Origin: Solidesulfovibrio sp.
GTDB taxonomy: Bacteria; Desulfobacterota; Desulfovibrionia; Desulfovibrionales; Desulfovibrionaceae
Assembly: GCF_029978005.1 (NCBI RefSeq)
Contig: NZ_JARKOZ010000046.1
Location: 124,001-188,000, forward strand
Length of the DNA stretch: 64,000 nucleotides
Direction: 5' to 3'
Shown: positions 1 through 64,000 of the stretch, in pieces
Position numbering within the stretch: position 1 is the stretch's first letter
Layout of the letters: the number at the start of each line of letters is the position of its first letter
Translations under genes and position numbers: made by a program
Notes under the pieces: model-generated
What the model was told of the DNA's origin: nothing
Databases searched by the model: none
The model's input: the letters and a program-made list of their open reading frames with translations, nothing else

Positions 1-924
1 TTAAAGATTGCCTAGGGTCGAGTAATTGTCATGCCCGTATAAATCAACATCAATCTTATTCCATGTTTTTAATGAAGGGTTTATGTGTTGATATTCTGGC
101 TGACGGTACCATAAAGATGGAACATAGATTTGTTGTTTTGTGTGTGGAGATAGCCAAGCACCCCACCAAGCGAAAGAACTATTTGCTAAGATATGATGCT
201 TGCAACAACTTATCAAGTATAGCTGTGTATAGTCAGCGTCTTCAGGAGATAAATTCTTCCAATCAATTATGTGCATCGGGTGGCGAATATTTATATTATC
301 TTCAACCCATTGAGGGTCGTCGCTGAAACAAAAGAAGATTGGGTGTGGTATACACTGGAGTATTTTTTTTATCGCTGTATAATAATAATCGGCATTACAT
401 GTTTCATGAAATGATTTGTATTTTGGTATTGCTGTGTAATCACAACGTCTAAATAAAATACAAACTGATTCAGAATTCAAAATTAATGAGTGCAATTTTT
501 TAAAATCTTTATGTACTTCAGAAGAAAACGAAAAAATGTTTTTTATTGTTTCTGAGATTCTCGAAAAATACTGTTCGTTTTGAAAATACCCTGAAAGGTA
601 TGTATTTTTTCTGGTATTGAAGAATTTTGCATCGAAATTTATGCTTGTATCGTCATTATACCTATATTTGAAGTCATTTTCAATGCCAGGTTTTTTTTCA
701 ATCTTTTCTCCGATTTTAAAAATAGAAAGTCGATATTTACGACTCAATGGGTCATCACTAAATGACGATATGTCCAAAACTAGTGGGGTGTTTGTTAAGA
801 GTGAAATATTCTTTGCGGCAGCGTATTGGAACATTTGATTTCCAAGCCCCCCCTGCAATTTTAAACAAATTTTGTTATTCCTTGTCATCAATGGGTTAAA
901 AAACTGAACTATTTTTTCCCACAT
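1..924 (-). CDS. GT11 alpha-1,2-fucosyltransferase-like protein
   Basis: Complete 307-residue protein; its TAA stop is the first three bases of the window. It carries the GT11 hallmarks: GGLGNQMFQYA at residues 25-35 (donor binding), an FRRCDY motif close to the family HxRRxDY, and SSFAWWGAWLS near the C-terminus. GT11 enzymes transfer L-fucose, and sometimes related sugars, from GDP-sugar onto glycans in the cytoplasm. The length matches the family. The gene is strikingly AT-rich beside GC-rich neighbours, which suggests recent acquisition. An internal ATG at residue 13 lies just before the conserved part, so the true start could be there. It sits 67 bases downstream of the minus-strand sugar operon and may be its last gene. 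Donor and acceptor cannot be read from sequence. Confidence 0.85.
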   Translation of the reverse strand: MWEKIVQFFNPLMTRNNKICLKLQGGLGNQMFQYAAAKNISLLTNTPLVLDISSFSDDPLSRKYRLSIFKIGEKIEKKPGIENDFKYRYNDDTSINFDAKFFNTRKNTYLSGYFQNEQYFSRISETIKNIFSFSSEVHKDFKKLHSLILNSESVCILFRRCDYTAIPKYKSFHETCNADYYYTAIKKILQCIPHPIFFCFSDDPQWVEDNINIRHPMHIIDWKNLSPEDADYTQLYLISCCKHHILANSSFAWWGAWLSPHTKQQIYVPSLWYRQPEYQHINPSLKTWNKIDVDLYGHDNYSTLGNL

Positions 925-991
925 GGTCTAGCCTCACTCTGGCTATTTAATAATCATGGGTAAACTCCCAGCTTTGTCGGGGCGCGTGACT

Positions 992-2146
992 TTAAGGAGC
1001 ATCCAAGTCTGGTGTCAAGAAACGCGTCGGTGCCCCGACATCAGGCCATGGTTGCGCCGGCGTCCCGGCGTCCCGGCGTCCCAAGTACCAGTCCGCGGCG
1101 GCCTCCAGGCCTTGGCGCAGGCTGAACTGCGGCGTGAAGCCAAGATGCCGCGCCGCCTTGGAGATGTCGGACAGGGAATGGCGGATGTCGCCGGCCCGGG
1201 GCGGGCCGAAGACCGGCTCGATGCGCGCGGCCCCGGGGTGCCTGGTCGCGGCCGTGTCGCGGATGGCGGCGAACAGTTCGAGCAGAGTCACGGCCTTGCC
1301 GCTGCCGATGTTGCACACCTGTCCGGACAGGGCCGGATCGTCGCTCGTGGCGGCCAGCAGGTTGGCGCGGACCACGTCGGCCACGTAACAGAAGTCCCGG
1401 GTGGTCAGGCCGTCGCCGTTGATCTGCGGGGCCTCGCCCCGGGCGAGCGCGTCGAACCAGCGGGGAATGACGGCGGCGTAGGCCCCATTGGGGTCCTGTC
1501 GCGGGCCGAAGACGTTGAAATAGCGCAGACCCACGACGCGCAGCCCGTAGCAGCGGGCGTAGACGTCGGCGTAGAGCTCGTTGACGGTTTTGCTGAGGGC
1601 GTAGGGCGAAAGCGGCGCGCCGCGCATGTCCTCGGTCTTGGGCAGGCCCGGTTCCTCGCCGTAGACGGCGCTGGAGGAGGCGTAGACGAAGGCGGCGACG
1701 CCCTGGGTTCGCGCGGCCTCGAGCATGTTGCAGCAGCCCGTGACGTTGGCGGCGTTGCAGCCAAGGGGATCCTCAAGGGACAGGGGCACGCTGCCGAGGG
1801 CGGCGTGGTGCAGGACGTAGGCCGCGTCGGAGACGGCTTCGCGGCAGTCGCCGGGGTCGGTGATGTCGCCGCGCACGAGGCGCAGCCGGGCGTAGGCCGC
1901 CTCGCCGACGAGGGCGCGCACGGCATCGAGATTGGCCATCCTGCCTGTGGACAGGTTGTCGAGGACGGTGACGTCCTGGCCGAGGGCCAGCAGGGCGGCG
2001 GCCAGGTGGGAGCCGATGAAGCCGGCCGCGCCGGTGACGCACCAGCGGGCCGGGCGCTGGGCCAACTTGTGCCGGAGGCGGTCGAGCAGGGCGGACATAG
2101 GCGGCGTCCAGTCGGCGGAATCGAGCTTGACTATTCCTTGAGACAT
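992..2146 (-). CDS. UDP-GlcNAc / UDP-GlcNAcA 4-epimerase (WbpP/TviC-like SDR)
   Basis: Extended short-chain dehydrogenase of 384 residues. The NAD-binding motif TGAAGFIGSH follows an N-terminal stretch typical of WbpP, and YALSK supplies the YxxxK pair. The segment HHAALGSVPLS is characteristic of the WbpP/TviC group, which epimerises C4 of UDP-N-acetylglucosamine or its uronic acid, rather than of plain GalE. The ATG at 2146 overlaps the upstream cmcI-like gene by 16 bases. An internal ATG at 2098 (MSALLDRL) matches the usual N-terminus of the family better and is a good alternative start. It probably provides a UDP-GalNAc-type sugar for the polysaccharide made by this operon. Confidence 0.88.
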   Translation of the reverse strand: MSQGIVKLDSADWTPPMSALLDRLRHKLAQRPARWCVTGAAGFIGSHLAAALLALGQDVTVLDNLSTGRMANLDAVRALVGEAAYARLRLVRGDITDPGDCREAVSDAAYVLHHAALGSVPLSLEDPLGCNAANVTGCCNMLEAARTQGVAAFVYASSSAVYGEEPGLPKTEDMRGAPLSPYALSKTVNELYADVYARCYGLRVVGLRYFNVFGPRQDPNGAYAAVIPRWFDALARGEAPQINGDGLTTRDFCYVADVVRANLLAATSDDPALSGQVCNIGSGKAVTLLELFAAIRDTAATRHPGAARIEPVFGPPRAGDIRHSLSDISKAARHLGFTPQFSLRQGLEAAADWYLGRRDAGTPAQPWPDVGAPTRFLTPDLDAP

Positions 2147-2865
2147 TTGAGGTAGCCCTTGGGAGCGACGGTGATGAGCAGCTTGTTTTCGATCATGGCA
2201 TCAGGGGCGAAGCGATCGGTTTCGGCCAGAAAGGTATCCACTGCGCTCATGGGATTGTTGCCCGGGCCCCAGGGGCGGTTGGGGAAAAAGCTTTCGGGCA
2301 TGCGTTCGATGAGCGTGTCGAAGACGACCAGGTAGCTGCCGGCCGAGACCAAGGGGGCATAGGTGCGTAGTTCCGCCAGCACGTGCTCGTGGGTGTGGTT
2401 GGAGTCCAGCACGACGAGCACGGGGCTCTTGCCCGAGGCCATGTCGCGGATGCGCGCCACGATGGCGGGATCAATGGAGGAGCCCTCGACCAAGACGATG
2501 CGCTTGGCCATGGGATGCGCTTCGATGGCGGCGCGGTTGTGCGGCCGGATGTCGATGTCGATGCCGACGATCCAGCGGTCTCCGCCCAGCAGTTCCAGCA
2601 TAGAGGCGTAAAAGACCAGCGACCCCCCGTGGGCGATGCCGGTCTCGATGATCAGCTCTGGCCGCACGCGCCAGATGATTTCCTGCATGGCCAGGATGTC
2701 CTGGGGGAACTGGATGATGGGGCGACCCATCCATTCGAAGTGATACGTGTAGTTGTTGGCGGAGGAGCCCTTGACCCAGTCCAGGGTGAGGCGCTGGAGG
2801 GGCTGGTCCTGGCCCTGGTTCTCGATTTCCTGCGCGACGGTGCTTTTGAAGTCTTCTTGCGTCAT
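2131..2865 (-). CDS. CmcI-like (cephalosporin hydroxylase family) protein
   Basis: Protein of 244 residues in the CmcI family, which has a Rossmann methyltransferase-like fold. Visible features are the IIETGIAHGGS nucleotide/SAM-type loop, GIDIDIR after the second strand, and VVLDSNHTHEHV, the conserved acidic/His segment. Named members act in cephamycin synthesis, but most homologues sit in polysaccharide clusters and are thought to be O-methyltransferases or accessory proteins of unproven function. It lies 10 bases from the upstream methyltransferase gene and overlaps the downstream epimerase by 16 bases, so it is co-transcribed. A role in modifying a sugar is inferred from context only. 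Confidence 0.8.
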   Translation of the reverse strand: MTQEDFKSTVAQEIENQGQDQPLQRLTLDWVKGSSANNYTYHFEWMGRPIIQFPQDILAMQEIIWRVRPELIIETGIAHGGSLVFYASMLELLGGDRWIVGIDIDIRPHNRAAIEAHPMAKRIVLVEGSSIDPAIVARIRDMASGKSPVLVVLDSNHTHEHVLAELRTYAPLVSAGSYLVVFDTLIERMPESFFPNRPWGPGNNPMSAVDTFLAETDRFAPDAMIENKLLITVAPKGYLKCLKE

Positions 2866-2875
2866 GGTGGTGGCC

Positions 2876-3667
2876 CTACTTTAAGGTGGCGCAGGCGTAG
2901 ATGATGTTGCAGTCTTCGGGGCGCCGCCTGCCGTACTCGTAGCATGCCCTGCAGAATTCCGAGCGCCAATCCCGGGGTTTCGCGCCGACCCTCCCCCAGC
3001 CAAAGCCGCCTTCCTCCCAGGGACCGTTTTGCAGGAACCAATCCATTTGAGGCGTGGAAAGCATCTTGTAAAAGACGCCGCCCGTGGCAGCGATATGCAA
3101 GCCGGCTTCGCGCACGTGTTCGAGCAGGGTGGCCATGTCGTACGAGCGGCGGTGCCCGGCGATGTCGATGTCGAAGGGCGACAGTTCGTAGCAGTCGGTC
3201 AGGGTGCCCATGATCGTCGCGATCTGGCGGTTGACGGCCAGCGCGTTGGGAACGTGGACGATGAGGATGCCGTCCGGGGCGAGGAGTCCGGCGACTTTTC
3301 GTAGCGCCGCCACCGGGTCGGCGAGGTGCTCGAGCACGTTGAGCATGGAAATGGTGTCGAACCGTTCGCCGGTTTGGAAATCTTCGAGCAGGGCATGGTG
3401 AAATTCGGCCTGGGGCATCCGTTCACGGGCCTTGGCCAGGTGCGCGCTGGAGGCGTCGACGCCGACGACGCGCGAAAAACGCTCGGCGAGCATGGAAGTG
3501 AGCAGGCCGTCGCCGCAAGGAACGTCGAGCAAGGAGGCTCCCCGGGCGTATTCGAGGCAGGCTTGCGCCTGGTAGTGACCGAGAACCGTATTGTAGCCCT
3601 CGAAAAACCCGCTTCGCGACCAGGCAAAACCCTCTTGTCTGCTAATTTCGCTATCAGGTTCCCGCAT
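2876..3667 (-). CDS. class I SAM-dependent methyltransferase
   Basis: 263-residue protein with a Methyltransf_23/11-type core. Motif I is LDVPCGDGLLTSM (residues about 45-57), motif II is VVGVDASS, and LNVLEHLADP forms the motif IV region. The C-terminal third contains aromatic-rich sequence typical of glycan-cluster methyltransferases. The target could be a hydroxyl, amine or carboxylate of a sugar. Its start overlaps the stop of the phosphatase/SDR fusion by 14 bases, showing tight operon organisation. Substrate unknown. Confidence 0.85.
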   Translation of the reverse strand: MREPDSEISRQEGFAWSRSGFFEGYNTVLGHYQAQACLEYARGASLLDVPCGDGLLTSMLAERFSRVVGVDASSAHLAKARERMPQAEFHHALLEDFQTGERFDTISMLNVLEHLADPVAALRKVAGLLAPDGILIVHVPNALAVNRQIATIMGTLTDCYELSPFDIDIAGHRRSYDMATLLEHVREAGLHIAATGGVFYKMLSTPQMDWFLQNGPWEEGGFGWGRVGAKPRDWRSEFCRACYEYGRRRPEDCNIIYACATLK

Positions 3668-4889
3668 AGCTGTATCCTTCTAGAATTTTGGTCAGGCCCG
3701 AAGACAAGGTTGATTGGGGCCGCCAATCCAGTACCCGCTCGGCGAGGCCGATGTCGTGCACGATATTGGCGACGGAATCCTCTATGTTCCTGTGGGAAAT
3801 AGTCGCTTCACGGCCCGAGAGTCGGGCGATCAGGGAAGCGATCTCAATGGTGCTGTGGCTTGTGCCCGAGCCGAGGTTCAAGGTCCCGGAAAAGTCGCGC
3901 TCGAGCGTTTTTACAATGGCGTTCACAAGGTCGTCTATGTAAAGCAGGTCTATCCTCGGGTCACCGTTTCTGTAGCGATGCGTCGTCACCGACTGGCGTT
4001 CATGGATCTCGTGGATGAAGTTGTGCAAGAACTTCGGCCGGCTCACGCCTGGGCCGTACGTCGGAGTCGGCCGGAGGATTGCGCAGGAAAGGGCGAATCT
4101 TTCCTGATACATGCCTATGATCTGTTCGCAGAGGACTTTTGTCGTCCCGGCCGGTCCCTTGGCTTTGAGGGGGCAGGACTCGTCGGCAAGCAGTTCGGTC
4201 GTCGCGTATCCGGAAAATACGTCCCATCCCGACAAATATACCAATTTTATTGCATTTTGTTTACATGTATCGAGCACGTTGGCAAGCATCGTCAGGGAGT
4301 CGCCGAGGGCCTTGTTCGACGTTGAAACCTTGGGATTCGCCAGATGCACTAGGTGGGTGATCCCCTGGCCGCGGGCCAGCGCGTCCAGTTGCACCGTGCC
4401 GCTTTGGAGATCGATCTCCTCACGCGTCGGGGTGAAGACGGCATGGCGCAACGGCAGCCCCGCGACCAGGGCCCGGCCGATGAAACCCGTCGCGCCGGTG
4501 ACCAGCAGACGTACCCCCCCGTCCGCTTTCTCCGGTCCGCGTTCCCCCAGGGCGGCACGCACGACGGCCAGGGGCTCGATCTTGATGTCTTTTTCCCCCG
4601 TGGCCGCCATGGTCCGGGCCACGGCCTGATCAAGGGGCATGCCCTCCTTAAGGGCGAGCATGCCCGAGGCGAGGGCGTTGCTGCGCGAGATGCCGTAATC
4701 GCACGTGACCACCACCCGCCTGCCCTGCCGCAGGGCCGCGAGTCCCTCCTCGATCCGCGCGCGCACGGCCGTGACAGGATTGCCGCCTTTGTCCACGAAG
4801 TCCCGAACGTCGACGACGACCATATCCGTCGTGATGTCGGCGGAATAGGCCGGCCCCGTGCCCAGGGAGGGAGTGATCCATCGGATCAT
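3654..4889 (-). CDS. fusion: dual-specificity-phosphatase-like domain + NAD-dependent epimerase/dehydratase-like domain
   Basis: 411-residue two-domain protein. Residues 1 to about 115 resemble a small dual-specificity phosphatase: a WITPSLGTG start, acidic residues D27/D30, and a P-loop TCDYGISRS in which C63-x5-R69-S70 fits the CX5R(S/T) signature, though the usual His before the Cys is Thr. Residues about 126-411 are an extended SDR with TGATGFIG (131-138) and a late RxxxxYGPG-type segment. The SDR active-site YxxxK is altered: K251 is present but the position four residues before it is Ala (A247), so normal oxidoreductase chemistry is doubtful. It is ATGA-coupled to the ATP-grasp gene upstream. 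One guess is removal of a sugar phosphate or control of a phosphotyrosine kinase. Confidence 0.75.
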   Translation of the reverse strand: MIRWITPSLGTGPAYSADITTDMVVVDVRDFVDKGGNPVTAVRARIEEGLAALRQGRRVVVTCDYGISRSNALASGMLALKEGMPLDQAVARTMAATGEKDIKIEPLAVVRAALGERGPEKADGGVRLLVTGATGFIGRALVAGLPLRHAVFTPTREEIDLQSGTVQLDALARGQGITHLVHLANPKVSTSNKALGDSLTMLANVLDTCKQNAIKLVYLSGWDVFSGYATTELLADESCPLKAKGPAGTTKVLCEQIIGMYQERFALSCAILRPTPTYGPGVSRPKFLHNFIHEIHERQSVTTHRYRNGDPRIDLLYIDDLVNAIVKTLERDFSGTLNLGSGTSHSTIEIASLIARLSGREATISHRNIEDSVANIVHDIGLAERVLDWRPQSTLSSGLTKILEGYSYAGT

Positions 4890-5905
4890 TGCTTGAGCTG
4901 CTCCGGGGAAACGAAGGTTTCGGTCAGGGAGCGCAGGTACCAGCCTTCGCGGGGGGGCGCGGGACGCGGGCGCTCGCCGTGGATGACGTGGCGCAGCAGC
5001 ATGTCCACTTCGTTGAATCCGGCTAGGGCGCGCAGGTAGGTGGAAGCTGAAAAACGCGGATTGATCTCGAAGGGAACGAATTCCCCGTCCTGCACGCGCC
5101 CCTGGATGTTGAGGGGGCCCCGGCTGCCGATCGCTTTCGCGATGGCTTCGGCCGTGGCCCGGATGGCGGGGAAATCGGCGATATACCCTTGGGTGTAGCC
5201 GCTGGAGATGACCCCGTCCCGGAAGCGGGATTGCACGGACAGCTTAGCGGAGAGGCTGCGGCGCAGGCCGATGGAGCCGACGCATTCCCCGCTTGGCAGG
5301 GAGAGGACGCCGACGGTGAATTCCCCTTCCGTTTCCGGAAGGTATTCCTGCACGAGGGGCACGCTGCCGGAATTTTCGATGTACTTCGCGTAGAGCAAGG
5401 CGTCTTCGGCCTTGCTGGCGAAAAAGACCATGGCGCTGCCGCCGGATCCCGTGGCCGGCTTGACGATGCACGGGAACCCCACCGCGCCGACGGTTTCCGC
5501 GTCGGCGGCCGGGGCCGTGCGCGGGATGCGGATGCCGCGCGAGCCGAGGAAATCGAAGCAGGCTCCCTTGTCCGAGCACAGGGAAACGACGTCTGGATGG
5601 TTGGAGAGCAGCGTGATGCCGTTGGCGCGCAGGACGTCGTTGCCGGCCGCGAGCAGCAGCATGGGCTTTTCGCCGCCGGGGATGATGCAGCGGCAGTCCG
5701 TCTCCAGGCAGGCCGCGACGACGGAAGGCAGGTACCTGTCCGGGGGGATGAGGAATGTCCGGGAAAAGCCAGCGTCGTAGTGCCCGTAGGCCTGCGGCGA
5801 GATGTCGCAGCCCTGGACGACGTAGTCGCCGGCCAGGGAGAGGCATTTACGCACTTCCGTGCCCAGGGAGGCGCCCCCGATCCCGGCGATCATGATGTTT
5901 TGCAC
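4886..5905 (-). CDS. ATP-grasp domain ligase
   Basis: 339-residue protein beginning with a Rossmann-like pre-ATP-grasp domain (MIAGIGGASLG), followed by an ATP-grasp fold: FPCIVKPATGSGG for the ATP-binding lysine and loop, VQEYLPETEGEF, and FEINPRFS, where Glu and Asn bind Mg2+. Such proteins (carbamoyl-phosphate-synthase-like, PylC-like) join a carboxylate to an amine using ATP. The GTG at 5905 is chosen because GAGGG lies 7 bases before it; the ATG at 5893 has no ribosome site, and longer versions overlap the aminotransferase. Next to an aminotransferase it could attach an amino acid or acyl group to an amino sugar, which is inference from context. Confidence 0.8.
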   Translation of the reverse strand: MQNIMIAGIGGASLGTEVRKCLSLAGDYVVQGCDISPQAYGHYDAGFSRTFLIPPDRYLPSVVAACLETDCRCIIPGGEKPMLLLAAGNDVLRANGITLLSNHPDVVSLCSDKGACFDFLGSRGIRIPRTAPAADAETVGAVGFPCIVKPATGSGGSAMVFFASKAEDALLYAKYIENSGSVPLVQEYLPETEGEFTVGVLSLPSGECVGSIGLRRSLSAKLSVQSRFRDGVISSGYTQGYIADFPAIRATAEAIAKAIGSRGPLNIQGRVQDGEFVPFEINPRFSASTYLRALAGFNEVDMLLRHVIHGERPRPAPPREGWYLRSLTETFVSPEQLKQ

Positions 5906-5916
5906 GGCGGCGTCCC

Positions 5917-7047
5917 TCAACTTCCCGAGGCCGCGCGGCATTGCTCCCGCACGACGGTTGCGACCCTGTCGATGTCGGCCATGTTCAGGTCGTGATAGCA
6001 CGGCAAGTTGACGGCCCGGCTCGGGATGTCCCAGCTATTGTGGTTTTCGGGTCGGGACGGGAACATGTCGAGCCCGGACAGAGGGTGGAAAAAGACGCGC
6101 CCGTCGATGCGCCGTTGCCGGAAGGCGTCGAGCAGGCGGCGGCGCATGTCGCCCATGCGCGGCGGGAAAACGACCGTGGGCATCCAGAAGCCGTTGACGG
6201 TGCCGGGGGGCTCTGGGTTCATGGCCAGATCCGGAATGTCGGCCAGACGCTCCTTATAAGCCAGGAAGATTTCCCTGCGCCGGGCGAGCAACTCGTCGAC
6301 CCGCTCCAACTGGGCGCAGCCGATAGCAGCCTCGATGTTGGACATCTTGTACTTGAACCCCACCTTCGACGCCCAGAACTGGCGCTTCTCGCCGCGCGCC
6401 CGGCCGTGGTTGGAGAGCGTGAGCACGTTTTCGTACAGGGCATCGTCGTTGGTGACGAACATGCCGCCTTCGCCCGTGGTGATAGTTTTGGTGCCGTGGA
6501 AGGAAAACGCCCCGAAGCGGCCGAGGGTCCCGGTATGATGGCCCTGCCAGCGTGAGCCAAGGGCTTCGGCGGCGTCCTCGATGAGGAGCAGTTCGTGCTT
6601 GTGCGCCAGACGCTCCAGCCGGTCCATGTCGCACAGGTTGCCGTAGAGGTGGACGGCCAGGATCGCCTTCGTTTTTGGCGTGATGGCCCGCTCGACCTGC
6701 TGCGGGTCCAGGCACCAGGAGTCCGACAGGATATCCACGAATACCGGCGTTGCCCCCAGGTGGACGATGGGCGCGACCGAGGCGATCCAGTTGGTGTCGG
6801 CCAAGATGACCTCATCCCCGGGGCCGATGCCTAGAGCGGCCATGCCCATGTGTAGCGCGCCGGTGGCGCTCGACGTGGCGATGGCGTGGGCCGCGCCGGT
6901 GAATTCCGCGAAGGCCGTTTCGAACCGCGCGATGTAGGCGTAGCATTGCTCGCCCCACCCGTGGGCGGCGGCGTCGGCGGCGTAGTGGACCTCCAGGTCA
7001 GTGATAGAAGGCTTGGCGTAATGGATTTTCGTCAGTGCTTCGTTCAT
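5917..7047 (-). CDS. DegT/DnrJ/EryC1 family PLP-dependent sugar aminotransferase
   Basis: 376-residue fold-type I aminotransferase. D158 (LIEDAAE) would bind the pyridine nitrogen, and K187 in FSFHGTKT is the PLP Schiff-base lysine. Sequence around TGEGG and SNHGR fits the perosamine-synthase/WecE-like group, which transfers an amino group from glutamate to a keto sugar nucleotide. The lysine matters: RfbH-type CDP-4-keto-6-deoxyglucose 3-dehydratases have His there, so this is a transaminase and not the 3-deoxygenating enzyme. The start at 7047 is 5 bases from the methyltransferase stop. The expected substrate is the 4-keto-6-deoxy sugar from RfbG or a derivative. Confidence 0.9.
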   Translation of the reverse strand: MNEALTKIHYAKPSITDLEVHYAADAAAHGWGEQCYAYIARFETAFAEFTGAAHAIATSSATGALHMGMAALGIGPGDEVILADTNWIASVAPIVHLGATPVFVDILSDSWCLDPQQVERAITPKTKAILAVHLYGNLCDMDRLERLAHKHELLLIEDAAEALGSRWQGHHTGTLGRFGAFSFHGTKTITTGEGGMFVTNDDALYENVLTLSNHGRARGEKRQFWASKVGFKYKMSNIEAAIGCAQLERVDELLARRREIFLAYKERLADIPDLAMNPEPPGTVNGFWMPTVVFPPRMGDMRRRLLDAFRQRRIDGRVFFHPLSGLDMFPSRPENHNSWDIPSRAVNLPCYHDLNMADIDRVATVVREQCRAASGS

Positions 7048-7052
7048 AGGGC

Positions 7053-8276
7053 TCACCGAGTGTCCAGCCGGGGCACGGCCGTGACGAAACGTCCGCCCCA
7101 GTCGCGGACATAGGCGTGTTGGGCCATGATTTCCCCAAGGATGTTCCAGGGCAGGACGAGCACCACATCGGGTTTGTCGCACCGCAGCCTGTCGGGCTTG
7201 ACCACGGGAATGCGGGAACCGGGCAGATAATGACCCTGCTTGGAGGGCGCGGCGTCGCAGACGTAGGGGACAAGGTCGGGTCGAATGCCGGCGTAGTTGA
7301 GCAGGGTGTTGCCCTTGGCCGCCGCGCCGTAGGCCGCGACCCGCCGGCCCTGGCGTTTCTGCCGGACAAGGAAGGCGCAGAGGTCGTTTTTCACCCGGTT
7401 GGCCCGTTCCTGGAAGCCCCGGTAGGTTTCCAGGCGGCCGAGCCCGAAGGTCGCCTCGGCGGCGAGGGTCCGGAGCACGGAGGGGTCCTCGGGCCGGGCA
7501 GCGCCGGCATGGCAGCCGTAGACGCGCAGGCTGCCGCCGTGGGTGGCGAGTTCCTCCACCCGCCACACGCGCAGGCCGTGGGCGGCGAAGACCTCCCGGA
7601 CCACGGACAGCGACAGATAGGAAAAATGCTCGTGGTAGACCGTGTCGAACTGGACGTGCTCGATCAACCGCAGCAGGTGGGGGAATTCCAGGGTGACCAC
7701 GCCTTCGGAGGCGAGGGCCTCCCGGATGCCGGCGGTGAAGTCGTGGATGTCCGGGACATGGGCGTAGACGTTGTTGCCGACGACGAGATCGGCCTTGCGG
7801 CCTTCGGCGGCAAGCCTGCGGCCCAGAGCCTCGCCGAAGAATTCCCGCAGTACCGGAATGCCGAGCTTCTCGGCGGCCTCGGCCGTGCCGGCCGTGGGCT
7901 CCACCCCCAGGCACGGCACGCCGGCTTCGAGGAAATGGCGCAGGAGGTAGCCGTCGTTGGAGGCGGCCTCGACGACGAGGCTGTCCGGCCCCAGTCCGAG
8001 CAGCTCGCGGATCATGGCGGCGTAACGGGCGGCATGGGCGCACCAGGAGGAGGACACCGAAGAGAAGTAGGCATAATCCGGGGTGAAGAGCGCCTCGGCC
8101 CCTGCATAGTCCTCGGTCTGGACCAGGAAGCAGTTGTGGCACACGAAAAGCCGCAGCGGAAAGGCGGTTTCCGGCGTGCGCAGGGCCGCCTCGGTCAGGT
8201 AGGCGTTGGACGGCGGCGCGCTGCCGAGGTCCAGGAAGACCTCGCGCAGGGGCGTGCGGCAGTTGCGGCAGTTCAC
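7053..8276 (-). CDS. sugar C-methyltransferase (TylCIII/NovU type)
   Basis: 407-residue SAM-dependent methyltransferase with the full three-part architecture of deoxysugar C-methyltransferases: an N-terminal zinc-binding module (C3, C6, C46, C49), a SAM domain with VVEAASNDGYLLRHF, and a C-terminal NAD-like domain (VAAYGAAAKGNTLLNY). Characterised members add a methyl to C3 of a 4-keto deoxysugar nucleotide and so make branched sugars. It starts with GTG at 8276, overlapping the RfbC-like stop as GTGA. Beside rfbF/rfbG it predicts a methyl-branched CDP-deoxysugar. Confidence 0.9.
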   Translation of the reverse strand: MNCRNCRTPLREVFLDLGSAPPSNAYLTEAALRTPETAFPLRLFVCHNCFLVQTEDYAGAEALFTPDYAYFSSVSSSWCAHAARYAAMIRELLGLGPDSLVVEAASNDGYLLRHFLEAGVPCLGVEPTAGTAEAAEKLGIPVLREFFGEALGRRLAAEGRKADLVVGNNVYAHVPDIHDFTAGIREALASEGVVTLEFPHLLRLIEHVQFDTVYHEHFSYLSLSVVREVFAAHGLRVWRVEELATHGGSLRVYGCHAGAARPEDPSVLRTLAAEATFGLGRLETYRGFQERANRVKNDLCAFLVRQKRQGRRVAAYGAAAKGNTLLNYAGIRPDLVPYVCDAAPSKQGHYLPGSRIPVVKPDRLRCDKPDVVLVLPWNILGEIMAQHAYVRDWGGRFVTAVPRLDTR

Positions 8277-8824
8277 AGGCGTATTCCTTCGAAATCCGGA
8301 CCGATGCGCGGATGTTCCCGGTCGCGCCCGGAGAGGTCGGTCACGGCCAGGGGCCAGGTGATGGCCAAAGCCGGATCGTCCCAGGCCAGCCCGCCTTCGG
8401 CCTGTGGGACATAGGGCGCCGTGTGCAGGTACAGCAGTTCGCTGTCGGCTTCAAGCACCTGGAAGCCGTGGGCGAATCCCTCGGGAACGACGACCATGCG
8501 CCCGTTGTCCCCGGACAGGACCGCGGCGTGGTGGCGCAGGAAGGTGGGCGAGCCGGCCCGGATGTCCACGGCCACGTCGAGGACGCGGCCGGCAAGGCAG
8601 CGCACGAGCTTCATCTCGGCCGCGGGCGGGCGCTGGAAATGCAGGCCGCGCAGGGCGCCGACGGCGGTGGTGCGGGAGTGGTTCACGGCCATGATGCGGC
8701 GTTCTCCCAGGATCGGGGAGAGAGCCCCGGCGCAGAACAGGCGCTCGAAAAGTCCCCGGGCATCGCGGAAGGGGGTGTGCGACACCTCGAAAAGCCCCGG
8801 AAGGGGCGTGGGCTGGATGTTCAC
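8273..8824 (-). CDS. dTDP-4-dehydrorhamnose 3,5-epimerase-like (RfbC/RmlC family) cupin
   Basis: 183-residue cupin of the RmlC family. RGLHFQRPP contains the conserved catalytic His, KLVRCLAGRVLDVAVDIR holds the core strands, and FAHGFQVL plus LLYLHTAPY the later motifs. The family epimerises C3 and/or C5 of 4-keto-6-deoxy sugar nucleotides. The GTG start at 8824 overlaps the rfbG stop (GTGA) and has GGAG eight bases upstream; longer readings only run through rfbG. No rmlA, rmlB or rmlD lies nearby, while CDP-glucose genes do. It is therefore more likely to act on a CDP-linked sugar, which is inference. Confidence 0.85.
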   Translation of the reverse strand: MNIQPTPLPGLFEVSHTPFRDARGLFERLFCAGALSPILGERRIMAVNHSRTTAVGALRGLHFQRPPAAEMKLVRCLAGRVLDVAVDIRAGSPTFLRHHAAVLSGDNGRMVVVPEGFAHGFQVLEADSELLYLHTAPYVPQAEGGLAWDDPALAITWPLAVTDLSGRDREHPRIGPDFEGIRL

Positions 8825-9885
8825 GACGGGGCTCCGGCCGCGGCGGCGAAGGCCTCGACCTGGGCGGCGCTCGACACCTGGCCCGTGGTGAGGAAGTCGC
8901 GGTACCAGGTGATGGTCCGGCCGAGGGCCGCGTCGAGGTCCCACACCGGCCGCCAGCCCAGGACGGCCCGAGCCTTGGCGCTGTCGATGTAAAGCGAGGT
9001 CGCCTCGTGGGGCTGGGGCGTTGTGGTCGTGTGCCAGCGCAGGGCCGGCCAGTGGGCGGCGGCCTTTTCCAGGACTTCGGACACGGTGGCGTTGGCCGAG
9101 GGGTCGGGGCCGAAATTCCAGGCGTCGGCCAGGCGTCGGTCGCCGGCCGCCAGGCCCGCCGCCAGCAGCAGATAGCCGTGCAGGCAATCCAGGACGTGCT
9201 GCCAGGGCCGGCGCGCGGCGGGGCTGCGGATCTCCAGCGAGGCTCCGGTGGCCATGGCCCGCACCAGGTCGGGCAGGAGCCGGTCCTCGGACCAGTCGCC
9301 GCCGCCGATGACGTTGCCGCCGCGCGCCGTGGCCACAAGCGGGCCGCCGTTCTCAAAAAACGTGGCCCGGTAGCTGGCGGCCGCCAGCTCGGCCGCGGCC
9401 TTGGAGGCGCTGTAAGGGTCGTGGCCGCCCAGAGGGTCGATCTCCCGGTAGCCCCAGGGCCATTCCCTGTTGGCGTAGCACTTGTCCGAGGTGACCACGA
9501 CCACGGCCCGGGTGTCGGGACAGGCGCGGCAGGCCTCCAGGACGTGGACCGTGCCCATGACGTTGGCGGCGAAGGTGGCCACGGGCTCCCGGTAGGAGCG
9601 CCGCACCAGGGGCTGGGCCGCCAGATGGAAGACGACTTCGGGGCGCAGGCGGGCGAAGGCGTCGGCAACGGGCTCGGGCTGGCGGATGTCGTCCAGGAGG
9701 CTTTCCATGGGAAGGTCGAGGAGCCCGAAATGGTGCGGCTGGGTCTCAGGAGGCAGGGCCAGGCCGCCGACCGTCGCGCCGAGGCGCGTCAGCCACAGCG
9801 AAAGCCAGCTGCCTTTGAACCCGGTGTGGCCGGTGACCAGGACGCGCCGCCCGTCGAAAGCCCGCGCGAGACCGTTTATGTCCAT
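8821..9885 (-). CDS. rfbG: CDP-glucose 4,6-dehydratase
   Basis: 354-residue extended SDR. VTGHTGFKGSWL near the N-terminus is diagnostic of RfbG, TSDKCYANREWPWGY matches the family's active-site region, and YSASK gives the catalytic YxxxK. The enzyme turns CDP-glucose into CDP-4-keto-6-deoxyglucose with bound NAD+. The ATG at 9885 lies inside the end of rfbF (10-base overlap). Together with rfbF it commits the operon to a CDP-6-deoxyhexose. Confidence 0.94.
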   Translation of the reverse strand: MDINGLARAFDGRRVLVTGHTGFKGSWLSLWLTRLGATVGGLALPPETQPHHFGLLDLPMESLLDDIRQPEPVADAFARLRPEVVFHLAAQPLVRRSYREPVATFAANVMGTVHVLEACRACPDTRAVVVVTSDKCYANREWPWGYREIDPLGGHDPYSASKAAAELAAASYRATFFENGGPLVATARGGNVIGGGDWSEDRLLPDLVRAMATGASLEIRSPAARRPWQHVLDCLHGYLLLAAGLAAGDRRLADAWNFGPDPSANATVSEVLEKAAAHWPALRWHTTTTPQPHEATSLYIDSAKARAVLGWRPVWDLDAALGRTITWYRDFLTTGQVSSAAQVEAFAAAAGAPS

Positions 9886-10643
9886 ACTTTCCAGGGCGGG
9901 TTGTCCTGCCACAGGGCTTCCAGGGCGTTCTTGTCGCGCAGCGTGTCCATGGCCTGCCAGAAGCCTCGGTGCTGGTAGGCCATGAGCTGGCTGGCGGCGG
10001 CCAGTCGCTGGAGTGGGGTCACTTCGAAGCTGGTGGCGTCCCCGTCTATGAAATCGAAGATGGCCGGCTCGAGGACGAAGAAGCCGCCGTTGATCCAGGC
10101 GCCGTCGCCGGCAGGTTTTTCCTGGAACCGGCGCACCTGGCCGTTGTCCAGTTCCAGGGCGCCGTAGCGGCCGGGGGGTTGGATGGCGGTGACCGTGGCG
10201 TGCTTGCCGTGGGCGCGGTGGAAGGCCAGAAGGGCGACGATATCGAGGTCGCTGACGCCGTCGCCGTAGGTGAAGCAGAAGGTTTCGTCCCCCACGTGTT
10301 CGCGCACACGCAGCAAACGGCCGCCGGTCAGGGTTTCCGGCCCGGTGTCGACGAGGGTGACGCGCCAGGGCTCGGCCCGGCACTCGTGCACCTCGATGCG
10401 GTTTTTGCCCATGTCGATGGTGACGTTGGACATGTGCAGGTAGTAGTTGGCGAAATATTCCTTGATCACGTAGCCCTTGTAACCGAGGCAGACGATGAAG
10501 TCGTTGATCCCGAAATGGGAGTAGATCTTCATGATGTGCCATAGGATGGGCTTGCCGCCCACTTCGATCATGGGCTTGGGCTTGAGGTGCGATTCCTCGC
10601 TGATGCGCGTGCCGAGCCCTCCGGCGAGGATGACGGCTTTCAT
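9876..10643 (-). CDS. rfbF: glucose-1-phosphate cytidylyltransferase
   Basis: 255-residue nucleotidyltransferase. LAGGLGTRISEES is the nucleotide-binding loop, KPKPMIEVGGKPILWHIM the glucose-1-phosphate loop and TYGDGVSDLD the metal-binding segment, all as in RfbF/AscA. It makes CDP-glucose from CTP and glucose 1-phosphate. Length and start agree with the family. It is the first gene of the leftward operon, so the promoter should lie in 10644-11055. It supplies the nucleotide sugar used by rfbG and the tailoring genes. Confidence 0.95.
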   Translation of the reverse strand: MKAVILAGGLGTRISEESHLKPKPMIEVGGKPILWHIMKIYSHFGINDFIVCLGYKGYVIKEYFANYYLHMSNVTIDMGKNRIEVHECRAEPWRVTLVDTGPETLTGGRLLRVREHVGDETFCFTYGDGVSDLDIVALLAFHRAHGKHATVTAIQPPGRYGALELDNGQVRRFQEKPAGDGAWINGGFFVLEPAIFDFIDGDATSFEVTPLQRLAAASQLMAYQHRGFWQAMDTLRDKNALEALWQDNPPWKVWT

Positions 10644-11055
10644 GAGTGCCTACCTGCGTCCCGGAGGAAGGGAAAGCCCGCCGCACGTGAGCGGGAAAGG
10701 CGGGGACAGCGCGGCAGCCGGCCGCGTCGCTGGGAGTCCCAAGTGGGAGGCCCGGCTTGCATGGCATTCAGTGTGGCATCTTCGGCCCGGGGAGTGTGCA
10801 TGTGATGAAGGTTCCGCGGTCGGGAGTTGGTTGCGCTCGACGCCGTGAAGGTGGCGTGCTGCCAGAGTTGCTATCCCCAGCTAACGTTCGAAGTCAAGGC
10901 GTGAACGTAGCTACGCGACGGTGCCGCCGCGTCCGCTTCTCGTCGGGAAGTCGAGCGTGTGCCCTGTCAGGGGATTTTAGGAGCATTCGAAATGAGAAAA
11001 TGGTGCCTGACCGGTGCATTGTTGACAGAAAGTCTATGTCTTGTGTTTGGAATTA
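10644..11055. other. gene-free region upstream of rfbF
   Basis: 412 bases with no convincing gene. It should contain the promoter of the leftward rfbF operon, but no clear -35/-10 pair was found on the minus strand. GC content falls toward the right end, where the IS target TA is. Before the IS insertion, position 11055 adjoined 12755, so this region once lay just downstream of the low-GC membrane protein gene. A TTGACA at 11022-11027 on the plus strand has no good -10 partner. Confidence 0.5.
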
Positions 11056-11344
11056 GAAGCCATCTCAAAAATATTTTCAACTGGACCCCAGGAATCGCTG
11101 GACTTTTTTGGTTGTTAATACGAAGTGGTCCGCATGGACCTTACCAATGAGCAATGGGCACGTATTTGGTCTTTAATCCCGCCAGCGAAAAGCCAAGATG
11201 GATGCAAAGGAAGACCACCGACGCCTCCGTGAATGAGGAGGCATCGACCTAAGGGAGGCGTTCATTGACGGGACATTTGCTCCCGCTAAAAAAGGGGCGC
11301 CGCCGTGGGAAAAACCAAGCGGGGCAAGGGCAGCAAGATCATGG

Positions 11345-12473
11345 GGTAATCCCCCCGAAAAAAGCTGGTTCTGAAAAGTAGAATTTTCTCGTAAACTCGG
11401 ACGAGGAGATTTTACATGAAGACGTCCCGCTACTCCGACAGCCAGATCCTGAGCATCCTGAAGCAGGCCGAAAATGGCATTGCCGTGCCTGAGCTTTGCC
11501 GCGAGCACGGTATGAGCAGCGCCACGTTCTACAAGTGGCGGGCGAAATACGGCGGCATGGACGCCTCCCTCATGGCTCGGATGAAGGAGCTTGAGGAGGA
11601 AAACCGCCGACTCAAGCGCATGTACGCCGAAGCCCAGATGAAGGCCGAGGTGCTCCGGGAGGCGCTCGGAAAAAAGTAGTGAGGCCATCTCGCCGCCGTG
11701 AGATGGCCAAAGAAGCCGTGAAGGGGAAAGCCTTGAGCATCAGACAAGCCTGCGAAGCGTTTGGCATCAGCCAGACATGCTACCGGCATGTGCACAAGCT
11801 GTCTGACGAGAACGAATTCGTGGCCGACTGGTTGGTTCGGTTGACTGCCAATCAGCGCAATTGGGGCTTTGGGCTCTGCTTCCTGTACCTGCGCAATGTG
11901 AAGGGGTACGGCTGGAATCACAAACGAGTGTATCGGATCTATCGCGAGTTGGAGCTGAACCTGCGCATCAAACCCAAAAAGCGTTTGGTCCGCGAGAAGC
12001 CGGAGCCGCTGGCCCAGCCTGACGCGGCGAATCAGGCGTGGTCCATGGATTTTATGCATGACCAGTTGGAAGATGGTCGAAGCTACCGTCTATTCAACGT
12101 GATCGATGACTTCAATCGGGAAGGGTTGGCCATTGAAGCGGATTTCTCGCTGCCCTCAGAGCGCGTCATCCGGGTCCTGGAACAGGTTATGGAGTGGCGT
12201 GGCAAGCCGAAGGCCATCCGGTGCGACAACGGCCCGGAGTATGTCAGCCATCGCCTGCAAGCCTGGGCCGAGAAGAATAGGATACGCCTCGACTACATTC
12301 AGCCGGGCAAACCGCAGCAAAACGCCTATGTGGAACGCTACAACCGAACCGTGCGCTACGACTGGCTGGGGCAGCACCTCTTTGAGAACATCGAAGAAGT
12401 CAGGGACTATGCCACCAAGTGGCTCTGGACTTACAACAACGAACGGCCCAACATGGGCATCGGCGGCATCACT
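11345..12473 (+). mobile_element. IS3-family (IS407-type) insertion remnant inside IS5 copy 1
   Basis: This insertion splits the IS5 sequence ATCATGG/CAGTGG. It carries overlapping orfA and orfB of the IS3 family. The left boundary is near TGGGGTAATCC at 11342-11352. The right end is missing: orfB runs straight from GGCATCACT into IS5 sequence at about 12474, so the last orfB codons and the right inverted repeat are deleted. Without its right end it should not be able to move by itself. Confidence 0.8.
11416..11679 (+). CDS. IS3-family transposase OrfA
   Basis: 87-residue helix-turn-helix protein. The first half has the transposase_8 HTH ([19 protein letters not shown], then [14 protein letters not shown]). 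The second half is a leucine-zipper-like coiled coil ([19 protein letters not shown]) used for multimerisation. The end of orfA reads A-AAA-AAG before TAG, a classical -1 slippery heptamer that places the ribosome in the orfB frame to make OrfAB. GGAG-type sequence precedes the ATG. Confidence 0.9.
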
Positions 12474-12491
12474 GGCAGTGGCAGACGCTAG
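11679..12491 (+). pseudogene. IS3-family transposase OrfB, C-terminally truncated
   Basis: 270-residue reading frame that overlaps orfA by one base and is probably reached by -1 frameshifting at 11669-11676. The HTH_21 segment and rve integrase core are present. Catalytic residues are visible in WSMDFMHD (first Asp), RCDNGPEY (second Asp) and [12 protein letters not shown] (Glu). After NMGIGGIT the sequence changes to unrelated IS5 codons (GSGRR, stop), so the normal C-terminal tail is lost. The DDE triad is intact, but the element end is missing. Confidence 0.85.
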
Positions 12492-12751
12492 CGATGGAGT
12501 TGATCAACGATTGCAAGAAGATTGGAACATCGAGATGATTGCACTCCACCGAGGTGGCCGCAAGCGACTGAAGACCCAGGACGGAAGACAGCTCAGGCGC
12601 TATCGCAGACGCTGGAAGATCGAACGCCTCTTTGCCTGGTTGCAAAACTTCAGACGCTTGGTGGTGCGATACGAGTACCATTTTGAAAATTTTTTCGCCT
12701 TGGTTCAACAGGATGCGCCGTCATCCTGTTGAGGCATTTTTGAGATAGCCT

Positions 12752-14368
12752 CTAGTTTAAATTAGAACAACTGGGTGGAATGTTGTTGCATCCAAATTGA
12801 GTATTTTGGACAATGACACATTGTTGGATCACCAGGCCCTGCTGCTCATCGACGCGGATATATAAAGGTTGTTGGCTTGTATGCCTTTTCTCGACAACAT
12901 TTCCATCTGAATTTGTGCAGACGGACTGAACCACGTCGTTGCCATCCCATTGTGTAGCCCATGCGCCTTGTCTGGCAGTTAAAAGCCAAATATCATTGAA
13001 TGTAAACAGCTCGGGCGACATTAATGCCATCGCCCCGCTAAGTTCCCAAGAAGCTCCAAATATGTTACCATCCTGGTCGCCATCAATTTGAACTATTACA
13101 ATATGTCGATCGTCCGCATTTTGTGTTGGCACATGGGGATATTTTGTAAGCGAAGTTGCAACAGACTCTAATACTTTTTTGGATTTTTGCTGAATTGTTG
13201 CCCATTCTGAAATGCGAAGATAAAATCCTGTCGCGATTATACTGAAAACAGTTAGGAAAAGCATTGTTGAAATTATCATATGGCTATAATGAAGTAGCTT
13301 GTTGTTGACTTTTTTACACGCGGCGGCGATCATCGCGCTAACAAAAATTGCAAAGTATAACCCAGGTACTGCCATTGTCCTAGACATCACTCCAGTGCCA
13401 GTGAGTCCATATCCTGCCAATCCATACATTATAGCGCTGATAAGCATGCCGATGAGGAGGGAGAATATGATTTTAATAGCCTTTTGAATTTGTAGGTGTC
13501 GGAGTAGTAGGAGGTAAAGGAATATGTACAGTATGCTTTTAGAAAACAAGCTCCAGGACGTGGGAGTTATGGATTGCGCGACAAATCGGTCTAAATCACA
13601 AATATTATTTATAATTAATGAAGGGTTGAGGGATATGTGGCGGGGGTTGTTTGTAATGCAAAAAGGGACATACAGTCTCTGATAGAGTATCCCAAGGAAA
13701 ACAGGCACGATGTACCAGAGAGAGTTTTTTAATAAATTTATTATGCCTTTGTAGTTGAATTTATGCGACATCAAGAGAAGCGGAATAAATATAAACCAGT
13801 AGGCCTCATAAGCAAGACACCCACAAAGAACAAGTAGTGATCCGTATAATTTTGTTTTTGCATTTGTATTTTCTATTATAATATAGCCTATCCCGAATAA
13901 AATAAACCCCCATAGAGTTAAGACTCCTGTTGGCCAGACTAATACTGCGAGAGACCATGGAGAAAAAGCTAGTATGATTGCTCCTATAAGCGCGCCGATA
14001 AAAGAAGGATTTTTATTAAAACCAATCTTGTTGAGTACGATCACAAAGACAATAAGAGCAGTCGAGCTATAAATGAATGATATAACTGATGAAATTATTT
14101 GCCACTTAAGCGGGTTGCCATCGGATATCTCGTTTAAAATCCAGGTTATCAATCCATAAACTGGTCTTGCATAGTTGTTTGTAGCTATATAATCGTTTAT
14201 ACTGTGTGGGGATATTATGGTCTTTGACAAAAAAATCCAATCGTCTGAGTAAAAACCAAGATAGTTGATACGCCATAAAGTAAAAAAAAACCATATTGTG
14301 AGCCATCCAGTTAAAGCGACATAAAGCCGTAGTTTTGTCGATATCAAGAACTGTATATAATTAGTCAT
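12752..14368 (-). CDS. low-GC polytopic membrane protein, GT-C glycosyltransferase-like
   Basis: 538-residue protein with about 10-11 hydrophobic segments over residues 15-395 and a soluble C-terminal region of about 140 residues. The first external loop has FYSDDWIFL; an acidic pair at this place is typical of lipid-phosphate-sugar dependent GT-C enzymes such as GtrII and GT39 relatives. It would work in the inner membrane, adding a sugar to a polysaccharide. The stop codon TAG is formed by the TA target plus the last IS base; the pre-insertion codon would have been TAA, so the protein is not shortened. AT-rich composition marks it as acquired. It overlaps the upstream methyltransferase by 8 bases. 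Exact family not recognised. Confidence 0.7.
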   Translation of the reverse strand: MTNYIQFLISTKLRLYVALTGWLTIWFFFTLWRINYLGFYSDDWIFLSKTIISPHSINDYIATNNYARPVYGLITWILNEISDGNPLKWQIISSVISFIYSSTALIVFVIVLNKIGFNKNPSFIGALIGAIILAFSPWSLAVLVWPTGVLTLWGFILFGIGYIIIENTNAKTKLYGSLLVLCGCLAYEAYWFIFIPLLLMSHKFNYKGIINLLKNSLWYIVPVFLGILYQRLYVPFCITNNPRHISLNPSLIINNICDLDRFVAQSITPTSWSLFSKSILYIFLYLLLLRHLQIQKAIKIIFSLLIGMLISAIMYGLAGYGLTGTGVMSRTMAVPGLYFAIFVSAMIAAACKKVNNKLLHYSHMIISTMLFLTVFSIIATGFYLRISEWATIQQKSKKVLESVATSLTKYPHVPTQNADDRHIVIVQIDGDQDGNIFGASWELSGAMALMSPELFTFNDIWLLTARQGAWATQWDGNDVVQSVCTNSDGNVVEKRHTSQQPLYIRVDEQQGLVIQQCVIVQNTQFGCNNIPPSCSNLN

Positions 14369-15041
14369 TATGTTTAAGCCTTACATAGTATTGGGCTCCG
14401 AGTGGAAGCTTTTTAAGGAATACCTCAATTGATCTAAGAAATGAAAGTCGGCATGGGAAAAAAAGTGTATAGCCTTCGTCAATCTCCCTGAGTCCGGCAC
14501 TGGCTGCTGTTTTTTTCATTTTCCCTTTTGAAATCATTTCCGCATTTTTATCAAAAGGGCACTGCTCAAATACCCAGCGAGTCGCTGGGTTAAATGGGTT
14601 ATGTTCAAAAATAAAGAACGACCCTCGTTTGTCCAATATTCCGTTGCATTGACACAGTATTGTATGTTGAAAGTCAGAAGGGATGTGATGGAAGACATTT
14701 GCGGCAAAAATTAAGTCAAAAGTTTTTCCTCTTAAGGCGTTCCAGTCTGAAGAAAACAAACATCCAGGGTTGTTCTTAGCTGCAATTTGTAGAGATTGTT
14801 GTGAAGGATCGTATCCGACTATTTTCGATTTAGGAAAGTACTTTCTCAAAAAGACCAAGCTTCTTCCTGTCCCGCACCCAAAATCGAGAACGTTGTTTAC
14901 GCTGCTCGTGTCGACAAGTGATGCTGTCAAGACGACTTTGTATTCGGCAAAATATAAATTTTCCTCGGCGGAAAAATGAATTGAATTACTAAGTATTGAA
15001 TTGTAGTTTTTGGCAAATTTATCAAAATCAGATTTGTTCAT
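14361..15041 (-). CDS. low-GC class I SAM-dependent methyltransferase
   Basis: 226-residue methyltransferase with motif I VLDFGCGTGRSLVFL (about residues 51-65), an acidic residue in IVGYDPS, and FAANVFHHIP for motif IV. It shares the AT-rich composition of the following membrane protein gene and overlaps it by 8 bases, so the two form an acquired transcription unit. An AGG ribosome site lies about 7 bases before the ATG. The IS5 copy 2 sits 121 bases upstream. Substrate unknown; a sugar or lipid-linked glycan is likely from context. Confidence 0.85.
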   Translation of the reverse strand: MNKSDFDKFAKNYNSILSNSIHFSAEENLYFAEYKVVLTASLVDTSSVNNVLDFGCGTGRSLVFLRKYFPKSKIVGYDPSQQSLQIAAKNNPGCLFSSDWNALRGKTFDLIFAANVFHHIPSDFQHTILCQCNGILDKRGSFFIFEHNPFNPATRWVFEQCPFDKNAEMISKGKMKKTAASAGLREIDEGYTLFFPCRLSFLRSIEVFLKKLPLGAQYYVRLKHND

Positions 15042-15243
15042 TTCTTGCCTCGTTTGTCCAATTGTTGTTCAGTTATATATTCGACTTTATTGGTCTTTAA
15101 GTACGTTCGCCGTAGCTGCTTACAAATTAAACGGAGGCCCTTGGTTTGGGCATTGTTCATTAGAGGCTATCTCAAAAATGCCTCAACAGGATGACGGCGC
15201 ACCCGAGTTGAACCAAGGCGAGAAAATTTTCAAAATGGTACTC

Positions 15244-15609
15244 CTATCGCACCACCAAGCGTCTGAAGTTTTGCAACCAGGCAAAGAGGCGTTCGATCTT
15301 CCAGCGTCTGCGATAGCGCCTGAGCTGTCTTCCGTCCTGGGTCTTCAGTCGCTTGCGGCCACCTCGGTGGGGTGCAATCATCTCGATGTTCCAATCTTCT
15401 TGCAATCGTTGATCAAGTCCATCGCTGTCGTAAGCTTTATCTCCGATCAATCGAGTGGGAATTTCGTTGAGAAACCCTGTCTGGAGGGTCTGCTCGACAA
15501 GCGTTACTTCATGCGGCGAAGCGCTGGCCACGTACACGGCGATAGGAAGACCAGAAGCGTCTGCCACTGCCATGATCTTGCTGCCCTTGCCCCGCTTGGT
15601 TTTTCCCAT
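15244..15609 (-). pseudogene. IS5-family transposase, second frame (OrfB), premature stop
   Basis: 121-residue frame with [15 protein letters not shown], the second Asp in [10 protein letters not shown] and the Glu in [15 protein letters not shown], so all DDE residues exist across the two frames. It ends at a TAG (15244-15246) where copy 1 has TAC (Tyr). Reading through that codon would give 24 more codons ([13 protein letters not shown] onward) before the natural stop beside the inverted repeat. The nonsense change may impair the transposase. Confidence 0.8.
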
Positions 15610-15953
15610 GGCGGCGCCCCTTTTTTAGCGGGAGCAAATGTCCCGTCAATGAACGCCTCCCTTAGGTCGATGCCTCCTCGTTCACGGAGGTCTTCAGCGA
15701 GTGTAACAAGGATTCGCTCGAATACTCCTTGTTTTCGCCAATACTGGAACCGTCGGTGGCAGGTTTGGTATGGTGGATACCGCGCCGGCATGTCTTTCCA
15801 GGGCGCTCCGGTCCTGAGAATCCAAGATATGCCATCGAGAAGCTCACGCGGAGGCGTCGGTGGTCTTCCTTTGCATCCATCTTGGCCTTTCGCTGGTGGG
15901 ATTAAAAACCAAATACGTGCCCATTGCTCATTGGTAAGGTCCATGCGGACCAC
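15504..15953 (-). CDS. IS5-family transposase, first frame (OrfA)
   Basis: 149-residue frame starting [15 protein letters not shown]. It contains the DUF4096-type N-terminal domain ([28 protein letters not shown]) and the first catalytic Asp in [13 protein letters not shown]. The codons GCT-AAA-AAA-GGG contain an A6G4 slippery run near 15611; a -1 shift there continues as [13 protein letters not shown] into the second frame, giving the full DDE transposase. Residues after PSGARAAR belong to the unshifted frame and are probably not meaningful. Confidence 0.8.
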
Positions 15954-16049
15954 TTCGTATTAACAACCAAAAAAGTCCAGCGATTCCTGGGGCCCAGTTG
16001 AAAATATTTTTGAGATGGCTTCTAGTAAAAAAGAAATCATTAGAGCCCA

Positions 16050-16271
16050 TCAACAGGTTGTTTCGAGGGACTCGGGATTGCGGACGATCGAGGGGCGGGT
16101 GCCCAAGGAAAAGGCGCATAGGCTTTCCAGGGCGCCGGCGATGGAGCCGTTGCCCATGACGGTCAACTTGAGGTCGCGACGGGTCTGGTTCAGGACTGAA
16201 GCCGCACATGTGGCGATGTAGCCGCTGCCGTTGCACGCGAGGATGCAGACGGAAATGATTGATAGCGACAT
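16050..16271 (-). pseudogene. decayed GT2 glycosyltransferase N-terminal fragment
   Basis: A 73-codon frame starting MSLSIISVCILACNGSGYI with AAAGGA about 7 bases upstream. The sequence follows a family 2 glycosyltransferase start (compare the usual SVCIPAYNGxxYI, ASVLNQT, VxDNxSxDG), but key places are degraded: Cys for the Pro/Tyr-type residues, MGNGSIAG instead of the DD/DN motif, and a stop after 73 codons. It lies 27 bases from IS copy 2. It is most likely the remnant of a glycosyltransferase gene truncated in this disturbed region. Confidence 0.65.
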
Positions 16272-16321
16272 AGAGGCGTCCTTTGGGGAAAGACGTTGGA
16301 CCAGAGGGACAAACGACGTCG

Positions 16322-17350
16322 TCACGGAGCGTCAGACGAAATTGCATTGGCAGAGACTGCCGCGTCATCGTCGGTGGGAGGGCGGCTGCTATCCCAAGTC
16401 GTCCGCCCGATGCTGAACTGGGGTTTGCCATTGAGATTCATGTAGGTGCGACCCAGATATTCCCCAACGAGCCCGATGAAGAACAGTTGGAAGCCGCTGC
16501 TGAAAAGCAAGATACTGGCCAGAGACGACCAACCAGCCGGGGTCTCCGGGTGTAAAAGCTTTTGAATGATGATTACACCCATAAGCAATAGACTCATGAT
16601 GAAAAAGAACACGCCGGCAAGGCAGGACAGGCGCAGAGGTAGGACGGAAAAGCCCGTGGCCATCCTCAGCCACAAGGAGATCAACTTGGTTAAGTTGTAG
16701 TTGCTGCATCCCTGCGGCCGTTTCATGTGCTCCACGTCGATACTTGCGATACTGCGTGTGAGATCGAGAATGAGCCCGTCGAGATAAACATAGGGACCTT
16801 TGTGGGCGGTGATTTCGTCCACTAAGGAGCGACTGAGCGCCTTGAACGAAGACATATAGAGCCCGGCCGGCTTGTGCAGCAGATAGCCGGCCACCCAGCC
16901 GTTGAAGCGGCTGCCCAGCTTTTTCCAGCCCGCGTGTTGCCGATTGCGGTAGCGCGTGTAGCAGACGTCGTTGCCGGTTTCGATGGCCTGGATCATGTCC
17001 TGCAATGCCTGGGATGGGTGCTGCATGTCGTCGTCCATCACAATGATGATCCGGCCCCTTGCGTGGTTGAGGCCGGCCATGACGGCATTGTGCTGACCGA
17101 AGTTGCGGCGCAGGGAGATGCCCCGAACATAGGTATGTTCTTTCGCTAGACGCAAGATCACCTGCCAACTCCCGTCCGGGCTCGCGTCATTGACCAGTAT
17201 GATTTCATACTTGTTATGGTGCCCGGCTGTGTCTAGGGCGCGGGTGACAGTCGCGACCAGCGTATCGAGGAGGTCTTCGCTGCGATAGACCGGTACGACG
17301 ACGGAAATAGATGGGTCGGTGGGCGTGTCTGCCCGATGTGCTGTCGTCAT
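16322..17350 (-). CDS. GT2 polyprenyl-phosphate glycosyltransferase (ArnC/GtrB-like) with C-terminal TM pair
   Basis: 342-residue protein. The catalytic domain has SVVVPVYRSE, ILVNDASPDGS and IIVMDDDMQHPS (the DXD-type motif), followed by two hydrophobic helices around residues 235-315 (FSVLPLRLSCLAGVFFFIM and LLFSSGFQLFFIGLVGEYLG). This is the ArnC/GtrB/dolichol-phosphate mannosyltransferase layout: cytoplasmic transfer of a sugar from a nucleotide to undecaprenyl phosphate. The ATG at 17350 overlaps the hisF2 stop (ATGA). It is last in a five-gene minus-strand operon with the amidation genes. Confidence 0.88.
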   Translation of the reverse strand: MTTAHRADTPTDPSISVVVPVYRSEDLLDTLVATVTRALDTAGHHNKYEIILVNDASPDGSWQVILRLAKEHTYVRGISLRRNFGQHNAVMAGLNHARGRIIIVMDDDMQHPSQALQDMIQAIETGNDVCYTRYRNRQHAGWKKLGSRFNGWVAGYLLHKPAGLYMSSFKALSRSLVDEITAHKGPYVYLDGLILDLTRSIASIDVEHMKRPQGCSNYNLTKLISLWLRMATGFSVLPLRLSCLAGVFFFIMSLLLMGVIIIQKLLHPETPAGWSSLASILLFSSGFQLFFIGLVGEYLGRTYMNLNGKPQFSIGRTTWDSSRPPTDDDAAVSANAISSDAP

Positions 17351-18153
17351 GTTGCACAGTCCCATTCGTATTGCTGGTTGCGGTGTGTGGTCGTCCCCCG
17401 GATCGCCTCCAGTTCCGCCTTGTCCGGGTAGGTGATGAGCACGGCCCGGCGGGGGCCGTGGAAGACGAACAGGGAGCCGGCGGCAGCCGCGGCGGCCTCG
17501 CCCTCGGTCAGGACGCGGCGCAGGTCCTCGTTGCTCCCGGCCCCGCCCAGGGCGATGACCGGCACGTCCACGGCGCGGCTGACGGCGCGCGTGAGCTCGA
17601 TGTCGTAGCCTTCCATGGTCCCGTCGCGGTCCACGCTTTGCACGATGAGCTCCCCGGCCCCGCGTGCGGCCATGTCCCGGGCGGCCTGCGCCACGTCGCC
17701 GGAGAGCTTGCGCCCGGCGCAGCGGGAAACCACCTCGCGCCTGCCCGTCCAGGACTTCTTCACGTCCAGGCAGACCACCACGCTCTGGCGGCCGAAGGCG
17801 TCGGCCAGGCGCGAGACGATGTCCGGCTGCTCCAAGGCGGCGGTGTTGAGGCATATCTTTTCCGCCCCGGCGCTCAAAATGTCCCGGGCCTCGGATACGC
17901 GCGTCACGCCGCCGCCCACGCCGAAGGGCATGAGGCACTGGTCGGCCACCCGCTCGATGAGGTCCAGCGGCGGGGTGCGGCCCTCGGCCGTGGCCGTGAT
18001 GTCGAGGATGAGCAACTCGTCGACTTCCTTGTCGTCGAAGATGCGCACGGCGTTCATGGGATCGCCCACGTAGACGTGCTTCTTGAAGCGCACGCCCTTG
18101 ACCAGACCCCGGCCGCGCAGCAGCAGCACCGGTATGACGCGCGGGACGAGCAT
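17347..18153 (-). CDS. HisF-like cyclase subunit for sugar amidation (HisF2/WbuZ type)
   Basis: 268-residue (beta/alpha)8 protein related to imidazole glycerol phosphate synthase subunit HisF. RVIPVLLLRGRGLVKG and GDPMNAVRIFDDKEVDELLILDI are typical of the polysaccharide-cluster branch. The canonical catalytic Asp11 of HisF (CLDV) is Leu here, as in WbuZ-type proteins, so histidine synthesis is unlikely. In the related Pseudomonas system, HisF2 and HisH2 supply ammonia to WbpG, which converts a carboxamide-type position of a sugar acid to an amide or acetamidino group. ATG at 18153; TGATG coupling to hisH2 and ATGA coupling to the glycosyltransferase. Confidence 0.88.
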   Translation of the reverse strand: MLVPRVIPVLLLRGRGLVKGVRFKKHVYVGDPMNAVRIFDDKEVDELLILDITATAEGRTPPLDLIERVADQCLMPFGVGGGVTRVSEARDILSAGAEKICLNTAALEQPDIVSRLADAFGRQSVVVCLDVKKSWTGRREVVSRCAGRKLSGDVAQAARDMAARGAGELIVQSVDRDGTMEGYDIELTRAVSRAVDVPVIALGGAGSNEDLRRVLTEGEAAAAAAGSLFVFHGPRRAVLITYPDKAELEAIRGTTTHRNQQYEWDCAT

Positions 18154-18773
18154 CAGTCCGCAAGCCTCGTGAAGTTTTCCAGCATGGCAAGTCCATGGTG
18201 GTGGCTTTTTTCCGGGTGGAACTGGGCGCCGTAAATGTTGCCGCGCCGCACGGCGCTGGCGAAGGTCGGGCCGTAGGTGGTCTCGGCCGCGACCTGCTCC
18301 GGGTCGTCGCAAAAAACGGCGTAGGAGTGGACGAAATAGTAGCGCTCCCCCGGGGCGATGCCGGAAAAAAGCGGCGAGCCCTCCCGGGCGGTCAGCGTGT
18401 TCCAGCCCACGTGGGGCACGCGCAGCCTCTCGCCGCCAGGCAAGGGAACGAGTTTTCGCGTGTCGCCGTCGATCCAGCCCAGGCCCGGCAGGCTCCCTTC
18501 CTCGCTGCCCCGGGTGAAAAGCTGCATGCCCAGGCAGATGCCGAGGATGGGGATTTTCCGTTCGAGCACGGCTTCGTTCAGGGCTGCGACCAAGCCGGCG
18601 GCGCGCAGGTTCCCCATGGCCGCGTCGAAGGAGCCCACCCCGGGCAGGACCAGCTTGTCCGCGCCGAGGATGGCCGCCGGATCGGCGGACACGGCCGCCT
18701 CCACCTTGAGGCGGGCGAACTTCATGGCCACCGAGCGCAAGTTGCCCAGGCCATGGTCCACGACGACGATCAT
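18153..18773 (-). CDS. HisH-like glutamine amidotransferase for sugar amidation (HisH2/WbuY type)
   Basis: 206-residue class I glutamine amidotransferase. The nucleophile C80 sits in LGICLGMQL and the His/Glu pair H186/E188 in GAQFHPEKS, so glutaminase activity is expected. It releases ammonia from glutamine for the partner synthase. No other histidine gene is near, and the flanking hisF2 and wbpG-like genes place it in polysaccharide amidation. It overlaps wbpG by four bases (ATGA). Confidence 0.9.
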   Translation of the reverse strand: MIVVVDHGLGNLRSVAMKFARLKVEAAVSADPAAILGADKLVLPGVGSFDAAMGNLRAAGLVAALNEAVLERKIPILGICLGMQLFTRGSEEGSLPGLGWIDGDTRKLVPLPGGERLRVPHVGWNTLTAREGSPLFSGIAPGERYYFVHSYAVFCDDPEQVAAETTYGPTFASAVRRGNIYGAQFHPEKSHHHGLAMLENFTRLAD

Positions 18774-19942
18774 CGGCCGGCGGCGTCCGCTTCCCCGTCC
18801 TGGGGGGCGTGGACGTATTTGTAGTAGAGTACCGGGGGCACGACGCCCAGGCGCGCGCCCAGGGCCAGGGGGCCGCGCAGGGCGCGCAGCAGCGGGAAAT
18901 GGGTCGGGTAGTCGTGGAAGGTTTTCACCGGCGCGGCCATGATGGCCGCGAACTCCTCTTCGGAGAGCTCGAGCTTGCGCCGGGTGTATTCCACGATGTC
19001 CGGGTTCTCCGGGTAGGGCGAGCCGGCCAGGACGGCGAGCGCCTCCTCCCGGGTGATCCTGCCCGAGCGGATGCGGGCCGAAAGCCCCAGCTTGCGCTTG
19101 TCGATGCCGAACTTGCGCGGCAAGAGGTAGGACTGGAAGAAGTGCGTGTACACCGACTCGTGGTGGTGGCCGCCGTAGTCCTGCCAGCCGACCTCCCGGG
19201 CGATGACGGCGGCGGCGGATTTCTTGTCGTATTCCATGAAGTTGAGAAACGGCAGCAGCTGGATGCGCCGGCCGAACATGTACCAGACCAGGGTCGGCAG
19301 GGACAGGTTGGGGATGCCCGTCCTGGCCGAGCCGGAAAATTGCTTGTGCACGGCGCGGATGTAGCGGCCGTCGAAATAGGTCCAGTCGCGGGGCACGATG
19401 CCCTCGGCCCGGAAGCTGTGGCCGCTTAAGACGTAGCGCAGGCCGAGCTTGGCCGCGGTCTTGAGCAGCACGGCGCTTATCGCCATGTCCGTGGGGATCT
19501 CGGCGTCGGAGGTCGAGGCCCTAAGGAAGGAGATCTGGAGCCGGCGGAAGTCGTCCCAGTCCGCCACGTGGGTTTCGAGGGTCACGCCCAGGGTCCGGGT
19601 GGCGTTTTCGATGTTGTGGACCGCGATCTCGGAGTTCCAGCCGTTGTCGAAGTGCACGGCCAGGGGGCGAAGCCCCAGGCGCACGGCCTGGTACAGGGTG
19701 TAGGTGCTGTCCACGCCGCCGCTGACCCCGACCACGCAGTCGTAGTCGCGGCCCCGGCCCGCGGCCTTGATGCGCGCAACCAGCGCGGCCAGGCGGGCGG
19801 CCCCTTCCTCGCCGAGCGGATACCTGCGCTCCATGGCGTCGTGGATCTTGCAGAACTGGCAGACGCCGTCCGCGTCGAAGATGATGCTCGGGATGGTGTC
19901 GTCGTAGACGCAACGCGAACAGACGCGGGGACCTGAACCCAT
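18770..19942 (-). CDS. wbpG: N-acetyl sugar amidotransferase (WbpG family)
   Basis: 390-residue PP-loop ATP pyrophosphatase. An N-terminal zinc-ribbon-like site (C8, C11, C28, C31) precedes the SGGVDST loop at 74-80. The rest matches the WbpG/PseA-type amidotransferases, which adenylate a sugar and add ammonia from HisH2/HisF2. The ATG at 19942 follows GGAG by 6 bases; longer frames upstream are spurious. First gene of the hisH2-hisF2 set, it predicts an amidated or acetamidino-modified sugar in the surface polysaccharide. Confidence 0.9.
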   Translation of the reverse strand: MGSGPRVCSRCVYDDTIPSIIFDADGVCQFCKIHDAMERRYPLGEEGAARLAALVARIKAAGRGRDYDCVVGVSGGVDSTYTLYQAVRLGLRPLAVHFDNGWNSEIAVHNIENATRTLGVTLETHVADWDDFRRLQISFLRASTSDAEIPTDMAISAVLLKTAAKLGLRYVLSGHSFRAEGIVPRDWTYFDGRYIRAVHKQFSGSARTGIPNLSLPTLVWYMFGRRIQLLPFLNFMEYDKKSAAAVIAREVGWQDYGGHHHESVYTHFFQSYLLPRKFGIDKRKLGLSARIRSGRITREEALAVLAGSPYPENPDIVEYTRRKLELSEEEFAAIMAAPVKTFHDYPTHFPLLRALRGPLALGARLGVVPPVLYYKYVHAPQDGEADAAGR

Positions 19943-20040
19943 GGGGAGACTCCGGAATATCGAGGCGTGGCCGGGAAACGGCCCGGGCCAACAGGTAGCC
20001 CATTTGCCGGCCCGACTCAAGGCGGCCGGACCGGGCCGGG

Positions 20041-21141
<1,101 letters not shown>

Positions 21142-21345
21142 GTCGCGGCGACCTCGCTTGCCCTGTGCGGGACGTTGACTCGCAACCTTTTGGCGAATGC
21201 GGGCCGGTTCGTCAACGCACGATGCCGCCTGGGCCGGGATTTGCCGGTTGTCTTCGCCGGGGCCTTGGGGCACTCTGGGCCGGCGCCGCACGCCGTCCGG
21301 GCGCGTCGCCCGGGGCGCGGCCCGGCCGCCCACAGGAGAAGCCGC

Positions 21346-22332
21346 ATGATTTGCATCACCGGAGCCGCCGGCTTCATCGGCTCCAACATCGCCGCCGCCC
21401 TCAACGAACGGGGCGAGCGCGACCTGGTCCTGTGCGATCGGCTGCGCGACGGCGGCAAATGGCAAAACATCCGCCGCCGCCGCTTCGACGACCTGGTCGC
21501 TCCCGAGGACCTGCCGCGCTGGCTGGAAGGGGCCCGGGGAAAGCTGCGGGCCGTGATCCACATGGGGGCCATCTCCTCGACCACGGTCACCGACGGCGAC
21601 GCGGTCATGCGCGAGAACTTCAAGTTCTCCCTCATGCTCCTCGACTGGTGCGCCGCGGCCGGCGTGCCGTTCGTCTACGCCTCCTCGGCCGCCACCTACG
21701 GCGACGGCTCCCAGGGCTTCGACGACGTGTTTTCCCTGGAAGCCCTGGACCGACTGCTGCCGCTCAACCTCTACGGCTTCAGCAAGCACGCCTTCGACTG
21801 CCTGGTGTGCCGGCGCGTCTTTTCCGGCGGGGCGCTGCCGCCCCAGTGGGCCGGACTCAAGTTCTTCAACGTCTTCGGCCCCAACGAGCTGCACAAGGGC
21901 TCCATGCAGAGCGTGCTGACCAAGGTCTGGCCGGATATGGCCGCCGGCCGGCCGGTGCGGCTTTTCCGCTCCCACGACCCGCGCTTCCCCGACGGCGGCC
22001 AGATGCGCGACTTCGTCTCCGTGCGCGACGCCGAGCGGGTGGTCCTGTGGCTGCTCGACAATCCGCACGTCCGGGGCCTGTTCAACGTCGGCACGGGCCG
22101 GGCCCGCAGCTTCAAGGACTTCATCGGCGCGGGCTTCGCCGCCGCCGGCCTGCCGGAATCCATAGAATACGTGGACATGCCCCTGGAGATTCGAGGCAAA
22201 TACCAGTACTTCACCCAGGCGGGCCTGGGGGGGCTGCGCTCCGTGGGCTACCCTTACGCCTTCACCCCCCTGGAGGAGGCCGTGGGCGACTACGTGCGCG
22301 ACCATCTCGCCAAGGACTGCCCGTACCGCTGA
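21346..22332 (+). CDS. hldD: ADP-L-glycero-D-manno-heptose 6-epimerase
   Basis: 328-residue SDR. CITGAAGFIGSNI binds NADP, YASSAATYGDG is the active-site strand, and YGFSKHAFD gives the YxxxK pair. FFNVFGPNELHKG and GKYQYFTQA are diagnostic of HldD/RfaD. It flips C6'' of ADP-D-glycero-manno-heptose to the L,D form used in the LPS inner core. The ATG at 21346 follows AGGAG by 6 bases. The hldE gene is 20 bases downstream, so one unit makes core heptose. Confidence 0.95.
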   Translation: MICITGAAGFIGSNIAAALNERGERDLVLCDRLRDGGKWQNIRRRRFDDLVAPEDLPRWLEGARGKLRAVIHMGAISSTTVTDGDAVMRENFKFSLMLLDWCAAAGVPFVYASSAATYGDGSQGFDDVFSLEALDRLLPLNLYGFSKHAFDCLVCRRVFSGGALPPQWAGLKFFNVFGPNELHKGSMQSVLTKVWPDMAAGRPVRLFRSHDPRFPDGGQMRDFVSVRDAERVVLWLLDNPHVRGLFNVGTGRARSFKDFIGAGFAAAGLPESIEYVDMPLEIRGKYQYFTQAGLGGLRSVGYPYAFTPLEEAVGDYVRDHLAKDCPYR

Positions 22333-22352
22333 CCTGCAAAGGGGACTCGGCC

Positions 22353-23864
22353 ATGGCCGCGCCAACGGCATCGGAAGGACTTCCCGAACTGATCTCCCTG
22401 TGCGACCGCCTGGGCCAGGCCCGGGTGCTGGTCGTGGGCGACGCCATGCTCGACCGTTTCGTGCGGGGCAGGGTGGAGCGCATCTCCCCCGAGGCCCCGG
22501 TCCCGGTGCTGTCCGTGTCCGAGGAAAGCGACATGCCGGGCGGCGCGGGCAACGTCATCCGCAACCTGGCCACGCTGGGCGTCGCGGCCGGGTTCGTGGC
22601 CGCCGTGGGCGACGACGAGGCGGGCCGGACCCTGGACGGCCTTCTGGCCGCCTATCCGGCCGTGGACGCCCGCCTGGCCGTGGAGCCGGGACGGCCCACC
22701 ACGCAGAAGACCCGCTTCATCGCCGGCCACAACCACCTTTTGCGCACGGACCGCGAGACGCTCGCCCCGGTGGTCGCCGTCACCGTCCAGGGCGTCCTCG
22801 AACACTTGCGGGAACTCGTCCCGCGCTATCCCGTCATCATGGTGTCGGACTACGGCAAGGGCCTGCTCACGCCCGAGGTGCTGGCCGGCGTCATGGAACT
22901 CGCCGCCGCGCACGGCGCACGGGTGGTGGTCGATCCCAAGGGCGCGGACTTCTCCCGCTACCGGGGCGCGACGGTCATCACGCCCAACCGGGCGGAGCTG
23001 GCCGCGGCCACGGGCCTGCGCCTGACCGACGGGGCGGCCTACGCCGCCGCCGCCCGCCGCGTCATCGACGCGACCGGCGTGGACACGGTGCTGGTCACCC
23101 GAAGCGAGGAGGGCCTGAGCATCTACCCCGCCGACGGCCCGGCCCGCCACATCCGGGCCGAGAGCGCCGACGTCTTCGACGTCTCGGGCGCGGGCGACAC
23201 CCTGGCCGCCATCCTGTGCGCCGGGCTGTCGCTCGGCGCGCCGCTGCCCCTTTGCGCCCGGCTGGCCAACATCGGCGCGGGCGTGGTCATCCGCAAGGTG
23301 GGCACGGCCGTGGTGCACCCCGAGGAGCTGCGCCGGGGCGTGCTCGCCGGCTCGGGCACGGGTGGCGACGACAAGGTCGTCTCCCGGGAGCGGCTGCTCG
23401 AGCGCGTCGCCCTGTGGCGCAGCCAGGGGCTTCGCGTCGGCTTCACCAACGGCTGCTTCGACCTGCTCCACCCCGGGCACGCCCTCATGCTCTCGCGCAC
23501 GCGGGAACTGTGCGACCGGCTGGTGGTGGGCCTCAATACCGACGCCTCGGTGCGCCGCCTCAAGGGGCCCTCGCGGCCGGTGCAGAGCGAGGAGGCCCGG
23601 GCCGGCATGCTGGCCTCCCTTTCCCCGGTGGACGCGGTGACGCTTTTTAACGAGGACACCCCCCTGGAGCTCATCCGGGTCGTGCGGCCCGACGTGCTGG
23701 CCAAGGGCGGCGACTACACCCTGGAAACCGTGGTCGGCGCGGACGTGGTCACGGCCTACGGCGGCCGGGTGGCGCTGATCGACCTCGAACCCGCCGCCAG
23801 CACCACGGACATCATCGCCCGCATCCTGCGGACCTCGAGCGGCGGGGACGCGCCCGCCTCCTGA
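22353..23864 (+). CDS. hldE: bifunctional heptose-7-phosphate kinase / heptose-1-phosphate adenylyltransferase
   Basis: 503 residues in two domains. Residues about 1-330 are a PfkB/ribokinase-type kinase (VVGDAMLDRF, GGAGNVIRNLATLG, DVSGAGDTLA with the catalytic Asp). Residues about 350-495 are a cytidylyltransferase-fold domain with FTNGCFDLLHPGHA, the HxGH nucleotide-binding motif. Together they phosphorylate and adenylylate D-glycero-manno-heptose phosphates. It follows hldD directly and feeds LPS inner-core assembly. The length fits the full fused enzyme. Confidence 0.95.
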   Translation: MAAPTASEGLPELISLCDRLGQARVLVVGDAMLDRFVRGRVERISPEAPVPVLSVSEESDMPGGAGNVIRNLATLGVAAGFVAAVGDDEAGRTLDGLLAAYPAVDARLAVEPGRPTTQKTRFIAGHNHLLRTDRETLAPVVAVTVQGVLEHLRELVPRYPVIMVSDYGKGLLTPEVLAGVMELAAAHGARVVVDPKGADFSRYRGATVITPNRAELAAATGLRLTDGAAYAAAARRVIDATGVDTVLVTRSEEGLSIYPADGPARHIRAESADVFDVSGAGDTLAAILCAGLSLGAPLPLCARLANIGAGVVIRKVGTAVVHPEELRRGVLAGSGTGGDDKVVSRERLLERVALWRSQGLRVGFTNGCFDLLHPGHALMLSRTRELCDRLVVGLNTDASVRRLKGPSRPVQSEEARAGMLASLSPVDAVTLFNEDTPLELIRVVRPDVLAKGGDYTLETVVGADVVTAYGGRVALIDLEPAASTTDIIARILRTSSGGDAPAS

Positions 23865-23910
23865 CCCGTTCCCGGCCGCGCGGCCGGGGCTTCCCGCAAC
23901 AAGGTATTTC

Positions 23911-25134
23911 ATGGAAACGACGCAAGACGCGAACATCTCGGATTCGGATTTCCTGGTCGTCGGCGGCGGCATCGTCGGGCTGTCCATCGCCCGGGAGCTG
24001 GCCGGCCGCCATCCCGGGGCGCGCATCGCCGTGCTGGAAAAGGAGACCTCCCTGGGGGCCCATGCCAGCGGCCGCAACAGCGGCGTGCTCCACGCCGGCT
24101 TCTACTACACCGCCGACTCGCTCAAGGCCCGCTTCACCCGCGACGGCAACGCCGCCATGCGGGCCTTTTGCCTGGAAAAGGGCCTGCGCCTCAATGCCTG
24201 CGGCAAGCTGGTGGTGGCCAAAAACCCCGAAGAGTTGCCGGCCCTGGACACGCTTCTGGCGCGCGCCCAAACCAACGGCGTGGCCCTGACCCGCCTGACC
24301 CTGGCCGAGGCCCGGGAGATCGAACCGCGCGTTACGACCTGCCAGTGGGCGCTTTTCTCGCCCTCCACGGCCTCCATCGATCCCCTCGAGGTGCTGACGG
24401 CCGTGGCCGAGGACGCGCGCGGCCGGGGCGTGGCCGTGTGCCTGGGCGAACGCTACCTGAAGCGCCGGGGCGACGCCGTGGTCACCAGCCGGGGCACGCG
24501 CCGGGCCCGCTACGTCATAAACGCCGCCGGGCTCTACGCCGACAAAGTGGCCCGGGACTTCGGCTTCTCGCGCGACCACGCGCTTTTGCCCTTCAAGGGG
24601 CTCTACCTTTACGCCTCGCCCGGCGCGCCGCGGCTTCGCACCAACATCTACCCGGTGCCCAACCTGGCCAACCCGTTTCTCGGCGTGCACTTCACCGTGG
24701 CCGTGGACGGCCGGGTCAAGATCGGACCCACGGCCATCCCCTGCTTCTGGCGCGAGCAGTACGGCTGGTTCGAAAACTTCGACGCCGGCGAAGCTCTGGA
24801 AATTTTGCTGCGCGAGGCGGCGCTCTTCGCCCGGGCGGACTTCAATTTCCGGGAGCTGGCCGTGGAGGAGCTGCGCAAGCAGTTCCGGCCGCACATCGTG
24901 GGCCTGGCCGGGGAGCTGGCGGAGTTCGTGAAGACCGAACACTACGCCGCCTGGGGCCGGCCGGGCATCCGGGCCCAGCTCGTGGACGTGAAAAGGCGCA
25001 GGCTGGAGATGGATTTCCGCATCGAACGCGACGACCGCTCCCTGCACGTGCTCAACGCCGTCTCCCCGGCCTTCACCTGCGCTTTTCCCTTCGCCGCCCA
25101 CGTCGCGGACATGGCGGACGAGGCCCTGGCCTGA
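23911..25134 (+). CDS. lhgO: L-2-hydroxyglutarate oxidase/dehydrogenase
   Basis: 407-residue FAD-dependent oxidoreductase of the DAO family. FLVVGGGIVGLSIARELA near the N-terminus binds the FAD ADP part, GAHASGRNSGVLHAGFYY is the LhgO signature, and VGLAGELAEFVKT lies in the C-terminal half. The family oxidises L-2-hydroxyglutarate to 2-oxoglutarate at the membrane, passing electrons to the quinone pool. Found 46 bases after hldE but functionally unrelated to it; it may just share the transcript. Confidence 0.88.
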   Translation: METTQDANISDSDFLVVGGGIVGLSIARELAGRHPGARIAVLEKETSLGAHASGRNSGVLHAGFYYTADSLKARFTRDGNAAMRAFCLEKGLRLNACGKLVVAKNPEELPALDTLLARAQTNGVALTRLTLAEAREIEPRVTTCQWALFSPSTASIDPLEVLTAVAEDARGRGVAVCLGERYLKRRGDAVVTSRGTRRARYVINAAGLYADKVARDFGFSRDHALLPFKGLYLYASPGAPRLRTNIYPVPNLANPFLGVHFTVAVDGRVKIGPTAIPCFWREQYGWFENFDAGEALEILLREAALFARADFNFRELAVEELRKQFRPHIVGLAGELAEFVKTEHYAAWGRPGIRAQLVDVKRRRLEMDFRIERDDRSLHVLNAVSPAFTCAFPFAAHVADMADEALA

Positions 25135-25239
25135 CCGACGGCACGGGAAGCCGACGTGGGCAAAGTTATCGCGTGAACGGCCTTGGGGTGCTATGGTGGG
25201 GGCCACGGCGGCCCGCCCCGGCGCCGCAAGGAGGTTACG

Positions 25240-25851
25240 GTGTCCGCAGTGACCCTCGAATCCCGCATGGATCTCTTGAGCGAATGCGTCAACATCGGCC
25301 TCGGCCGGGCGGCCGAGGCGCTCAACCGCATGTGCGCCACCCACGTGGTTCTCTCCGCCCCGGAAATCCGCGTCCTCAGCCGCCCGAGCCTGACCGAGGC
25401 CACCATGGGGCGTTGCCCGACCGTGTGCGAGGGCGTGTTCCTGCCCTTCGTCGGAGCCATGCGCGGCATGACCGCCCTGGCCTTCGCCCACGGCGACGCC
25501 ACCAACCTCGTCACCGGCCTCACCGAGGCCCTGGGCATGCCCGAGGTGTCGGAGCAGATGCGCGAGGACACCCTGCGTGAGGTCGGCAACGTGGTGCTCG
25601 TCGGCGTGCTCGGAGCCATGGGCTCCATGCTCGGCCTGCACGTGGACTACCAGCCCCTGTCCACGGCCAAGAACCTCGGGCCGCTGCTCGCCATGGCCGA
25701 CGCGTTGTGTTCCGTGACGCTCTACGTGCGTGCCAACTTCACCCTGGCCCGCTACATGGCCACGGGCGACATCCTGGTGGTCCTGGCCCAGGAGGGCTTC
25801 GACGCCCTGACCGCCGCCCTGGACGCCAAAATTCTGGAAAACATCGGATAG
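25240..25851 (+). CDS. CheC-like phosphatase family protein
   Basis: 203-residue protein with two CheC/CheX-type active-site helices: SECVNIGLGRAAEAL (E15, N18) and REVGNVVLVGVLG (E114, N117). The ExxN pairs are the residues that CheC, FliY and CheX use to dephosphorylate CheY-P. The GTG at 25240 is chosen because AAGGAGG ends 5 bases before it; the longer frame reads through non-conserved sequence. It is isolated from other chemotaxis genes, so it may act on a response regulator encoded elsewhere. Confidence 0.8.
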   Translation: MSAVTLESRMDLLSECVNIGLGRAAEALNRMCATHVVLSAPEIRVLSRPSLTEATMGRCPTVCEGVFLPFVGAMRGMTALAFAHGDATNLVTGLTEALGMPEVSEQMREDTLREVGNVVLVGVLGAMGSMLGLHVDYQPLSTAKNLGPLLAMADALCSVTLYVRANFTLARYMATGDILVVLAQEGFDALTAALDAKILENIG

Positions 25852-25854
25852 ACC

Positions 25855-27960
25855 GTGACCGCAGCGACGCCGGGGACAGCCTCCTCCCGCCGTGGCGGCA
25901 GCCTATCGGCTGCCGTGGCCGGCTGCGCCCTGGTCGGCCTGGCTGTGGCTGCGGCCACCGGCTTGTGGCGCGAGACCGCCCTGGCCGGCGGGCTGCTGGC
26001 GACCCTGGCCGGCCTGGTCGGCCGGGCCGGACGCGGGCGGCCACGGCTGGCCGGTCTGGGCGACCTGCTCGCCCTGGCCGTGGCCTGCTACGCCCTGGCG
26101 GCGCTGGCCCTTGGCGTGCTCGACGGGCTGCACCAGCTGCGCCTGCCGCAACTCGCCTCGCCCATCGTGGCCAACCCCATCGAGGGCCGCGAGGCGGTCA
26201 AGGGCTGGCTGCTGGCCCACGGAGGCGACATCTACCCCGTGGGCGGGGCCTATCCCCGCCTGGTCACGCTCTATCCGCCGCTCTATTACCTGGTCGTCGC
26301 CGGCTTCTCCTTTCTCGCCGGGCCGGGGCTGTGGTGCGGCCGGCTGGCCGCCCTGGCCGGGCTGGGCCTTCTTTGCGCGGTGCTTTTCGGCCTTGGCCGC
26401 CGGCAGGCCGGGGCGATCGCCGGCGGGCTGGCCGCCCTGGGCTTTCTCGTCCTGCCCGAGGCCGGACACGGCTTTCTCTGCAAGCCCGACGCCCTGGCCG
26501 TGGGATTGCTCCTCGGCGGCGCGCTGGCCCTGCCTTCCGGGCGCGCTGAAACGGCCGGCCGGGCCAGGCTCGTGCTCGCGGCCGCGCTTTTCGCCGGGGC
26601 GAGCCTGTCCAAGCAGCAGACCTGGCCCTTGGTCGCGGCCGCCCTGGGCTGGAGCTTTTTCGTGCTTTCCCGCCGCGAGTTCCTCTTTTTCGCCCTGGCC
26701 CAGGTCCTGGCCCTCGGCCTCGGCTGGGGCGCGGCCCTGGCCTTTTTCGGCCCGGGGCTCGTCGAGCAGGTGGTGGTTTTCCCCCAGAAGATGACCGCCC
26801 TCGGGGCGGACAACAGCCTGGCCGCCGCCTTGGCGCGCCTGTCGCGCTTCGCGGCCGAACACGCCTGGCTGCTTTGCGCCTACGCCGCCTGGCTCGCCTC
26901 CTGCCTGCGCCGCCGCCGGCTGCCCCTGGCCGATACGCTGCTGCTCGCCTACCTGCCCTTTCTCACCCGCACCCTCATGTGGACCGGCGCGGACACCAAC
27001 CATTTCCTCCTGGTCGCCGCCGTGGCCGCCCTGGGCGCGGCCGCCGGGGCCCGGCGCTGGCTGTCCCTGGGCGCGCCCCTGCCGCGCCTGGCCGGAGCCC
27101 TGGCTTTGGCTTCGCTGCTCCCGTCCCTGGTCACCCTGAACCTTCCCGGCCCGGCCGACCTGCGGCCCACGCCCGCCGCCCTGGAGACCGTGGCCAAGGC
27201 CAGGGCGGCGCTGGCCGCCGCTTCCGGTCCGGTGCTCATGGACGCCGAAGGGGCCTACCTCTTCGCCGGCGGCTCGGACTGGCCGCGCCTGCGCCTCTAC
27301 GACGCCTACGAGACCGACGTCCTGGACCATCTGGGCTTGGCCCCCATTCTCGACTCGGTCATGGCCGGGGACATCCGCTCCCGGGGCGCGGTGCGTTTCG
27401 TGGACAGCCAGGTCTTCATCTCCCGCAAGCTCTTGGATCTCCTCGACGTGTACTACGAGCCGGCCGAGAAGGCCGGGCGTTACGCCTTCTATCGGCCCCG
27501 AGCGGCGGCGGCCATCGTGGCCATGCCCGCGGCCGACCGGGTGGCCCGACGCGACGGCCCCCTCGAGGCCGTGGCCGCCGAGGCCCAGCATGTGGGCCAG
27601 TGGGGCCGCTACATTCAGTCCGACGCTGCCGACGCCCCGCTTGTCCTGGACTACGAGGCCGCCTCCGACGCGCCGCTGGGGACGGCCTCGGTGGCCTTTT
27701 GCCCGCGCTTCACCGCCCCGGGGCAGCGGCTCACGGCCACGGCCCGGACCCTGGACGGCCGGGAGCTCGGCCGCCTGGAACTGGGCCACGGCGGCATCCC
27801 GGAAACGGGCGAAGGCTGCGAAAAGCCGGCGCGGCTCGACTTCACGCCCCCGGGCCAGACTTTTCGCGTGTCCTTCGTCCTCACCCCCGGGGCCCAGCTG
27901 TGGCTCGATCCGGCCCATCCCCTGGTCGTAAGCGCCGAGGCGGCCGCACCCGCGCCTTGA
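25855..27960 (+). CDS. large polytopic membrane protein, GT-C (GT39-like) glycosyltransferase candidate
   Basis: 701-residue protein with about ten hydrophobic segments between residues 15 and 430 and a soluble, probably periplasmic, C-terminal part of about 270 residues with beta-sandwich-like sequence. VTLYPPLYYLVVAGFSFLAG early on resembles GT39/ArnT-type proteins (the PPLYY element), and a KPDALAVGLLLGG segment follows. Such enzymes take sugars from polyprenyl phosphate on the periplasmic side. The GTG start is 3 bases after the CheC-like stop. Family assignment is moderate because the catalytic acidic loop is not clear. Confidence 0.65.
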   Translation: MTAATPGTASSRRGGSLSAAVAGCALVGLAVAAATGLWRETALAGGLLATLAGLVGRAGRGRPRLAGLGDLLALAVACYALAALALGVLDGLHQLRLPQLASPIVANPIEGREAVKGWLLAHGGDIYPVGGAYPRLVTLYPPLYYLVVAGFSFLAGPGLWCGRLAALAGLGLLCAVLFGLGRRQAGAIAGGLAALGFLVLPEAGHGFLCKPDALAVGLLLGGALALPSGRAETAGRARLVLAAALFAGASLSKQQTWPLVAAALGWSFFVLSRREFLFFALAQVLALGLGWGAALAFFGPGLVEQVVVFPQKMTALGADNSLAAALARLSRFAAEHAWLLCAYAAWLASCLRRRRLPLADTLLLAYLPFLTRTLMWTGADTNHFLLVAAVAALGAAAGARRWLSLGAPLPRLAGALALASLLPSLVTLNLPGPADLRPTPAALETVAKARAALAAASGPVLMDAEGAYLFAGGSDWPRLRLYDAYETDVLDHLGLAPILDSVMAGDIRSRGAVRFVDSQVFISRKLLDLLDVYYEPAEKAGRYAFYRPRAAAAIVAMPAADRVARRDGPLEAVAAEAQHVGQWGRYIQSDAADAPLVLDYEAASDAPLGTASVAFCPRFTAPGQRLTATARTLDGRELGRLELGHGGIPETGEGCEKPARLDFTPPGQTFRVSFVLTPGAQLWLDPAHPLVVSAEAAAPAP

Positions 27961-27993
27961 CAAGCCGGCCATACCCCCGGCATCTACTGCAAA

Positions 27994-29532
27994 ATGCAGC
28001 CAAAGGCCCCCGAAGCGCGCGACGTGCCGCGCGTCGTCCTGATCTCGCCCTATCCCGACATCACGGCTTTCGGCGTGCGGGCCCTTTCGTCGTACCTGCG
28101 GGCGGCGGGCGTGGCCACGCGCCTCATTTTTCTGCCCGATCCCCTGGGCGACGCCCTGACCGATGCCCCCGAGCGCTATCCGGCCGAAGTGCTCGAAGCG
28201 CTCGTTCCCCTTTGCGCCGACGCGACCCTCGTCGGCGTGTCGCTCATGACCAACTACGCCGACAATGCCGTCCAGATCACCCGGGCTCTGCGGGGGAGCA
28301 TCGCCGCACCCGTGCTCTGGGGCGGCGTGCACCCGACCATCCGGCCCGAGGAGTGCCTGGAGGTGGCGGACATGGTCTGCGTCGGCGACGGCGAGGAGGC
28401 CCTCCTCGACGTGGTCCGGGCCGTGGCCGCCGGCCGGTCCGTGGCCGAGGTCCCCAACATCTGGTCGCGCCGGCCGGACGGAAGCCTGGCCCGAAACCCC
28501 GTGCGGCCCCTGGCGGCCGACCTCGACGCCCTGCCGCCGCCGGACTGGTCCCACGAGGATCACTGCATCTGGGTCGCGGGCGAGGGCATCGTGGCGCTGA
28601 CGCCTAGCGTGACCGAGCGCTTCCTGGCCGGGGGCACGGTCTCGCGCCTGCTTGGCCGCGTGGGCTACCAGACCATGACCGGGCGCGGCTGCCCCCACCG
28701 CTGCGCCTACTGCGTCAACGACGCCATAAAATCCCTCTACGGGGCCAAGGGCTACCTGCGCTGGCGCAGCGTCCCCCACGTCATGGCCGAGCTTGCGGCC
28801 GCCCGGGCGGCCATGCCGTTTATCGGCTACGTCTGGATTTCCGACGACGCCTTTTTCGCCAGGCCGCTGGAAAACATCCGGGAGTTCTGCCGGGAGTACA
28901 AGGCGCGCATAAACCTGCCCTTCACCTGCCTGGGCAGCCCGGCCACCATCAGCCGGGAGAAGATGGACGCCCTCGTGGACGCCGGCATGGTCTACATGCA
29001 GATGGGCGTGCAGACCGGCTCGCCGCGCATCCAGGCCCTGTTCAACCGGCAGGCCATGGGCAACGACAGGATGCTCGCGGCCATGGCGATCGTGAACGCC
29101 TACAAGGACCGGATGCTGCCCCCGAGCTACGACTTCATCCTGGACACGCCCTACGAGACCCTCGACGATCGCCTGGAGTCCGTGCGCTTCATCGCGAAGA
29201 TTCCCAAGCCCTTTCGGCTCCAGCCCTTTTCCCTGGTGCTCTATCCGGGCACCAAGCTCGCGGCCATGGCCGCCGCCGATGGGCTGCTTGCCGACGAACG
29301 GCGCGACGTCTACACCAAAAGCTACACCATGCGCCGGCCGGACTACGTCAACTTCCTCATCCTGCTGGCCAAGGGCGGCCGGTTTCCGTCGCGGCTGCTG
29401 GCCCTGTGCGCGACCGGCCCTGTGGCCCGGGTCCTTTCCGCCAGGGCGCTTTCGCCGCTGTGGCGGCTGGCCTTCGCCGTGGCCGGCCCGGCCAAGCGGC
29501 TGCTCAAAAAACTCCTGGGACGCGGCTCGTGA
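27994..29532 (+). CDS. B12-binding-type radical SAM protein
   Basis: 512-residue protein. Residues about 10-150 form a cobalamin-binding-like Rossmann domain (VLISPYPDITAFGVRALSSY, GGVHPTIRPEECLE, VCVGDGEEAL). The radical SAM core carries C233-x3-C237-x2-C240 in GRGCPHRCAYC, binding the 4Fe-4S cluster. The C-terminus (about 450-512) is basic and hydrophobic, like an amphipathic membrane anchor. No DxHxxG cobalamin lower-ligand motif is obvious, so B12 may bind base-off. It is a close relative of the protein at 33723-35321. A methyltransferase or C-C forming role on a lipid or glycan is possible. Confidence 0.85.
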   Translation: MQPKAPEARDVPRVVLISPYPDITAFGVRALSSYLRAAGVATRLIFLPDPLGDALTDAPERYPAEVLEALVPLCADATLVGVSLMTNYADNAVQITRALRGSIAAPVLWGGVHPTIRPEECLEVADMVCVGDGEEALLDVVRAVAAGRSVAEVPNIWSRRPDGSLARNPVRPLAADLDALPPPDWSHEDHCIWVAGEGIVALTPSVTERFLAGGTVSRLLGRVGYQTMTGRGCPHRCAYCVNDAIKSLYGAKGYLRWRSVPHVMAELAAARAAMPFIGYVWISDDAFFARPLENIREFCREYKARINLPFTCLGSPATISREKMDALVDAGMVYMQMGVQTGSPRIQALFNRQAMGNDRMLAAMAIVNAYKDRMLPPSYDFILDTPYETLDDRLESVRFIAKIPKPFRLQPFSLVLYPGTKLAAMAAADGLLADERRDVYTKSYTMRRPDYVNFLILLAKGGRFPSRLLALCATGPVARVLSARALSPLWRLAFAVAGPAKRLLKKLLGRGS

Positions 29533-30809
29533 GAATCCTGCTCGTGCAGTCCTGGCTCGGCGGCGACGGACCGCCGGTCTATCCGGTGGGTCTGGCCTGC
29601 CTGGCCGCCGCCCTGGCCGGCCACGAGGTCGCCTGCTGCGACCCCAACACGGCGGCCGATCCGCTGGGGGAGCTTTCCCGAACGCTGGCGGAGTTCCGGC
29701 CGGACATGGTCGGGGTGTCGCTGCGCAACATCGACTCCACCAACACCCGGGTGAGCGTGTCCTACCTGCCGCCGTTTGCGCGGGTGCTGGACACGGTCCG
29801 CGCCGGCTTCTCCGGCCCCCTGGCGGTCGGCGGCTCGGGCTTTTCCATGTTCGCCGAGGCGGTCATGGCCCGCTATCCGGCCATCGACTACGGCGTGTAC
29901 CTGGAAGGGGAGGGGGCCTTCGCCGCCCTGGCCGCCGCCCTGGCGGGCGGGGGGGACGTTTCCGCCGTGCCCTCGGTCTTTCGGCGCGAGGCCGGCCGGG
30001 TGGTCTTTTCCGGCCCGGCGGCCAAGGCCGACTTCGCCGACCTGCCGTCCCCGGACTTCGCGGCCCTGCCCCTTGGCCCCTACGCGGCCGTGCCCTGGGG
30101 TGTCGGCGTCGAAACCAAGCGCGGCTGCGCCTTTTCCTGCCTCTACTGTCCCTACGGCTTTCTCAACGGCCGGGCCTACCGCAAAAAGGACCCCGAACGC
30201 GTGGCCGACGAGCTGGCCGGCCTCAAGGCCCGGGGGCTCGTCCGCTTCACCTTCCTCGATTCGGTCTTCAACGCCCCGGCCGACCATGCCGCGGCCGTCA
30301 TGGAGGCCATGGTCCGCCGCGACGTGCGGCTTTCCTGGTCGGCCTGGTTCACCGAGCGGGGGCTCACCCGCGATTTCCTGGAGCTCGCCCGCCGGGCCGG
30401 CTGCGACGCCGTGATCTTTTCGCCCGACGCCTACGGCGACGCCGCCCTGGCGGCCCTCGGCAAGGCCGTGACCCGGGCCGAGATCGACGCCGCCTTCGCC
30501 CTGGTCGCCGACATGGGCTGCTTCGAGGCCAGCTACAACTTCTTCAAGAATCCGCCCGGCCAGACCCTGCGCGACGCCCTGGCCATGGTCGGCTTCATCG
30601 TCCGGGCCAGGAAGCGCCTGGGCCGGCGGGTCCATTTCGAGCTGAGCAGCCTGCGCGTGGAGCCGCACACCGCCCTGGCGCAACTGGCGGAGCAAGAGGG
30701 TCTCGTCGCGCCCGGGGCCGACCTTCTCGAACCGGTGCGCTACACCCAGGGCCGCACGGCCTACATCGAGAAGTTCTTCGACCTGGTGCAAAAGGCCCGG
30801 GGCCGCTGA
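29529..30809 (+). CDS. B12-binding-type radical SAM protein
   Basis: 426-residue protein starting with GTG at 29529 that overlaps the previous stop (GTGA). The N-terminal Rossmann-like domain reads LLVQSWLGGDGPPVYPVGLACLAAAL, with VGVSLRNID and YLEGEGAF. The radical SAM site is C200-x3-C204-x2-C207 in RGCAFSCLYCPYG. Downstream FSPDAYGD and NFFKNPPGQT are typical of this large family. Translational coupling indicates that it acts with the preceding radical SAM enzyme. Substrate unknown. Confidence 0.85.
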   Translation: MRILLVQSWLGGDGPPVYPVGLACLAAALAGHEVACCDPNTAADPLGELSRTLAEFRPDMVGVSLRNIDSTNTRVSVSYLPPFARVLDTVRAGFSGPLAVGGSGFSMFAEAVMARYPAIDYGVYLEGEGAFAALAAALAGGGDVSAVPSVFRREAGRVVFSGPAAKADFADLPSPDFAALPLGPYAAVPWGVGVETKRGCAFSCLYCPYGFLNGRAYRKKDPERVADELAGLKARGLVRFTFLDSVFNAPADHAAAVMEAMVRRDVRLSWSAWFTERGLTRDFLELARRAGCDAVIFSPDAYGDAALAALGKAVTRAEIDAAFALVADMGCFEASYNFFKNPPGQTLRDALAMVGFIVRARKRLGRRVHFELSSLRVEPHTALAQLAEQEGLVAPGADLLEPVRYTQGRTAYIEKFFDLVQKARGR

Positions 30810-30811
30810 CC

Positions 30812-31741
30812 GTGCGCGTTTCCGAGAGCCTGGCCCGCGACCTGCTGCGCCTGATCGTCTGGTATCCCCTGCGCCTAGTCGTCGAGCGCCTGCCGCCGCG
30901 CGCCGCCTTCGCCCTGCTGCGCTTCCTGGGCCGGCTGCACCGGGCCGCCTCCCCGGGGCGGGCCGGCCGGGTTCTGGCCGCCGTGGCCCGCCTGCGGCCG
31001 GACCTGCCGGAACCCGCCCGCCGGGCCCAGGCCCGGGCCGCCTTCGAGACCCACTACCTCAACCAGCTGTCGGTCTTCGTCTTTCCACGGCTCACGCGCG
31101 ACAATTGCCCCCAGGTGCTGGAGATCGAGGGCCTGCACCACCTCGACGCCGCCCTGGCCGCCGGGCGCGGCGCGGTCGTGCCCATAGGCCATTTCGGCCC
31201 CACCCAGTTGCCGCTCACGGCCCTCGGGCTCCTGGGCTATCCCATGCTTCAGATCGGCTATCTCAACGCCGAGGGTCTGTCGTTCGTCGGCCGCCAGGTG
31301 GCCCTGCGCCTGCGCCGGCGCTACGAGGGCCGCATTCCGGCCAAAATCGTGCCGCCGGGACCGGGCACGCGCCAGGCCCTGGCCCATTTGCGGGCCGGGG
31401 GCCTGGTCATGACCACCCTCGACGACGCCCCGGGGCAGCCGCCGTTCGGCCGTCACGAGACCTTCGGCTTCCCCGGCGGCCCGTTGCGTGCGCCCCTCGG
31501 CCCGGCCCGGCTGGCCTTGTCGGCCGGCGCGGTCCTGTGCCCGGCCTTTTTGGTCCCGGGGCGCACGGCGGACTTTCGCCTGCGCCTGGAACCGCCCATC
31601 GCGCCGCTGCCGGGCCTGGACAAAAACGCCGCCGCACTGGCCATGTCCCGGGAGCTCATGGCCCGTTACGCCGCCGTTGTGCGGAAAAATCCGGGATGGT
31701 GGCATCTGTTGGAAGCCCACGGCTCTTCTGGTTCCCCTTGA
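30812..31741 (+). CDS. LPLAT-family acyltransferase (HtrB/LpxL-like)
   Basis: 309-residue protein with an N-terminal hydrophobic stretch and the LPLAT region VVPIGHFGPTQLP. The canonical HX4(D/E) catalytic pair is H127 followed by Q132, so the acid is replaced by Gln. PPGPGTRQALAHLRAGGL and DDAPGQPPFGRHETFGFPGGP match lauroyl/myristoyl transferase relatives. Expected chemistry is acyl transfer to a lipid or glycolipid at the inner membrane. The GTG start lies 2 bases after the radical SAM stop, implying one transcript. The changed residue could mean altered activity. Confidence 0.8.
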   Translation: MRVSESLARDLLRLIVWYPLRLVVERLPPRAAFALLRFLGRLHRAASPGRAGRVLAAVARLRPDLPEPARRAQARAAFETHYLNQLSVFVFPRLTRDNCPQVLEIEGLHHLDAALAAGRGAVVPIGHFGPTQLPLTALGLLGYPMLQIGYLNAEGLSFVGRQVALRLRRRYEGRIPAKIVPPGPGTRQALAHLRAGGLVMTTLDDAPGQPPFGRHETFGFPGGPLRAPLGPARLALSAGAVLCPAFLVPGRTADFRLRLEPPIAPLPGLDKNAAALAMSRELMARYAAVVRKNPGWWHLLEAHGSSGSP

Positions 31742-31803
31742 TGCCTGCCGCCGGCGTGAGGCATAACCCGCTTCGCGCGTGATATTTCCCAAGGAGCCCG
31801 TCC

Positions 31804-32682
31804 ATGGACAACAGCCAGCCCGTCCTTTCCGTCGTCATCCCGGCCCACAACGAGGAAGGCAACATCGCCGCCACGGTCGAGGCCCTCGTCGCCGTATTGC
31901 GGCGCGAGGCCATTCCCTACGAACTGGTGCTCGTGGACGACAACAGCACCGACGGCACGGGCGCGATGCTGGAGTCCCTGGCCGCCGCCGATCCCGGCGT
32001 GGTCGTGGTGCGCCGCACGCCGCCCCGGGGCTTCGGCCGGGCCATCCGGGCCGGCCTGGAACGGGCGCGGGGCGACGTCCTGGTCATCTGCATGGCCGAT
32101 CGCTCCGACGACCCCGAGGACGTGGCCGCCTACTACCGCAAGATCGGCCAGGGCTTCGACTGCGTCTACGGCTCGCGCTTCATCAAGGGCTCGCGCTGCT
32201 CCAACTACCCCCGGGTCAAGCGCATCGCCAACCGCATCGTCAACCACATGCTCCAGCTGCTCTTCTGGACGCGCTACAACGACCTGACCAATTCCTTCAA
32301 GGCCTACCGGGCCGAGGTGATCCGCGACATCTGGCCGCTCAAGGCCTGCCATTTCAACATCACCATCGAACTGTCGCTCAACGCGCTGATCCGCGGCTAC
32401 AACATCGCCCAGATCCCCATTTCCTGGCAGGGCCGCACCTGGGGCAGCTCCAGCCTGCACCTGAGCGAAATGGGCCGGCGCTACCTCAGCACCATGCTGC
32501 GGGCCTGGTTCGAGAAGAACCTCATCCTCGACGACCTGCTGGAGGAATCCGCCGCCTGCCGGGCGCGCGTGGCCGCAAGCCGACCCTCGACGGAGGCGCG
32601 CCTGGCCGACGTGGAGCGGCGGCTGGCCGCCCTGGAAGGCAGGGCGGACGAAGAGGCGAAGGAGCGGGGCGGCCGGCCCTGA
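31804..32682 (+). CDS. GT2 glycosyltransferase (dolichol-phosphate mannosyltransferase-like, soluble)
   Basis: 292-residue GT-A protein: SVVIPAHNEEGNI, LVLVDDNSTDGT, VICMADRSDDPED (metal motif region) and YGSRFIKGSR. No transmembrane helices follow the catalytic part. The last 45 residues are charged and likely coiled coil (RLADVERRLAALEGRADEE). It resembles DPM1-like synthases that load a sugar onto polyprenyl phosphate. AAGGAG precedes the ATG. Confidence 0.87.
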   Translation: MDNSQPVLSVVIPAHNEEGNIAATVEALVAVLRREAIPYELVLVDDNSTDGTGAMLESLAAADPGVVVVRRTPPRGFGRAIRAGLERARGDVLVICMADRSDDPEDVAAYYRKIGQGFDCVYGSRFIKGSRCSNYPRVKRIANRIVNHMLQLLFWTRYNDLTNSFKAYRAEVIRDIWPLKACHFNITIELSLNALIRGYNIAQIPISWQGRTWGSSSLHLSEMGRRYLSTMLRAWFEKNLILDDLLEESAACRARVAASRPSTEARLADVERRLAALEGRADEEAKERGGRP

Positions 32683-32895
32683 TTTCCCGGGCCGGGAAAC
32701 GACGGCCCGCTCGCGCCTGCGCATCCGCGCGGCCGTTCGGACGGCCCGGGCGACTGGCCTTGTCACGGGGGCGTGTTGCCCATACAACAGGACCATGGCT
32801 CGTAACCGGATGCGTCGTTCTCCTTGACGCCCCGGCGCGGGCCCGGATTTCCCCAAGGGCGCGAGACCGCCCGAAACGGAGCGCCGTCCCTGCCC

Positions 32896-33630
32896 ATGCC
32901 AGCCGACCCCTTGGAAAACATCCCCGATCTCCGCGCCCCTGAAGACGTCGTTTCCTGGCTCGCTCACGAGGCGGGGCGGCTGGTCTCGTTGCGTTTCGAC
33001 GGCCGGGACGACCGGGAGGTCTTTTCCCTCGCGCCCGGCGACGACGCTCTCGGCGCGGGGGCGCTCGGCCCCGGCCGGGACGAGCGGTTCGTCCTGGCCA
33101 TGCTCCTGGCGGATTGGGCCTGCTATGCCGATCCGGCCCACCGGGAGGAATACGCGCATTTGAGGCAGACGTTTTCGGTGTATCCGAAAGGATTTCGGCT
33201 TTGGCTGGGCCGGGTTGGGGAGACCTGCGTCCCGGTCGGCTATACGGCGTTCCATCCCATTGCCCGGGAGACGTATCTCGCGATGCGGGAGCGCCCGGAA
33301 AGCCTCATAAGCCGCAAGCAGATACGGCCCGAACCGGAGTCGCCGCGCGGCGCGGCGCATCTGTATCTTTACAACCTGTGCATCCTCGGGCCGTTCCAGG
33401 CGACGCCCGCGAGCCGGCGGCTGGTGAAGACCCTTGCCGCGGACATGGCGGCGACGGGTGCCCGCGCCCTGGCCGCCGTGGCCGTCTCGCCGGCCGGGCG
33501 ACGGGTGGTGGAGCGGTTCGGCATGCGCTCGTCAGGGTTCATGACCCATGACGGGCACAGGGAAATGGTCTACGTGAGCGAGGAAGCCCCGAATGGGGAA
33601 GCCTCCGGGGAAGCGGGCGAGCACGCCTGA
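32896..33630 (+). CDS. GNAT-like N-acetyltransferase candidate
   Basis: 244-residue protein starting MPADPLENIPDLRAPEDV. The second half resembles a GNAT fold: LYLYNLCILGPFQ (beta4-like), then SRRLVKTLAADMAATGARALAAVAVS and GRRVVERFGMRSSGF, the pattern of a GNAT C-terminus. The acetyl-CoA loop (R/QxxGxG/A) is not clear, so assignment is tentative. The start is uncertain: an upstream TTG at 32824 is possible, while no strong ribosome site precedes the ATG. It lies among the radical SAM and glycosyltransferase genes and may tailor the same product. Confidence 0.55.
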   Translation: MPADPLENIPDLRAPEDVVSWLAHEAGRLVSLRFDGRDDREVFSLAPGDDALGAGALGPGRDERFVLAMLLADWACYADPAHREEYAHLRQTFSVYPKGFRLWLGRVGETCVPVGYTAFHPIARETYLAMRERPESLISRKQIRPEPESPRGAAHLYLYNLCILGPFQATPASRRLVKTLAADMAATGARALAAVAVSPAGRRVVERFGMRSSGFMTHDGHREMVYVSEEAPNGEASGEAGEHA

Positions 33631-33722
33631 GCGGCGCGCCCCGTTTGTCCGCTTTTGGCCCGCCGCCCTGACCGCCGGCCCATGCCGCCCCGTCCCCAAA
33701 CCCGGAAAGGAGCCCGACGCCC

Positions 33723-35321
33723 ATGGCCCGCCTGACCCTGCTCTCGCCGACGCCGCCGGACCTGTCCGCCTTCGGCGTGCGCAGCCTCCAAGCCAGCCTC
33801 AAGGCCGCCGGACACGACGTGCGCCTGGTCCTTTTTCCGGGAAGCATCGGCCTGCTCCAGGAGGACGGCTCCTACGTCTACCGCTACCCCGAACGCGTGG
33901 TGGACCAAGCCCTGGACCTGGCCGCCGGCTCGGACCTCGTGGGCGTGTCCTTTTTCACCAGCTACTTCGACCGGGCCGTCCAGCTCACCCGGGCCGTTCG
34001 CGAACGCCTGGGCCTGCCCGTGGTCTGGGGCGGCATCCACGCCACGGTACGGCCGCAGGAGGCGCTTTCCCAGGCCGATTTCGTCTGCCGGGGCGAGGGC
34101 GAGACGGCCCTGGCCGCCTTGCTCGACGCCCTGGCCGGCGGCGGCGAAACGGACGCCATCCCGGGCATCTGGACGCTGCGGGACGGGGAGGTGGTGGACA
34201 ACGGCCTGGCCCCGCTGGTCGCCGACCTGGACGCGCTGCCGTTTTTCGACTTCAGCGGTGTTGACCAGTACGTGCACGCTCCCGAGCTCGGCCGCATCGT
34301 GCCCCTGTCCGCCGAGGTCCTGGCCCGGGCCCTGCCCCGGGTGCCGTACCGGCGCGGCCGGCTCCTACGCGTCTACCGCACCATGACCGACCGGGGCTGC
34401 CCCCACGGCTGCGCCTACTGCAATGTGCCCACGGTCAAGGAACTCTTCCGGGGCGGCCCCGTGCCCTACTTCCGCAACCGCGGCGTGCCCCACGTCCTGG
34501 CCGAATTGCGCGACGTCCTGGCCCGCTATCCCTTCATCGAGGGCGTGCAGCTCTTCGACGACACCTTTTTTTCCCGGAAAATGGACTGGCTGGAGGCCTT
34601 TGCCGCGTCCTACAAAAAAGACGTCGGCCTGCCGCTCTACTGTCAGGCCTCGCCCACCACCCTGGACGCGGCCAAGCTCGACCTGCTCATGGACGCCGGC
34701 CTGTGCTACGTGGAAATGGGCATCCAGACCGGCAGCCCCAAGATGCGCAAGCTTTTTCGCCGGCCCGAGTCCGACGAGCGGGTGCTGGCCGGGGCGAAGC
34801 TCCTGCACGAGCGCCTCCCCAGGCTGCTGCCGCCGGACTACCATGTCATCATCGACTCGCCCTGGGAGACGCCCGAAGACAAGCTCGACACCGTGCGCCT
34901 GCTGGCCCGCCTGCCCAAGCCCTTCGGCCTGGCCATCGCCAGCCTCCTCTATTTCCCGGAAACCGGACTCTACCGCCAGGCCAAGGCCGAGGGCCGCATC
35001 CACGACGAGGAAACGGAGATCTACCGCCGGCCGTTCTACATTCCGCCCCGGCGCGACTACCCGTCGTTTCTGCTCTACCTGCTCACCTTCCAGCGCATCC
35101 CCGGCGCGGTCTACAAGGCGCTGCTCTCGCCGCGCGCCGTGGCCTTCTTCACCCGCACCGACCCGACCTGGCTCTACAGGCTCGCCTACCCGGTCGGCGA
35201 AGCCTGCCGCCTCGTGGCCAAGGGCGTCGCCGCCCTGGCCGGCGGCGATTTCTCCCGCATCGCCGGCTTCTTCCGCCGCCTCCTGCGCCGCGACCCCGTC
35301 GCGGCAGGGCGTAAGGGGTAG
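33723..35321 (+). CDS. B12-binding-type radical SAM protein (paralogue of 27994-29532)
   Basis: 532-residue protein. The N-terminal B12-type domain (LLSPTPPDLSAFGVRSLQASL, GGIHATVRPQEALS, VCRGEGETAL) is followed by the radical SAM motif C226-x3-C230-x2-C233 (RGCPHGCAYC). C-terminal residues about 455-532 include hydrophobic and basic stretches (ARLAYPVGEACRLVAKGV-type), suggesting membrane contact. Order and motifs match the protein at 27994, so the two likely arose by duplication and act on related substrates. AAAGGAG precedes the start. Confidence 0.86.
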   Translation: MARLTLLSPTPPDLSAFGVRSLQASLKAAGHDVRLVLFPGSIGLLQEDGSYVYRYPERVVDQALDLAAGSDLVGVSFFTSYFDRAVQLTRAVRERLGLPVVWGGIHATVRPQEALSQADFVCRGEGETALAALLDALAGGGETDAIPGIWTLRDGEVVDNGLAPLVADLDALPFFDFSGVDQYVHAPELGRIVPLSAEVLARALPRVPYRRGRLLRVYRTMTDRGCPHGCAYCNVPTVKELFRGGPVPYFRNRGVPHVLAELRDVLARYPFIEGVQLFDDTFFSRKMDWLEAFAASYKKDVGLPLYCQASPTTLDAAKLDLLMDAGLCYVEMGIQTGSPKMRKLFRRPESDERVLAGAKLLHERLPRLLPPDYHVIIDSPWETPEDKLDTVRLLARLPKPFGLAIASLLYFPETGLYRQAKAEGRIHDEETEIYRRPFYIPPRRDYPSFLLYLLTFQRIPGAVYKALLSPRAVAFFTRTDPTWLYRLAYPVGEACRLVAKGVAALAGGDFSRIAGFFRRLLRRDPVAAGRKG

Positions 35322-35334
35322 GAAAGAATAAAGA

Positions 35335-35390
35335 TGCCTCCGGCGGCCGGGGGGCATAATGTCCCCCGGACCCCCTCGCAGGGGGAAAAG
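35335..35390 (+). repeat. intergenic palindromes between radical SAM genes
   Basis: A 10-bp near-perfect stem (35347-35356 with 35360-35369, loop TAA) is followed by a 5-bp stem (CCCCC/GGGGG, 35371-35385). The leading sequence GATGCCTCCGGCGGCCGGGGGG resembles short palindromic intergenic elements common in Desulfovibrio genomes. There is no U-tract, so it is not a standard terminator. It may stabilise or process the transcript. Confidence 0.45.
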
Positions 35391-35421
35391 GGGGAGGTTG
35401 CCCGGGGGAGGGGGTTCAACT

Positions 35422-36924
35422 ATGGGAGACGGCATGATGGCACGAAGACCCGCAATGTCCGTGATGGTGCTCAACGCGCCGTTTCTGCCCCGGTTCTCCC
35501 GGCCCCAGCGTTCGCCGGCCGTGACCAAGTCCGCCACGCTCTATTTTCCGCTCTTCCTGGCCCAGGCCGCCGCCGTGCTCGACGCCGACGGCTTCGCCGT
35601 GGACCTGGTGGACGCACCGGCCGACGGCTTGGAGCTCGGCGACGTCGTGGCCCGGGCGGTGCAGTCCGCCCCGAAGCTGGTGGTCATCGACACCTCCACC
35701 CCGAGCATCGCCGCCGACGTCGCCGCCGCCGCCGCCCTGCGCCAGACCCTGCCCGGACTTTTCACCCTGCTGGTCGGCCCCCACGCCACGGCTCTGCCGG
35801 ACGAGGTTCTGACCAGCCGGCCCTGGGCTGTCCGCGCCGTGGCCCGGCGCGAATACGACCTCACCGTGCTGGAGCTGGCCCGGGTCCTGGACAGCGGCCC
35901 GGCCACGCCCGAACGGCTGGCGAAAATAGAGGGCCTGAGCTTTCTCGACGACGCCGGCCGGGTGGTCCACAACCCCGACCGGCCCTTCATCGACGACCTC
36001 GACCGCCTGCCGCCCGTGGCCCCGGTCTACAAGCGCTTTCTGGACATCCGGCAGTACTTCAATCCCAACGCCAAGCCGCCCATGGTGACGCTGGCCACCT
36101 CGCGCGGCTGCCCCTATCGCTGCTCGTTTTGCCTGCATCCCCAGACCCTGACCGGCCGGGCGGCGCGCTGCCGCTCCATCGAACGGGTGCTCGACGAAGT
36201 GGCCTGGTGCCTGGACAATTTTCCCGGGCTGCGCACGGTCTTTTTCGAGGACGACACGCTGACGGCCGACCGGGCGCGCTGCAAGGCGTTTTGCGCCGCC
36301 ATCGTGCGCCGGGGGCTGGCGTTCGAATGGTCCGCCAACAGCCGGGCCGACCTGCCGGCCGAGGTGCTTTTCGCCATGGCCAAGGCCGGCTGCCGGCAGG
36401 TGTGCGTGGGCTTCGAGTCCGCCGACCCGGCCGCCCTGTCCTCCATGAAAAAGGGCCTCGGCGTCGAGCGCATGCTGCGCTTTCGCGCCGACGCCCGGGC
36501 CGCCGGCATCAAGGTCCACGGCTGCTTCATCTTCGGCTTTCCCGGCGACACCGAGGCGTCGATCATGGCCACCATCGACTTCGCCCTGCGCCTGGGGCCG
36601 GACACGGCCCAGTTCTACCCGGTCATGGTCTACCCCGGCACCGAGGCCTACGACGACTACCGGGCCCGGGGCCGCATCGAGGCCGCCGACTGGCGCGACT
36701 GGCTCACCCCGCAGGGGCTGCACAACTGCGTGGTGCGAAACGAGACACTGTCCCCCCAGGAGCTGGTGCGGCTGTGCGACCTGGCCCGGCGGCGCTTCTA
36801 CCTGCGGCCGTCGTTTCTCGTCCGCCGCGCCCTGGCCGCCGCCGTCTCCCCGGGCGAGGCGGCGCGCACCCTGCGGGCCGCCAGGACGTTCTTCAAGCAC
36901 CTGGTCTTCGGGTCCAAGGTCTAG
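35422..36924 (+). CDS. B12-binding-type radical SAM protein
   Basis: 500-residue protein. The N-terminal domain (SVMVLNAPFLPRF, VVIDTSTPSI, LLVGPHATALPDEVL) is of the B12-binding type, followed by the radical SAM site C230-x3-C234-x2-C237 in SRGCPYRCSFC. FFEDDTLTADR and VCVGFESAD are typical of BchE/TIGR-type members; GFPGDTEASIMAT follows. The ATG at 35422 is preferred because GGGAGGGGG lies about 8 bases upstream; a second ATG at 35434 also has GGGAG nearby. This is the fourth radical SAM gene in 9 kb. Confidence 0.86.
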   Translation: MGDGMMARRPAMSVMVLNAPFLPRFSRPQRSPAVTKSATLYFPLFLAQAAAVLDADGFAVDLVDAPADGLELGDVVARAVQSAPKLVVIDTSTPSIAADVAAAAALRQTLPGLFTLLVGPHATALPDEVLTSRPWAVRAVARREYDLTVLELARVLDSGPATPERLAKIEGLSFLDDAGRVVHNPDRPFIDDLDRLPPVAPVYKRFLDIRQYFNPNAKPPMVTLATSRGCPYRCSFCLHPQTLTGRAARCRSIERVLDEVAWCLDNFPGLRTVFFEDDTLTADRARCKAFCAAIVRRGLAFEWSANSRADLPAEVLFAMAKAGCRQVCVGFESADPAALSSMKKGLGVERMLRFRADARAAGIKVHGCFIFGFPGDTEASIMATIDFALRLGPDTAQFYPVMVYPGTEAYDDYRARGRIEAADWRDWLTPQGLHNCVVRNETLSPQELVRLCDLARRRFYLRPSFLVRRALAAAVSPGEAARTLRAARTFFKHLVFGSKV

Positions 36925-36964
36925 CTCTCCTTAAAAATTACTCAATAGAGATGGAATATTAGCC

Positions 36965-37975
36965 ATGGCTCCCCTTGACGTCGCCGTGGTCGTGCCGGCC
37001 TACAACGCCGCCGCCACCCTGCCCGAAACCCTGGCCGCCCTGGCCCGCCAGACCTACGACGCCGGCCGGGTGGAGGTCGTGGTGGTGGACGACGGCTCGA
37101 GCGACGGCACCGCCGCCGTGGCGGCGCGGTTCGGGATCACGGTCGTGCGCCAGGAGAACCGGGGGCCGGCGGCGGCGCGAAACGCGGGCGTGGCGGCGAG
37201 CGCCGGGCACGTGGTCGTTTTTACCGACGCCGACTGCGTGCCCGAGCCGGATTTCCTGGCCGCCCTCGTCGCGCCGCTTCTGGCCGACCCGGGCGTGGCC
37301 GGGGCCCAGGGGGCCTACCGCACGACCCAGACGTCCTTGACCGCCCGCTTCGCCCAGTGCGAGTTCGAGGACCGCTACGCCTACGCCTCGCGCTTTCCCT
37401 GCCTGGACCTCGTGGCCACCTACGCCGCCGCCTTCCGCCGCGACGTGTTCGAGGCCGCCGGCGGCTTCGACGCCGCCTTCACCAAGGCCGACAACGAGGA
37501 CACCGAGCTTTCCTATCGCCTGTGCCGCCTGGGCCGCCGCCTCGTCTTCGCCCCCGAGGCCCGGGTGGCCCACAGGCATCCGGCCACGCTCGGGCGTTAC
37601 CTGCGCGTGAAGGCCGGCCGGGCCTACTGGCGGCTGCGCGCCTGCCGGAATCACCCGGAAAAGCTCGTGCGCGACGGCTACACCCCGCCCGTGATCCGCT
37701 TCCAGACGGCGCTCGGGGCCGTCTGTCTGGGCGGGGTCGCCTTGTGGCCGGTGCTCGGCGGCGCGGTCGCGGCCGGCGCGGCGGCGGGCATCATGCTTTC
37801 GAGCCTGCCCTTCGCCCGTTTCGCCGCGCGACGAGACAGCGCCGTGGGCCTGCTGGCCCCGGGCTTCGTCCTGGCCCGTTCCCTGGCCTTCGCCGCCGGA
37901 GCCCTGGCCGGGGCGGCCCGGCGGTTCGCGCCCGGCAGCGCCTGCGACGCCTCGGGCGGGGGGAAGCGGCCGTGA
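36965..37975 (+). CDS. GT2 glycosyltransferase with C-terminal hydrophobic region
   Basis: 336-residue protein. VAVVVPAYNAAATLPETL, VVVVDDGSSDGT and VVFTDADCVPEPDF (DXD) mark the family 2 catalytic domain, and AGGFDAAFTKADNEDTELSYRL holds the catalytic ED/QxxRW-like region. Three hydrophobic segments occur from about residue 240 to 320. It would transfer a sugar on the cytoplasmic face. It is followed immediately by a GT4 gene through a GTGA overlap. Confidence 0.87.
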   Translation: MAPLDVAVVVPAYNAAATLPETLAALARQTYDAGRVEVVVVDDGSSDGTAAVAARFGITVVRQENRGPAAARNAGVAASAGHVVVFTDADCVPEPDFLAALVAPLLADPGVAGAQGAYRTTQTSLTARFAQCEFEDRYAYASRFPCLDLVATYAAAFRRDVFEAAGGFDAAFTKADNEDTELSYRLCRLGRRLVFAPEARVAHRHPATLGRYLRVKAGRAYWRLRACRNHPEKLVRDGYTPPVIRFQTALGAVCLGGVALWPVLGGAVAAGAAAGIMLSSLPFARFAARRDSAVGLLAPGFVLARSLAFAAGALAGAARRFAPGSACDASGGGKRP

Positions 37976-39099
37976 GGGTCGGCCTCGACCTGCACAGTCT
38001 GTCCGGGCTCATGCAGGGCTCGCGCACCTACATGGCCAACCTGGCGGCCCGGCTGCCCGCCGCCGCGCCGGACATCGACTTCGTCTTCTACGCCGTGGAC
38101 CCGGATGCCCCCCACATCCGGGCCCTGGCCGGCGAGGCCCCAAACGTCGCCCTACGCCCCATACCGGCCGGCCGTTTCGCCCGCTTGGTCTGGCCGTTCC
38201 CGGACCGGGCCGCCCGGGAGACGGACCTGCTCCACTGCCAGTACCTGGGGCCCCTTCGCGGCGGGCCGCCCACGGTGCTGTCCATCCACGACATCCTGCA
38301 CGAGACCATGCCCGAGCATTTTCCCAAGGGGCTGGGGTCGCTCATGCGCCGGCTCTACCCGGCCGGGGCCCGCCGGGCGGCCGGGGTGCTGACCATTTCC
38401 GAATTCAGCCGTCGGGAGATCGTCTCCCGCTACGGCGTGCCCGAGAACCGGGTGGCCTTCGCCCACCTCGGCGTGGGGGAGGAGTTTTCGCCCGTGGCCG
38501 ATCCGACCCGCATCGAAGCCATGCGCGCCCGGCTGGGCCTGCCGGGCGCGCCGTACATTCTGACCGTGGGGCGCATCGAGCCGCGAAAGAACCTGCCCGC
38601 CCTGGTCGCGGCCCACGCCCTGGTGCGGCAGCGCCTGGGAGAGGGCGCGCCGGCGCTGGTCCTGGCCGGCGGACGCGACCGGCTCTTCGCCCGCTTCCAC
38701 GACCGCCTCCGGGGCGACGGCGCGGCGCGGGGGATTTTCCTGGCCGGCTCCGTACCGCAGGAGGAGTTGCCGGCGCTCTACAGCGGCGCGGCGGCCTTCG
38801 CCTACCCGAGCTTCGGCGAGGGCTTCGGCCTGCCCGTGGCCGAGGCCATGGCCTGCGGCGCGCCGGTGGTGGCCACGTCCGCCCCGGCCGTGCCCGAGGT
38901 GACGGCCGGGGCGGCCCTGCACGTCGCGCCCGAGGACGTTGCCGGCCTGGCCGAGGCCCTGCTCCGGGTGGTCACGGACAAGGAGCTTGCCGGCGAACTG
39001 CGCGCCAGGGGCCTGGCCCGGGCGCGGGCGCTCACCTGGGACGCGGCCGTGGCCCTGGCCGTGGCCGCCTACCGCCGGGCCGCGGCGCGGCCGGCCTGA
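37972..39099 (+). CDS. GT4 family glycosyltransferase
   Basis: 375-residue GT-B protein starting with GTG at 37972. The N-terminal domain (VGLDLHSLSGLMQGSRTYM, SIHDILHE) is followed by LTVGRIEPRKNL and YPSFGEGFGLPVAEAMACG, whose E-x7-E pair contacts the nucleotide sugar. These are mannosyl/rhamnosyltransferase-like retaining enzymes. It overlaps the GT2 gene upstream and closes the plus-strand glycosylation block. Confidence 0.9.
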   Translation: MRVGLDLHSLSGLMQGSRTYMANLAARLPAAAPDIDFVFYAVDPDAPHIRALAGEAPNVALRPIPAGRFARLVWPFPDRAARETDLLHCQYLGPLRGGPPTVLSIHDILHETMPEHFPKGLGSLMRRLYPAGARRAAGVLTISEFSRREIVSRYGVPENRVAFAHLGVGEEFSPVADPTRIEAMRARLGLPGAPYILTVGRIEPRKNLPALVAAHALVRQRLGEGAPALVLAGGRDRLFARFHDRLRGDGAARGIFLAGSVPQEELPALYSGAAAFAYPSFGEGFGLPVAEAMACGAPVVATSAPAVPEVTAGAALHVAPEDVAGLAEALLRVVTDKELAGELRARGLARARALTWDAAVALAVAAYRRAAARPA

Positions 39100-39462
39100 G
39101 GCGGGTGGTTCTCCGTCCGGCCGACCGGGCGGATTACATCTCCGTCACCCCTTCGGTCAGATGGGGCCGGGAAGGCGAAAATGCTCCAGGCAAAACCACC
39201 GGTCCGATCGAGGCGCCGACGCCGGGAGAATGGCGCGGACGGGCTTGAGACCTTGCTTTCCGGCGGGGCTTCTGGAACAGGTGTTGCCGCTGGGAAACGT
39301 TGTTCGGAGGATGGCTGCAACCGGTATTTTATTTTCGCTTTTCCCGCTTGCCCATAGAATAAACTGGACGCAATGGGAAAAAACATGTTAGAAGTGCTTG
39401 ATTCCTACCTGTTGAGTAGGTATACCGCCCGTTTCCGAACCAAAGCCAACAAGAGGAAACAC
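39100..39462 (+). other. gene-free region upstream of mucR
   Basis: 363 bases between the GT4 gene and mucR. No convincing gene is seen; a frame starting at 39373 is an N-terminal extension of mucR that overlaps its promoter. The right half is AT-rich compared with the flanks and holds the promoter at 39398-39426. No terminator for the GT4 gene is obvious. Confidence 0.6.
39398..39426 (+). promoter_or_regulatory. sigma70-type promoter of mucR with dyad in the spacer
   Basis: TTGATT (39398-39403) and TATACC (39421-39426) are separated by exactly 17 bases. The spacer itself is an inverted repeat, CCTAC-N7-GTAGG (39404-39420). Transcription would start near 39433, 30 bases before the mucR ATG. 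A dyad between the two hexamers is a natural repressor site, perhaps for MucR autoregulation, which is known in alphaproteobacterial MucR but is only inferred here. Confidence 0.6.
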
Positions 39463-39864
39463 ATGGAAGAGTATCTGCAAAGCGCGCTGGAAATCGTCAA
39501 GGCGCAGGCCGGATCGCGGCCCATGACCGAGGAAGAGATTCTCAGCATGGTGAAATCCGTGGCTGGCGGCATCGCCGGACTTGTGGGCGGCCAGCTTCAA
39601 GCGGCTGGCGAAGAATCCGCCGCCCCGGCCATGGACCCGAAAAAAGCCATCAAGGAAGCCTCCATCGTCTGTCTGGAGTGCGGCAAATCCTTCAAGGTCA
39701 TCACCAAGAAGCATCTTGCGTCCCACGGCCTCACCGCCGAGGAATACCGTGCCAAGTACGGCTACAAGAAGACCCAGGCCCTGGCCTGCAAGTCCCTGGC
39801 CCGGGAACGCCGCGCCAAGATGAAGGACATGAAGCTCTGGGAGCGCCGCAAGAAGGCCGAATAG
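39463..39864 (+). CDS. mucR: MucR/Ros-family zinc-finger transcriptional regulator
   Basis: 133-residue regulator. Residues 1-35 form an N-terminal helical oligomerisation segment (MEEYLQSALEIVKAQAG), and the DNA-binding zinc finger has C70-x2-C73-x10-H84-x3-H88 (VCLECGKSFKVITKKHLASH). The basic C-terminus is KARRERR-like (ARERRAKMKDMKLWERRKK). The family, well known in Rhizobiales and common in Desulfovibrio, controls exopolysaccharide and other surface functions. The ATG at 39463 is chosen over 39373 because AGAGGA lies 6 bases upstream and the promoter lies between the two. It could regulate the nearby glycan genes. Confidence 0.9.
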   Translation: MEEYLQSALEIVKAQAGSRPMTEEEILSMVKSVAGGIAGLVGGQLQAAGEESAAPAMDPKKAIKEASIVCLECGKSFKVITKKHLASHGLTAEEYRAKYGYKKTQALACKSLARERRAKMKDMKLWERRKKAE

Positions 39865-39962
39865 GACGATTCGCCGCCAGTGCCGCCTCCGGCGGTTCCG
39901 CCGTTGGGCGGGGGCGTAGCGTCGCGGCGGAGAGCCTCGCCGCGTGATACCTGGGAGCCGCC

Positions 39963-40787
39963 ATGGACGATGCCGGGATGCGGGCCCTTTGGGCCATGAC
40001 CCTCGACGAGAAGATCGCCGCTTCCAAGGCCGTGCTCGCCTCGGCCATGGGGCGGTTCGGCCGGGATTTCTGGGTGGCCTGGACCGGGGCCAAGGACAGC
40101 ACGCTGGTCCTGTGGCTCACCCGGGAGGCCTGCGCCGAAAAAGGCCTGCCCATGCCCCGGGTGCTGACCATCGACGAGGGGGACGCCTTCGAGGAGGTCA
40201 AGGCCTTTCAGGAGCGCATGGTCCGGGAATGGGGACTCGACCTGACCATGGCCGCCAATCGGGAGGTCCTCTCCAGGAATCCGAACATCGGCGATTACAT
40301 CGCCGTGGACGAGTTGTCGGCGGAAAGCCGGGCCGAGGTGGAGCGGGCAGGCTTCACCGGTCCGGGGTTCCCCTTCGACCCGGAATCGCCTGTGGGCAAC
40401 CAGCTCATGAAGGTCGCGCCCATGAACGCGTTTCTGCGTCAGGCCGGCGTGGCCGCCCTGGCCACGGCCATCCGCTGGGACGAGCACCCGGCCCGGGCCG
40501 GCGAGGATTACGAAAGCCCGCGCCAGACCCCGCCCCATCTGCGCGTGCACCCCATCCTGCACATGCGCGAGGCCGACGTGTGGGACGTCACCCTTTCCCG
40601 GGGCATTCCCTTCTGCGAACTCTACCGCCAGGGCTACCGGAGCCTGGGCACCAAGACCGGCACCGTGCGCGTCAGCGATCTGCCCGCCTGGGAACAGGAC
40701 CTGACGGACCGCTCCGCCGAACGGGCCGGCCGGGACCAGGAAAAGGAAGAGGCCATGGAGCAGCTGCGCTCCCTGGGCTACATGTAG
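39963..40787 (+). CDS. PP-loop protein of the PAPS reductase / CysD family
   Basis: 274-residue protein with a modified PP-loop TGAKDST at residues 41-47 (Thr-Gly-Ala for Ser-Gly-Gly). ADVWDVTLSRGIPFCELYRQGYRSLG is the conserved family region near the C-terminus that contacts the substrate. No Cys of the assimilatory PAPS reductase ECGLH tail is present, so it is not a standard reductase and may be a CysD-type adenylyltransferase or another adenylating enzyme. GGGAG lies 5 bases before the ATG. Flanked by mucR and small exported proteins. Confidence 0.75.
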   Translation: MDDAGMRALWAMTLDEKIAASKAVLASAMGRFGRDFWVAWTGAKDSTLVLWLTREACAEKGLPMPRVLTIDEGDAFEEVKAFQERMVREWGLDLTMAANREVLSRNPNIGDYIAVDELSAESRAEVERAGFTGPGFPFDPESPVGNQLMKVAPMNAFLRQAGVAALATAIRWDEHPARAGEDYESPRQTPPHLRVHPILHMREADVWDVTLSRGIPFCELYRQGYRSLGTKTGTVRVSDLPAWEQDLTDRSAERAGRDQEKEEAMEQLRSLGYM

Positions 40788-40814
40788 CTTTCGCCGCCGC
40801 CGCGCGCCGCGTGG

Positions 40815-41213
40815 CTACCAGAGAAAAGCCAGGCGGGCCAGGCCCGTCTTCCCCACGGTGACGGTCTGCGTCCGCGCCGTGCCGAGAGCCGTGGCCGTGA
40901 CGGCGTAGCGGCCGGGCGGCAGCTGCAGCAGGAGCACCGGCCCCTCGGCCGTCAGCTGCGTGGCCACCGGACCGCGCAGGCTCACGGCCACGTCGCCGAG
41001 GTAGGCCCGGTCCGAGCGGGCGAATTCCATCTTCAGGGTGTAGGCTCCGGCCATGGCCTCCATGGCCGCCCGTTCGTCCGTGCCGACGCCGCCCGTGACG
41101 TAGGCCACGCCCTGGGGCGTGGTCCGGGCGGTCTGGGCCGCAAGCGGGCCGGCCACGAGCAGGCAGGCCGCAAGACCGAACAGCAGGGTGAAGGAAACCG
41201 ATTTCGCGGACAT
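40815..41213 (-). CDS. small exported protein of unknown function
   Basis: 132 residues with a signal peptide (MSAKSVSFTLLFGLAACLLVAGPLAAQ, cut after AQ) and a mature domain of about 105 residues. LLQLPPGRYAVTATALGTARTQTVTV near the end resembles a carboxypeptidase-regulatory/PEGA-like beta fold. GGAGG lies 6 bases before the ATG. The role is unknown; periplasmic location is predicted. Confidence 0.7.
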   Translation of the reverse strand: MSAKSVSFTLLFGLAACLLVAGPLAAQTARTTPQGVAYVTGGVGTDERAAMEAMAGAYTLKMEFARSDRAYLGDVAVSLRGPVATQLTAEGPVLLLQLPPGRYAVTATALGTARTQTVTVGKTGLARLAFLW

Positions 41214-41293
41214 GGCGCACCTCCCCGCGAGAGGGACGGGCCGCCGCCCCCATGGCGGCGGCGTTGGACGCGGCGCGGCCGGGACTCCGGGCC

Positions 41294-41635
41294 CTACTGC
41301 GCCGGCAGGGTGCTGACGAAAAGGCTCAAGGATCCGTCCTCGTCCCGGTACACGTTGCCGGTCAGCGTGACCTGCTTGCCCTTGTTCCGCTTGTGGAAGG
41401 CCTCTTCGGTCTCCAGCGAAATCTCCTCGGGCGTGAGCACGAGGTAGGTCGTGCCGCCGTCCGTGGTCAGGAGCAGGCCGTCGCTGTAGTCCTCTTCGAT
41501 GACGCCTGTGATGCTCGCTCCGGTCTTGATGGGCTTCATGTCCTCGTCGGGCGTGGCCGCCCGGGCCAGGCCGGCCGCAAGGATCAAGGCCGCCAGGATG
41601 ACCGCCGCCGCAACGGTCGTACGCAACGTCTTCAT
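41294..41635 (-). CDS. small exported protein of unknown function
   Basis: 113 residues starting MKTLRTTVAAAVILAALIL with a predicted signal peptide ending near ARA. The mature part (about 88 residues) is acidic and predicted to be beta-rich (GASITGVIEEDYSDGLLLTT, KGKQVTLTGNVYRDEDG), resembling a small OB-fold exported protein. The ATG at 41635 follows GGAGG by 5 bases. It shares the minus strand with the preceding exported protein, 80 bases away. Function unknown. Confidence 0.7.
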   Translation of the reverse strand: MKTLRTTVAAAVILAALILAAGLARAATPDEDMKPIKTGASITGVIEEDYSDGLLLTTDGGTTYLVLTPEEISLETEEAFHKRNKGKQVTLTGNVYRDEDGSLSLFVSTLPAQ

Positions 41636-41789
41636 GCCGCCTCCGCGCGACGCTTCGAGAAAATTTCTATCCCGACGGGCGCGCGCCGCACGGGACGCCA
41701 TCCTTTATACCGGATCGAACCGGTCGGCAATAACCCGCCAATCGCCCGCGAGCCTTGCCAAAAAAGCTGCTCCCGGCGTATGTTGGGGC

Positions 41790-43334
41790 ATGACCGTAAA
41801 AGAAAAGCCCCACACGATTCCCTGTTCTCCCCGCGCGCCCCTGGCCGGCGGGATCTACGCCCTGCTGCGGGCCTCGGCCGAGGCCGACCCCGACGGCCCG
41901 GCCATCCTGGCCGGGGAAACCATCGTGCGCCAGGCCGCCCTGGCCGAGGACGTGGCCCGGCTCGCCCAGGCCCTGGCCGGCATGGGACTGGCCAAAGGGG
42001 AGCGCCTGGCCGTCTTCGGCCGCAAGACGCCGCAGGCCGTCACGGCCTTTCTGGCCGCCGCCGCCGCCGGCGCGGTGTTCTTCCCCGTGGACCCCAACCA
42101 GCCGCCGGACGTCACGCGCGCCATCCTCGACCGGCTGCGCCCGGCCGTGCTGTGCGTGGCGGCCGAATTCCTGCCCGTTCTGGGCGCGATCTTCCCGGAC
42201 GGCCCGCCTTTCGCCGTGGCGGTCATGGACGGCTCGGCCCCGGCGGGGCTGCCGACGTTGGCCGAGCTGGCCGCCGGCCCCTTTCCGGTCGCCCTGCCCG
42301 AGGTCGGGCCGGACGACCCGGTCTACCTGAACTTCACCTCCGGCACCACGGGCGCGCCCAAGGGCGCGGTCACGACCCTCGGCAACCTGCTGGCCAACAC
42401 CGAGGCCAGCGTGGCCGCCTTCGGCCTGACCCCGCAAGACGTGCACCTGTGCATGATGCCGGTTTTCGTCCATCCCCACGAGACGCTCCTGCGCCCGCTT
42501 TTCCTCGGCGGCCCCATGGTCCTGTGCGACCGGGTGGCGGCCAAGGCCGTGGCCGGGGCCTGCGCGCGCCACAAGGTCACCGCGCTCATGGCCGTGGCCG
42601 CCATCTACGAGACGCTCGTGCGCCTGCCGGCCGGCGCGGACAATCCCCTGGCCACGGTGCGCGTGGCCGAATCCGGCGGCATGCACGTGCCGTCGGCCCT
42701 GGCCCGGGGGCTTTTCGCCCGCTTCGGGGCGTCCATCCTGCCGGTGTGGGGCTCGACCGAGACCACGGGCGTGGCCCTGGCCAACCGGCCGGGCGAGTCC
42801 CACGTTCCGTGCCGGCTGGGTCGGCCCGTGCCGGGCTACCTGGTGCGGGTTGTGGGCGAGGACGGCGCGGACGTCGGCGACGGCGAACCCGGGGAGCTGG
42901 TGGTTTCCGGGCCCGGGGTCTGTCCGGGCTATTTCGGCGAGCAGTCCCGGCGGGAATTTCGTCTCTACGGCGGCCGGTTCCGCACGGGCGACATCGTGCG
43001 CCGGGAGGCCGACGGGGCCTACTCTTTCGCCGGCCGGCAGAGCATGCTGCTCAAGGTCGGGGGCATGAAGGTCTTTCCGGTGGAGATCGAGGAGGCGCTT
43101 CGGGCCCATCCGGACGTGGCCGAGTGCATCGTCGTGCCCGTGTCCGACCCGCTTCGGGGCGAGGCGGCCAAGGCCGTGGCCGTGCCCAGGGCCGGGGCGG
43201 CGCTCACGCCCGGGGAGCTGCGCCGGTTTCTGGCCGGCCGGCTCCACCGCATGAAGCTGCCGCGCGTCATCGAGATTCGCGACGCCCTGCCGCGCACGCC
43301 GGGAGGCAAGATCGCATGGCGCGCCCTCGTGTAG
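41790..43334 (+). CDS. AMP-dependent acyl/aryl-CoA-type ligase
   Basis: 514-residue ANL-superfamily adenylating enzyme. NFTSGTTGAPKGAV is the phosphate-binding loop, WGSTETTG the aromatic/acid-binding segment, GRFRTGDIVR the hinge motif, and PGGKIAWRALV the C-terminal catalytic Lys. It would activate a carboxylic acid as acyl-AMP and pass it to CoA or a carrier. No carrier domain is attached. The substrate cannot be read. It overlaps the DUF362 gene by 19 bases, linking the two. Confidence 0.85.
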   Translation: MTVKEKPHTIPCSPRAPLAGGIYALLRASAEADPDGPAILAGETIVRQAALAEDVARLAQALAGMGLAKGERLAVFGRKTPQAVTAFLAAAAAGAVFFPVDPNQPPDVTRAILDRLRPAVLCVAAEFLPVLGAIFPDGPPFAVAVMDGSAPAGLPTLAELAAGPFPVALPEVGPDDPVYLNFTSGTTGAPKGAVTTLGNLLANTEASVAAFGLTPQDVHLCMMPVFVHPHETLLRPLFLGGPMVLCDRVAAKAVAGACARHKVTALMAVAAIYETLVRLPAGADNPLATVRVAESGGMHVPSALARGLFARFGASILPVWGSTETTGVALANRPGESHVPCRLGRPVPGYLVRVVGEDGADVGDGEPGELVVSGPGVCPGYFGEQSRREFRLYGGRFRTGDIVRREADGAYSFAGRQSMLLKVGGMKVFPVEIEEALRAHPDVAECIVVPVSDPLRGEAAKAVAVPRAGAALTPGELRRFLAGRLHRMKLPRVIEIRDALPRTPGGKIAWRALV

Positions 43335-44527
43335 CCCTGGCCTCGGGTCCCGTGCCCGAGTCGCCCACGGCCTTTACGGAAAAAAGCCTCGGCGCCGTGC
43401 GCGAGCTCGTGGCCCGGGCCGTTGCCGCCTGCTGCGACCTGCCGGCCCTCGTGCGCGGCAAAAAGGTGCTGGTCAAGCCCAATCTGGTGCGGCCCGACCC
43501 CCGCAACCCCTGCGCCGTGGTCACGGACGAGCGGGTGATCCTGGCCGTGGTGGAGCTCCTTCGCGACGCGGGCGCGGCCAGGGTGCTGGTCGGCGACAAC
43601 CCGGGCTTCGGTCTTTCGCTTTTCGAGGCGCTTTCGTGCCTGCCGGACTTTTCCCGCCGCATCGAGGCCGCCGGCGGCGAGCTGGTCCATTTCGACCGCT
43701 GCGGCAGCCGGGCCGTGCCCAACCCCGGGGCCTTCGTCTTCGACCCGGTCCGCCTGCCGCGCGCCCTGCTCGAATCCGACCTGCTGGTCGACCTGCCCAA
43801 GATGAAGACCCACGTGCACACCCTGGTCACGCTCGGCATCAAGAACCTCTACGGCCTGGTGTGCGATGACGAGCGCATGTTCTGTCACCGCAACGACATC
43901 AACGCCAAGGTGGTGGACGTGCTGCGCCTGGCCCGGCCGGCGCTCACGGTGCTCGACGGGTTGTGGGCGGTGCAGGGGCAGGCCCCGCTTTCGGGCGCGG
44001 CCGTGCCGGACATGAACGTGATCGTGGCCGGCACGGACGTGTGCGCCGTGGACACGGTGGCCGCCGACCTCATGGGCATCGGCGCGCACGAAGTGGCCAT
44101 GCTGCGCCTGGCCGGCCAGGAGGGCCTGGGCGAGACGGAGCTTTCCGCCATCGAGGTCGTGGGCGGGGACCCGGCAAGGCTGCGCCGGCATTTCTCCCGG
44201 CCGGTCATCGGCTGCGCCGGGGCTTACGCCGCGGTGCGGGTGCACGAGGGCGGGGCCTGCCTGGGTTGTTTGTCGGCCCTGCGCCATGCCCTGGACAAGC
44301 TGGCCGGCGAGGGGGCGTTCGAAGGCCGGGAGCCGGTTTCGCTTTACGTCGGCGTGCCCATGCCTGAGCGGCGAAGTCTCAAGCGGCGCGAGGGCGAGTT
44401 GTGGTGCTTCGGGGCCTGCGCCGCGCCCCTGGCCTACGAAACCCACGGCCAGGCCGCCCCGGCCCGTTTCATTCCCGGCTGCCCGCCGCACATCCTGGAT
44501 TTCTACAAGGCCTACAAGGCGCGCTGA
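43316..44527 (+). CDS. DUF362 domain protein
   Basis: 403-residue protein of the DUF362 family: VLVKPNLVRPDPRNPCAV, VGDNPGFG, VDLPKMKTHVHTLVTLGIKNLYGL and a DGLWAVQGQAP segment. Members with 4Fe-4S extensions exist, but no CxxCxxC ferredoxin motif was found here; about twelve Cys are scattered. The ATG at 43316 lies inside the AMP-ligase end, with GGGAGG nine bases before it. The family function is unknown; partnership with the ligase is inferred from the overlap. Confidence 0.82.
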   Translation: MARPRVALASGPVPESPTAFTEKSLGAVRELVARAVAACCDLPALVRGKKVLVKPNLVRPDPRNPCAVVTDERVILAVVELLRDAGAARVLVGDNPGFGLSLFEALSCLPDFSRRIEAAGGELVHFDRCGSRAVPNPGAFVFDPVRLPRALLESDLLVDLPKMKTHVHTLVTLGIKNLYGLVCDDERMFCHRNDINAKVVDVLRLARPALTVLDGLWAVQGQAPLSGAAVPDMNVIVAGTDVCAVDTVAADLMGIGAHEVAMLRLAGQEGLGETELSAIEVVGGDPARLRRHFSRPVIGCAGAYAAVRVHEGGACLGCLSALRHALDKLAGEGAFEGREPVSLYVGVPMPERRSLKRREGELWCFGACAAPLAYETHGQAAPARFIPGCPPHILDFYKAYKAR

Positions 44528-44535
44528 GGCGATAA

Positions 44536-44565
44536 AAAAGGGCGGGCCCCGTGTCCCGCCCTTTT
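44536..44565. terminator. bidirectional rho-independent terminator
   Basis: AAAAGGGCGGG (44536-44546) pairs with CCCGCCCTTTT (44555-44565) across an 8-base loop. A-run and U-run flanks occur on both strands, serving the converging DUF362 gene (plus) and nrdD (minus). Confidence 0.88.
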
Positions 44566-44587
44566 GCGTGATTCTCTTCAAATCCGC

Positions 44588-46636
44588 CTAACAGATCTCC
44601 CCGTAGGTCAGCCGTTCGGCGTATTCCGCCTGCTTGCCCTTGTTCCACAACGACACCGGCCGGTAGTAGCCCACGATGCGCGTGAACACTTCCGAGGGCG
44701 CGCCGCAGTCCGGGCATTCGTGGTGCTCGCCCTTGATGTAGCCGTGGGTCTTGCACACGGAAAACGTGGGCGTGATGGACAGGTACGGAATCTTCGTCAT
44801 GGTGAAGGCCTTGACGATGAAGGATTTCAGCGCCTCGGTGTCGGCCACGGCCTCGCCGAGATAGGTGTGGAAGACCGTGCCGCCGGTGTAGAGCGGCTGG
44901 AGCTTGTTCTGGTGCTCCAGGGCGTAGAACACGTCGCGCGAGAGCCCGACGGGCAGGGTGGTCGAATTGGTGTAATACGGCGTGCCGTTGCCCGAGGCCC
45001 GGATGTCGGCGTAGAGCGCCTTGTCGATCTTCGCCAGGCGGTAGCTCGTGCCCTCGGCCGGCGTGGCCTCCAGGTTGTAGAGGTTGCCCGTCTCCTCCTG
45101 GAAGCGCGAGGTGACCTGGCGCAGGTGAGTAAGCGCCCGGGTCATGAGCCGTAGTCCCGCGTCGGTCTCGATGCCCTTGCCGAGCAGGTTCACGCAGGCC
45201 TCGTGGCCGCCGACCAGGCCGATGGTCGAGAAATGGCCCTTGAAGCCGTTTTTGAGATAGCGCCGCGTCCAAGGAAAAAGCCCGCGCTCCAGGTTGTCGC
45301 TGATCATCTTGCGCTTGAATTCCAGCGCGTCTCGGGCCAGTTCGGCGTATTCGGTGAGCAGGTCCAGGAAGTCCTCCTCGCCCTGGGCCAGATAGGCCAG
45401 CTTGGGGAGGTTGAGCGTCACCACGCCCACGGACCCGGTCAGGTCGCCCGCGCCGAACAGCCCGCCCACCTTGTTGCGCAGCTGCCGCAGGTCCATCTGC
45501 AGCCGGCAGCACATGGAACGCACGTCCTCGGGCGAGAGGTCGGAATTGATGAAGTTCTGGAAGTACGGCGCGCCGTACTTGGCCGTGAGCTCCAAAAGCA
45601 AGGTACCGATCTCGGAATCCCACGGGAAGTCGGCCGTGATGTTGTAGGTGGGGATGGGGAAGGAGAAGATGCGGCCGTGGTAGTCGCCTTCGGCCATGAC
45701 CTCGAGGAAGGCCTTGTTGATCATGGCCATCTCTTCGCCGAAGTCGCCGTAGGTCGCGTCGCGCATGGCCCCGCCCACGATCGCCCCCTCCTTGGCCAGG
45801 TGCCTGGGCGGGGCCAGGTCGAAGGTCAGGTTGGTGAAGGGACTCTGCCCGCCCCAACGCGAGGTGGTGTTGAGGTTGAACACGAACTTCTGCATGGCCT
45901 GCTTGACTTCGCGGTAGGACAGCCCGTCCTCGCGGATGAAGGGGGCCAGGTAGGTGTCCACGTTGTTGAAGGCCTGCGCCCCGGCCCACTCGTTTTGCAG
46001 GGTGCCCAGGAAATTGACCATCTGGCCGAGCACGGCGTCGAAGTGCTTGGCCGGGCCGGCGCAGGAGCGGCCGGGCAGGTTGAAGCCTTCGAGCAGCAGG
46101 TCGCGCAGGCTCCAGCCGGCGCAGTAGCCGGCCAGGCCGAAGGACAGGTCGTGGATGTGGAAATAGCCGTGGTCGTGGGCCTCGCGCACTTCCTGGGGAT
46201 ACTTGCCCAGGGCGTAGCGGGCCTGGACCGTGCCCGAGAGGTGCAGCATGAGCCCCTGGAAGGAGTGGGTCATGTTGGCGTTTTCGGCCACGCGCCAGTC
46301 GGTCTTGGAAATGTAGTTGTCGATGACGTCGGCGATGTCGAGAAAGGCGGCCTTTTGTTCGCGAAGTTCCCGGCGCTTCTCGCGGTAGACGATGTAGCGC
46401 CGGGCCACGGCATAAAGCCGCGACTCCATGAGCACCTGTTCCACCGCGTCCTGGACGTCCTCCTGCTCGGGGACGTCGTTATCGGCAAGCTTGGCTTCGA
46501 CCTTGTGGGCCAGGCGCGTGGAGAGCAGCGGGTCCTGGATGCCGCTGGCCTTGAGAGCCTTCAAAATCGCCTGGGCGATGCGTTGGGTGGACCAGGTCTC
46601 CAGACATCCGTCGCGTTTGCGGATCTGCTTGGGCAT
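44588..46636 (-). CDS. nrdD: anaerobic ribonucleoside-triphosphate reductase (class III)
   Basis: 682-residue glycyl radical enzyme. The N-terminal ATP-cone (residues about 3-90: QIRKRDGCLETWSTQRIAQAI) senses ATP/dATP. The catalytic domain has NPxNLTFD-type (SPFTNLTFDL) and FINSDLSPEDVRSMCCRLQ, with active-site Cys. A zinc site is in FSVCKTHGY and HHECPDCG. The glycyl radical loop IVGYYRPVSLWNKGKQ places the glycine near residue 656. It makes dNTPs without oxygen, with NrdG forming the radical. ATG at 46636; the upstream nrdG frame overlaps its first 158 bases. Confidence 0.94.
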   Translation of the reverse strand: MPKQIRKRDGCLETWSTQRIAQAILKALKASGIQDPLLSTRLAHKVEAKLADNDVPEQEDVQDAVEQVLMESRLYAVARRYIVYREKRRELREQKAAFLDIADVIDNYISKTDWRVAENANMTHSFQGLMLHLSGTVQARYALGKYPQEVREAHDHGYFHIHDLSFGLAGYCAGWSLRDLLLEGFNLPGRSCAGPAKHFDAVLGQMVNFLGTLQNEWAGAQAFNNVDTYLAPFIREDGLSYREVKQAMQKFVFNLNTTSRWGGQSPFTNLTFDLAPPRHLAKEGAIVGGAMRDATYGDFGEEMAMINKAFLEVMAEGDYHGRIFSFPIPTYNITADFPWDSEIGTLLLELTAKYGAPYFQNFINSDLSPEDVRSMCCRLQMDLRQLRNKVGGLFGAGDLTGSVGVVTLNLPKLAYLAQGEEDFLDLLTEYAELARDALEFKRKMISDNLERGLFPWTRRYLKNGFKGHFSTIGLVGGHEACVNLLGKGIETDAGLRLMTRALTHLRQVTSRFQEETGNLYNLEATPAEGTSYRLAKIDKALYADIRASGNGTPYYTNSTTLPVGLSRDVFYALEHQNKLQPLYTGGTVFHTYLGEAVADTEALKSFIVKAFTMTKIPYLSITPTFSVCKTHGYIKGEHHECPDCGAPSEVFTRIVGYYRPVSLWNKGKQAEYAERLTYGEIC

Positions 46637-47270
46637 TGTTCCCTTCCTCCCCCTTGCTCCGTGATGGCTTGCGGTACGGTTGCTCGACAAGTGTGAAACC
46701 CGGCGGCAGGGCCTCCCTGATCTCCCTGACGTCGGTCGGCGACAGTTCCGGCACGAGGGTCGTGCGAAAGGCGAAGCGGTCCGGATGGCGCGCGGCCAGG
46801 GCGAAGACCTCGCCCAGGCGCGCCGAAGCCTCGGCCTCGGTCGCGGCCCCGCCCGTGACCAGGCCGTACTTGGCAAACGGGGCCTTGACGTCCACGGAAA
46901 ACCGGGCCCCGGGAAGGCGCTCGAGCACGGCGGCGACCACGTCGGGCCGCATGCCGTTGGTGTCGATTTTGACCTCCGGCCCCAGGGCGGCCAGCTCGGC
47001 CGCGAAGGCGGACAGGCCCGGGACCAGGGTCGGCTCGCCGCCCGTGACCACGAAGCCGTCGAGCCACTTGGCGTGGGAGGCGGCGAAGGAGCGCACCGAG
47101 GCTCCGGGCAGCGGCCTGCCCGCGGCGAAGGCCAGGGAGGCGTTGTGGCAGTGGGGGCAGCGCAGGTTGCAGCCGCCGAAAAAGAGCACGGCGGAGAGCT
47201 TCCCCGGCCAATCGCAAAAGGACATGGGCTCGATGCCGCGCACGAGCTCCCAGGCTGGCGAGAACGTCAT
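46479..47270 (-). CDS. nrdG: anaerobic RNR-activating radical SAM protein
   Basis: 263-residue radical SAM activase. C34-x3-C38-x2-C41 in GGCNLRCPHC binds the 4Fe-4S cluster, and VTGGEPTL and KIDTNGMRP are the usual SAM-binding parts. It transfers a hydrogen to form the glycyl radical of NrdD. The ATG at 47270 is chosen since WELVRGIEPMSFCDWPG begins the family domain soon after; no ribosome site is visible, and GTG starts nearby are alternatives. The stop lies 158 bases inside nrdD, so the last 50 or so residues are read from nrdD sequence in another frame. Confidence 0.88.
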   Translation of the reverse strand: MTFSPAWELVRGIEPMSFCDWPGKLSAVLFFGGCNLRCPHCHNASLAFAAGRPLPGASVRSFAASHAKWLDGFVVTGGEPTLVPGLSAFAAELAALGPEVKIDTNGMRPDVVAAVLERLPGARFSVDVKAPFAKYGLVTGGAATEAEASARLGEVFALAARHPDRFAFRTTLVPELSPTDVREIREALPPGFTLVEQPYRKPSRSKGEEGNNAQADPQTRRMSGDLVHPTHRPGDFEGSQGQRHPGPAALHAPGPQGRSQACR

Positions 47271-47652
47271 TTTTACAATAAAACCGAAATAATAGAGTGT
47301 GAAACGATCCCGGCCGCTCCCCAACGGCACAGGGTGGAAGCCCCCTCGAAACGCCCCCGAAAGACCACTTCGTCATACGCCGGCCCAGGGCGAATGCAAG
47401 GGGCAAGTTCCCCGCGGCTGCGGGGAAACACGTCAAGGCCGCGCCGGATCGGGCGATTCCCTTTTTTGCGTTTTCGTCAAGAGCGCTCTGTCCGGTCCCG
47501 GCCGCGCGGGGCGGGCCGACGGCCCCGCGCGGCATGACGCGTGGTGGGGGGAACGGGGGACAGGGCCGCTTCCCCGGGCGGAGCCCGCGAGGCGGGGAAG
47601 CGTATCCTTCAAGCCCGGCGGCCGCCTGGGCGGCGCGGGCCCGAAAGCGGCG
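47271..47652 (-). other. gene-free region between kimA end and nrdG start
   Basis: 382 bases without a credible gene. It should carry the nrdG-nrdD promoter; TATTAT (47289-47294, minus) is the best -10 candidate but has no good -35, and no NrdR-type ACACWATATAT box was found. A perfect 10-bp stem at 47567-47602 (CGCTTCCCCG pairing with CGGGGAAGCG, 16-base loop) lies just after the kimA stop and may end that transcript, though it has no U-run. Confidence 0.5.
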
Positions 47653-49671
47653 TCAGGCCCAGTCGGGCTTGTCCAGGCGCACGGGCATGATCACGAAGGG
47701 CAGGCCCATGCGGTAGAGCTGGCGCTGGAGCGTGAAGACCACGTAGTTGTGCAAAAGGCGCGTGACGAAGGTCTCCTTGTCGAACACGAGCTGGCCGCCG
47801 AAGAAGATGGACCGGGGAAAGCGTTCCTGGAGCACCGGGGCCAGTCCGGTCAGCTCGTGGACGATGTCCGTGCCCACGGCCCAGTGGGCCTCGGCGTAGT
47901 AGCCGCGGTCCCGCATGAGCTCGACGTAGACGCCGAGGTCGCGCTCCATGCCGGCCTTGAGCCGGGCCAGTTCGGCCGCGCCCCGGAACACGGCCGCGTC
48001 CACCACGCCGATCTGCACGAACACGTAGTTTTTGATGTCCTTGCCGAAAAGCCGCACCACGGAGAGCAGGGTGTGGATGCCCAGTCCGTTGAAGCCGTTG
48101 ACGAAGATGACGGCCGTGGGCGCGTCGTGGGCGGGTTCGGCGGCCGGCTCGGCGCTTTCCGGGATGGACGGGGTGTAGGGGTTTTGCGGATCGATGACGG
48201 CCCGCAGCACGTCGAGCTTGCGGATGCGCGCGCCCACGGCGTCGTAGTGGCGTTTTATGGCCAGGGCGGCGGCGGCCAGGGCCCCGGTGACGGCGAGCGT
48301 CGCCCAGCCGCCCTCGAAGAACTTCACGCAGGTCACCATGACCAGGATGAAGGTCGTCAGCACGAGGCCCAGGCCGTTGAGGCACAGCCCCTTCTTCCAG
48401 GGCGCGCGCTGGCCGCGCACCTGCCACCAGTGGCGCACCATGCCGAGCTGGGACAGCACGAAGGTGATGAAGACGTTGATGCTGTAGAGCACGATGAGCA
48501 GGTCCACCGAGCCGTGGGAGACGAGCATGAGCGTAAGCGCCGCCGCGCCCATGAGCAGGATGCCGTTCTGGGTGACGAGGCGGTCCGAGAGCAGGGCGAA
48601 CCGGGCCGGCAGCCAGCGGTCGATGGCCATGTTGGAGAGCACCCGCGGGCCGTCCACGAAGCCGGCCTGGGCGGCCACGAACAGGAGCAGGGCCTCGGAG
48701 ACCAGCGTGACCAGCACGAAGCCGCCGCCGAGGTCCGGGCCCCAGCCGGCGGTCACGGCGGAAAAGAGCACGGCGTTGAGGGTCTTGCCCTCCTGCGGCC
48801 GGACCCCGAAGAGCAGGTAGCACACGATGAGCCCGACCACGGTGACGGCCAGGGACAGGGCCATGTAGAGCATGGTGCGCTTGCCGGTCTTTTCGCGGGG
48901 CTCGCGCAGGATGGGCAGGCCGTTGGACACGGCCTCGATGCCGGTGTAGGTGCCCGCGCCCATGCTGTAGGCGTGCAGCACCAGGAGGAACATGCCGAGC
49001 AGGCCGAGTTCGCCGTGGGCCGCGCCCACGTCCCGGGTCAGCCGGGCGGCCAGGGCCGGCATGTCCGACACGTGGGCGAAGATGCCGTAGCCGATGACCA
49101 CGACGTGGGTGACCACGAAGGTCATGAAGATCGGCACCAGGGCCATGACCGATTCCTTGACCCCGCGCAGGTTGAGCACGATCAGCGCCGCCACGCCGGC
49201 CACGGCCACGGGCAGCCGGTAGGGCAGCCAGTCCGCGGGCAGGAAGCTGAACACGGCGTCCGCGCCGCTGGCCACGGACAGGGTGATGGTCAGCGCATAG
49301 TCGATGAGCAGGGCGCAGCCGGAGACCATGCCCACCTTGGGGGAGAGCAGCTTGCTCGCCACCACGTAACCGCCGCCGCCGGTGGGGAAGAGCTCGATGA
49401 TCTGGGAATAGGCGGCGCTGATGACGAAGATGGTCAGGGCGGTGCCGAGCGCCACGAACACGGACAGGAAGGGATGTTCGCCCAGGGCCAGGAAGGCCTC
49501 GGCCGGACCGTAGCAGGACGAGGACAGGCCGTCGGCCCCCAGACCCACCCAGGCGAAGAACGCCACCAGGGAAAGCTTGTGGAAGATGGACTGGTCGGCG
49601 AGGTTGATGCTGTCGCCGATGACGGCGCGGCGCAGCAGCCGCGACACGGGGAGGCGTTTTTCCTGGGACAT
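47653..49671 (-). CDS. kimA: KimA-type APC superfamily potassium transporter
   Basis: 672-residue protein. About 12 transmembrane helices span residues 20-450 with the APC features FPTGGGGYVVA and GAGTYTGIEAVSNG, then a cytoplasmic C-terminal domain of about 200 residues (VIFVNGFNGLG and EAHWAVGTDIVHELTG). This architecture is that of KimA/YdaO, a high-affinity proton-coupled K+ importer inhibited by c-di-AMP. The ATG at 49671 has GAAGGA eight bases upstream. The c-di-AMP riboswitch about 250 bases upstream supports both the identification and ligand-controlled expression. Confidence 0.85.
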   Translation of the reverse strand: MSQEKRLPVSRLLRRAVIGDSINLADQSIFHKLSLVAFFAWVGLGADGLSSSCYGPAEAFLALGEHPFLSVFVALGTALTIFVISAAYSQIIELFPTGGGGYVVASKLLSPKVGMVSGCALLIDYALTITLSVASGADAVFSFLPADWLPYRLPVAVAGVAALIVLNLRGVKESVMALVPIFMTFVVTHVVVIGYGIFAHVSDMPALAARLTRDVGAAHGELGLLGMFLLVLHAYSMGAGTYTGIEAVSNGLPILREPREKTGKRTMLYMALSLAVTVVGLIVCYLLFGVRPQEGKTLNAVLFSAVTAGWGPDLGGGFVLVTLVSEALLLFVAAQAGFVDGPRVLSNMAIDRWLPARFALLSDRLVTQNGILLMGAAALTLMLVSHGSVDLLIVLYSINVFITFVLSQLGMVRHWWQVRGQRAPWKKGLCLNGLGLVLTTFILVMVTCVKFFEGGWATLAVTGALAAAALAIKRHYDAVGARIRKLDVLRAVIDPQNPYTPSIPESAEPAAEPAHDAPTAVIFVNGFNGLGIHTLLSVVRLFGKDIKNYVFVQIGVVDAAVFRGAAELARLKAGMERDLGVYVELMRDRGYYAEAHWAVGTDIVHELTGLAPVLQERFPRSIFFGGQLVFDKETFVTRLLHNYVVFTLQRQLYRMGLPFVIMPVRLDKPDWA

Positions 49672-49920
49672 GGCGTTTTCCTTCAAAGATGCGGGCGTCT
49701 GGAAAGACCCTCGCGGCGACGGGGCCGCGAAGGCGCGCAAAGGGGCAAGGCCGGCCTCAGGGCACGGCGAGGTCCTGACGCTTCTGCGACGGACGGACGA
49801 AATTGGCGGAAAACGCGAAGAAACGGAAACGCGGCGCGGCAAGGCGCGCCAAAGAGCCGGGCATGGCATCCCTCCGGACGACCGGTTGCGGGAAACCAGC
49901 GGCAAAGCGACGGTTTCCCC
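49672..49920 (-). other. leader between the c-di-AMP riboswitch and kimA
   Basis: 249 bases of the kimA 5' untranslated region. The ribosome site AAGGA is next to the ATG. No classical terminator with a U-run is obvious between the riboswitch and the gene, so the control may be translational or involve Rho. No small gene is supported. Confidence 0.5.
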
Positions 49921-50040
49921 TTCGACGTCTACGAGGTTAGCTGACGGGCTCGGGCCGAAGAGGTTGCCCTACGCCATGCTGGCGATGCGCCCCGGGAAGT
50001 GGGTCCCCCGTTCCCGCCACGGGCGGGACTCGACGTTCGT
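49921..50040 (-). promoter_or_regulatory. c-di-AMP (ydaO/yuaA) riboswitch
   Basis: On the minus strand the sequence carries the hallmark blocks in order: P1 5' strand CGAACGTC (50039-50032 region), hairpin CCCGCC-CGT-GGCGGG, the conserved GGGGGACCCA, GGGGCGCATC, GTAGGGCAACCTCTTCGG, CCCGAGCCCGTCAGC and TAACCTCGTAGACGTCG closing P1 (GACGTCG). These match the well-known ydaO consensus, including GTCAGCTAACCTCGTA. It precedes a KimA-type transporter, the classical regulon. In bacteria that use it, c-di-AMP binding lowers transporter expression. Confidence 0.9.
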
Positions 50041-50043
50041 TGG

Positions 50044-50072
50044 GAGGTAACGCCGGAAGCGGCCGGCGTCAA
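50044..50072 (-). promoter_or_regulatory. candidate promoter of the kimA transcript
   Basis: On the minus strand TTGACG (50072-50067) and TACCTC (50049-50044) are 17 bases apart, directly before the riboswitch. The -10 match is weak. It lies between the end of the upstream glycosyltransferase gene (50089) and the riboswitch start, which is where the leader should begin. Confidence 0.45.
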
Positions 50073-50088
50073 CAGGGTCGCCCGGGAC

Positions 50089-51135
50089 TTAGGCGCTGCG
50101 GCGTTCCTGGCCGGGCAGCAGGCCGTGGGCGGCCAGAAAGTTCTCGGGCGTGCCGGGATGCGTGTGCATCTTGTGGACGAACACCTTGTCGAAGTCCTCG
50201 GCGAAGGTGTCGGCGCGGCCTTCCCGGGCGATGATGCCGCCGACGAGGCGGATGAAGTCCTGGCGCATCTCCCGGATGCGCAGCAGGGCGCGCAGGCGGA
50301 TCTCCCGGGGCGGGATCTTCAGCCGGACGAGTTCCGCCACGGCCTTGGCCACGGCCGTGGCGCTCGGCGGCACGATGCGGGAGATTTCCGGGTCCAGGAA
50401 CAGGTCCCGTCCGCCCTGGCTCGGGGTGGAGACCACGGGCAGGCCGGCGAGCTGGTATTCCGTGGTGGCGTAGTTGCCGCCTTCCTTTTCCGACAGGCAA
50501 AGGCCCACCCGGGCCGCGTTGTAGGTCTTGTTGATCTCGCGGGGGGACAGGAGGCGGTACTGGCCGGTGCGCGGGTCGGCGTTGAGGGGGATCATGCCCG
50601 GCATGGCGCGGGTCAGGGAGCGCAGGTAGCTGTCCTGGGCATCCCGGGGGCCGGGCATGTAGTAGTAGACGAGGCCCCAGGAGGGGATGCGCCGGGCCAG
50701 AATATGGCGTTTGAAGTGGCTCAGGCGCGCCGTGTACACGGCGTCCATGGTCTTGGCCACGCCCGGGATGGGATGGAACAGGCGCTCGTCGAGAAAGGCG
50801 TTGTGGTGGCAGTGGTAGTGCGGCAGGCCGTGGCTTTCCAGGACCTTGTCCTCCTGCGGGTCGTTGGTCAGGAAGATGTAGCGGTGCAGGGGATACATGT
50901 CCGTCATGAGGGAATAGAGCTGGCGCGTCTGGGCCAGCAGGCGCTCGTCGAGGAGCGACCACCAGTTGCCCATGAGGAAATAGGCCTTGCGGTCGGTCAG
51001 GAAGGGGCCGAGCTGCATGGGCGCGCCGAGCGGCGCGCCGTAGGAGATGATGATCAGCGGCTCGCGGCTGATCAGGTGGCAGCGCAGGGTTTCCTTGATG
51101 GAAAGACGGTAGGTGATGACGGGGGCGGCGGTCAT
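50089..51135 (-). CDS. glycosyltransferase-like protein (GT-B fold)
   Basis: 348-residue protein. The second half resembles a glycosyltransferase C-terminal domain: NKTYNAARVGLCLSEKEGGNYATTEYQLAGLPVVSTPSQGG is close to the EGxNxxxxEALACGxPVV element of GT4-like enzymes. The N-terminal half is less familiar (IIISYGAPLGAPM, YFLMGNWWSLLDERLL). It probably transfers a sugar in the cytoplasm. The gene ends 49 bases before the kimA riboswitch. Confidence 0.65.
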   Translation of the reverse strand: MTAAPVITYRLSIKETLRCHLISREPLIIISYGAPLGAPMQLGPFLTDRKAYFLMGNWWSLLDERLLAQTRQLYSLMTDMYPLHRYIFLTNDPQEDKVLESHGLPHYHCHHNAFLDERLFHPIPGVAKTMDAVYTARLSHFKRHILARRIPSWGLVYYYMPGPRDAQDSYLRSLTRAMPGMIPLNADPRTGQYRLLSPREINKTYNAARVGLCLSEKEGGNYATTEYQLAGLPVVSTPSQGGRDLFLDPEISRIVPPSATAVAKAVAELVRLKIPPREIRLRALLRIREMRQDFIRLVGGIIAREGRADTFAEDFDKVFVHKMHTHPGTPENFLAAHGLLPGQERRSA

Positions 51136-51216
51136 GGGCCTGGCCTCCTTGCGGCAAGCGTCCGGGACGGCAACAATTGCCGGTGGAAGACGCCAAGCAA
51201 GAACAGCGCCAGCCGA

Positions 51217-53628
51217 TCAGAAAAAGAGCGTGTCCCCCTGCTGCCACAACTGGGCCCAGCGGCCCGAGAGCTCGACGTCGAGCCGGACGTTTTTTCCCCG
51301 CAGCTGGGGCGGCACCACGAGTTCGTACTGGGCGCTGACGGGCGTCCAGCGGCCGGTGGCGTTTTCGAGGCCGAAAAGCAGGGTGCGCGGGCCCTGTTCG
51401 GGCACGGCCCAGACCCGCACCGAAGCGCCCTTGCCCAGGCGGGGGAAAAAGACCAGGCGGGGCCTGTCGAGGGTCACGTCGAGGCCGAGGACGCCCGGCC
51501 GGGCCGGGTCGGCCGCCAGCAGGCGGCTCCAGCCCTCCTGGCCCTCGCCGTCGCCTTCCGTGATGTTGTCGCGGGAAAGGACGTCGCGATGTTGGAGCAC
51601 CGTGGAGGCCTCCAGGAACCGTTCGTCCAGGTAGTTGTCCAGCATGCTGGCCGTAAGCCCTTTTTCCGCGGCGTCGGCGCAGGCGGCGTCGCCCTGGGGG
51701 CAGAAGAAGGCCTCCACGTCGCGCAGGCGCAGGGTCTCCAGGTTGCCGCCCTCGAGCGTCGGGGTCAGCGAGGCGCAGCGCAGCACGATTTCCAGGCGCA
51801 GCCGTTTCCAGGGCCTGTCCCGGCGAAGCTTCACCTGGCGCTGGTGCACGGCGTCGTCGCCGGCGGAAAGGGGAAAAACGGCGGCCGGCTCGTCGTCGAA
51901 GGCGGCCCTGGCCGCAAGCAGGTTCTCCCGGCCGCGGTTGTCGTAGACCACGTTGCAGAAGATGTCCTGGGGGGCTTGGGGAGCCTTGTTCTCGAAGTCG
52001 AAGGCGGCCACGGCGTCGCGGTCGTTGCGGGTGGGAACGAAGGCGGCGCTGCGGGCGTTCTGGTGGTGGCGCAGGCCGTCGAGAACGGCGGCGGTAGCGA
52101 AAAAGCCCGGGTAGGCCGCGGCCAGGCGCAGGCGGGCCGGCAGTGCCTCCAGGGGATGGGTCGGGGTGCGGGGCACGTCCAGGGTGTAGAGCATGGTCGT
52201 GTCCACGCGCGTGGCCCGCGCCCCGGGGCCGAACTCGCGTTTGAACTCCGCCTCGGACCGGGCCAGGTAGCCGTGGTGGGTGCTGGCCGCGTAGACCAGG
52301 CGGGCCGTGGCGTCCTCGGGCGTCAGGCGCTGGTCGTCCACGGGGTTGGGATGGGGCTTGCGGGAGAGATACCAGGAAACCGCGTTGCCGAAGAAGTCGT
52401 TGGAATAGGAAACCGCCGTGCCCGGCCCGGACAGGGCGGCCAGGACGTCGGCCGCCTGCTTGTAGTTGTTGCCGATCACCGGCACCTGGTAGCTGTGCAG
52501 GTCGTAGAAGTCCTTGCGGTGGGGCCCCAGAGCGTCGCCGACGGCCAGGGCCAGCACGCAGACCGTGACCAGGCCCGTCCTTGCGGCCAGCGGGGGGAGG
52601 GAGGCCGCCGCCCCGGCCATGGCCAGGCTGGCCAGAGGAGCCAGGAAGGCGAGGTGGCGGGAATAAAGCCCCGTGCTCCTGCCGAAAAGGAAGAGCAGCA
52701 GGACCGGCACGGCGGCCAGGGGCAGCAGGAAGCGCAGGGCCGGCCGGTCGCGCCGCCACAGCGCGAAAAAGCCGAGCAGGACGGCCGAAAGCCACAGCAG
52801 GCGCGGCACGGGGGCGTCGAAATAATAGAAAGCCCCGGCCACGGCCTGGCCCAGGGCCGTCAGGATGCGCGCCGGCACGTCGTTGTAGTCGAGGATCGTC
52901 TGGGGGGTGCGGCTGTGGCGCAAAAGCACCCAGTAGGCGATCGCGACGACGGCGGCCGCGCCGGCCAGGTACAGGCCCAGGGCGCGCAGGCGGCGACGGA
53001 CGGCCAGGCCCCCGGAACAGGCGAGCAGGCAGCAGGCTTCGGCGGCCATGAGGAAGAAGCTCAGGTAATGGGTGGCCGTCATGAGCAGGTTGGCGGCCAG
53101 AAGCAGCTGCAAGTCCCTGGCCCGGCCCTCCCGGGTCGCCCGCAGCAGGAAGCGCAGGGAGCACAAAAAGAAGAAAAGCCACAGGGCGTAGGGCCTGGCG
53201 ATGCGCGACAGCCACAGGTCCTGGGGCATGGCCAGCCACAAGGCCGCCGCCAGCGCGCCCGCGCCCCAGCCGAACAGGTCCCGGCCGAGCAGGGCCACGA
53301 GGACCAGGCAGCCGAGGCCGCACAGCGCCGAAGGCAGGCGCAGCAGGAAGTCCCCCTGCCCCAGGGCCATGACGCCCTTGAGCGCCAGGTAGTACAGGGG
53401 CGGATGCTCCTCCAGGGTGCGGGACAATTCGAGGATGTAAGGGAAGGGATAGCGCGCGTTGAGCGGCGAGGCCGCCTCGTCGAGCCACAACGAGGGGACG
53501 CCCAGGTTCCAGAAGATCAGGACCGCCCCCAGGCCGAGCACGAGCCAGAAGGCCGGCGGCGGCGCGGCGGCGGTGCGTTTGAAAGCGGGCACGGGGCTAT
53601 GCACGATTCCCATGAAATTGGTCCACAT
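51217..53628 (-). CDS. large GT-C (GT39/ArnT-like) membrane glycosyltransferase
   Basis: 803-residue protein. The first loop after the leading helix has SLWLDEAAS, the DE pair expected for the catalytic acid of GT39/ArnT-type enzymes, followed by EEHPPLYYLALKG. About ten hydrophobic segments span residues 25-360. The C-terminal 400 residues are soluble and mostly beta-rich, so probably periplasmic. It would use a polyprenyl-phosphate sugar. It is read on the same strand as the preceding glycosyltransferase. Confidence 0.8.
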   Translation of the reverse strand: MWTNFMGIVHSPVPAFKRTAAAPPPAFWLVLGLGAVLIFWNLGVPSLWLDEAASPLNARYPFPYILELSRTLEEHPPLYYLALKGVMALGQGDFLLRLPSALCGLGCLVLVALLGRDLFGWGAGALAAALWLAMPQDLWLSRIARPYALWLFFFLCSLRFLLRATREGRARDLQLLLAANLLMTATHYLSFFLMAAEACCLLACSGGLAVRRRLRALGLYLAGAAAVVAIAYWVLLRHSRTPQTILDYNDVPARILTALGQAVAGAFYYFDAPVPRLLWLSAVLLGFFALWRRDRPALRFLLPLAAVPVLLLFLFGRSTGLYSRHLAFLAPLASLAMAGAAASLPPLAARTGLVTVCVLALAVGDALGPHRKDFYDLHSYQVPVIGNNYKQAADVLAALSGPGTAVSYSNDFFGNAVSWYLSRKPHPNPVDDQRLTPEDATARLVYAASTHHGYLARSEAEFKREFGPGARATRVDTTMLYTLDVPRTPTHPLEALPARLRLAAAYPGFFATAAVLDGLRHHQNARSAAFVPTRNDRDAVAAFDFENKAPQAPQDIFCNVVYDNRGRENLLAARAAFDDEPAAVFPLSAGDDAVHQRQVKLRRDRPWKRLRLEIVLRCASLTPTLEGGNLETLRLRDVEAFFCPQGDAACADAAEKGLTASMLDNYLDERFLEASTVLQHRDVLSRDNITEGDGEGQEGWSRLLAADPARPGVLGLDVTLDRPRLVFFPRLGKGASVRVWAVPEQGPRTLLFGLENATGRWTPVSAQYELVVPPQLRGKNVRLDVELSGRWAQLWQQGDTLFF

Positions 53629-53740
53629 AGAGACGCTTGTGCGAGAATTGTCAAGGCTGTCGGCCAGTTGAGAACGAAAGTCATTGCGCGGCGGCCCTGG
53701 GGCCGTTGCCCCCGGTGCGGGCCTCGGCTACTCTTCGGCC

Positions 53741-54733
53741 ATGGAACGCCCCGGATTCACCTTCCTGGCCTGTCCCGACCCCGAAATCGTCCGGGAGCGC
53801 ATCGACCGCCTGATCGGCGAGGCCGGCGTGCCCTTCGAGAAAGTCGTGTTCTGGGGCGACGAGGAGCTCGGCCCGCCTTTCTGGAGCGCGCTGACCGTGG
53901 GGAGCCTTTTTTCGGGCAGCCGGGCCGTGGTGCTGCGCCGGGCCGAGGCCTGCCCGGCGGAATTGTGGCCCAAGCTCGCCTCGGCCCTGCGCGGGTTCAA
54001 CCCGGCGGTATGGCCGTTTTTCTGCCTGGAAGGCCCCTTCGATCGCAAGGGCCCCAAACTCCCCAAGGGCCTGGCCGAGCAGCCCTATTTCAAGGTGGCC
54101 GAGAAGCGGGGCTGGCTTTTCGTCTCGGCCGGGCTCTCCCCGCGCGACATGGGGCCGCTGCTCGCCGACTGGGCCGCCGGCCGGGGCCTCGATTTCGAGC
54201 CCGGCGCGGCCGAGCGCCTGGCCGCCGCGCTGCCGCTCGACCTGGCCCGGGCCGACAACGAGCTGGCCAGGCTGGAACTTTCCCTGGGCGATCGGACCAC
54301 GGTCACGGTGGCCGACGCGGCCGGCTTCGGCCGCCACGAGGAGCTCGACGGCTTCGCCTTCCTGGACGCCCTGGCCGGCGGGCGCGACCCGGCCGCGGTC
54401 TGGCGCGAGATCTTCGACAAGCAGCTGGCCGGCGAGGAGATGGTTTTTCCCCTCATCGGTCTTCTGCTCTACGAGGCCCGCACCATGTGGCGCATCGCCT
54501 CGGGCGACGACGGCGACGTGCGCCTGCCGCCGTCGATTCTCCAGAAAAAGCGGGCCATGGCCCGCCGCCTGGGCGCGTCCGGACTGGCCAGGCTGTTCGA
54601 GGCGGCCTTCGCCGCCGAGGCCGGGATCAAATCCGGCAGCCGCCGGACGGATCAGGCCATGGAATACCTGACGGCCGAGCTTTTTCGCGTTTTCGGCGGC
54701 CAAACGCGGGCGGGAGGCCGCTCTTCGCCATGA
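53741..54733 (+). CDS. holA: DNA polymerase III subunit delta
   Basis: 330-residue protein of the HolA family: FTFLACPDPEIVRERIDRL at the start, VLRRAEACPAELWPKL in the AAA-like domain, and LARADNELARLELSLGD, FLDALAGGRDP and ELFRVFGG typical of the helical collar. It loads the beta clamp. The ATG at 53741 is used since the upstream extension reads through poorly conserved sequence. It diverges from the GT-C gene across a 112-base spacer. Confidence 0.85.
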   Translation: MERPGFTFLACPDPEIVRERIDRLIGEAGVPFEKVVFWGDEELGPPFWSALTVGSLFSGSRAVVLRRAEACPAELWPKLASALRGFNPAVWPFFCLEGPFDRKGPKLPKGLAEQPYFKVAEKRGWLFVSAGLSPRDMGPLLADWAAGRGLDFEPGAAERLAAALPLDLARADNELARLELSLGDRTTVTVADAAGFGRHEELDGFAFLDALAGGRDPAAVWREIFDKQLAGEEMVFPLIGLLLYEARTMWRIASGDDGDVRLPPSILQKKRAMARRLGASGLARLFEAAFAAEAGIKSGSRRTDQAMEYLTAELFRVFGGQTRAGGRSSP

Positions 54734-54820
54734 ACGCCGCGTGTTTTAAGGCCATTTGTGCCGCTTTTCCCCGCAAACAACCGCCGTTTTCCGTCAAACG
54801 CCTTGCCCGGGCCGACAATC

Positions 54821-55507
54821 ATGCTTACTAAGAAAGAGCCGCCGCACTACCTTGGCCATCGACGCCGCCTCAAGGACCGCCTGATGGACAATCCCAGGGC
54901 TCTTGCGGACTATGAGGTGCTGGAACTGCTCCTGGGCTACGTCAACGTGCGCCGCGACAACAAGCCCCTGGCCAAAGAGCTGCTGCAACGCTTCGGCAGC
55001 CTGCGCGGGGCGCTGCTGGCCCGGGAGGAGGAGCTGCGGGGCGTGCCGGGGATCGGCCCGGGGGCCATGGAGTTCGTGACCTTGTGGCGCGAGGCCTGGG
55101 CCCGGTTCCACGAGCAGCCCGTGCGCGAGCGGGCGCTGCTCAATTCGCCGGAGATCGTGGCGGAGATGGCCCGGGCCAGGCTCGGGGCCAACGAGCGCGA
55201 GGAGTTCTGGATGGCGCTTGTGGACACGAAGAACAGGCTCATCGGCTGGGAGCAGGTGAGCCAGGGCACCATCGACCACGCCGTGATCTACCCCCGGGAG
55301 ATCATCAGCATCGCCATCCGCCACAAGGCCAGCGGCGTGATCCTCGTGCACAACCACCCGGCCGGCGACCCCCGGCCCTCCGCCGAGGACGCGGCCTTCA
55401 CCCGGCGCATCGCCAGCGCGGCCCGGGAGGTGGACGTGCGGGTGCTCGACCACCTGGTGGTGACGGCGGGCGGCTATTTCAGCTTTCAGGCGGAAGGCAT
55501 GTTGTAG
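54821..55507 (+). CDS. radC: RadC-family JAMM protein
   Basis: 228-residue protein. An N-terminal helix-hairpin-helix region (GVPGIGPGAMEF) precedes the MPN/JAMM domain with HNHPAGDPRPSAED, the two His and Asp that would bind zinc. FWMALVDTKNRLIGWEQVSQGT and IDHAVIYPREI are strongly conserved. The cellular role of RadC is unclear; DNA repair involvement is disputed. ATG at 54821. Confidence 0.92.
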   Translation: MLTKKEPPHYLGHRRRLKDRLMDNPRALADYEVLELLLGYVNVRRDNKPLAKELLQRFGSLRGALLAREEELRGVPGIGPGAMEFVTLWREAWARFHEQPVRERALLNSPEIVAEMARARLGANEREEFWMALVDTKNRLIGWEQVSQGTIDHAVIYPREIISIAIRHKASGVILVHNHPAGDPRPSAEDAAFTRRIASAAREVDVRVLDHLVVTAGGYFSFQAEGML

Positions 55508-55524
55508 CGCAAGGAGGGATTCCC

Positions 55525-55797
55525 ATGACGCCGAGTCTGCATGCCACGGTTTCGGGCAAGGTCCAGGGCGTGTACTTCCGGGCCTGGGTCTTCGATCAGG
55601 CCAAGAGCCTGGGGCTGGCCGGCTGGGTGCGCAACCTGGCCGACGGCAAGGTGGAAGTGCTGGCCCAGGGCGACCCCCGGGGCCTGGACGCCCTCAAGGA
55701 ACGCCTGCCCCAGGGCTCGCCCCTTTCCCGGGTGGAGTCCGTCCAGGCGGCCCTGATCGAGTACGAAAAGGCGTATCGGGATTTCCAGATACGTTGA
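55525..55797 (+). CDS. acyP: acylphosphatase
   Basis: 90-residue protein with the two signatures VSGKVQGVYFRAWVFDQAKSLGLAGWVRN and the conserved Arg (in GVYFRA) and Asn (GWVRN) catalytic residues. It hydrolyses acyl phosphates. AAGGAGG lies 5 bases before the ATG, and the gene follows radC by 17 bases. Confidence 0.93.
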   Translation: MTPSLHATVSGKVQGVYFRAWVFDQAKSLGLAGWVRNLADGKVEVLAQGDPRGLDALKERLPQGSPLSRVESVQAALIEYEKAYRDFQIR

Positions 55798-55929
55798 GAA
55801 CGCGCCCGGCCGCGTTTTCGGCCAAAGGAAGCAACGCGCCCGTGCCGCCGGAAGTGCCGGCCGCGCGGGCGATCCATCATAACGCGACGGCCCTTCCGCC
55901 CAGGCGGGAGGCGCGAGGAGCAAGCGGTA

Positions 55930-58413
<2,484 letters not shown>

Positions 58414-58432
58414 GAGGACTGAAAAGGATTGC

Positions 58433-58467
58433 AAAAAAGGCCGGAACGCTGGTTCCGGCCTTTTTTT
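58433..58467 (+). terminator. rho-independent terminator after lon
   Basis: AAAAAAGGCCGGAAC (58433-58447) pairs with GTTCCGGCCTTTTTT (58452-58466) around GCTG, followed by a T. The stem plus U-run ends the lon transcript and separates it from nrdJ. Confidence 0.92.
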
Positions 58468-58685
58468 CGGCGCTTCCGGCCACGCGTCGCGACCATGGCC
58501 TGTGGCGTCCCGGCCTCGACGGTGGTTCCCTTTCCGGGCGGGCTGGTGTAGGTTCCCATTCTGTTGGGGACCGTCTGCTTCCGGACAAGCTGTTGTTGGA
58601 ACAGGCTGGAATAGCTTGTGAAATTTTAAGCCGCATCCGCGGCCGCCCTTTTTTTGCGACACCGAAACCGTAGGAACGCCCGCCC
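58468..58685 (+). other. leader/promoter region of nrdJ
   Basis: 218 bases with no gene. A short stem GCCGC-ATCC-GCGGC followed by CGCCCTTTTTTTG (58630-58655) sits just before nrdJ and could act as an attenuator. No cobalamin-riboswitch B12 box and no NrdR box was recognised. Confidence 0.4.
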
Positions 58686-60917
58686 ATGACAACCCTGCCC
58701 ATGCCCGCCGATCTGCCCGAAGCCGAAGTCAACGCCAACGCCCAGGTGGTCCTGACCAAGCGCTATCTGCAAAAGGACCCGGACGGCGCGCCCGTCGAGG
58801 ACGTGCGCGGGCTTTTCTGGCGCGTGGCCTCGGCCATCGCCGCCGAGGAGGCCAAGTACGACAAGTCTCCCTACGCCCCGGACGTCCTGGCCCGGGCGTT
58901 TTACGACCTCATGACGGGCATGCGCTTTTTGCCCAACTCCCCCACCCTCATGAACGCCGGCGCGCCGCTGGGGCAGTTGGCCGCCTGCTTCGTGCTGCCG
59001 GTCGGCGATTCCATGGAGGAGATCTTCGACGCCGTGAAGTTCGCGGCGCTCATCCACAAGTCCGGCGGCGGCACGGGCTTTTCCTTCTCCCGGCTGCGGC
59101 CCAAAAAAAGCCGCGTGGGCTCCACCGGCGGCGTGGCCTCGGGGCCGGTGTCCTTCATGCGGATCTTCAACACCGCGACCGAACAGGTCAAACAGGGCGG
59201 CACCAGGCGCGGGGCCAACATGGGCATCCTGCGGGTGGACCACCCCGACATCCTGGAATTCATCACCTGCAAGGAACGCGAGAACGAACTCCAGAACTTC
59301 AACATCTCCGTGGCCCTGACCGAGCGCTTCATGCAGGCCGTGGAAAAGGCCGAGGACTACGACCTGGTCGATCCCCGCGACGGCAAGGTCGTGGGCAGGC
59401 AGAGCGCGGCCGAGGTGTTCGATCTCCTGGTCAGGAAGGCCTGGGAATCCGGCGATCCGGGCATCGTCTTCATCGACCGCATCAACCGCGACAACCCCAC
59501 CCCGGCGCTGGGGGCCATCGAGTCCACCAACCCTTGCGGCGAACAGCCGCTTCTGCCCTACGAGGCCTGCAACCTGGGCTCCATCAACCTCTCGGTCTTT
59601 TACGACCCGCAGGCCCCGGACGGCATCGACTGGAAGGGGCTGGCCGAAACCGTGCACCTGGCCGTGCGCTTTCTCGACAACGTCATCGACGCCTCGCAGT
59701 ACCCCCTGGACCAGATCACGGAGATGGTCCACGCCAACCGCAAGATCGGCCTGGGCATCATGGGCTTCGCCGACCTGCTCTTTCTCCTGCGCGTCCCCTA
59801 CGACGGCACCGAGGCCCTGAGTCTGGCCGAAAAGCTCATGGAGACGATCCAGGCCGAGGCCCGCTCCGCCTCCAAGACCCTGGCCGCCGAGCGCGGCCCC
59901 TTCCCGGCCTACGCCGACTCGGTCTTCGGCAAGCGCAACCTCGGCCCCTACCGCAACGCCACCACCACCACCATCGCCCCGACGGGCACGCTCTCCATCA
60001 TCGCCGGCTGCTCGTCCGGCATCGAGCCGCTTTTCGCCCTGGCTTTTTCCCGCAACGTCATGGACGGCGAAAAGCTCGTGGAGGCCAACCCCCATTTCGT
60101 GGCGGCCATGCAGCAGGCCGGGGCCTACTCCGAAAGCCTCATGGAGGAGGTCACGCGCAAGGGCACCATCGCCCACATCGGCATGCTGCCCGAGGAGCTG
60201 CGCGAGGTCTTCGTCACGGCCATGGACATCGAGCCGGTCTGGCACCTCAAGATGCAGGCCGCCTTCCAGAAGTACACGGACAACGCCGTGTCCAAGACCG
60301 TGAATCTGCCGGGCGCCGCCACCAAGGAGGACATCCGGGAGATCTACTGGCTGGCCTACGAACTGGGCTGCAAGGGCGTGACCGTCTACCGCGACGGCTG
60401 CAAGTCGAACCAGGTGCTGTGCACGGGCGACGGCGCGCCGGCCGACCCGGCCAAGCCGCAAAGCAAGGTGCGCGTGCGGCCGGACATCGTTTTCGGCTTC
60501 ACCCAGAAGGTCAAGACGGGCCTGGGCGAGCTCTACCTCACGGTCAACGAGGTGGACGGCAAGCCCTTCGAGGTCTTCGCCACCATCGGCAAGTCGGGCC
60601 GCTCGGTGACGGCCAAGGCCGAGGCCATCGGCCGGCTGGTGTCGCTGGCCCTGCGCTCGGGCGTGAACGTGGCCGACATCGTGGGCCAGCTCAAGGGCAT
60701 CGGCGGCGAGAACCCCGTCTTCCAGAAAAAGGGCCTGCTGCTTTCCATCCCGGACGCCGTGTCCTGGGTGCTGGAGAACCGCTACCTGCAGGGCCGCAAG
60801 GTCCACGACGACACCGGCAACCTGGGCCAGCCCCAGTGCCCGGACTGCGGCGGCGAGCTGACCTTCGAGGAAGGCTGCCACGTGTGCAAGGGCTGCGGCT
60901 ACACCAAGTGCGGCTGA
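58686..60917 (+). CDS. nrdJ: vitamin B12-dependent (class II) ribonucleotide reductase
   Basis: 743-residue protein. RFLPNSPTLMNAG and ACFVLPVGDSMEEIF open the catalytic barrel; STNPCGEQPLLPYEACNLGSINL holds the active-site Cys and Glu, and TTTTIAPTGTLSIIAG is the second loop. The C-terminus has DUF-type sequence and ends in a zinc ribbon (CPDCGG...CHVCKGCGYTKC). It reduces ribonucleotides using adenosylcobalamin and does not need oxygen. Complements the class III enzyme encoded 14 kb to the left. Confidence 0.95.
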   Translation: MTTLPMPADLPEAEVNANAQVVLTKRYLQKDPDGAPVEDVRGLFWRVASAIAAEEAKYDKSPYAPDVLARAFYDLMTGMRFLPNSPTLMNAGAPLGQLAACFVLPVGDSMEEIFDAVKFAALIHKSGGGTGFSFSRLRPKKSRVGSTGGVASGPVSFMRIFNTATEQVKQGGTRRGANMGILRVDHPDILEFITCKERENELQNFNISVALTERFMQAVEKAEDYDLVDPRDGKVVGRQSAAEVFDLLVRKAWESGDPGIVFIDRINRDNPTPALGAIESTNPCGEQPLLPYEACNLGSINLSVFYDPQAPDGIDWKGLAETVHLAVRFLDNVIDASQYPLDQITEMVHANRKIGLGIMGFADLLFLLRVPYDGTEALSLAEKLMETIQAEARSASKTLAAERGPFPAYADSVFGKRNLGPYRNATTTTIAPTGTLSIIAGCSSGIEPLFALAFSRNVMDGEKLVEANPHFVAAMQQAGAYSESLMEEVTRKGTIAHIGMLPEELREVFVTAMDIEPVWHLKMQAAFQKYTDNAVSKTVNLPGAATKEDIREIYWLAYELGCKGVTVYRDGCKSNQVLCTGDGAPADPAKPQSKVRVRPDIVFGFTQKVKTGLGELYLTVNEVDGKPFEVFATIGKSGRSVTAKAEAIGRLVSLALRSGVNVADIVGQLKGIGGENPVFQKKGLLLSIPDAVSWVLENRYLQGRKVHDDTGNLGQPQCPDCGGELTFEEGCHVCKGCGYTKCG

Positions 60918-60972
60918 GGCCGCCGGCGCTCGCGGGCGTTATGGGCCGTTCCGCCGTCGGCGGCGGGGCGGC

Positions 60973-61170
60973 TCAGTCCATTTCGATGCAATCGTGGGGA
61001 CAGAAGGCCATGGCCCGTTCGATGGCCTCGGCCGGGGCCTCGGGCAGGAGAAGGACGGGTTTCTCCGAGACCGCGTCCATGGCGAAAAGCTCCGGAAGCA
61101 AGCTGGCGCAGGCGCCGCAGCCGTTGCAGCAGACGAGGTTGACGCTGTAGCCGTGCAGGGTCGTCTCCAT
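60973..61170 (-). CDS. single-cluster [4Fe-4S] ferredoxin
   Basis: 65-residue ferredoxin with C15-x2-C18-x2-C21 and a distant C57-P in FCPHDCIEMD, the pattern for one 4Fe-4S cluster. Typical Desulfovibrio small ferredoxins share this size. The ATG at 61170 has a GAGAC-type weak ribosome site. It stands alone and is convergent with nrdJ. Cytoplasmic electron carrier. Confidence 0.86.
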   Translation of the reverse strand: METTLHGYSVNLVCCNGCGACASLLPELFAMDAVSEKPVLLLPEAPAEAIERAMAFCPHDCIEMD

Positions 61171-61259
61171 GCGGGGTCCTTGGTTTCTTCGGTGGCGGTC
61201 GGGCCTCTTTCCATCTATGCTCGGTCCCTGGCTTGTCAACGCCGGAGCTGACTTCGAGC

Positions 61260-61586
61260 ATGCGCTGCACCAAATGCGGGGCCGAGAGCCCCGACGAGAC
61301 CCGTTTCTGCCCGGTGTGCGGGCACAAGCTGCAATCCGGCCGCCAGGGCGGCGACGGTGATGACGAGGCCGGCGAGGCGGGCACGGGGAAAAAAGAAGGC
61401 CCACGGCTGCTGGATTTCCAGGGCTGGACCAAGCCGGGACGAGGCCTTGGTCCCTATGTCGAGGCCAGCCTCCTGGCCGTGGTCCTGGCCGGCACGGTCG
61501 TCGCCTGCCAGTACGCCGAGGCGCTTTGGCCGCTGTACCCGGCCGTGGCCGTGTGTGCCCTGGTTCTTTTGCTGCGCCGCCTGTAG
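61260..61586 (+). CDS. zinc-ribbon membrane protein of unknown function
   Basis: 108 residues. An N-terminal zinc ribbon (C3-x2-C6 and C17-x2-C20, MRCTKCGAES...FCPVCGHKL) is followed by a charged linker (about 25-50) and two hydrophobic stretches (SLLAVVLAGTVVACQY and AVAVCALVLLL). Such zinc-ribbon membrane proteins are common but unassigned. ATG at 61260; a longer TTG start at 61233 is less likely. Confidence 0.7.
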   Translation: MRCTKCGAESPDETRFCPVCGHKLQSGRQGGDGDDEAGEAGTGKKEGPRLLDFQGWTKPGRGLGPYVEASLLAVVLAGTVVACQYAEALWPLYPAVAVCALVLLLRRL

Positions 61587-61598
61587 GCGGCGCGCCGG

Positions 61599-61991
61599 CT
61601 ATTGCTGGCTGCCGCAGCAGCGGGCCGAGGTGAACTTCGAACAGGTCAGGGGGTCCACCAGCACGTTGACGCAGCCGCCGTTGTAGTCCTTGACGATGCG
61701 CCCGGCCGGCATGCGGCCTTCCCAGGCCCGGCTGGTGAAGACGGCCCGGTCGGCATTGAGCTGCACGTAGAATTCCACGTGGCCCTTGGCGAAGAAGCTG
61801 TTGAACACGTAGACGCCGTCGCGCACGCCCACGAAGCTGTACTTGTCCGGCTCCTTGCAGGTGAGGATGGCCAGGGCGCGTTTGAAGGCGCAGACCATGA
61901 CGGCCTGCTCGTCGAAGGCGGCGGCCGGGCGCGCCAGCGCCGGCAGGCCCGCCAGGGCGAGCGTCAGGACAACCATCGCCAGCCGTTTCAT
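61599..61991 (-). CDS. small exported protein of unknown function
   Basis: 130 residues with a signal peptide (MKRLAMVVLTLALAGLPALA, cut near AAA). Conserved Cys are scattered (about 5), including CVNVLV and SARCCGSQQ near the end, so disulfides in the periplasm are possible. No family was recognised. The gene overlaps nothing and is convergent with the zinc-ribbon gene at a 12-base spacing. Confidence 0.7.
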   Translation of the reverse strand: MKRLAMVVLTLALAGLPALARPAAAFDEQAVMVCAFKRALAILTCKEPDKYSFVGVRDGVYVFNSFFAKGHVEFYVQLNADRAVFTSRAWEGRMPAGRIVKDYNGGCVNVLVDPLTCSKFTSARCCGSQQ

Positions 61992-62129
61992 GCTCTCCTC
62001 CCCGGCGGCCCGGGCCGCCGTTTCCGCCTCATCGTCCCTTGGGCGCGTTCCTTTAGCCTGCTCGGATCACGAGAGGCCCCACTCTTTCATGCAACGCCGG
62101 CTCGGGCAAGAGGCGGCCGCCAAAAAGGA
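61992..62129. other. short gene-free region
   Basis: 138 bases between the exported protein start and the carbamoyltransferase terminator. It should hold the promoter of the minus-strand exported-protein gene; no clear promoter was identified. No gene is supported. Confidence 0.4.
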
Positions 62130-62154
62130 AACGCCGCCCCCAAGGGGCGGCGTT
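62130..62154 (-). terminator. rho-independent terminator of the carbamoyltransferase gene
   Basis: On the minus strand AACGCCGCCCC (62154-62144) pairs with GGGGCGGCGTT (62140-62130), with a 3-base loop, followed by TCCTTTTTGG. It lies 28 bases after the carbamoyltransferase stop (62182). Confidence 0.85.
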
Positions 62155-62181
62155 TTCGGAAGCGGTCGCGATGCCGGCGGG

Positions 62182-64000
62182 CTAGTCCAGCTCGTATTCG
62201 TCGCGCCAGTCACCGGCGTCGGCGTACTCGGGCTGGGCGGCCTTGTCGAAGAGGCAGTCGCCGACGACAAGGTAGTCCATCTCCGTGCGCATGAAGCAGC
62301 GGTAGGCGTCGGAAGGGGTGCACACGATGGGCTCGCCGCGCACGTTGAAGCTCGTGTTGACGACCACGGGGCAGCCATGGCGGGCCTCGAAGGTCTTGAT
62401 GAGCTTGTGGTAGCGCGGGTTGGTGCGCTCGTGCACGGTCTGGATGCGGGCCGAGAAGTCCACGTGGGTGATGGCCGGCAGGGTCGAGCGGGGCACGTAG
62501 AGGCGCTCGAACATGGGCATTTGCCAGTAGCCCTCGGGCAGCGCCTGGCGCAGCTTCTCGGCCACCGGGGCGACGAGGAGCATGTAGGGCGAGGGCCGGT
62601 CGATCTCGAAGCAGTCCGAGGCGGCCTCGGCCAGCACCGACGGGGCGAAGGGCCGAAAGCCCTCGCGGTACTTGATCTTGAGGTTGAGCTTTTTCTGCAT
62701 CTCCGGGTTTCGCGGATCGCCCAGGATGCTGCGGCCGCCGAGGGCCCGGGGGCCGTATTCCATGCGGCCCTGGAACCAGCCCACCACCTTGCCGTCGGCC
62801 AGAAGGTCGGCGACCGTGGCGCAAAGGGCGTCGAAGTCGTCGTACACGGCGCAGGGCGCGTCGTTTCGCGAGGCCACGCGCAGGGCGTCGCGGCGGGTGA
62901 ACTGCGGGCCGAGGTACGAGCCGGCCATGCGGTCGGCAGCGCCCTCGGGCAGGGGGGCGCGCTCGTGGCCGCCGCGCACGTGCCAGGCGGCCAGCGCCGC
63001 GCCCAGCGCCCCGCCGGCGTCGCCGGCGGCCGGCTGGATCCAGACGTCGTCGAAGACCCCGGAGCGCAGGAGCTTGCCGTTGGCCACGCAGTTGAGCGCC
63101 ACGCCGCCGGCCATGACGAGGTATTTCTCGCCGGTCAGCTCCCGGGCCGTGCGGGCCAGGCGCATGACCACCTCCTCGGTGACCTGCTGGATGGCCAGCG
63201 CCATGTCCATGTGCTCCTGGCCGAGCTCGGACTCGCCGGCGCGCTTGGGGAGGCCGAAAAGCGCCTCGAACTTGCCGTCGCGGCACATGGTCAGGCCGGT
63301 GGCGTAGTCGAAGTAGGCCATGTTGAGGAGCAGCGAGCCGTCCGGGCGCAGGTCGACCAGTTCCTCCAGAATCTTGGCCTTGTACGTCTCCACCCGCTCG
63401 GAGCCCTCGATGCCGTAGGGGGCCAGGCCCATGAGCTTGTACTCGCCGGAATTGACCTTGAAGCCGCAGTAGTAGGTGAAGGCGGAGTAGAGCAGGCCCA
63501 GGGAATGGGGGAAGTCGAGCTCGCGCAGGAAGGTGACGTCCTTGCCGCGGCCGACGCCGATGGTGGTGGTGGACCACTCGCCCACGCCGTCGATGGTGAG
63601 GATGGCGGCGGACTGGTAGGGCGAGGGGTAAAAGGCCGAGGCGGCGTGGGACAGGTGGTGCTCGGGAAAGAGGATGCGCGGCTTGCCCTGGCCGAGCTTG
63701 GCCAGTTCCTCGCACAGCATCTTCTTCATGAAGAGCTTTTCCTTGATCCACACCGGCATGGCGGACAGGAAGCTGACCACGCCGCGCGGGGCGAAGCCGT
63801 GGTAGGTTTCCATGAGCCGCTCGAACTTGAGGTAGGGCTTGTCGTAGAAGGCGATGGCGGACAGCTCCGACAGGCCTATGCCGGCTTCCTCCAGCACGTA
63901 GCGGGCGGCCCGTTCGGGAAAGGACGGGTCGTGCTTCTTGCGGGTGAAGCGCTCCTCGTGGGCGGCGGCCACGATCTCGCCGTCGCGCAGGAGCGCGGCG
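62182..64000 (-). CDS. carbamoyltransferase (TobZ/NodU family), 5' end cut by the window
   Basis: At least 606 residues; the reading continues past position 64000 as AALLRDGEIVAAAHEERFTR, so perhaps 10-20 N-terminal residues are missing. The N-terminal ASKHA-like domain has EHHLSHAASAFYPSPY (the conserved His pair for metal and carbamoyl-adenylate), TIDGVGEWST and GEYKLMGLAPYG. The C-terminal domain includes EYGPRALGGRSILGDPR and NTSFNVRGEPIVCTP. The family transfers a carbamoyl group from carbamoyl phosphate to sugar or antibiotic hydroxyls via carbamoyl-AMP. Substrate unknown; a cell-surface sugar is plausible. Confidence 0.93.
   Translation of the reverse strand, partial: AALLRDGEIVAAAHEERFTRKKHDPSFPERAARYVLEEAGIGLSELSAIAFYDKPYLKFERLMETYHGFAPRGVVSFLSAMPVWIKEKLFMKKMLCEELAKLGQGKPRILFPEHHLSHAASAFYPSPYQSAAILTIDGVGEWSTTTIGVGRGKDVTFLRELDFPHSLGLLYSAFTYYCGFKVNSGEYKLMGLAPYGIEGSERVETYKAKILEELVDLRPDGSLLLNMAYFDYATGLTMCRDGKFEALFGLPKRAGESELGQEHMDMALAIQQVTEEVVMRLARTARELTGEKYLVMAGGVALNCVANGKLLRSGVFDDVWIQPAAGDAGGALGAALAAWHVRGGHERAPLPEGAADRMAGSYLGPQFTRRDALRVASRNDAPCAVYDDFDALCATVADLLADGKVVGWFQGRMEYGPRALGGRSILGDPRNPEMQKKLNLKIKYREGFRPFAPSVLAEAASDCFEIDRPSPYMLLVAPVAEKLRQALPEGYWQMPMFERLYVPRSTLPAITHVDFSARIQTVHERTNPRYHKLIKTFEARHGCPVVVNTSFNVRGEPIVCTPSDAYRCFMRTEMDYLVVGDCLFDKAAQPEYADAGDWRDEYELD

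Follow-up and report, generated by a model that had tools for sequence, protein, structure and literature searches.

A c-di-AMP riboswitch upstream of the potassium importer gene kimA in Solidesulfovibrio, with a leader open reading frame between aptamer and gene

Analysing a 64,000-nt stretch of a Solidesulfovibrio sp. genome (hereafter the window), we located a riboswitch of the known c-di-AMP class upstream of kimA, the gene of a KimA-type potassium importer, in an organism that also encodes the diadenylate cyclase CdaA; this is almost certainly one more case of an already known system. Taken alone, the riboswitch is a textbook example; the only unusual part of the locus is a 35-codon leader open reading frame (leader ORF) lying between the aptamer and kimA, which probably makes the window's system a new variant. 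A preliminary description of this site, made from the sequence alone, was supported on the riboswitch class, on KimA and on the c-di-AMP synthase, but had overlooked this leader ORF. The explanation that we favour, with slightly more belief than doubt, is that an RF00379 OFF switch acts on kimA through the leader ORF. Under this explanation, c-di-AMP produced by CdaA would bind the aptamer when potassium is plentiful and lower the production of KimA; the expression platform would control a Shine-Dalgarno (SD) sequence, not a terminator, and, as this SD starts the leader ORF, c-di-AMP would shut off leader-ORF translation and thereby kimA. The control of potassium uptake by c-di-AMP in sulfate reducers is now directly testable.

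Aptamer, target gene and c-di-AMP enzymes

The elements of the locus upstream of and including kimA, leaving aside the leader itself, are as follows.

50067 to 50072, minus strand: TTGACG, putative -35 box, at the same place in 8/8 leaders of the genus
50045 to 50050, minus strand: TTACCT, putative weak -10 box, 16 nt past the -35 box, read from the sequence
49911 to 50045, minus strand: c-di-AMP (ydaO/yuaA) riboswitch aptamer, from RF00379 score and covariation
47653 to 49671, minus strand: kimA, encoding a 672-aa KimA-type K+ importer with a cytosolic C-terminal domain, from PDB sequence, profile and fold matches

Scanning the whole 64-kb window with cmscan returned a sole match above the gathering score, to RF00379 (c-di-AMP, ydaO/yuaA) at 49911-50045 (-), with 90.7 bits (E 5.7e-20), well over the cut-off of 38, and with full-length coverage of the model (1-134 of 134). 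This is the only RF00379 copy in the genome. The ydaO signature blocks named by the preliminary description are present in the RF00379 alignment, and the significant full-length Infernal match on the minus strand confirms its assignment; the span it gave (49921-50072) designated the same site, the real aptamer ends being 50045 and 49911, and its 250 bases to the transporter were close to the 239 nt computed between the aptamer end and the kimA ATG. In the aptamer alignment of 27 relatives from the family (26 distinct), 99.6% of the cells were paired and 10 of 29 pairs were changed on both sides, values favoured by the structure being the RNAalifold consensus of the same alignment. Neither value was reached by any of 500 shuffles, the count of further pair types was reached by 66/500, and slid versions of the alignment paired in 33.5-43.0% of cells. 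Many core columns were moreover invariant among the relatives.

These invariant columns and covarying helices argue against the aptamer being a relict or specific for another ligand, as do the potassium transporter genes found downstream of the riboswitch in 41/41 listed family matches and the diadenylate-cyclase (DAC) domain detected in 30 of the 32 riboswitch-bearing genomes of the family, the other two being assemblies of 820 and 590 contigs. We consider that reading highly improbable; the RNA at 49911-50045 (-) is predicted to bind c-di-AMP.

Upstream of the aptamer, position 50072, where the preliminary span ended, is the first base of the TTGACG box, and relatives carry TTAC, TTAT or TATC near the putative -10 position. 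Since a strict sigma-70 consensus scan found no promoter, recovering neither the -35 nor the -10 box, the -35 assignment is suggestive only. A weakly matched glycosyltransferase gene (50089-51135, minus strand) ends 43 nt before the aptamer, and kimA may therefore also receive read-through from it.

The claim of a KimA-type transporter was borne out by sequence, profile and structure. The protein matched Bacillus subtilis KimA (PDB 6s3k) with an E-value of 4.6e-61, as its sole PDB sequence match at ≤0.001, and a 23-sequence profile matched KimA at 6.2e-82. Its predicted structure (mean pLDDT 82.5) retrieved KimA chains as the top three PDB matches in Foldseek, the best being c-di-AMP-bound KimA (8b70, E 1.1e-27). 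These alignments spanned 634-649 columns for the 672-aa model, with an rmsd of ~14 Å which implies that domain placement differs between model and KimA. This predicted fold also supports the cytoplasmic C-terminal domain proposed earlier, which by sequence alone reached 1.8 bits only. The counterparts of the KimA potassium ligands Asp36, Tyr43, Thr230 and Tyr377 (PMC10284832, in part), read from alignments, were D47, Y54, T243 and Y396, none of which varies among the 23 sequences; potassium transport is predicted for this protein. The window protein thus shares with B. subtilis KimA (6s3k, 8b70) the homology of the transmembrane domain and the four potassium ligands, while the c-di-AMP pocket partly differs: His579 and Asn580 are kept in the weak 1.8-bit domain alignment, Arg337 aligns with an Ala with an Arg adjacent, and Gln581 and Ser582 are not kept at their columns, making a c-di-AMP pocket in the window's own KimA uncertain. 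The protein alignment was built without L091, L045 and L086 (a stop lies close to where their match ends) and without L037, L048 and L049. Among the best 80 of 258 loci, the closest named relatives of kimA belonged to Solidesulfovibrio alcoholivorans (91%), S. magneticus (85%) and a Desulfovibrio sp. metagenome-assembled genome (91%). The genes directly downstream of kimA, at 44588-47330 (-), are those of an anaerobic ribonucleotide reductase of the NRDD type, carrying an ATP-cone, and of a radical SAM protein that is probably its activase.

The c-di-AMP synthase predicted by the preliminary description was found elsewhere in the genome. Its single DAC domain belongs to a protein identified as CdaA by NCBIfam TIGR00159 (225.2 bits for a cut-off of 188.8), composed of CdaA_N and DAC and encoded between a folP-like pterin-binding enzyme and a YbbR protein. 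A PgpH-like protein with 7TMR-HDED, 7TM and HD domains is encoded at another place in the genome. A Kup transporter is encoded as well, without a riboswitch since the single RF00379 copy is at kimA.

The leader ORF between aptamer and kimA

The 239 nt separating the aptamer from kimA contain a short ORF with its own SD.

49871 to 49875, minus strand: GGAGG, Shine-Dalgarno of the leader ORF, inside the near-invariant ACCGGTCGTCCGGAGGGATGCC block, in 8/8 leaders of the genus
49757 to 49864, minus strand: leader ORF (uORF) of 35 codons, MPGSLARLAAPRFRFFAFSANFVRPSQKRQDLAVP, from the same-place ORF in relatives and a length test

A leader ORF of 29-40 codons occupied the same place in 14 of 19 kimA leaders of the family, including 8/8 in the genus, with L032/L113, L033/L025, L034/L004 and L057/L031, taken from their equal sequence features to be the same genomes, each counted once. 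Within the genus the ORF is 35-40 codons long and leaves a gap of 55-147 nt to kimA (85 nt in the window); the single g24 leader has 29 codons and a gap of 97 nt, and the five g29 leaders (5/5) have 33-35 codons and a gap of only 9-14 nt. The ORF was absent from the five other family leaders (g10 2/2, g28 3/3). Outside the family, a scan for ORFs of at least 8 codons with an SD recovered it in 0/26 riboswitch-kimA leaders; the aptamer lies over 100 nt from kimA in only 13 of these 26, and some of their kimA starts were poorly placed. A conserved SD and start followed by a bounded ORF at the platform thus distinguished the family (14/19) from the leaders outside it (0/26). The counts exclude three other kinds of frame: a GTG frame of 2 codons within the leader ORF of the window, one of 107 codons that overlaps kimA in L025/L033, and a long overlapping one in L031/L057.

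All eight genus leaders carry the ACCGGTCGTCCGGAGGGATGCC block, L113 with a single substitution and L011 lacking one base, and an ATG follows it after 0-2 bases. Beyond the aptamer, this SD and start formed the most conserved part of all eight leaders, and conservation collapsed past the ATG: the leader ORFs of the window and L113 differ at 41% of their bases, with no gap column. The leader peptide showed pN/pS ratios of 0.60-1.16 in 10 pairs, versus 0.10-0.28 across the initial 100 kimA codons, and a conserved stalling (peptide-sensing) leader peptide was consequently rejected. In dinucleotide shuffles, 28-39 codons after the ATG arose in 0.045-0.146 per locus and any stop before kimA in 0.19-0.91; as the length range was set post hoc and the loci are related by descent, we do not combine these values into a joint probability. 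From these patterns of conservation, we read the leader ORF as probably maintained for the act of its translation and not for the peptide.

Two other readings of this region have to be weighed. A plain riboswitch control of kimA, in which the aptamer would act directly on transcription or on kimA's own start and the short ORF would be incidental, would agree with the lack of conservation of the leader peptide and with the leaders that do without the ORF (5/19 in the family and 26/26 outside, 13 of them with more than 100 nt of room). It would leave the conserved SD and start above a diverged ORF body in 8/8 genus leaders, and the near-constant length of the ORF, unaccounted for. The second reading starts KimA at the first ATG of GGGATGCC (49869), as an N-terminally extended protein under the platform SD; from this ATG the frame runs open into kimA in the window, L112 and L011, but the ATG lies in another frame in 4/8 genus members and is cut off by a stop in L029, making the extension impossible in 5/8. 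Only 1 nt, moreover, separates the SD from this ATG, and the MSQEKR start of kimA has an SD and an ATG of its own; we regard the extended protein as unlikely. Where the first and second ATG are in different frames (L002, L113, L112 and L011), it is the frame of the second that closes and the frame of the first that stays open to kimA.

Expression platform and coupling to kimA

Between the aptamer and the leader ORF, two segments could form the platform.

49912 to 49920, minus strand: GGGGAAACC, 5' arm of the platform hairpin directly past P1, conserved in genus leaders
49890 to 49897, minus strand: GGTTTCCC arm, predicted to pair alternatively with 49912-49920 or with the SD/start region GGGATGCC

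The hairpin GGGGAAACC...GGTTTCCC follows the aptamer in 8/8 genus leaders, as GGGGGACCC...GGGTTCCC in L030/L027, where an A-U pair is changed to C-G on both sides, and with one mismatch in L113. The evidence for control of the leader-ORF SD is strongest in the two sister genera g24 and g29, where the segment following P1 pairs with that SD in 6/6 leaders by 10-13 contiguous base pairs, at an offset of 31-33 from the TCAGCTAACC core, with 0 or 1 of 300 shuffles as good (p ≤0.003); the same segment paired with kimA's own SD no better than chance (p 0.14-0.74). From one locus to another, base pairs next to the SD core are replaced in both partners (e.g. G-C to T-A or A-T). This pairing in 6/6 and the compensatory flanking changes make a translational platform well supported in g24 and g29, and the choice of the leader ORF over kimA as its target speaks against plain control of kimA by the riboswitch.

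Other leaders of the family showed different arrangements. In g28, which lacks the leader ORF, the segment after P1 pairs with kimA's own SD (p 0.013-0.05, 3/3), as plain control would have it, whereas the g10 kimA leaders showed no such pairing (p 0.43 and 0.65). Among the 13 of 16 Kup leaders in L003-L024 that were compared (L017, L018 and L020 left out), pairing of this segment with the kup SD reached p ≤0.06 in 7/13; the other 6/13 were five g38 leaders (0.14-0.31) and L010 (0.54), and the four g38 leaders examined for contiguous pairs keep 8 of them despite these values.

Within the window's own genus, the segment after P1 paired with the leader-ORF SD no better than in shuffles (p 0.41-0.99, 8/8), and among six genus leaders compared only L112 kept a 6-bp anti-SD; because this anti-SD was not found, sequestration by that helix is not claimed for the genus. 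Folds with the aptamer forced disagree among its members: the SD becomes more accessible in L025 (0.55-0.70 vs 0.11-0.24 for 4/5 bases) and in L011 (~0.7 vs 0.1 for 4/5 bases), opposite to an OFF switch, and stays paired except for one base in L030 and L027. In both g29 leaders folded, the SD was paired with and without the forced aptamer, so that a ligand-dependent opening is not predicted there. The platform helix is the weakest link of our explanation for the window itself, and the absence of clear SD control in the forced folds of the genus speaks for plain control of kimA. With the anti-SD helix missing there, both the switching helix and the coupling step are hypothetical in this genus.

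As to transcription, a single terminator-like site was detected for 0.7 expected by chance, followed only by a broken T run CGTTTCCGTT, and an intrinsic terminator was rejected. The lack of a terminator above chance is a further point against plain control of kimA, which, with the evidence on both sides, we hold to be a real though doubtful possibility. Under the leader-ORF explanation, the coupling would depend on the gap between the two frames. In the sister genus g29, with its 9-14 nt, a leader ORF left untranslated would entail the loss of termination-reinitiation and an inactive kimA, and this gap would suit termination-reinitiation as reported for ppe2 of Mycobacterium tuberculosis (PMC11260477, in part). 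Over the 85 nt of the window, kimA would more likely be turned off by Rho acting on the untranslated C-rich leader; the longer gap, the excess of C over G, the Rho protein encoded in the genome and the lack of a convincing terminator would fit Rho-dependent polarity as at the M. tuberculosis pe20 Mbox (PMC12810186, in part). C exceeds G in 14/14 leader ORFs (C 38-45% and G 23-33% in the genus), but this bias is extreme in some stretches only, modest for the window's leader ORF (tail 0.056), and unspecific, the first 105 nt of kimA being also richer in C than in G and leaders without the ORF reaching similar values, so that it points to the Rho step only weakly. At the level of the Desulfovibrionaceae, we therefore propose only tentatively, with somewhat more doubt than belief, that the c-di-AMP riboswitch is a translational switch on a leader ORF whose peptide is free to vary, kimA needing this ORF to be translated, by reinitiation at 9-14 nt (g29) or through Rho polarity at 55-147 nt (Solidesulfovibrio).

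Known systems, distribution and kimA/kup pairs

The riboswitch of B. subtilis ydaO, which we take to be kimA, belongs to the same RF00379 class, as found in the B. subtilis control genome, and has the same target gene. The B. subtilis ydaO/kimA riboswitch has a terminator as its platform. By contrast, no intrinsic terminator is evident at the site described here, where a leader ORF separates the aptamer from kimA. Likenesses to this arrangement come from M. tuberculosis. In ppe2, a translational OFF B12 riboswitch is followed by a translated uORF essential for the downstream gene, with termination-reinitiation; riboswitch and uORF are alike, but ppe2 has another ligand and aptamer and was shown by experiment (PMC11260477, in part). 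At the pe20 Mbox, SD sequestration, a small uORF as first regulated ORF and a proposed Rho-dependent polarity have been described, with the main termination site placed by the authors upstream of the small ORF (PMC12810186, in part). The proposed system would share with it riboswitch, SD sequestration, small ORF, downstream ion uptake and Rho, and differs by the Mg2+ ligand of the Mbox and by its uORF, which is described as highly conserved, unlike the leader peptide of the window. If the leader-ORF reading is true, c-di-AMP riboswitches too would act by way of a small ORF, as the B12 and Mg2+ switches of M. tuberculosis do.

Searches of the open-access literature returned nothing on point for c-di-AMP riboswitches in this lineage; for such a riboswitch with a uORF, none of the matches listed contained the phrase 'c-di-AMP riboswitch', which leaves absence unproven. 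A 2013 survey covers Desulfovibrionales, with 10 genomes, and gives ydaO-yuaA the figure 59 in its table (PMC3766115, in part); its supplements may already list such sites. The ydaO class is also named among riboswitches with interdomain docking, described with translational examples (PMC10907184, in part), so that a c-di-AMP switch acting on translation may in itself already be known.

The preliminary description implied that c-di-AMP control in a diderm sulfate reducer would be novel, an implication weakened by the distribution of the system. Of the genomes sampled, 32/149 in the family (6/44 genera) and 40/297 in the phylum (39 above the cut-off) carry RF00379, and a DAC domain was detected in 129/149 family genomes. 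In the genus, 8/14 genomes carry the riboswitch, each time directly upstream of kimA, and 9/14 carry kimA, the ninth gene, with no riboswitch seen, lying 94 nt from a contig end. Among the 41 family matches, 30 were taken as loci, with a KimA-like gene directly downstream in 14 and Kup (PF02705) in 16; the 11 others comprised three KimA by tblastn (L138, L139, L146) and eight Kup, read by eye from a shared VVYGDIGTSPLY stretch. Loci L114-L136, from the phylum sample, were outside the loci analysed. A family-aptamer model was also run over kimA-like loci of many phyla, taking the best 80 of 258; it found the riboswitch in 30 at E <1e-8, and 26 of these 30 lie outside the family, including Verrucomicrobia/Opitutaceae, Omnitrophota and Kiritimatiellae. 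These family, phylum and cross-phylum counts indicate that a c-di-AMP riboswitch before kimA is common in diderms.

In five g29 genomes (L138-L142), kimA and kup share a neighbourhood, each behind its own c-di-AMP riboswitch. Across the aptamer, the kimA and kup leaders hardly differ in L138 and L139 but are more divergent in L140-L142, and kup begins with codons resembling those of the kimA leader ORF in 4/5 (L138, L139, L141 and L142, more weakly in L139; not in L140), e.g. MPAVSLAVMRPW and MPAVHLAVLRPF in L138, with a shared g29 start MPAVxLAVxRP. The simplest reading of these sequences would be that one leader was copied in front of the other gene, in a direction that they leave unsettled. 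A riboswitch with the start of one potassium transporter gene may thus have been copied before another, this start turning into a regulatory ORF, and, if the leader-ORF reading is true, the kimA/kup pairs would show the birth of an ORF by copying of a riboswitch and a gene's first codons. Some of these genomes also carry a long N-terminal extension of kup before the transporter domain.

Several loci departed from the common organisation. L036, a Desulfovibrionaceae kimA relative (65% identity), had no aptamer-model match in its locus, and a Verrucomicrobia contig (L068) carried two same-strand aptamer matches (4698-4862 and 7286-7451) around one kimA-like gene. The riboswitch lies more than 400 nt before the kimA-like gene in L067, L093 and L102, with room for a small gene or a long platform, and in L010, L024 and L026 a frame (MFAIIGLVVV...), which by eye we presume to be motA-like, lies beyond the riboswitch on its other side, on the opposite strand.
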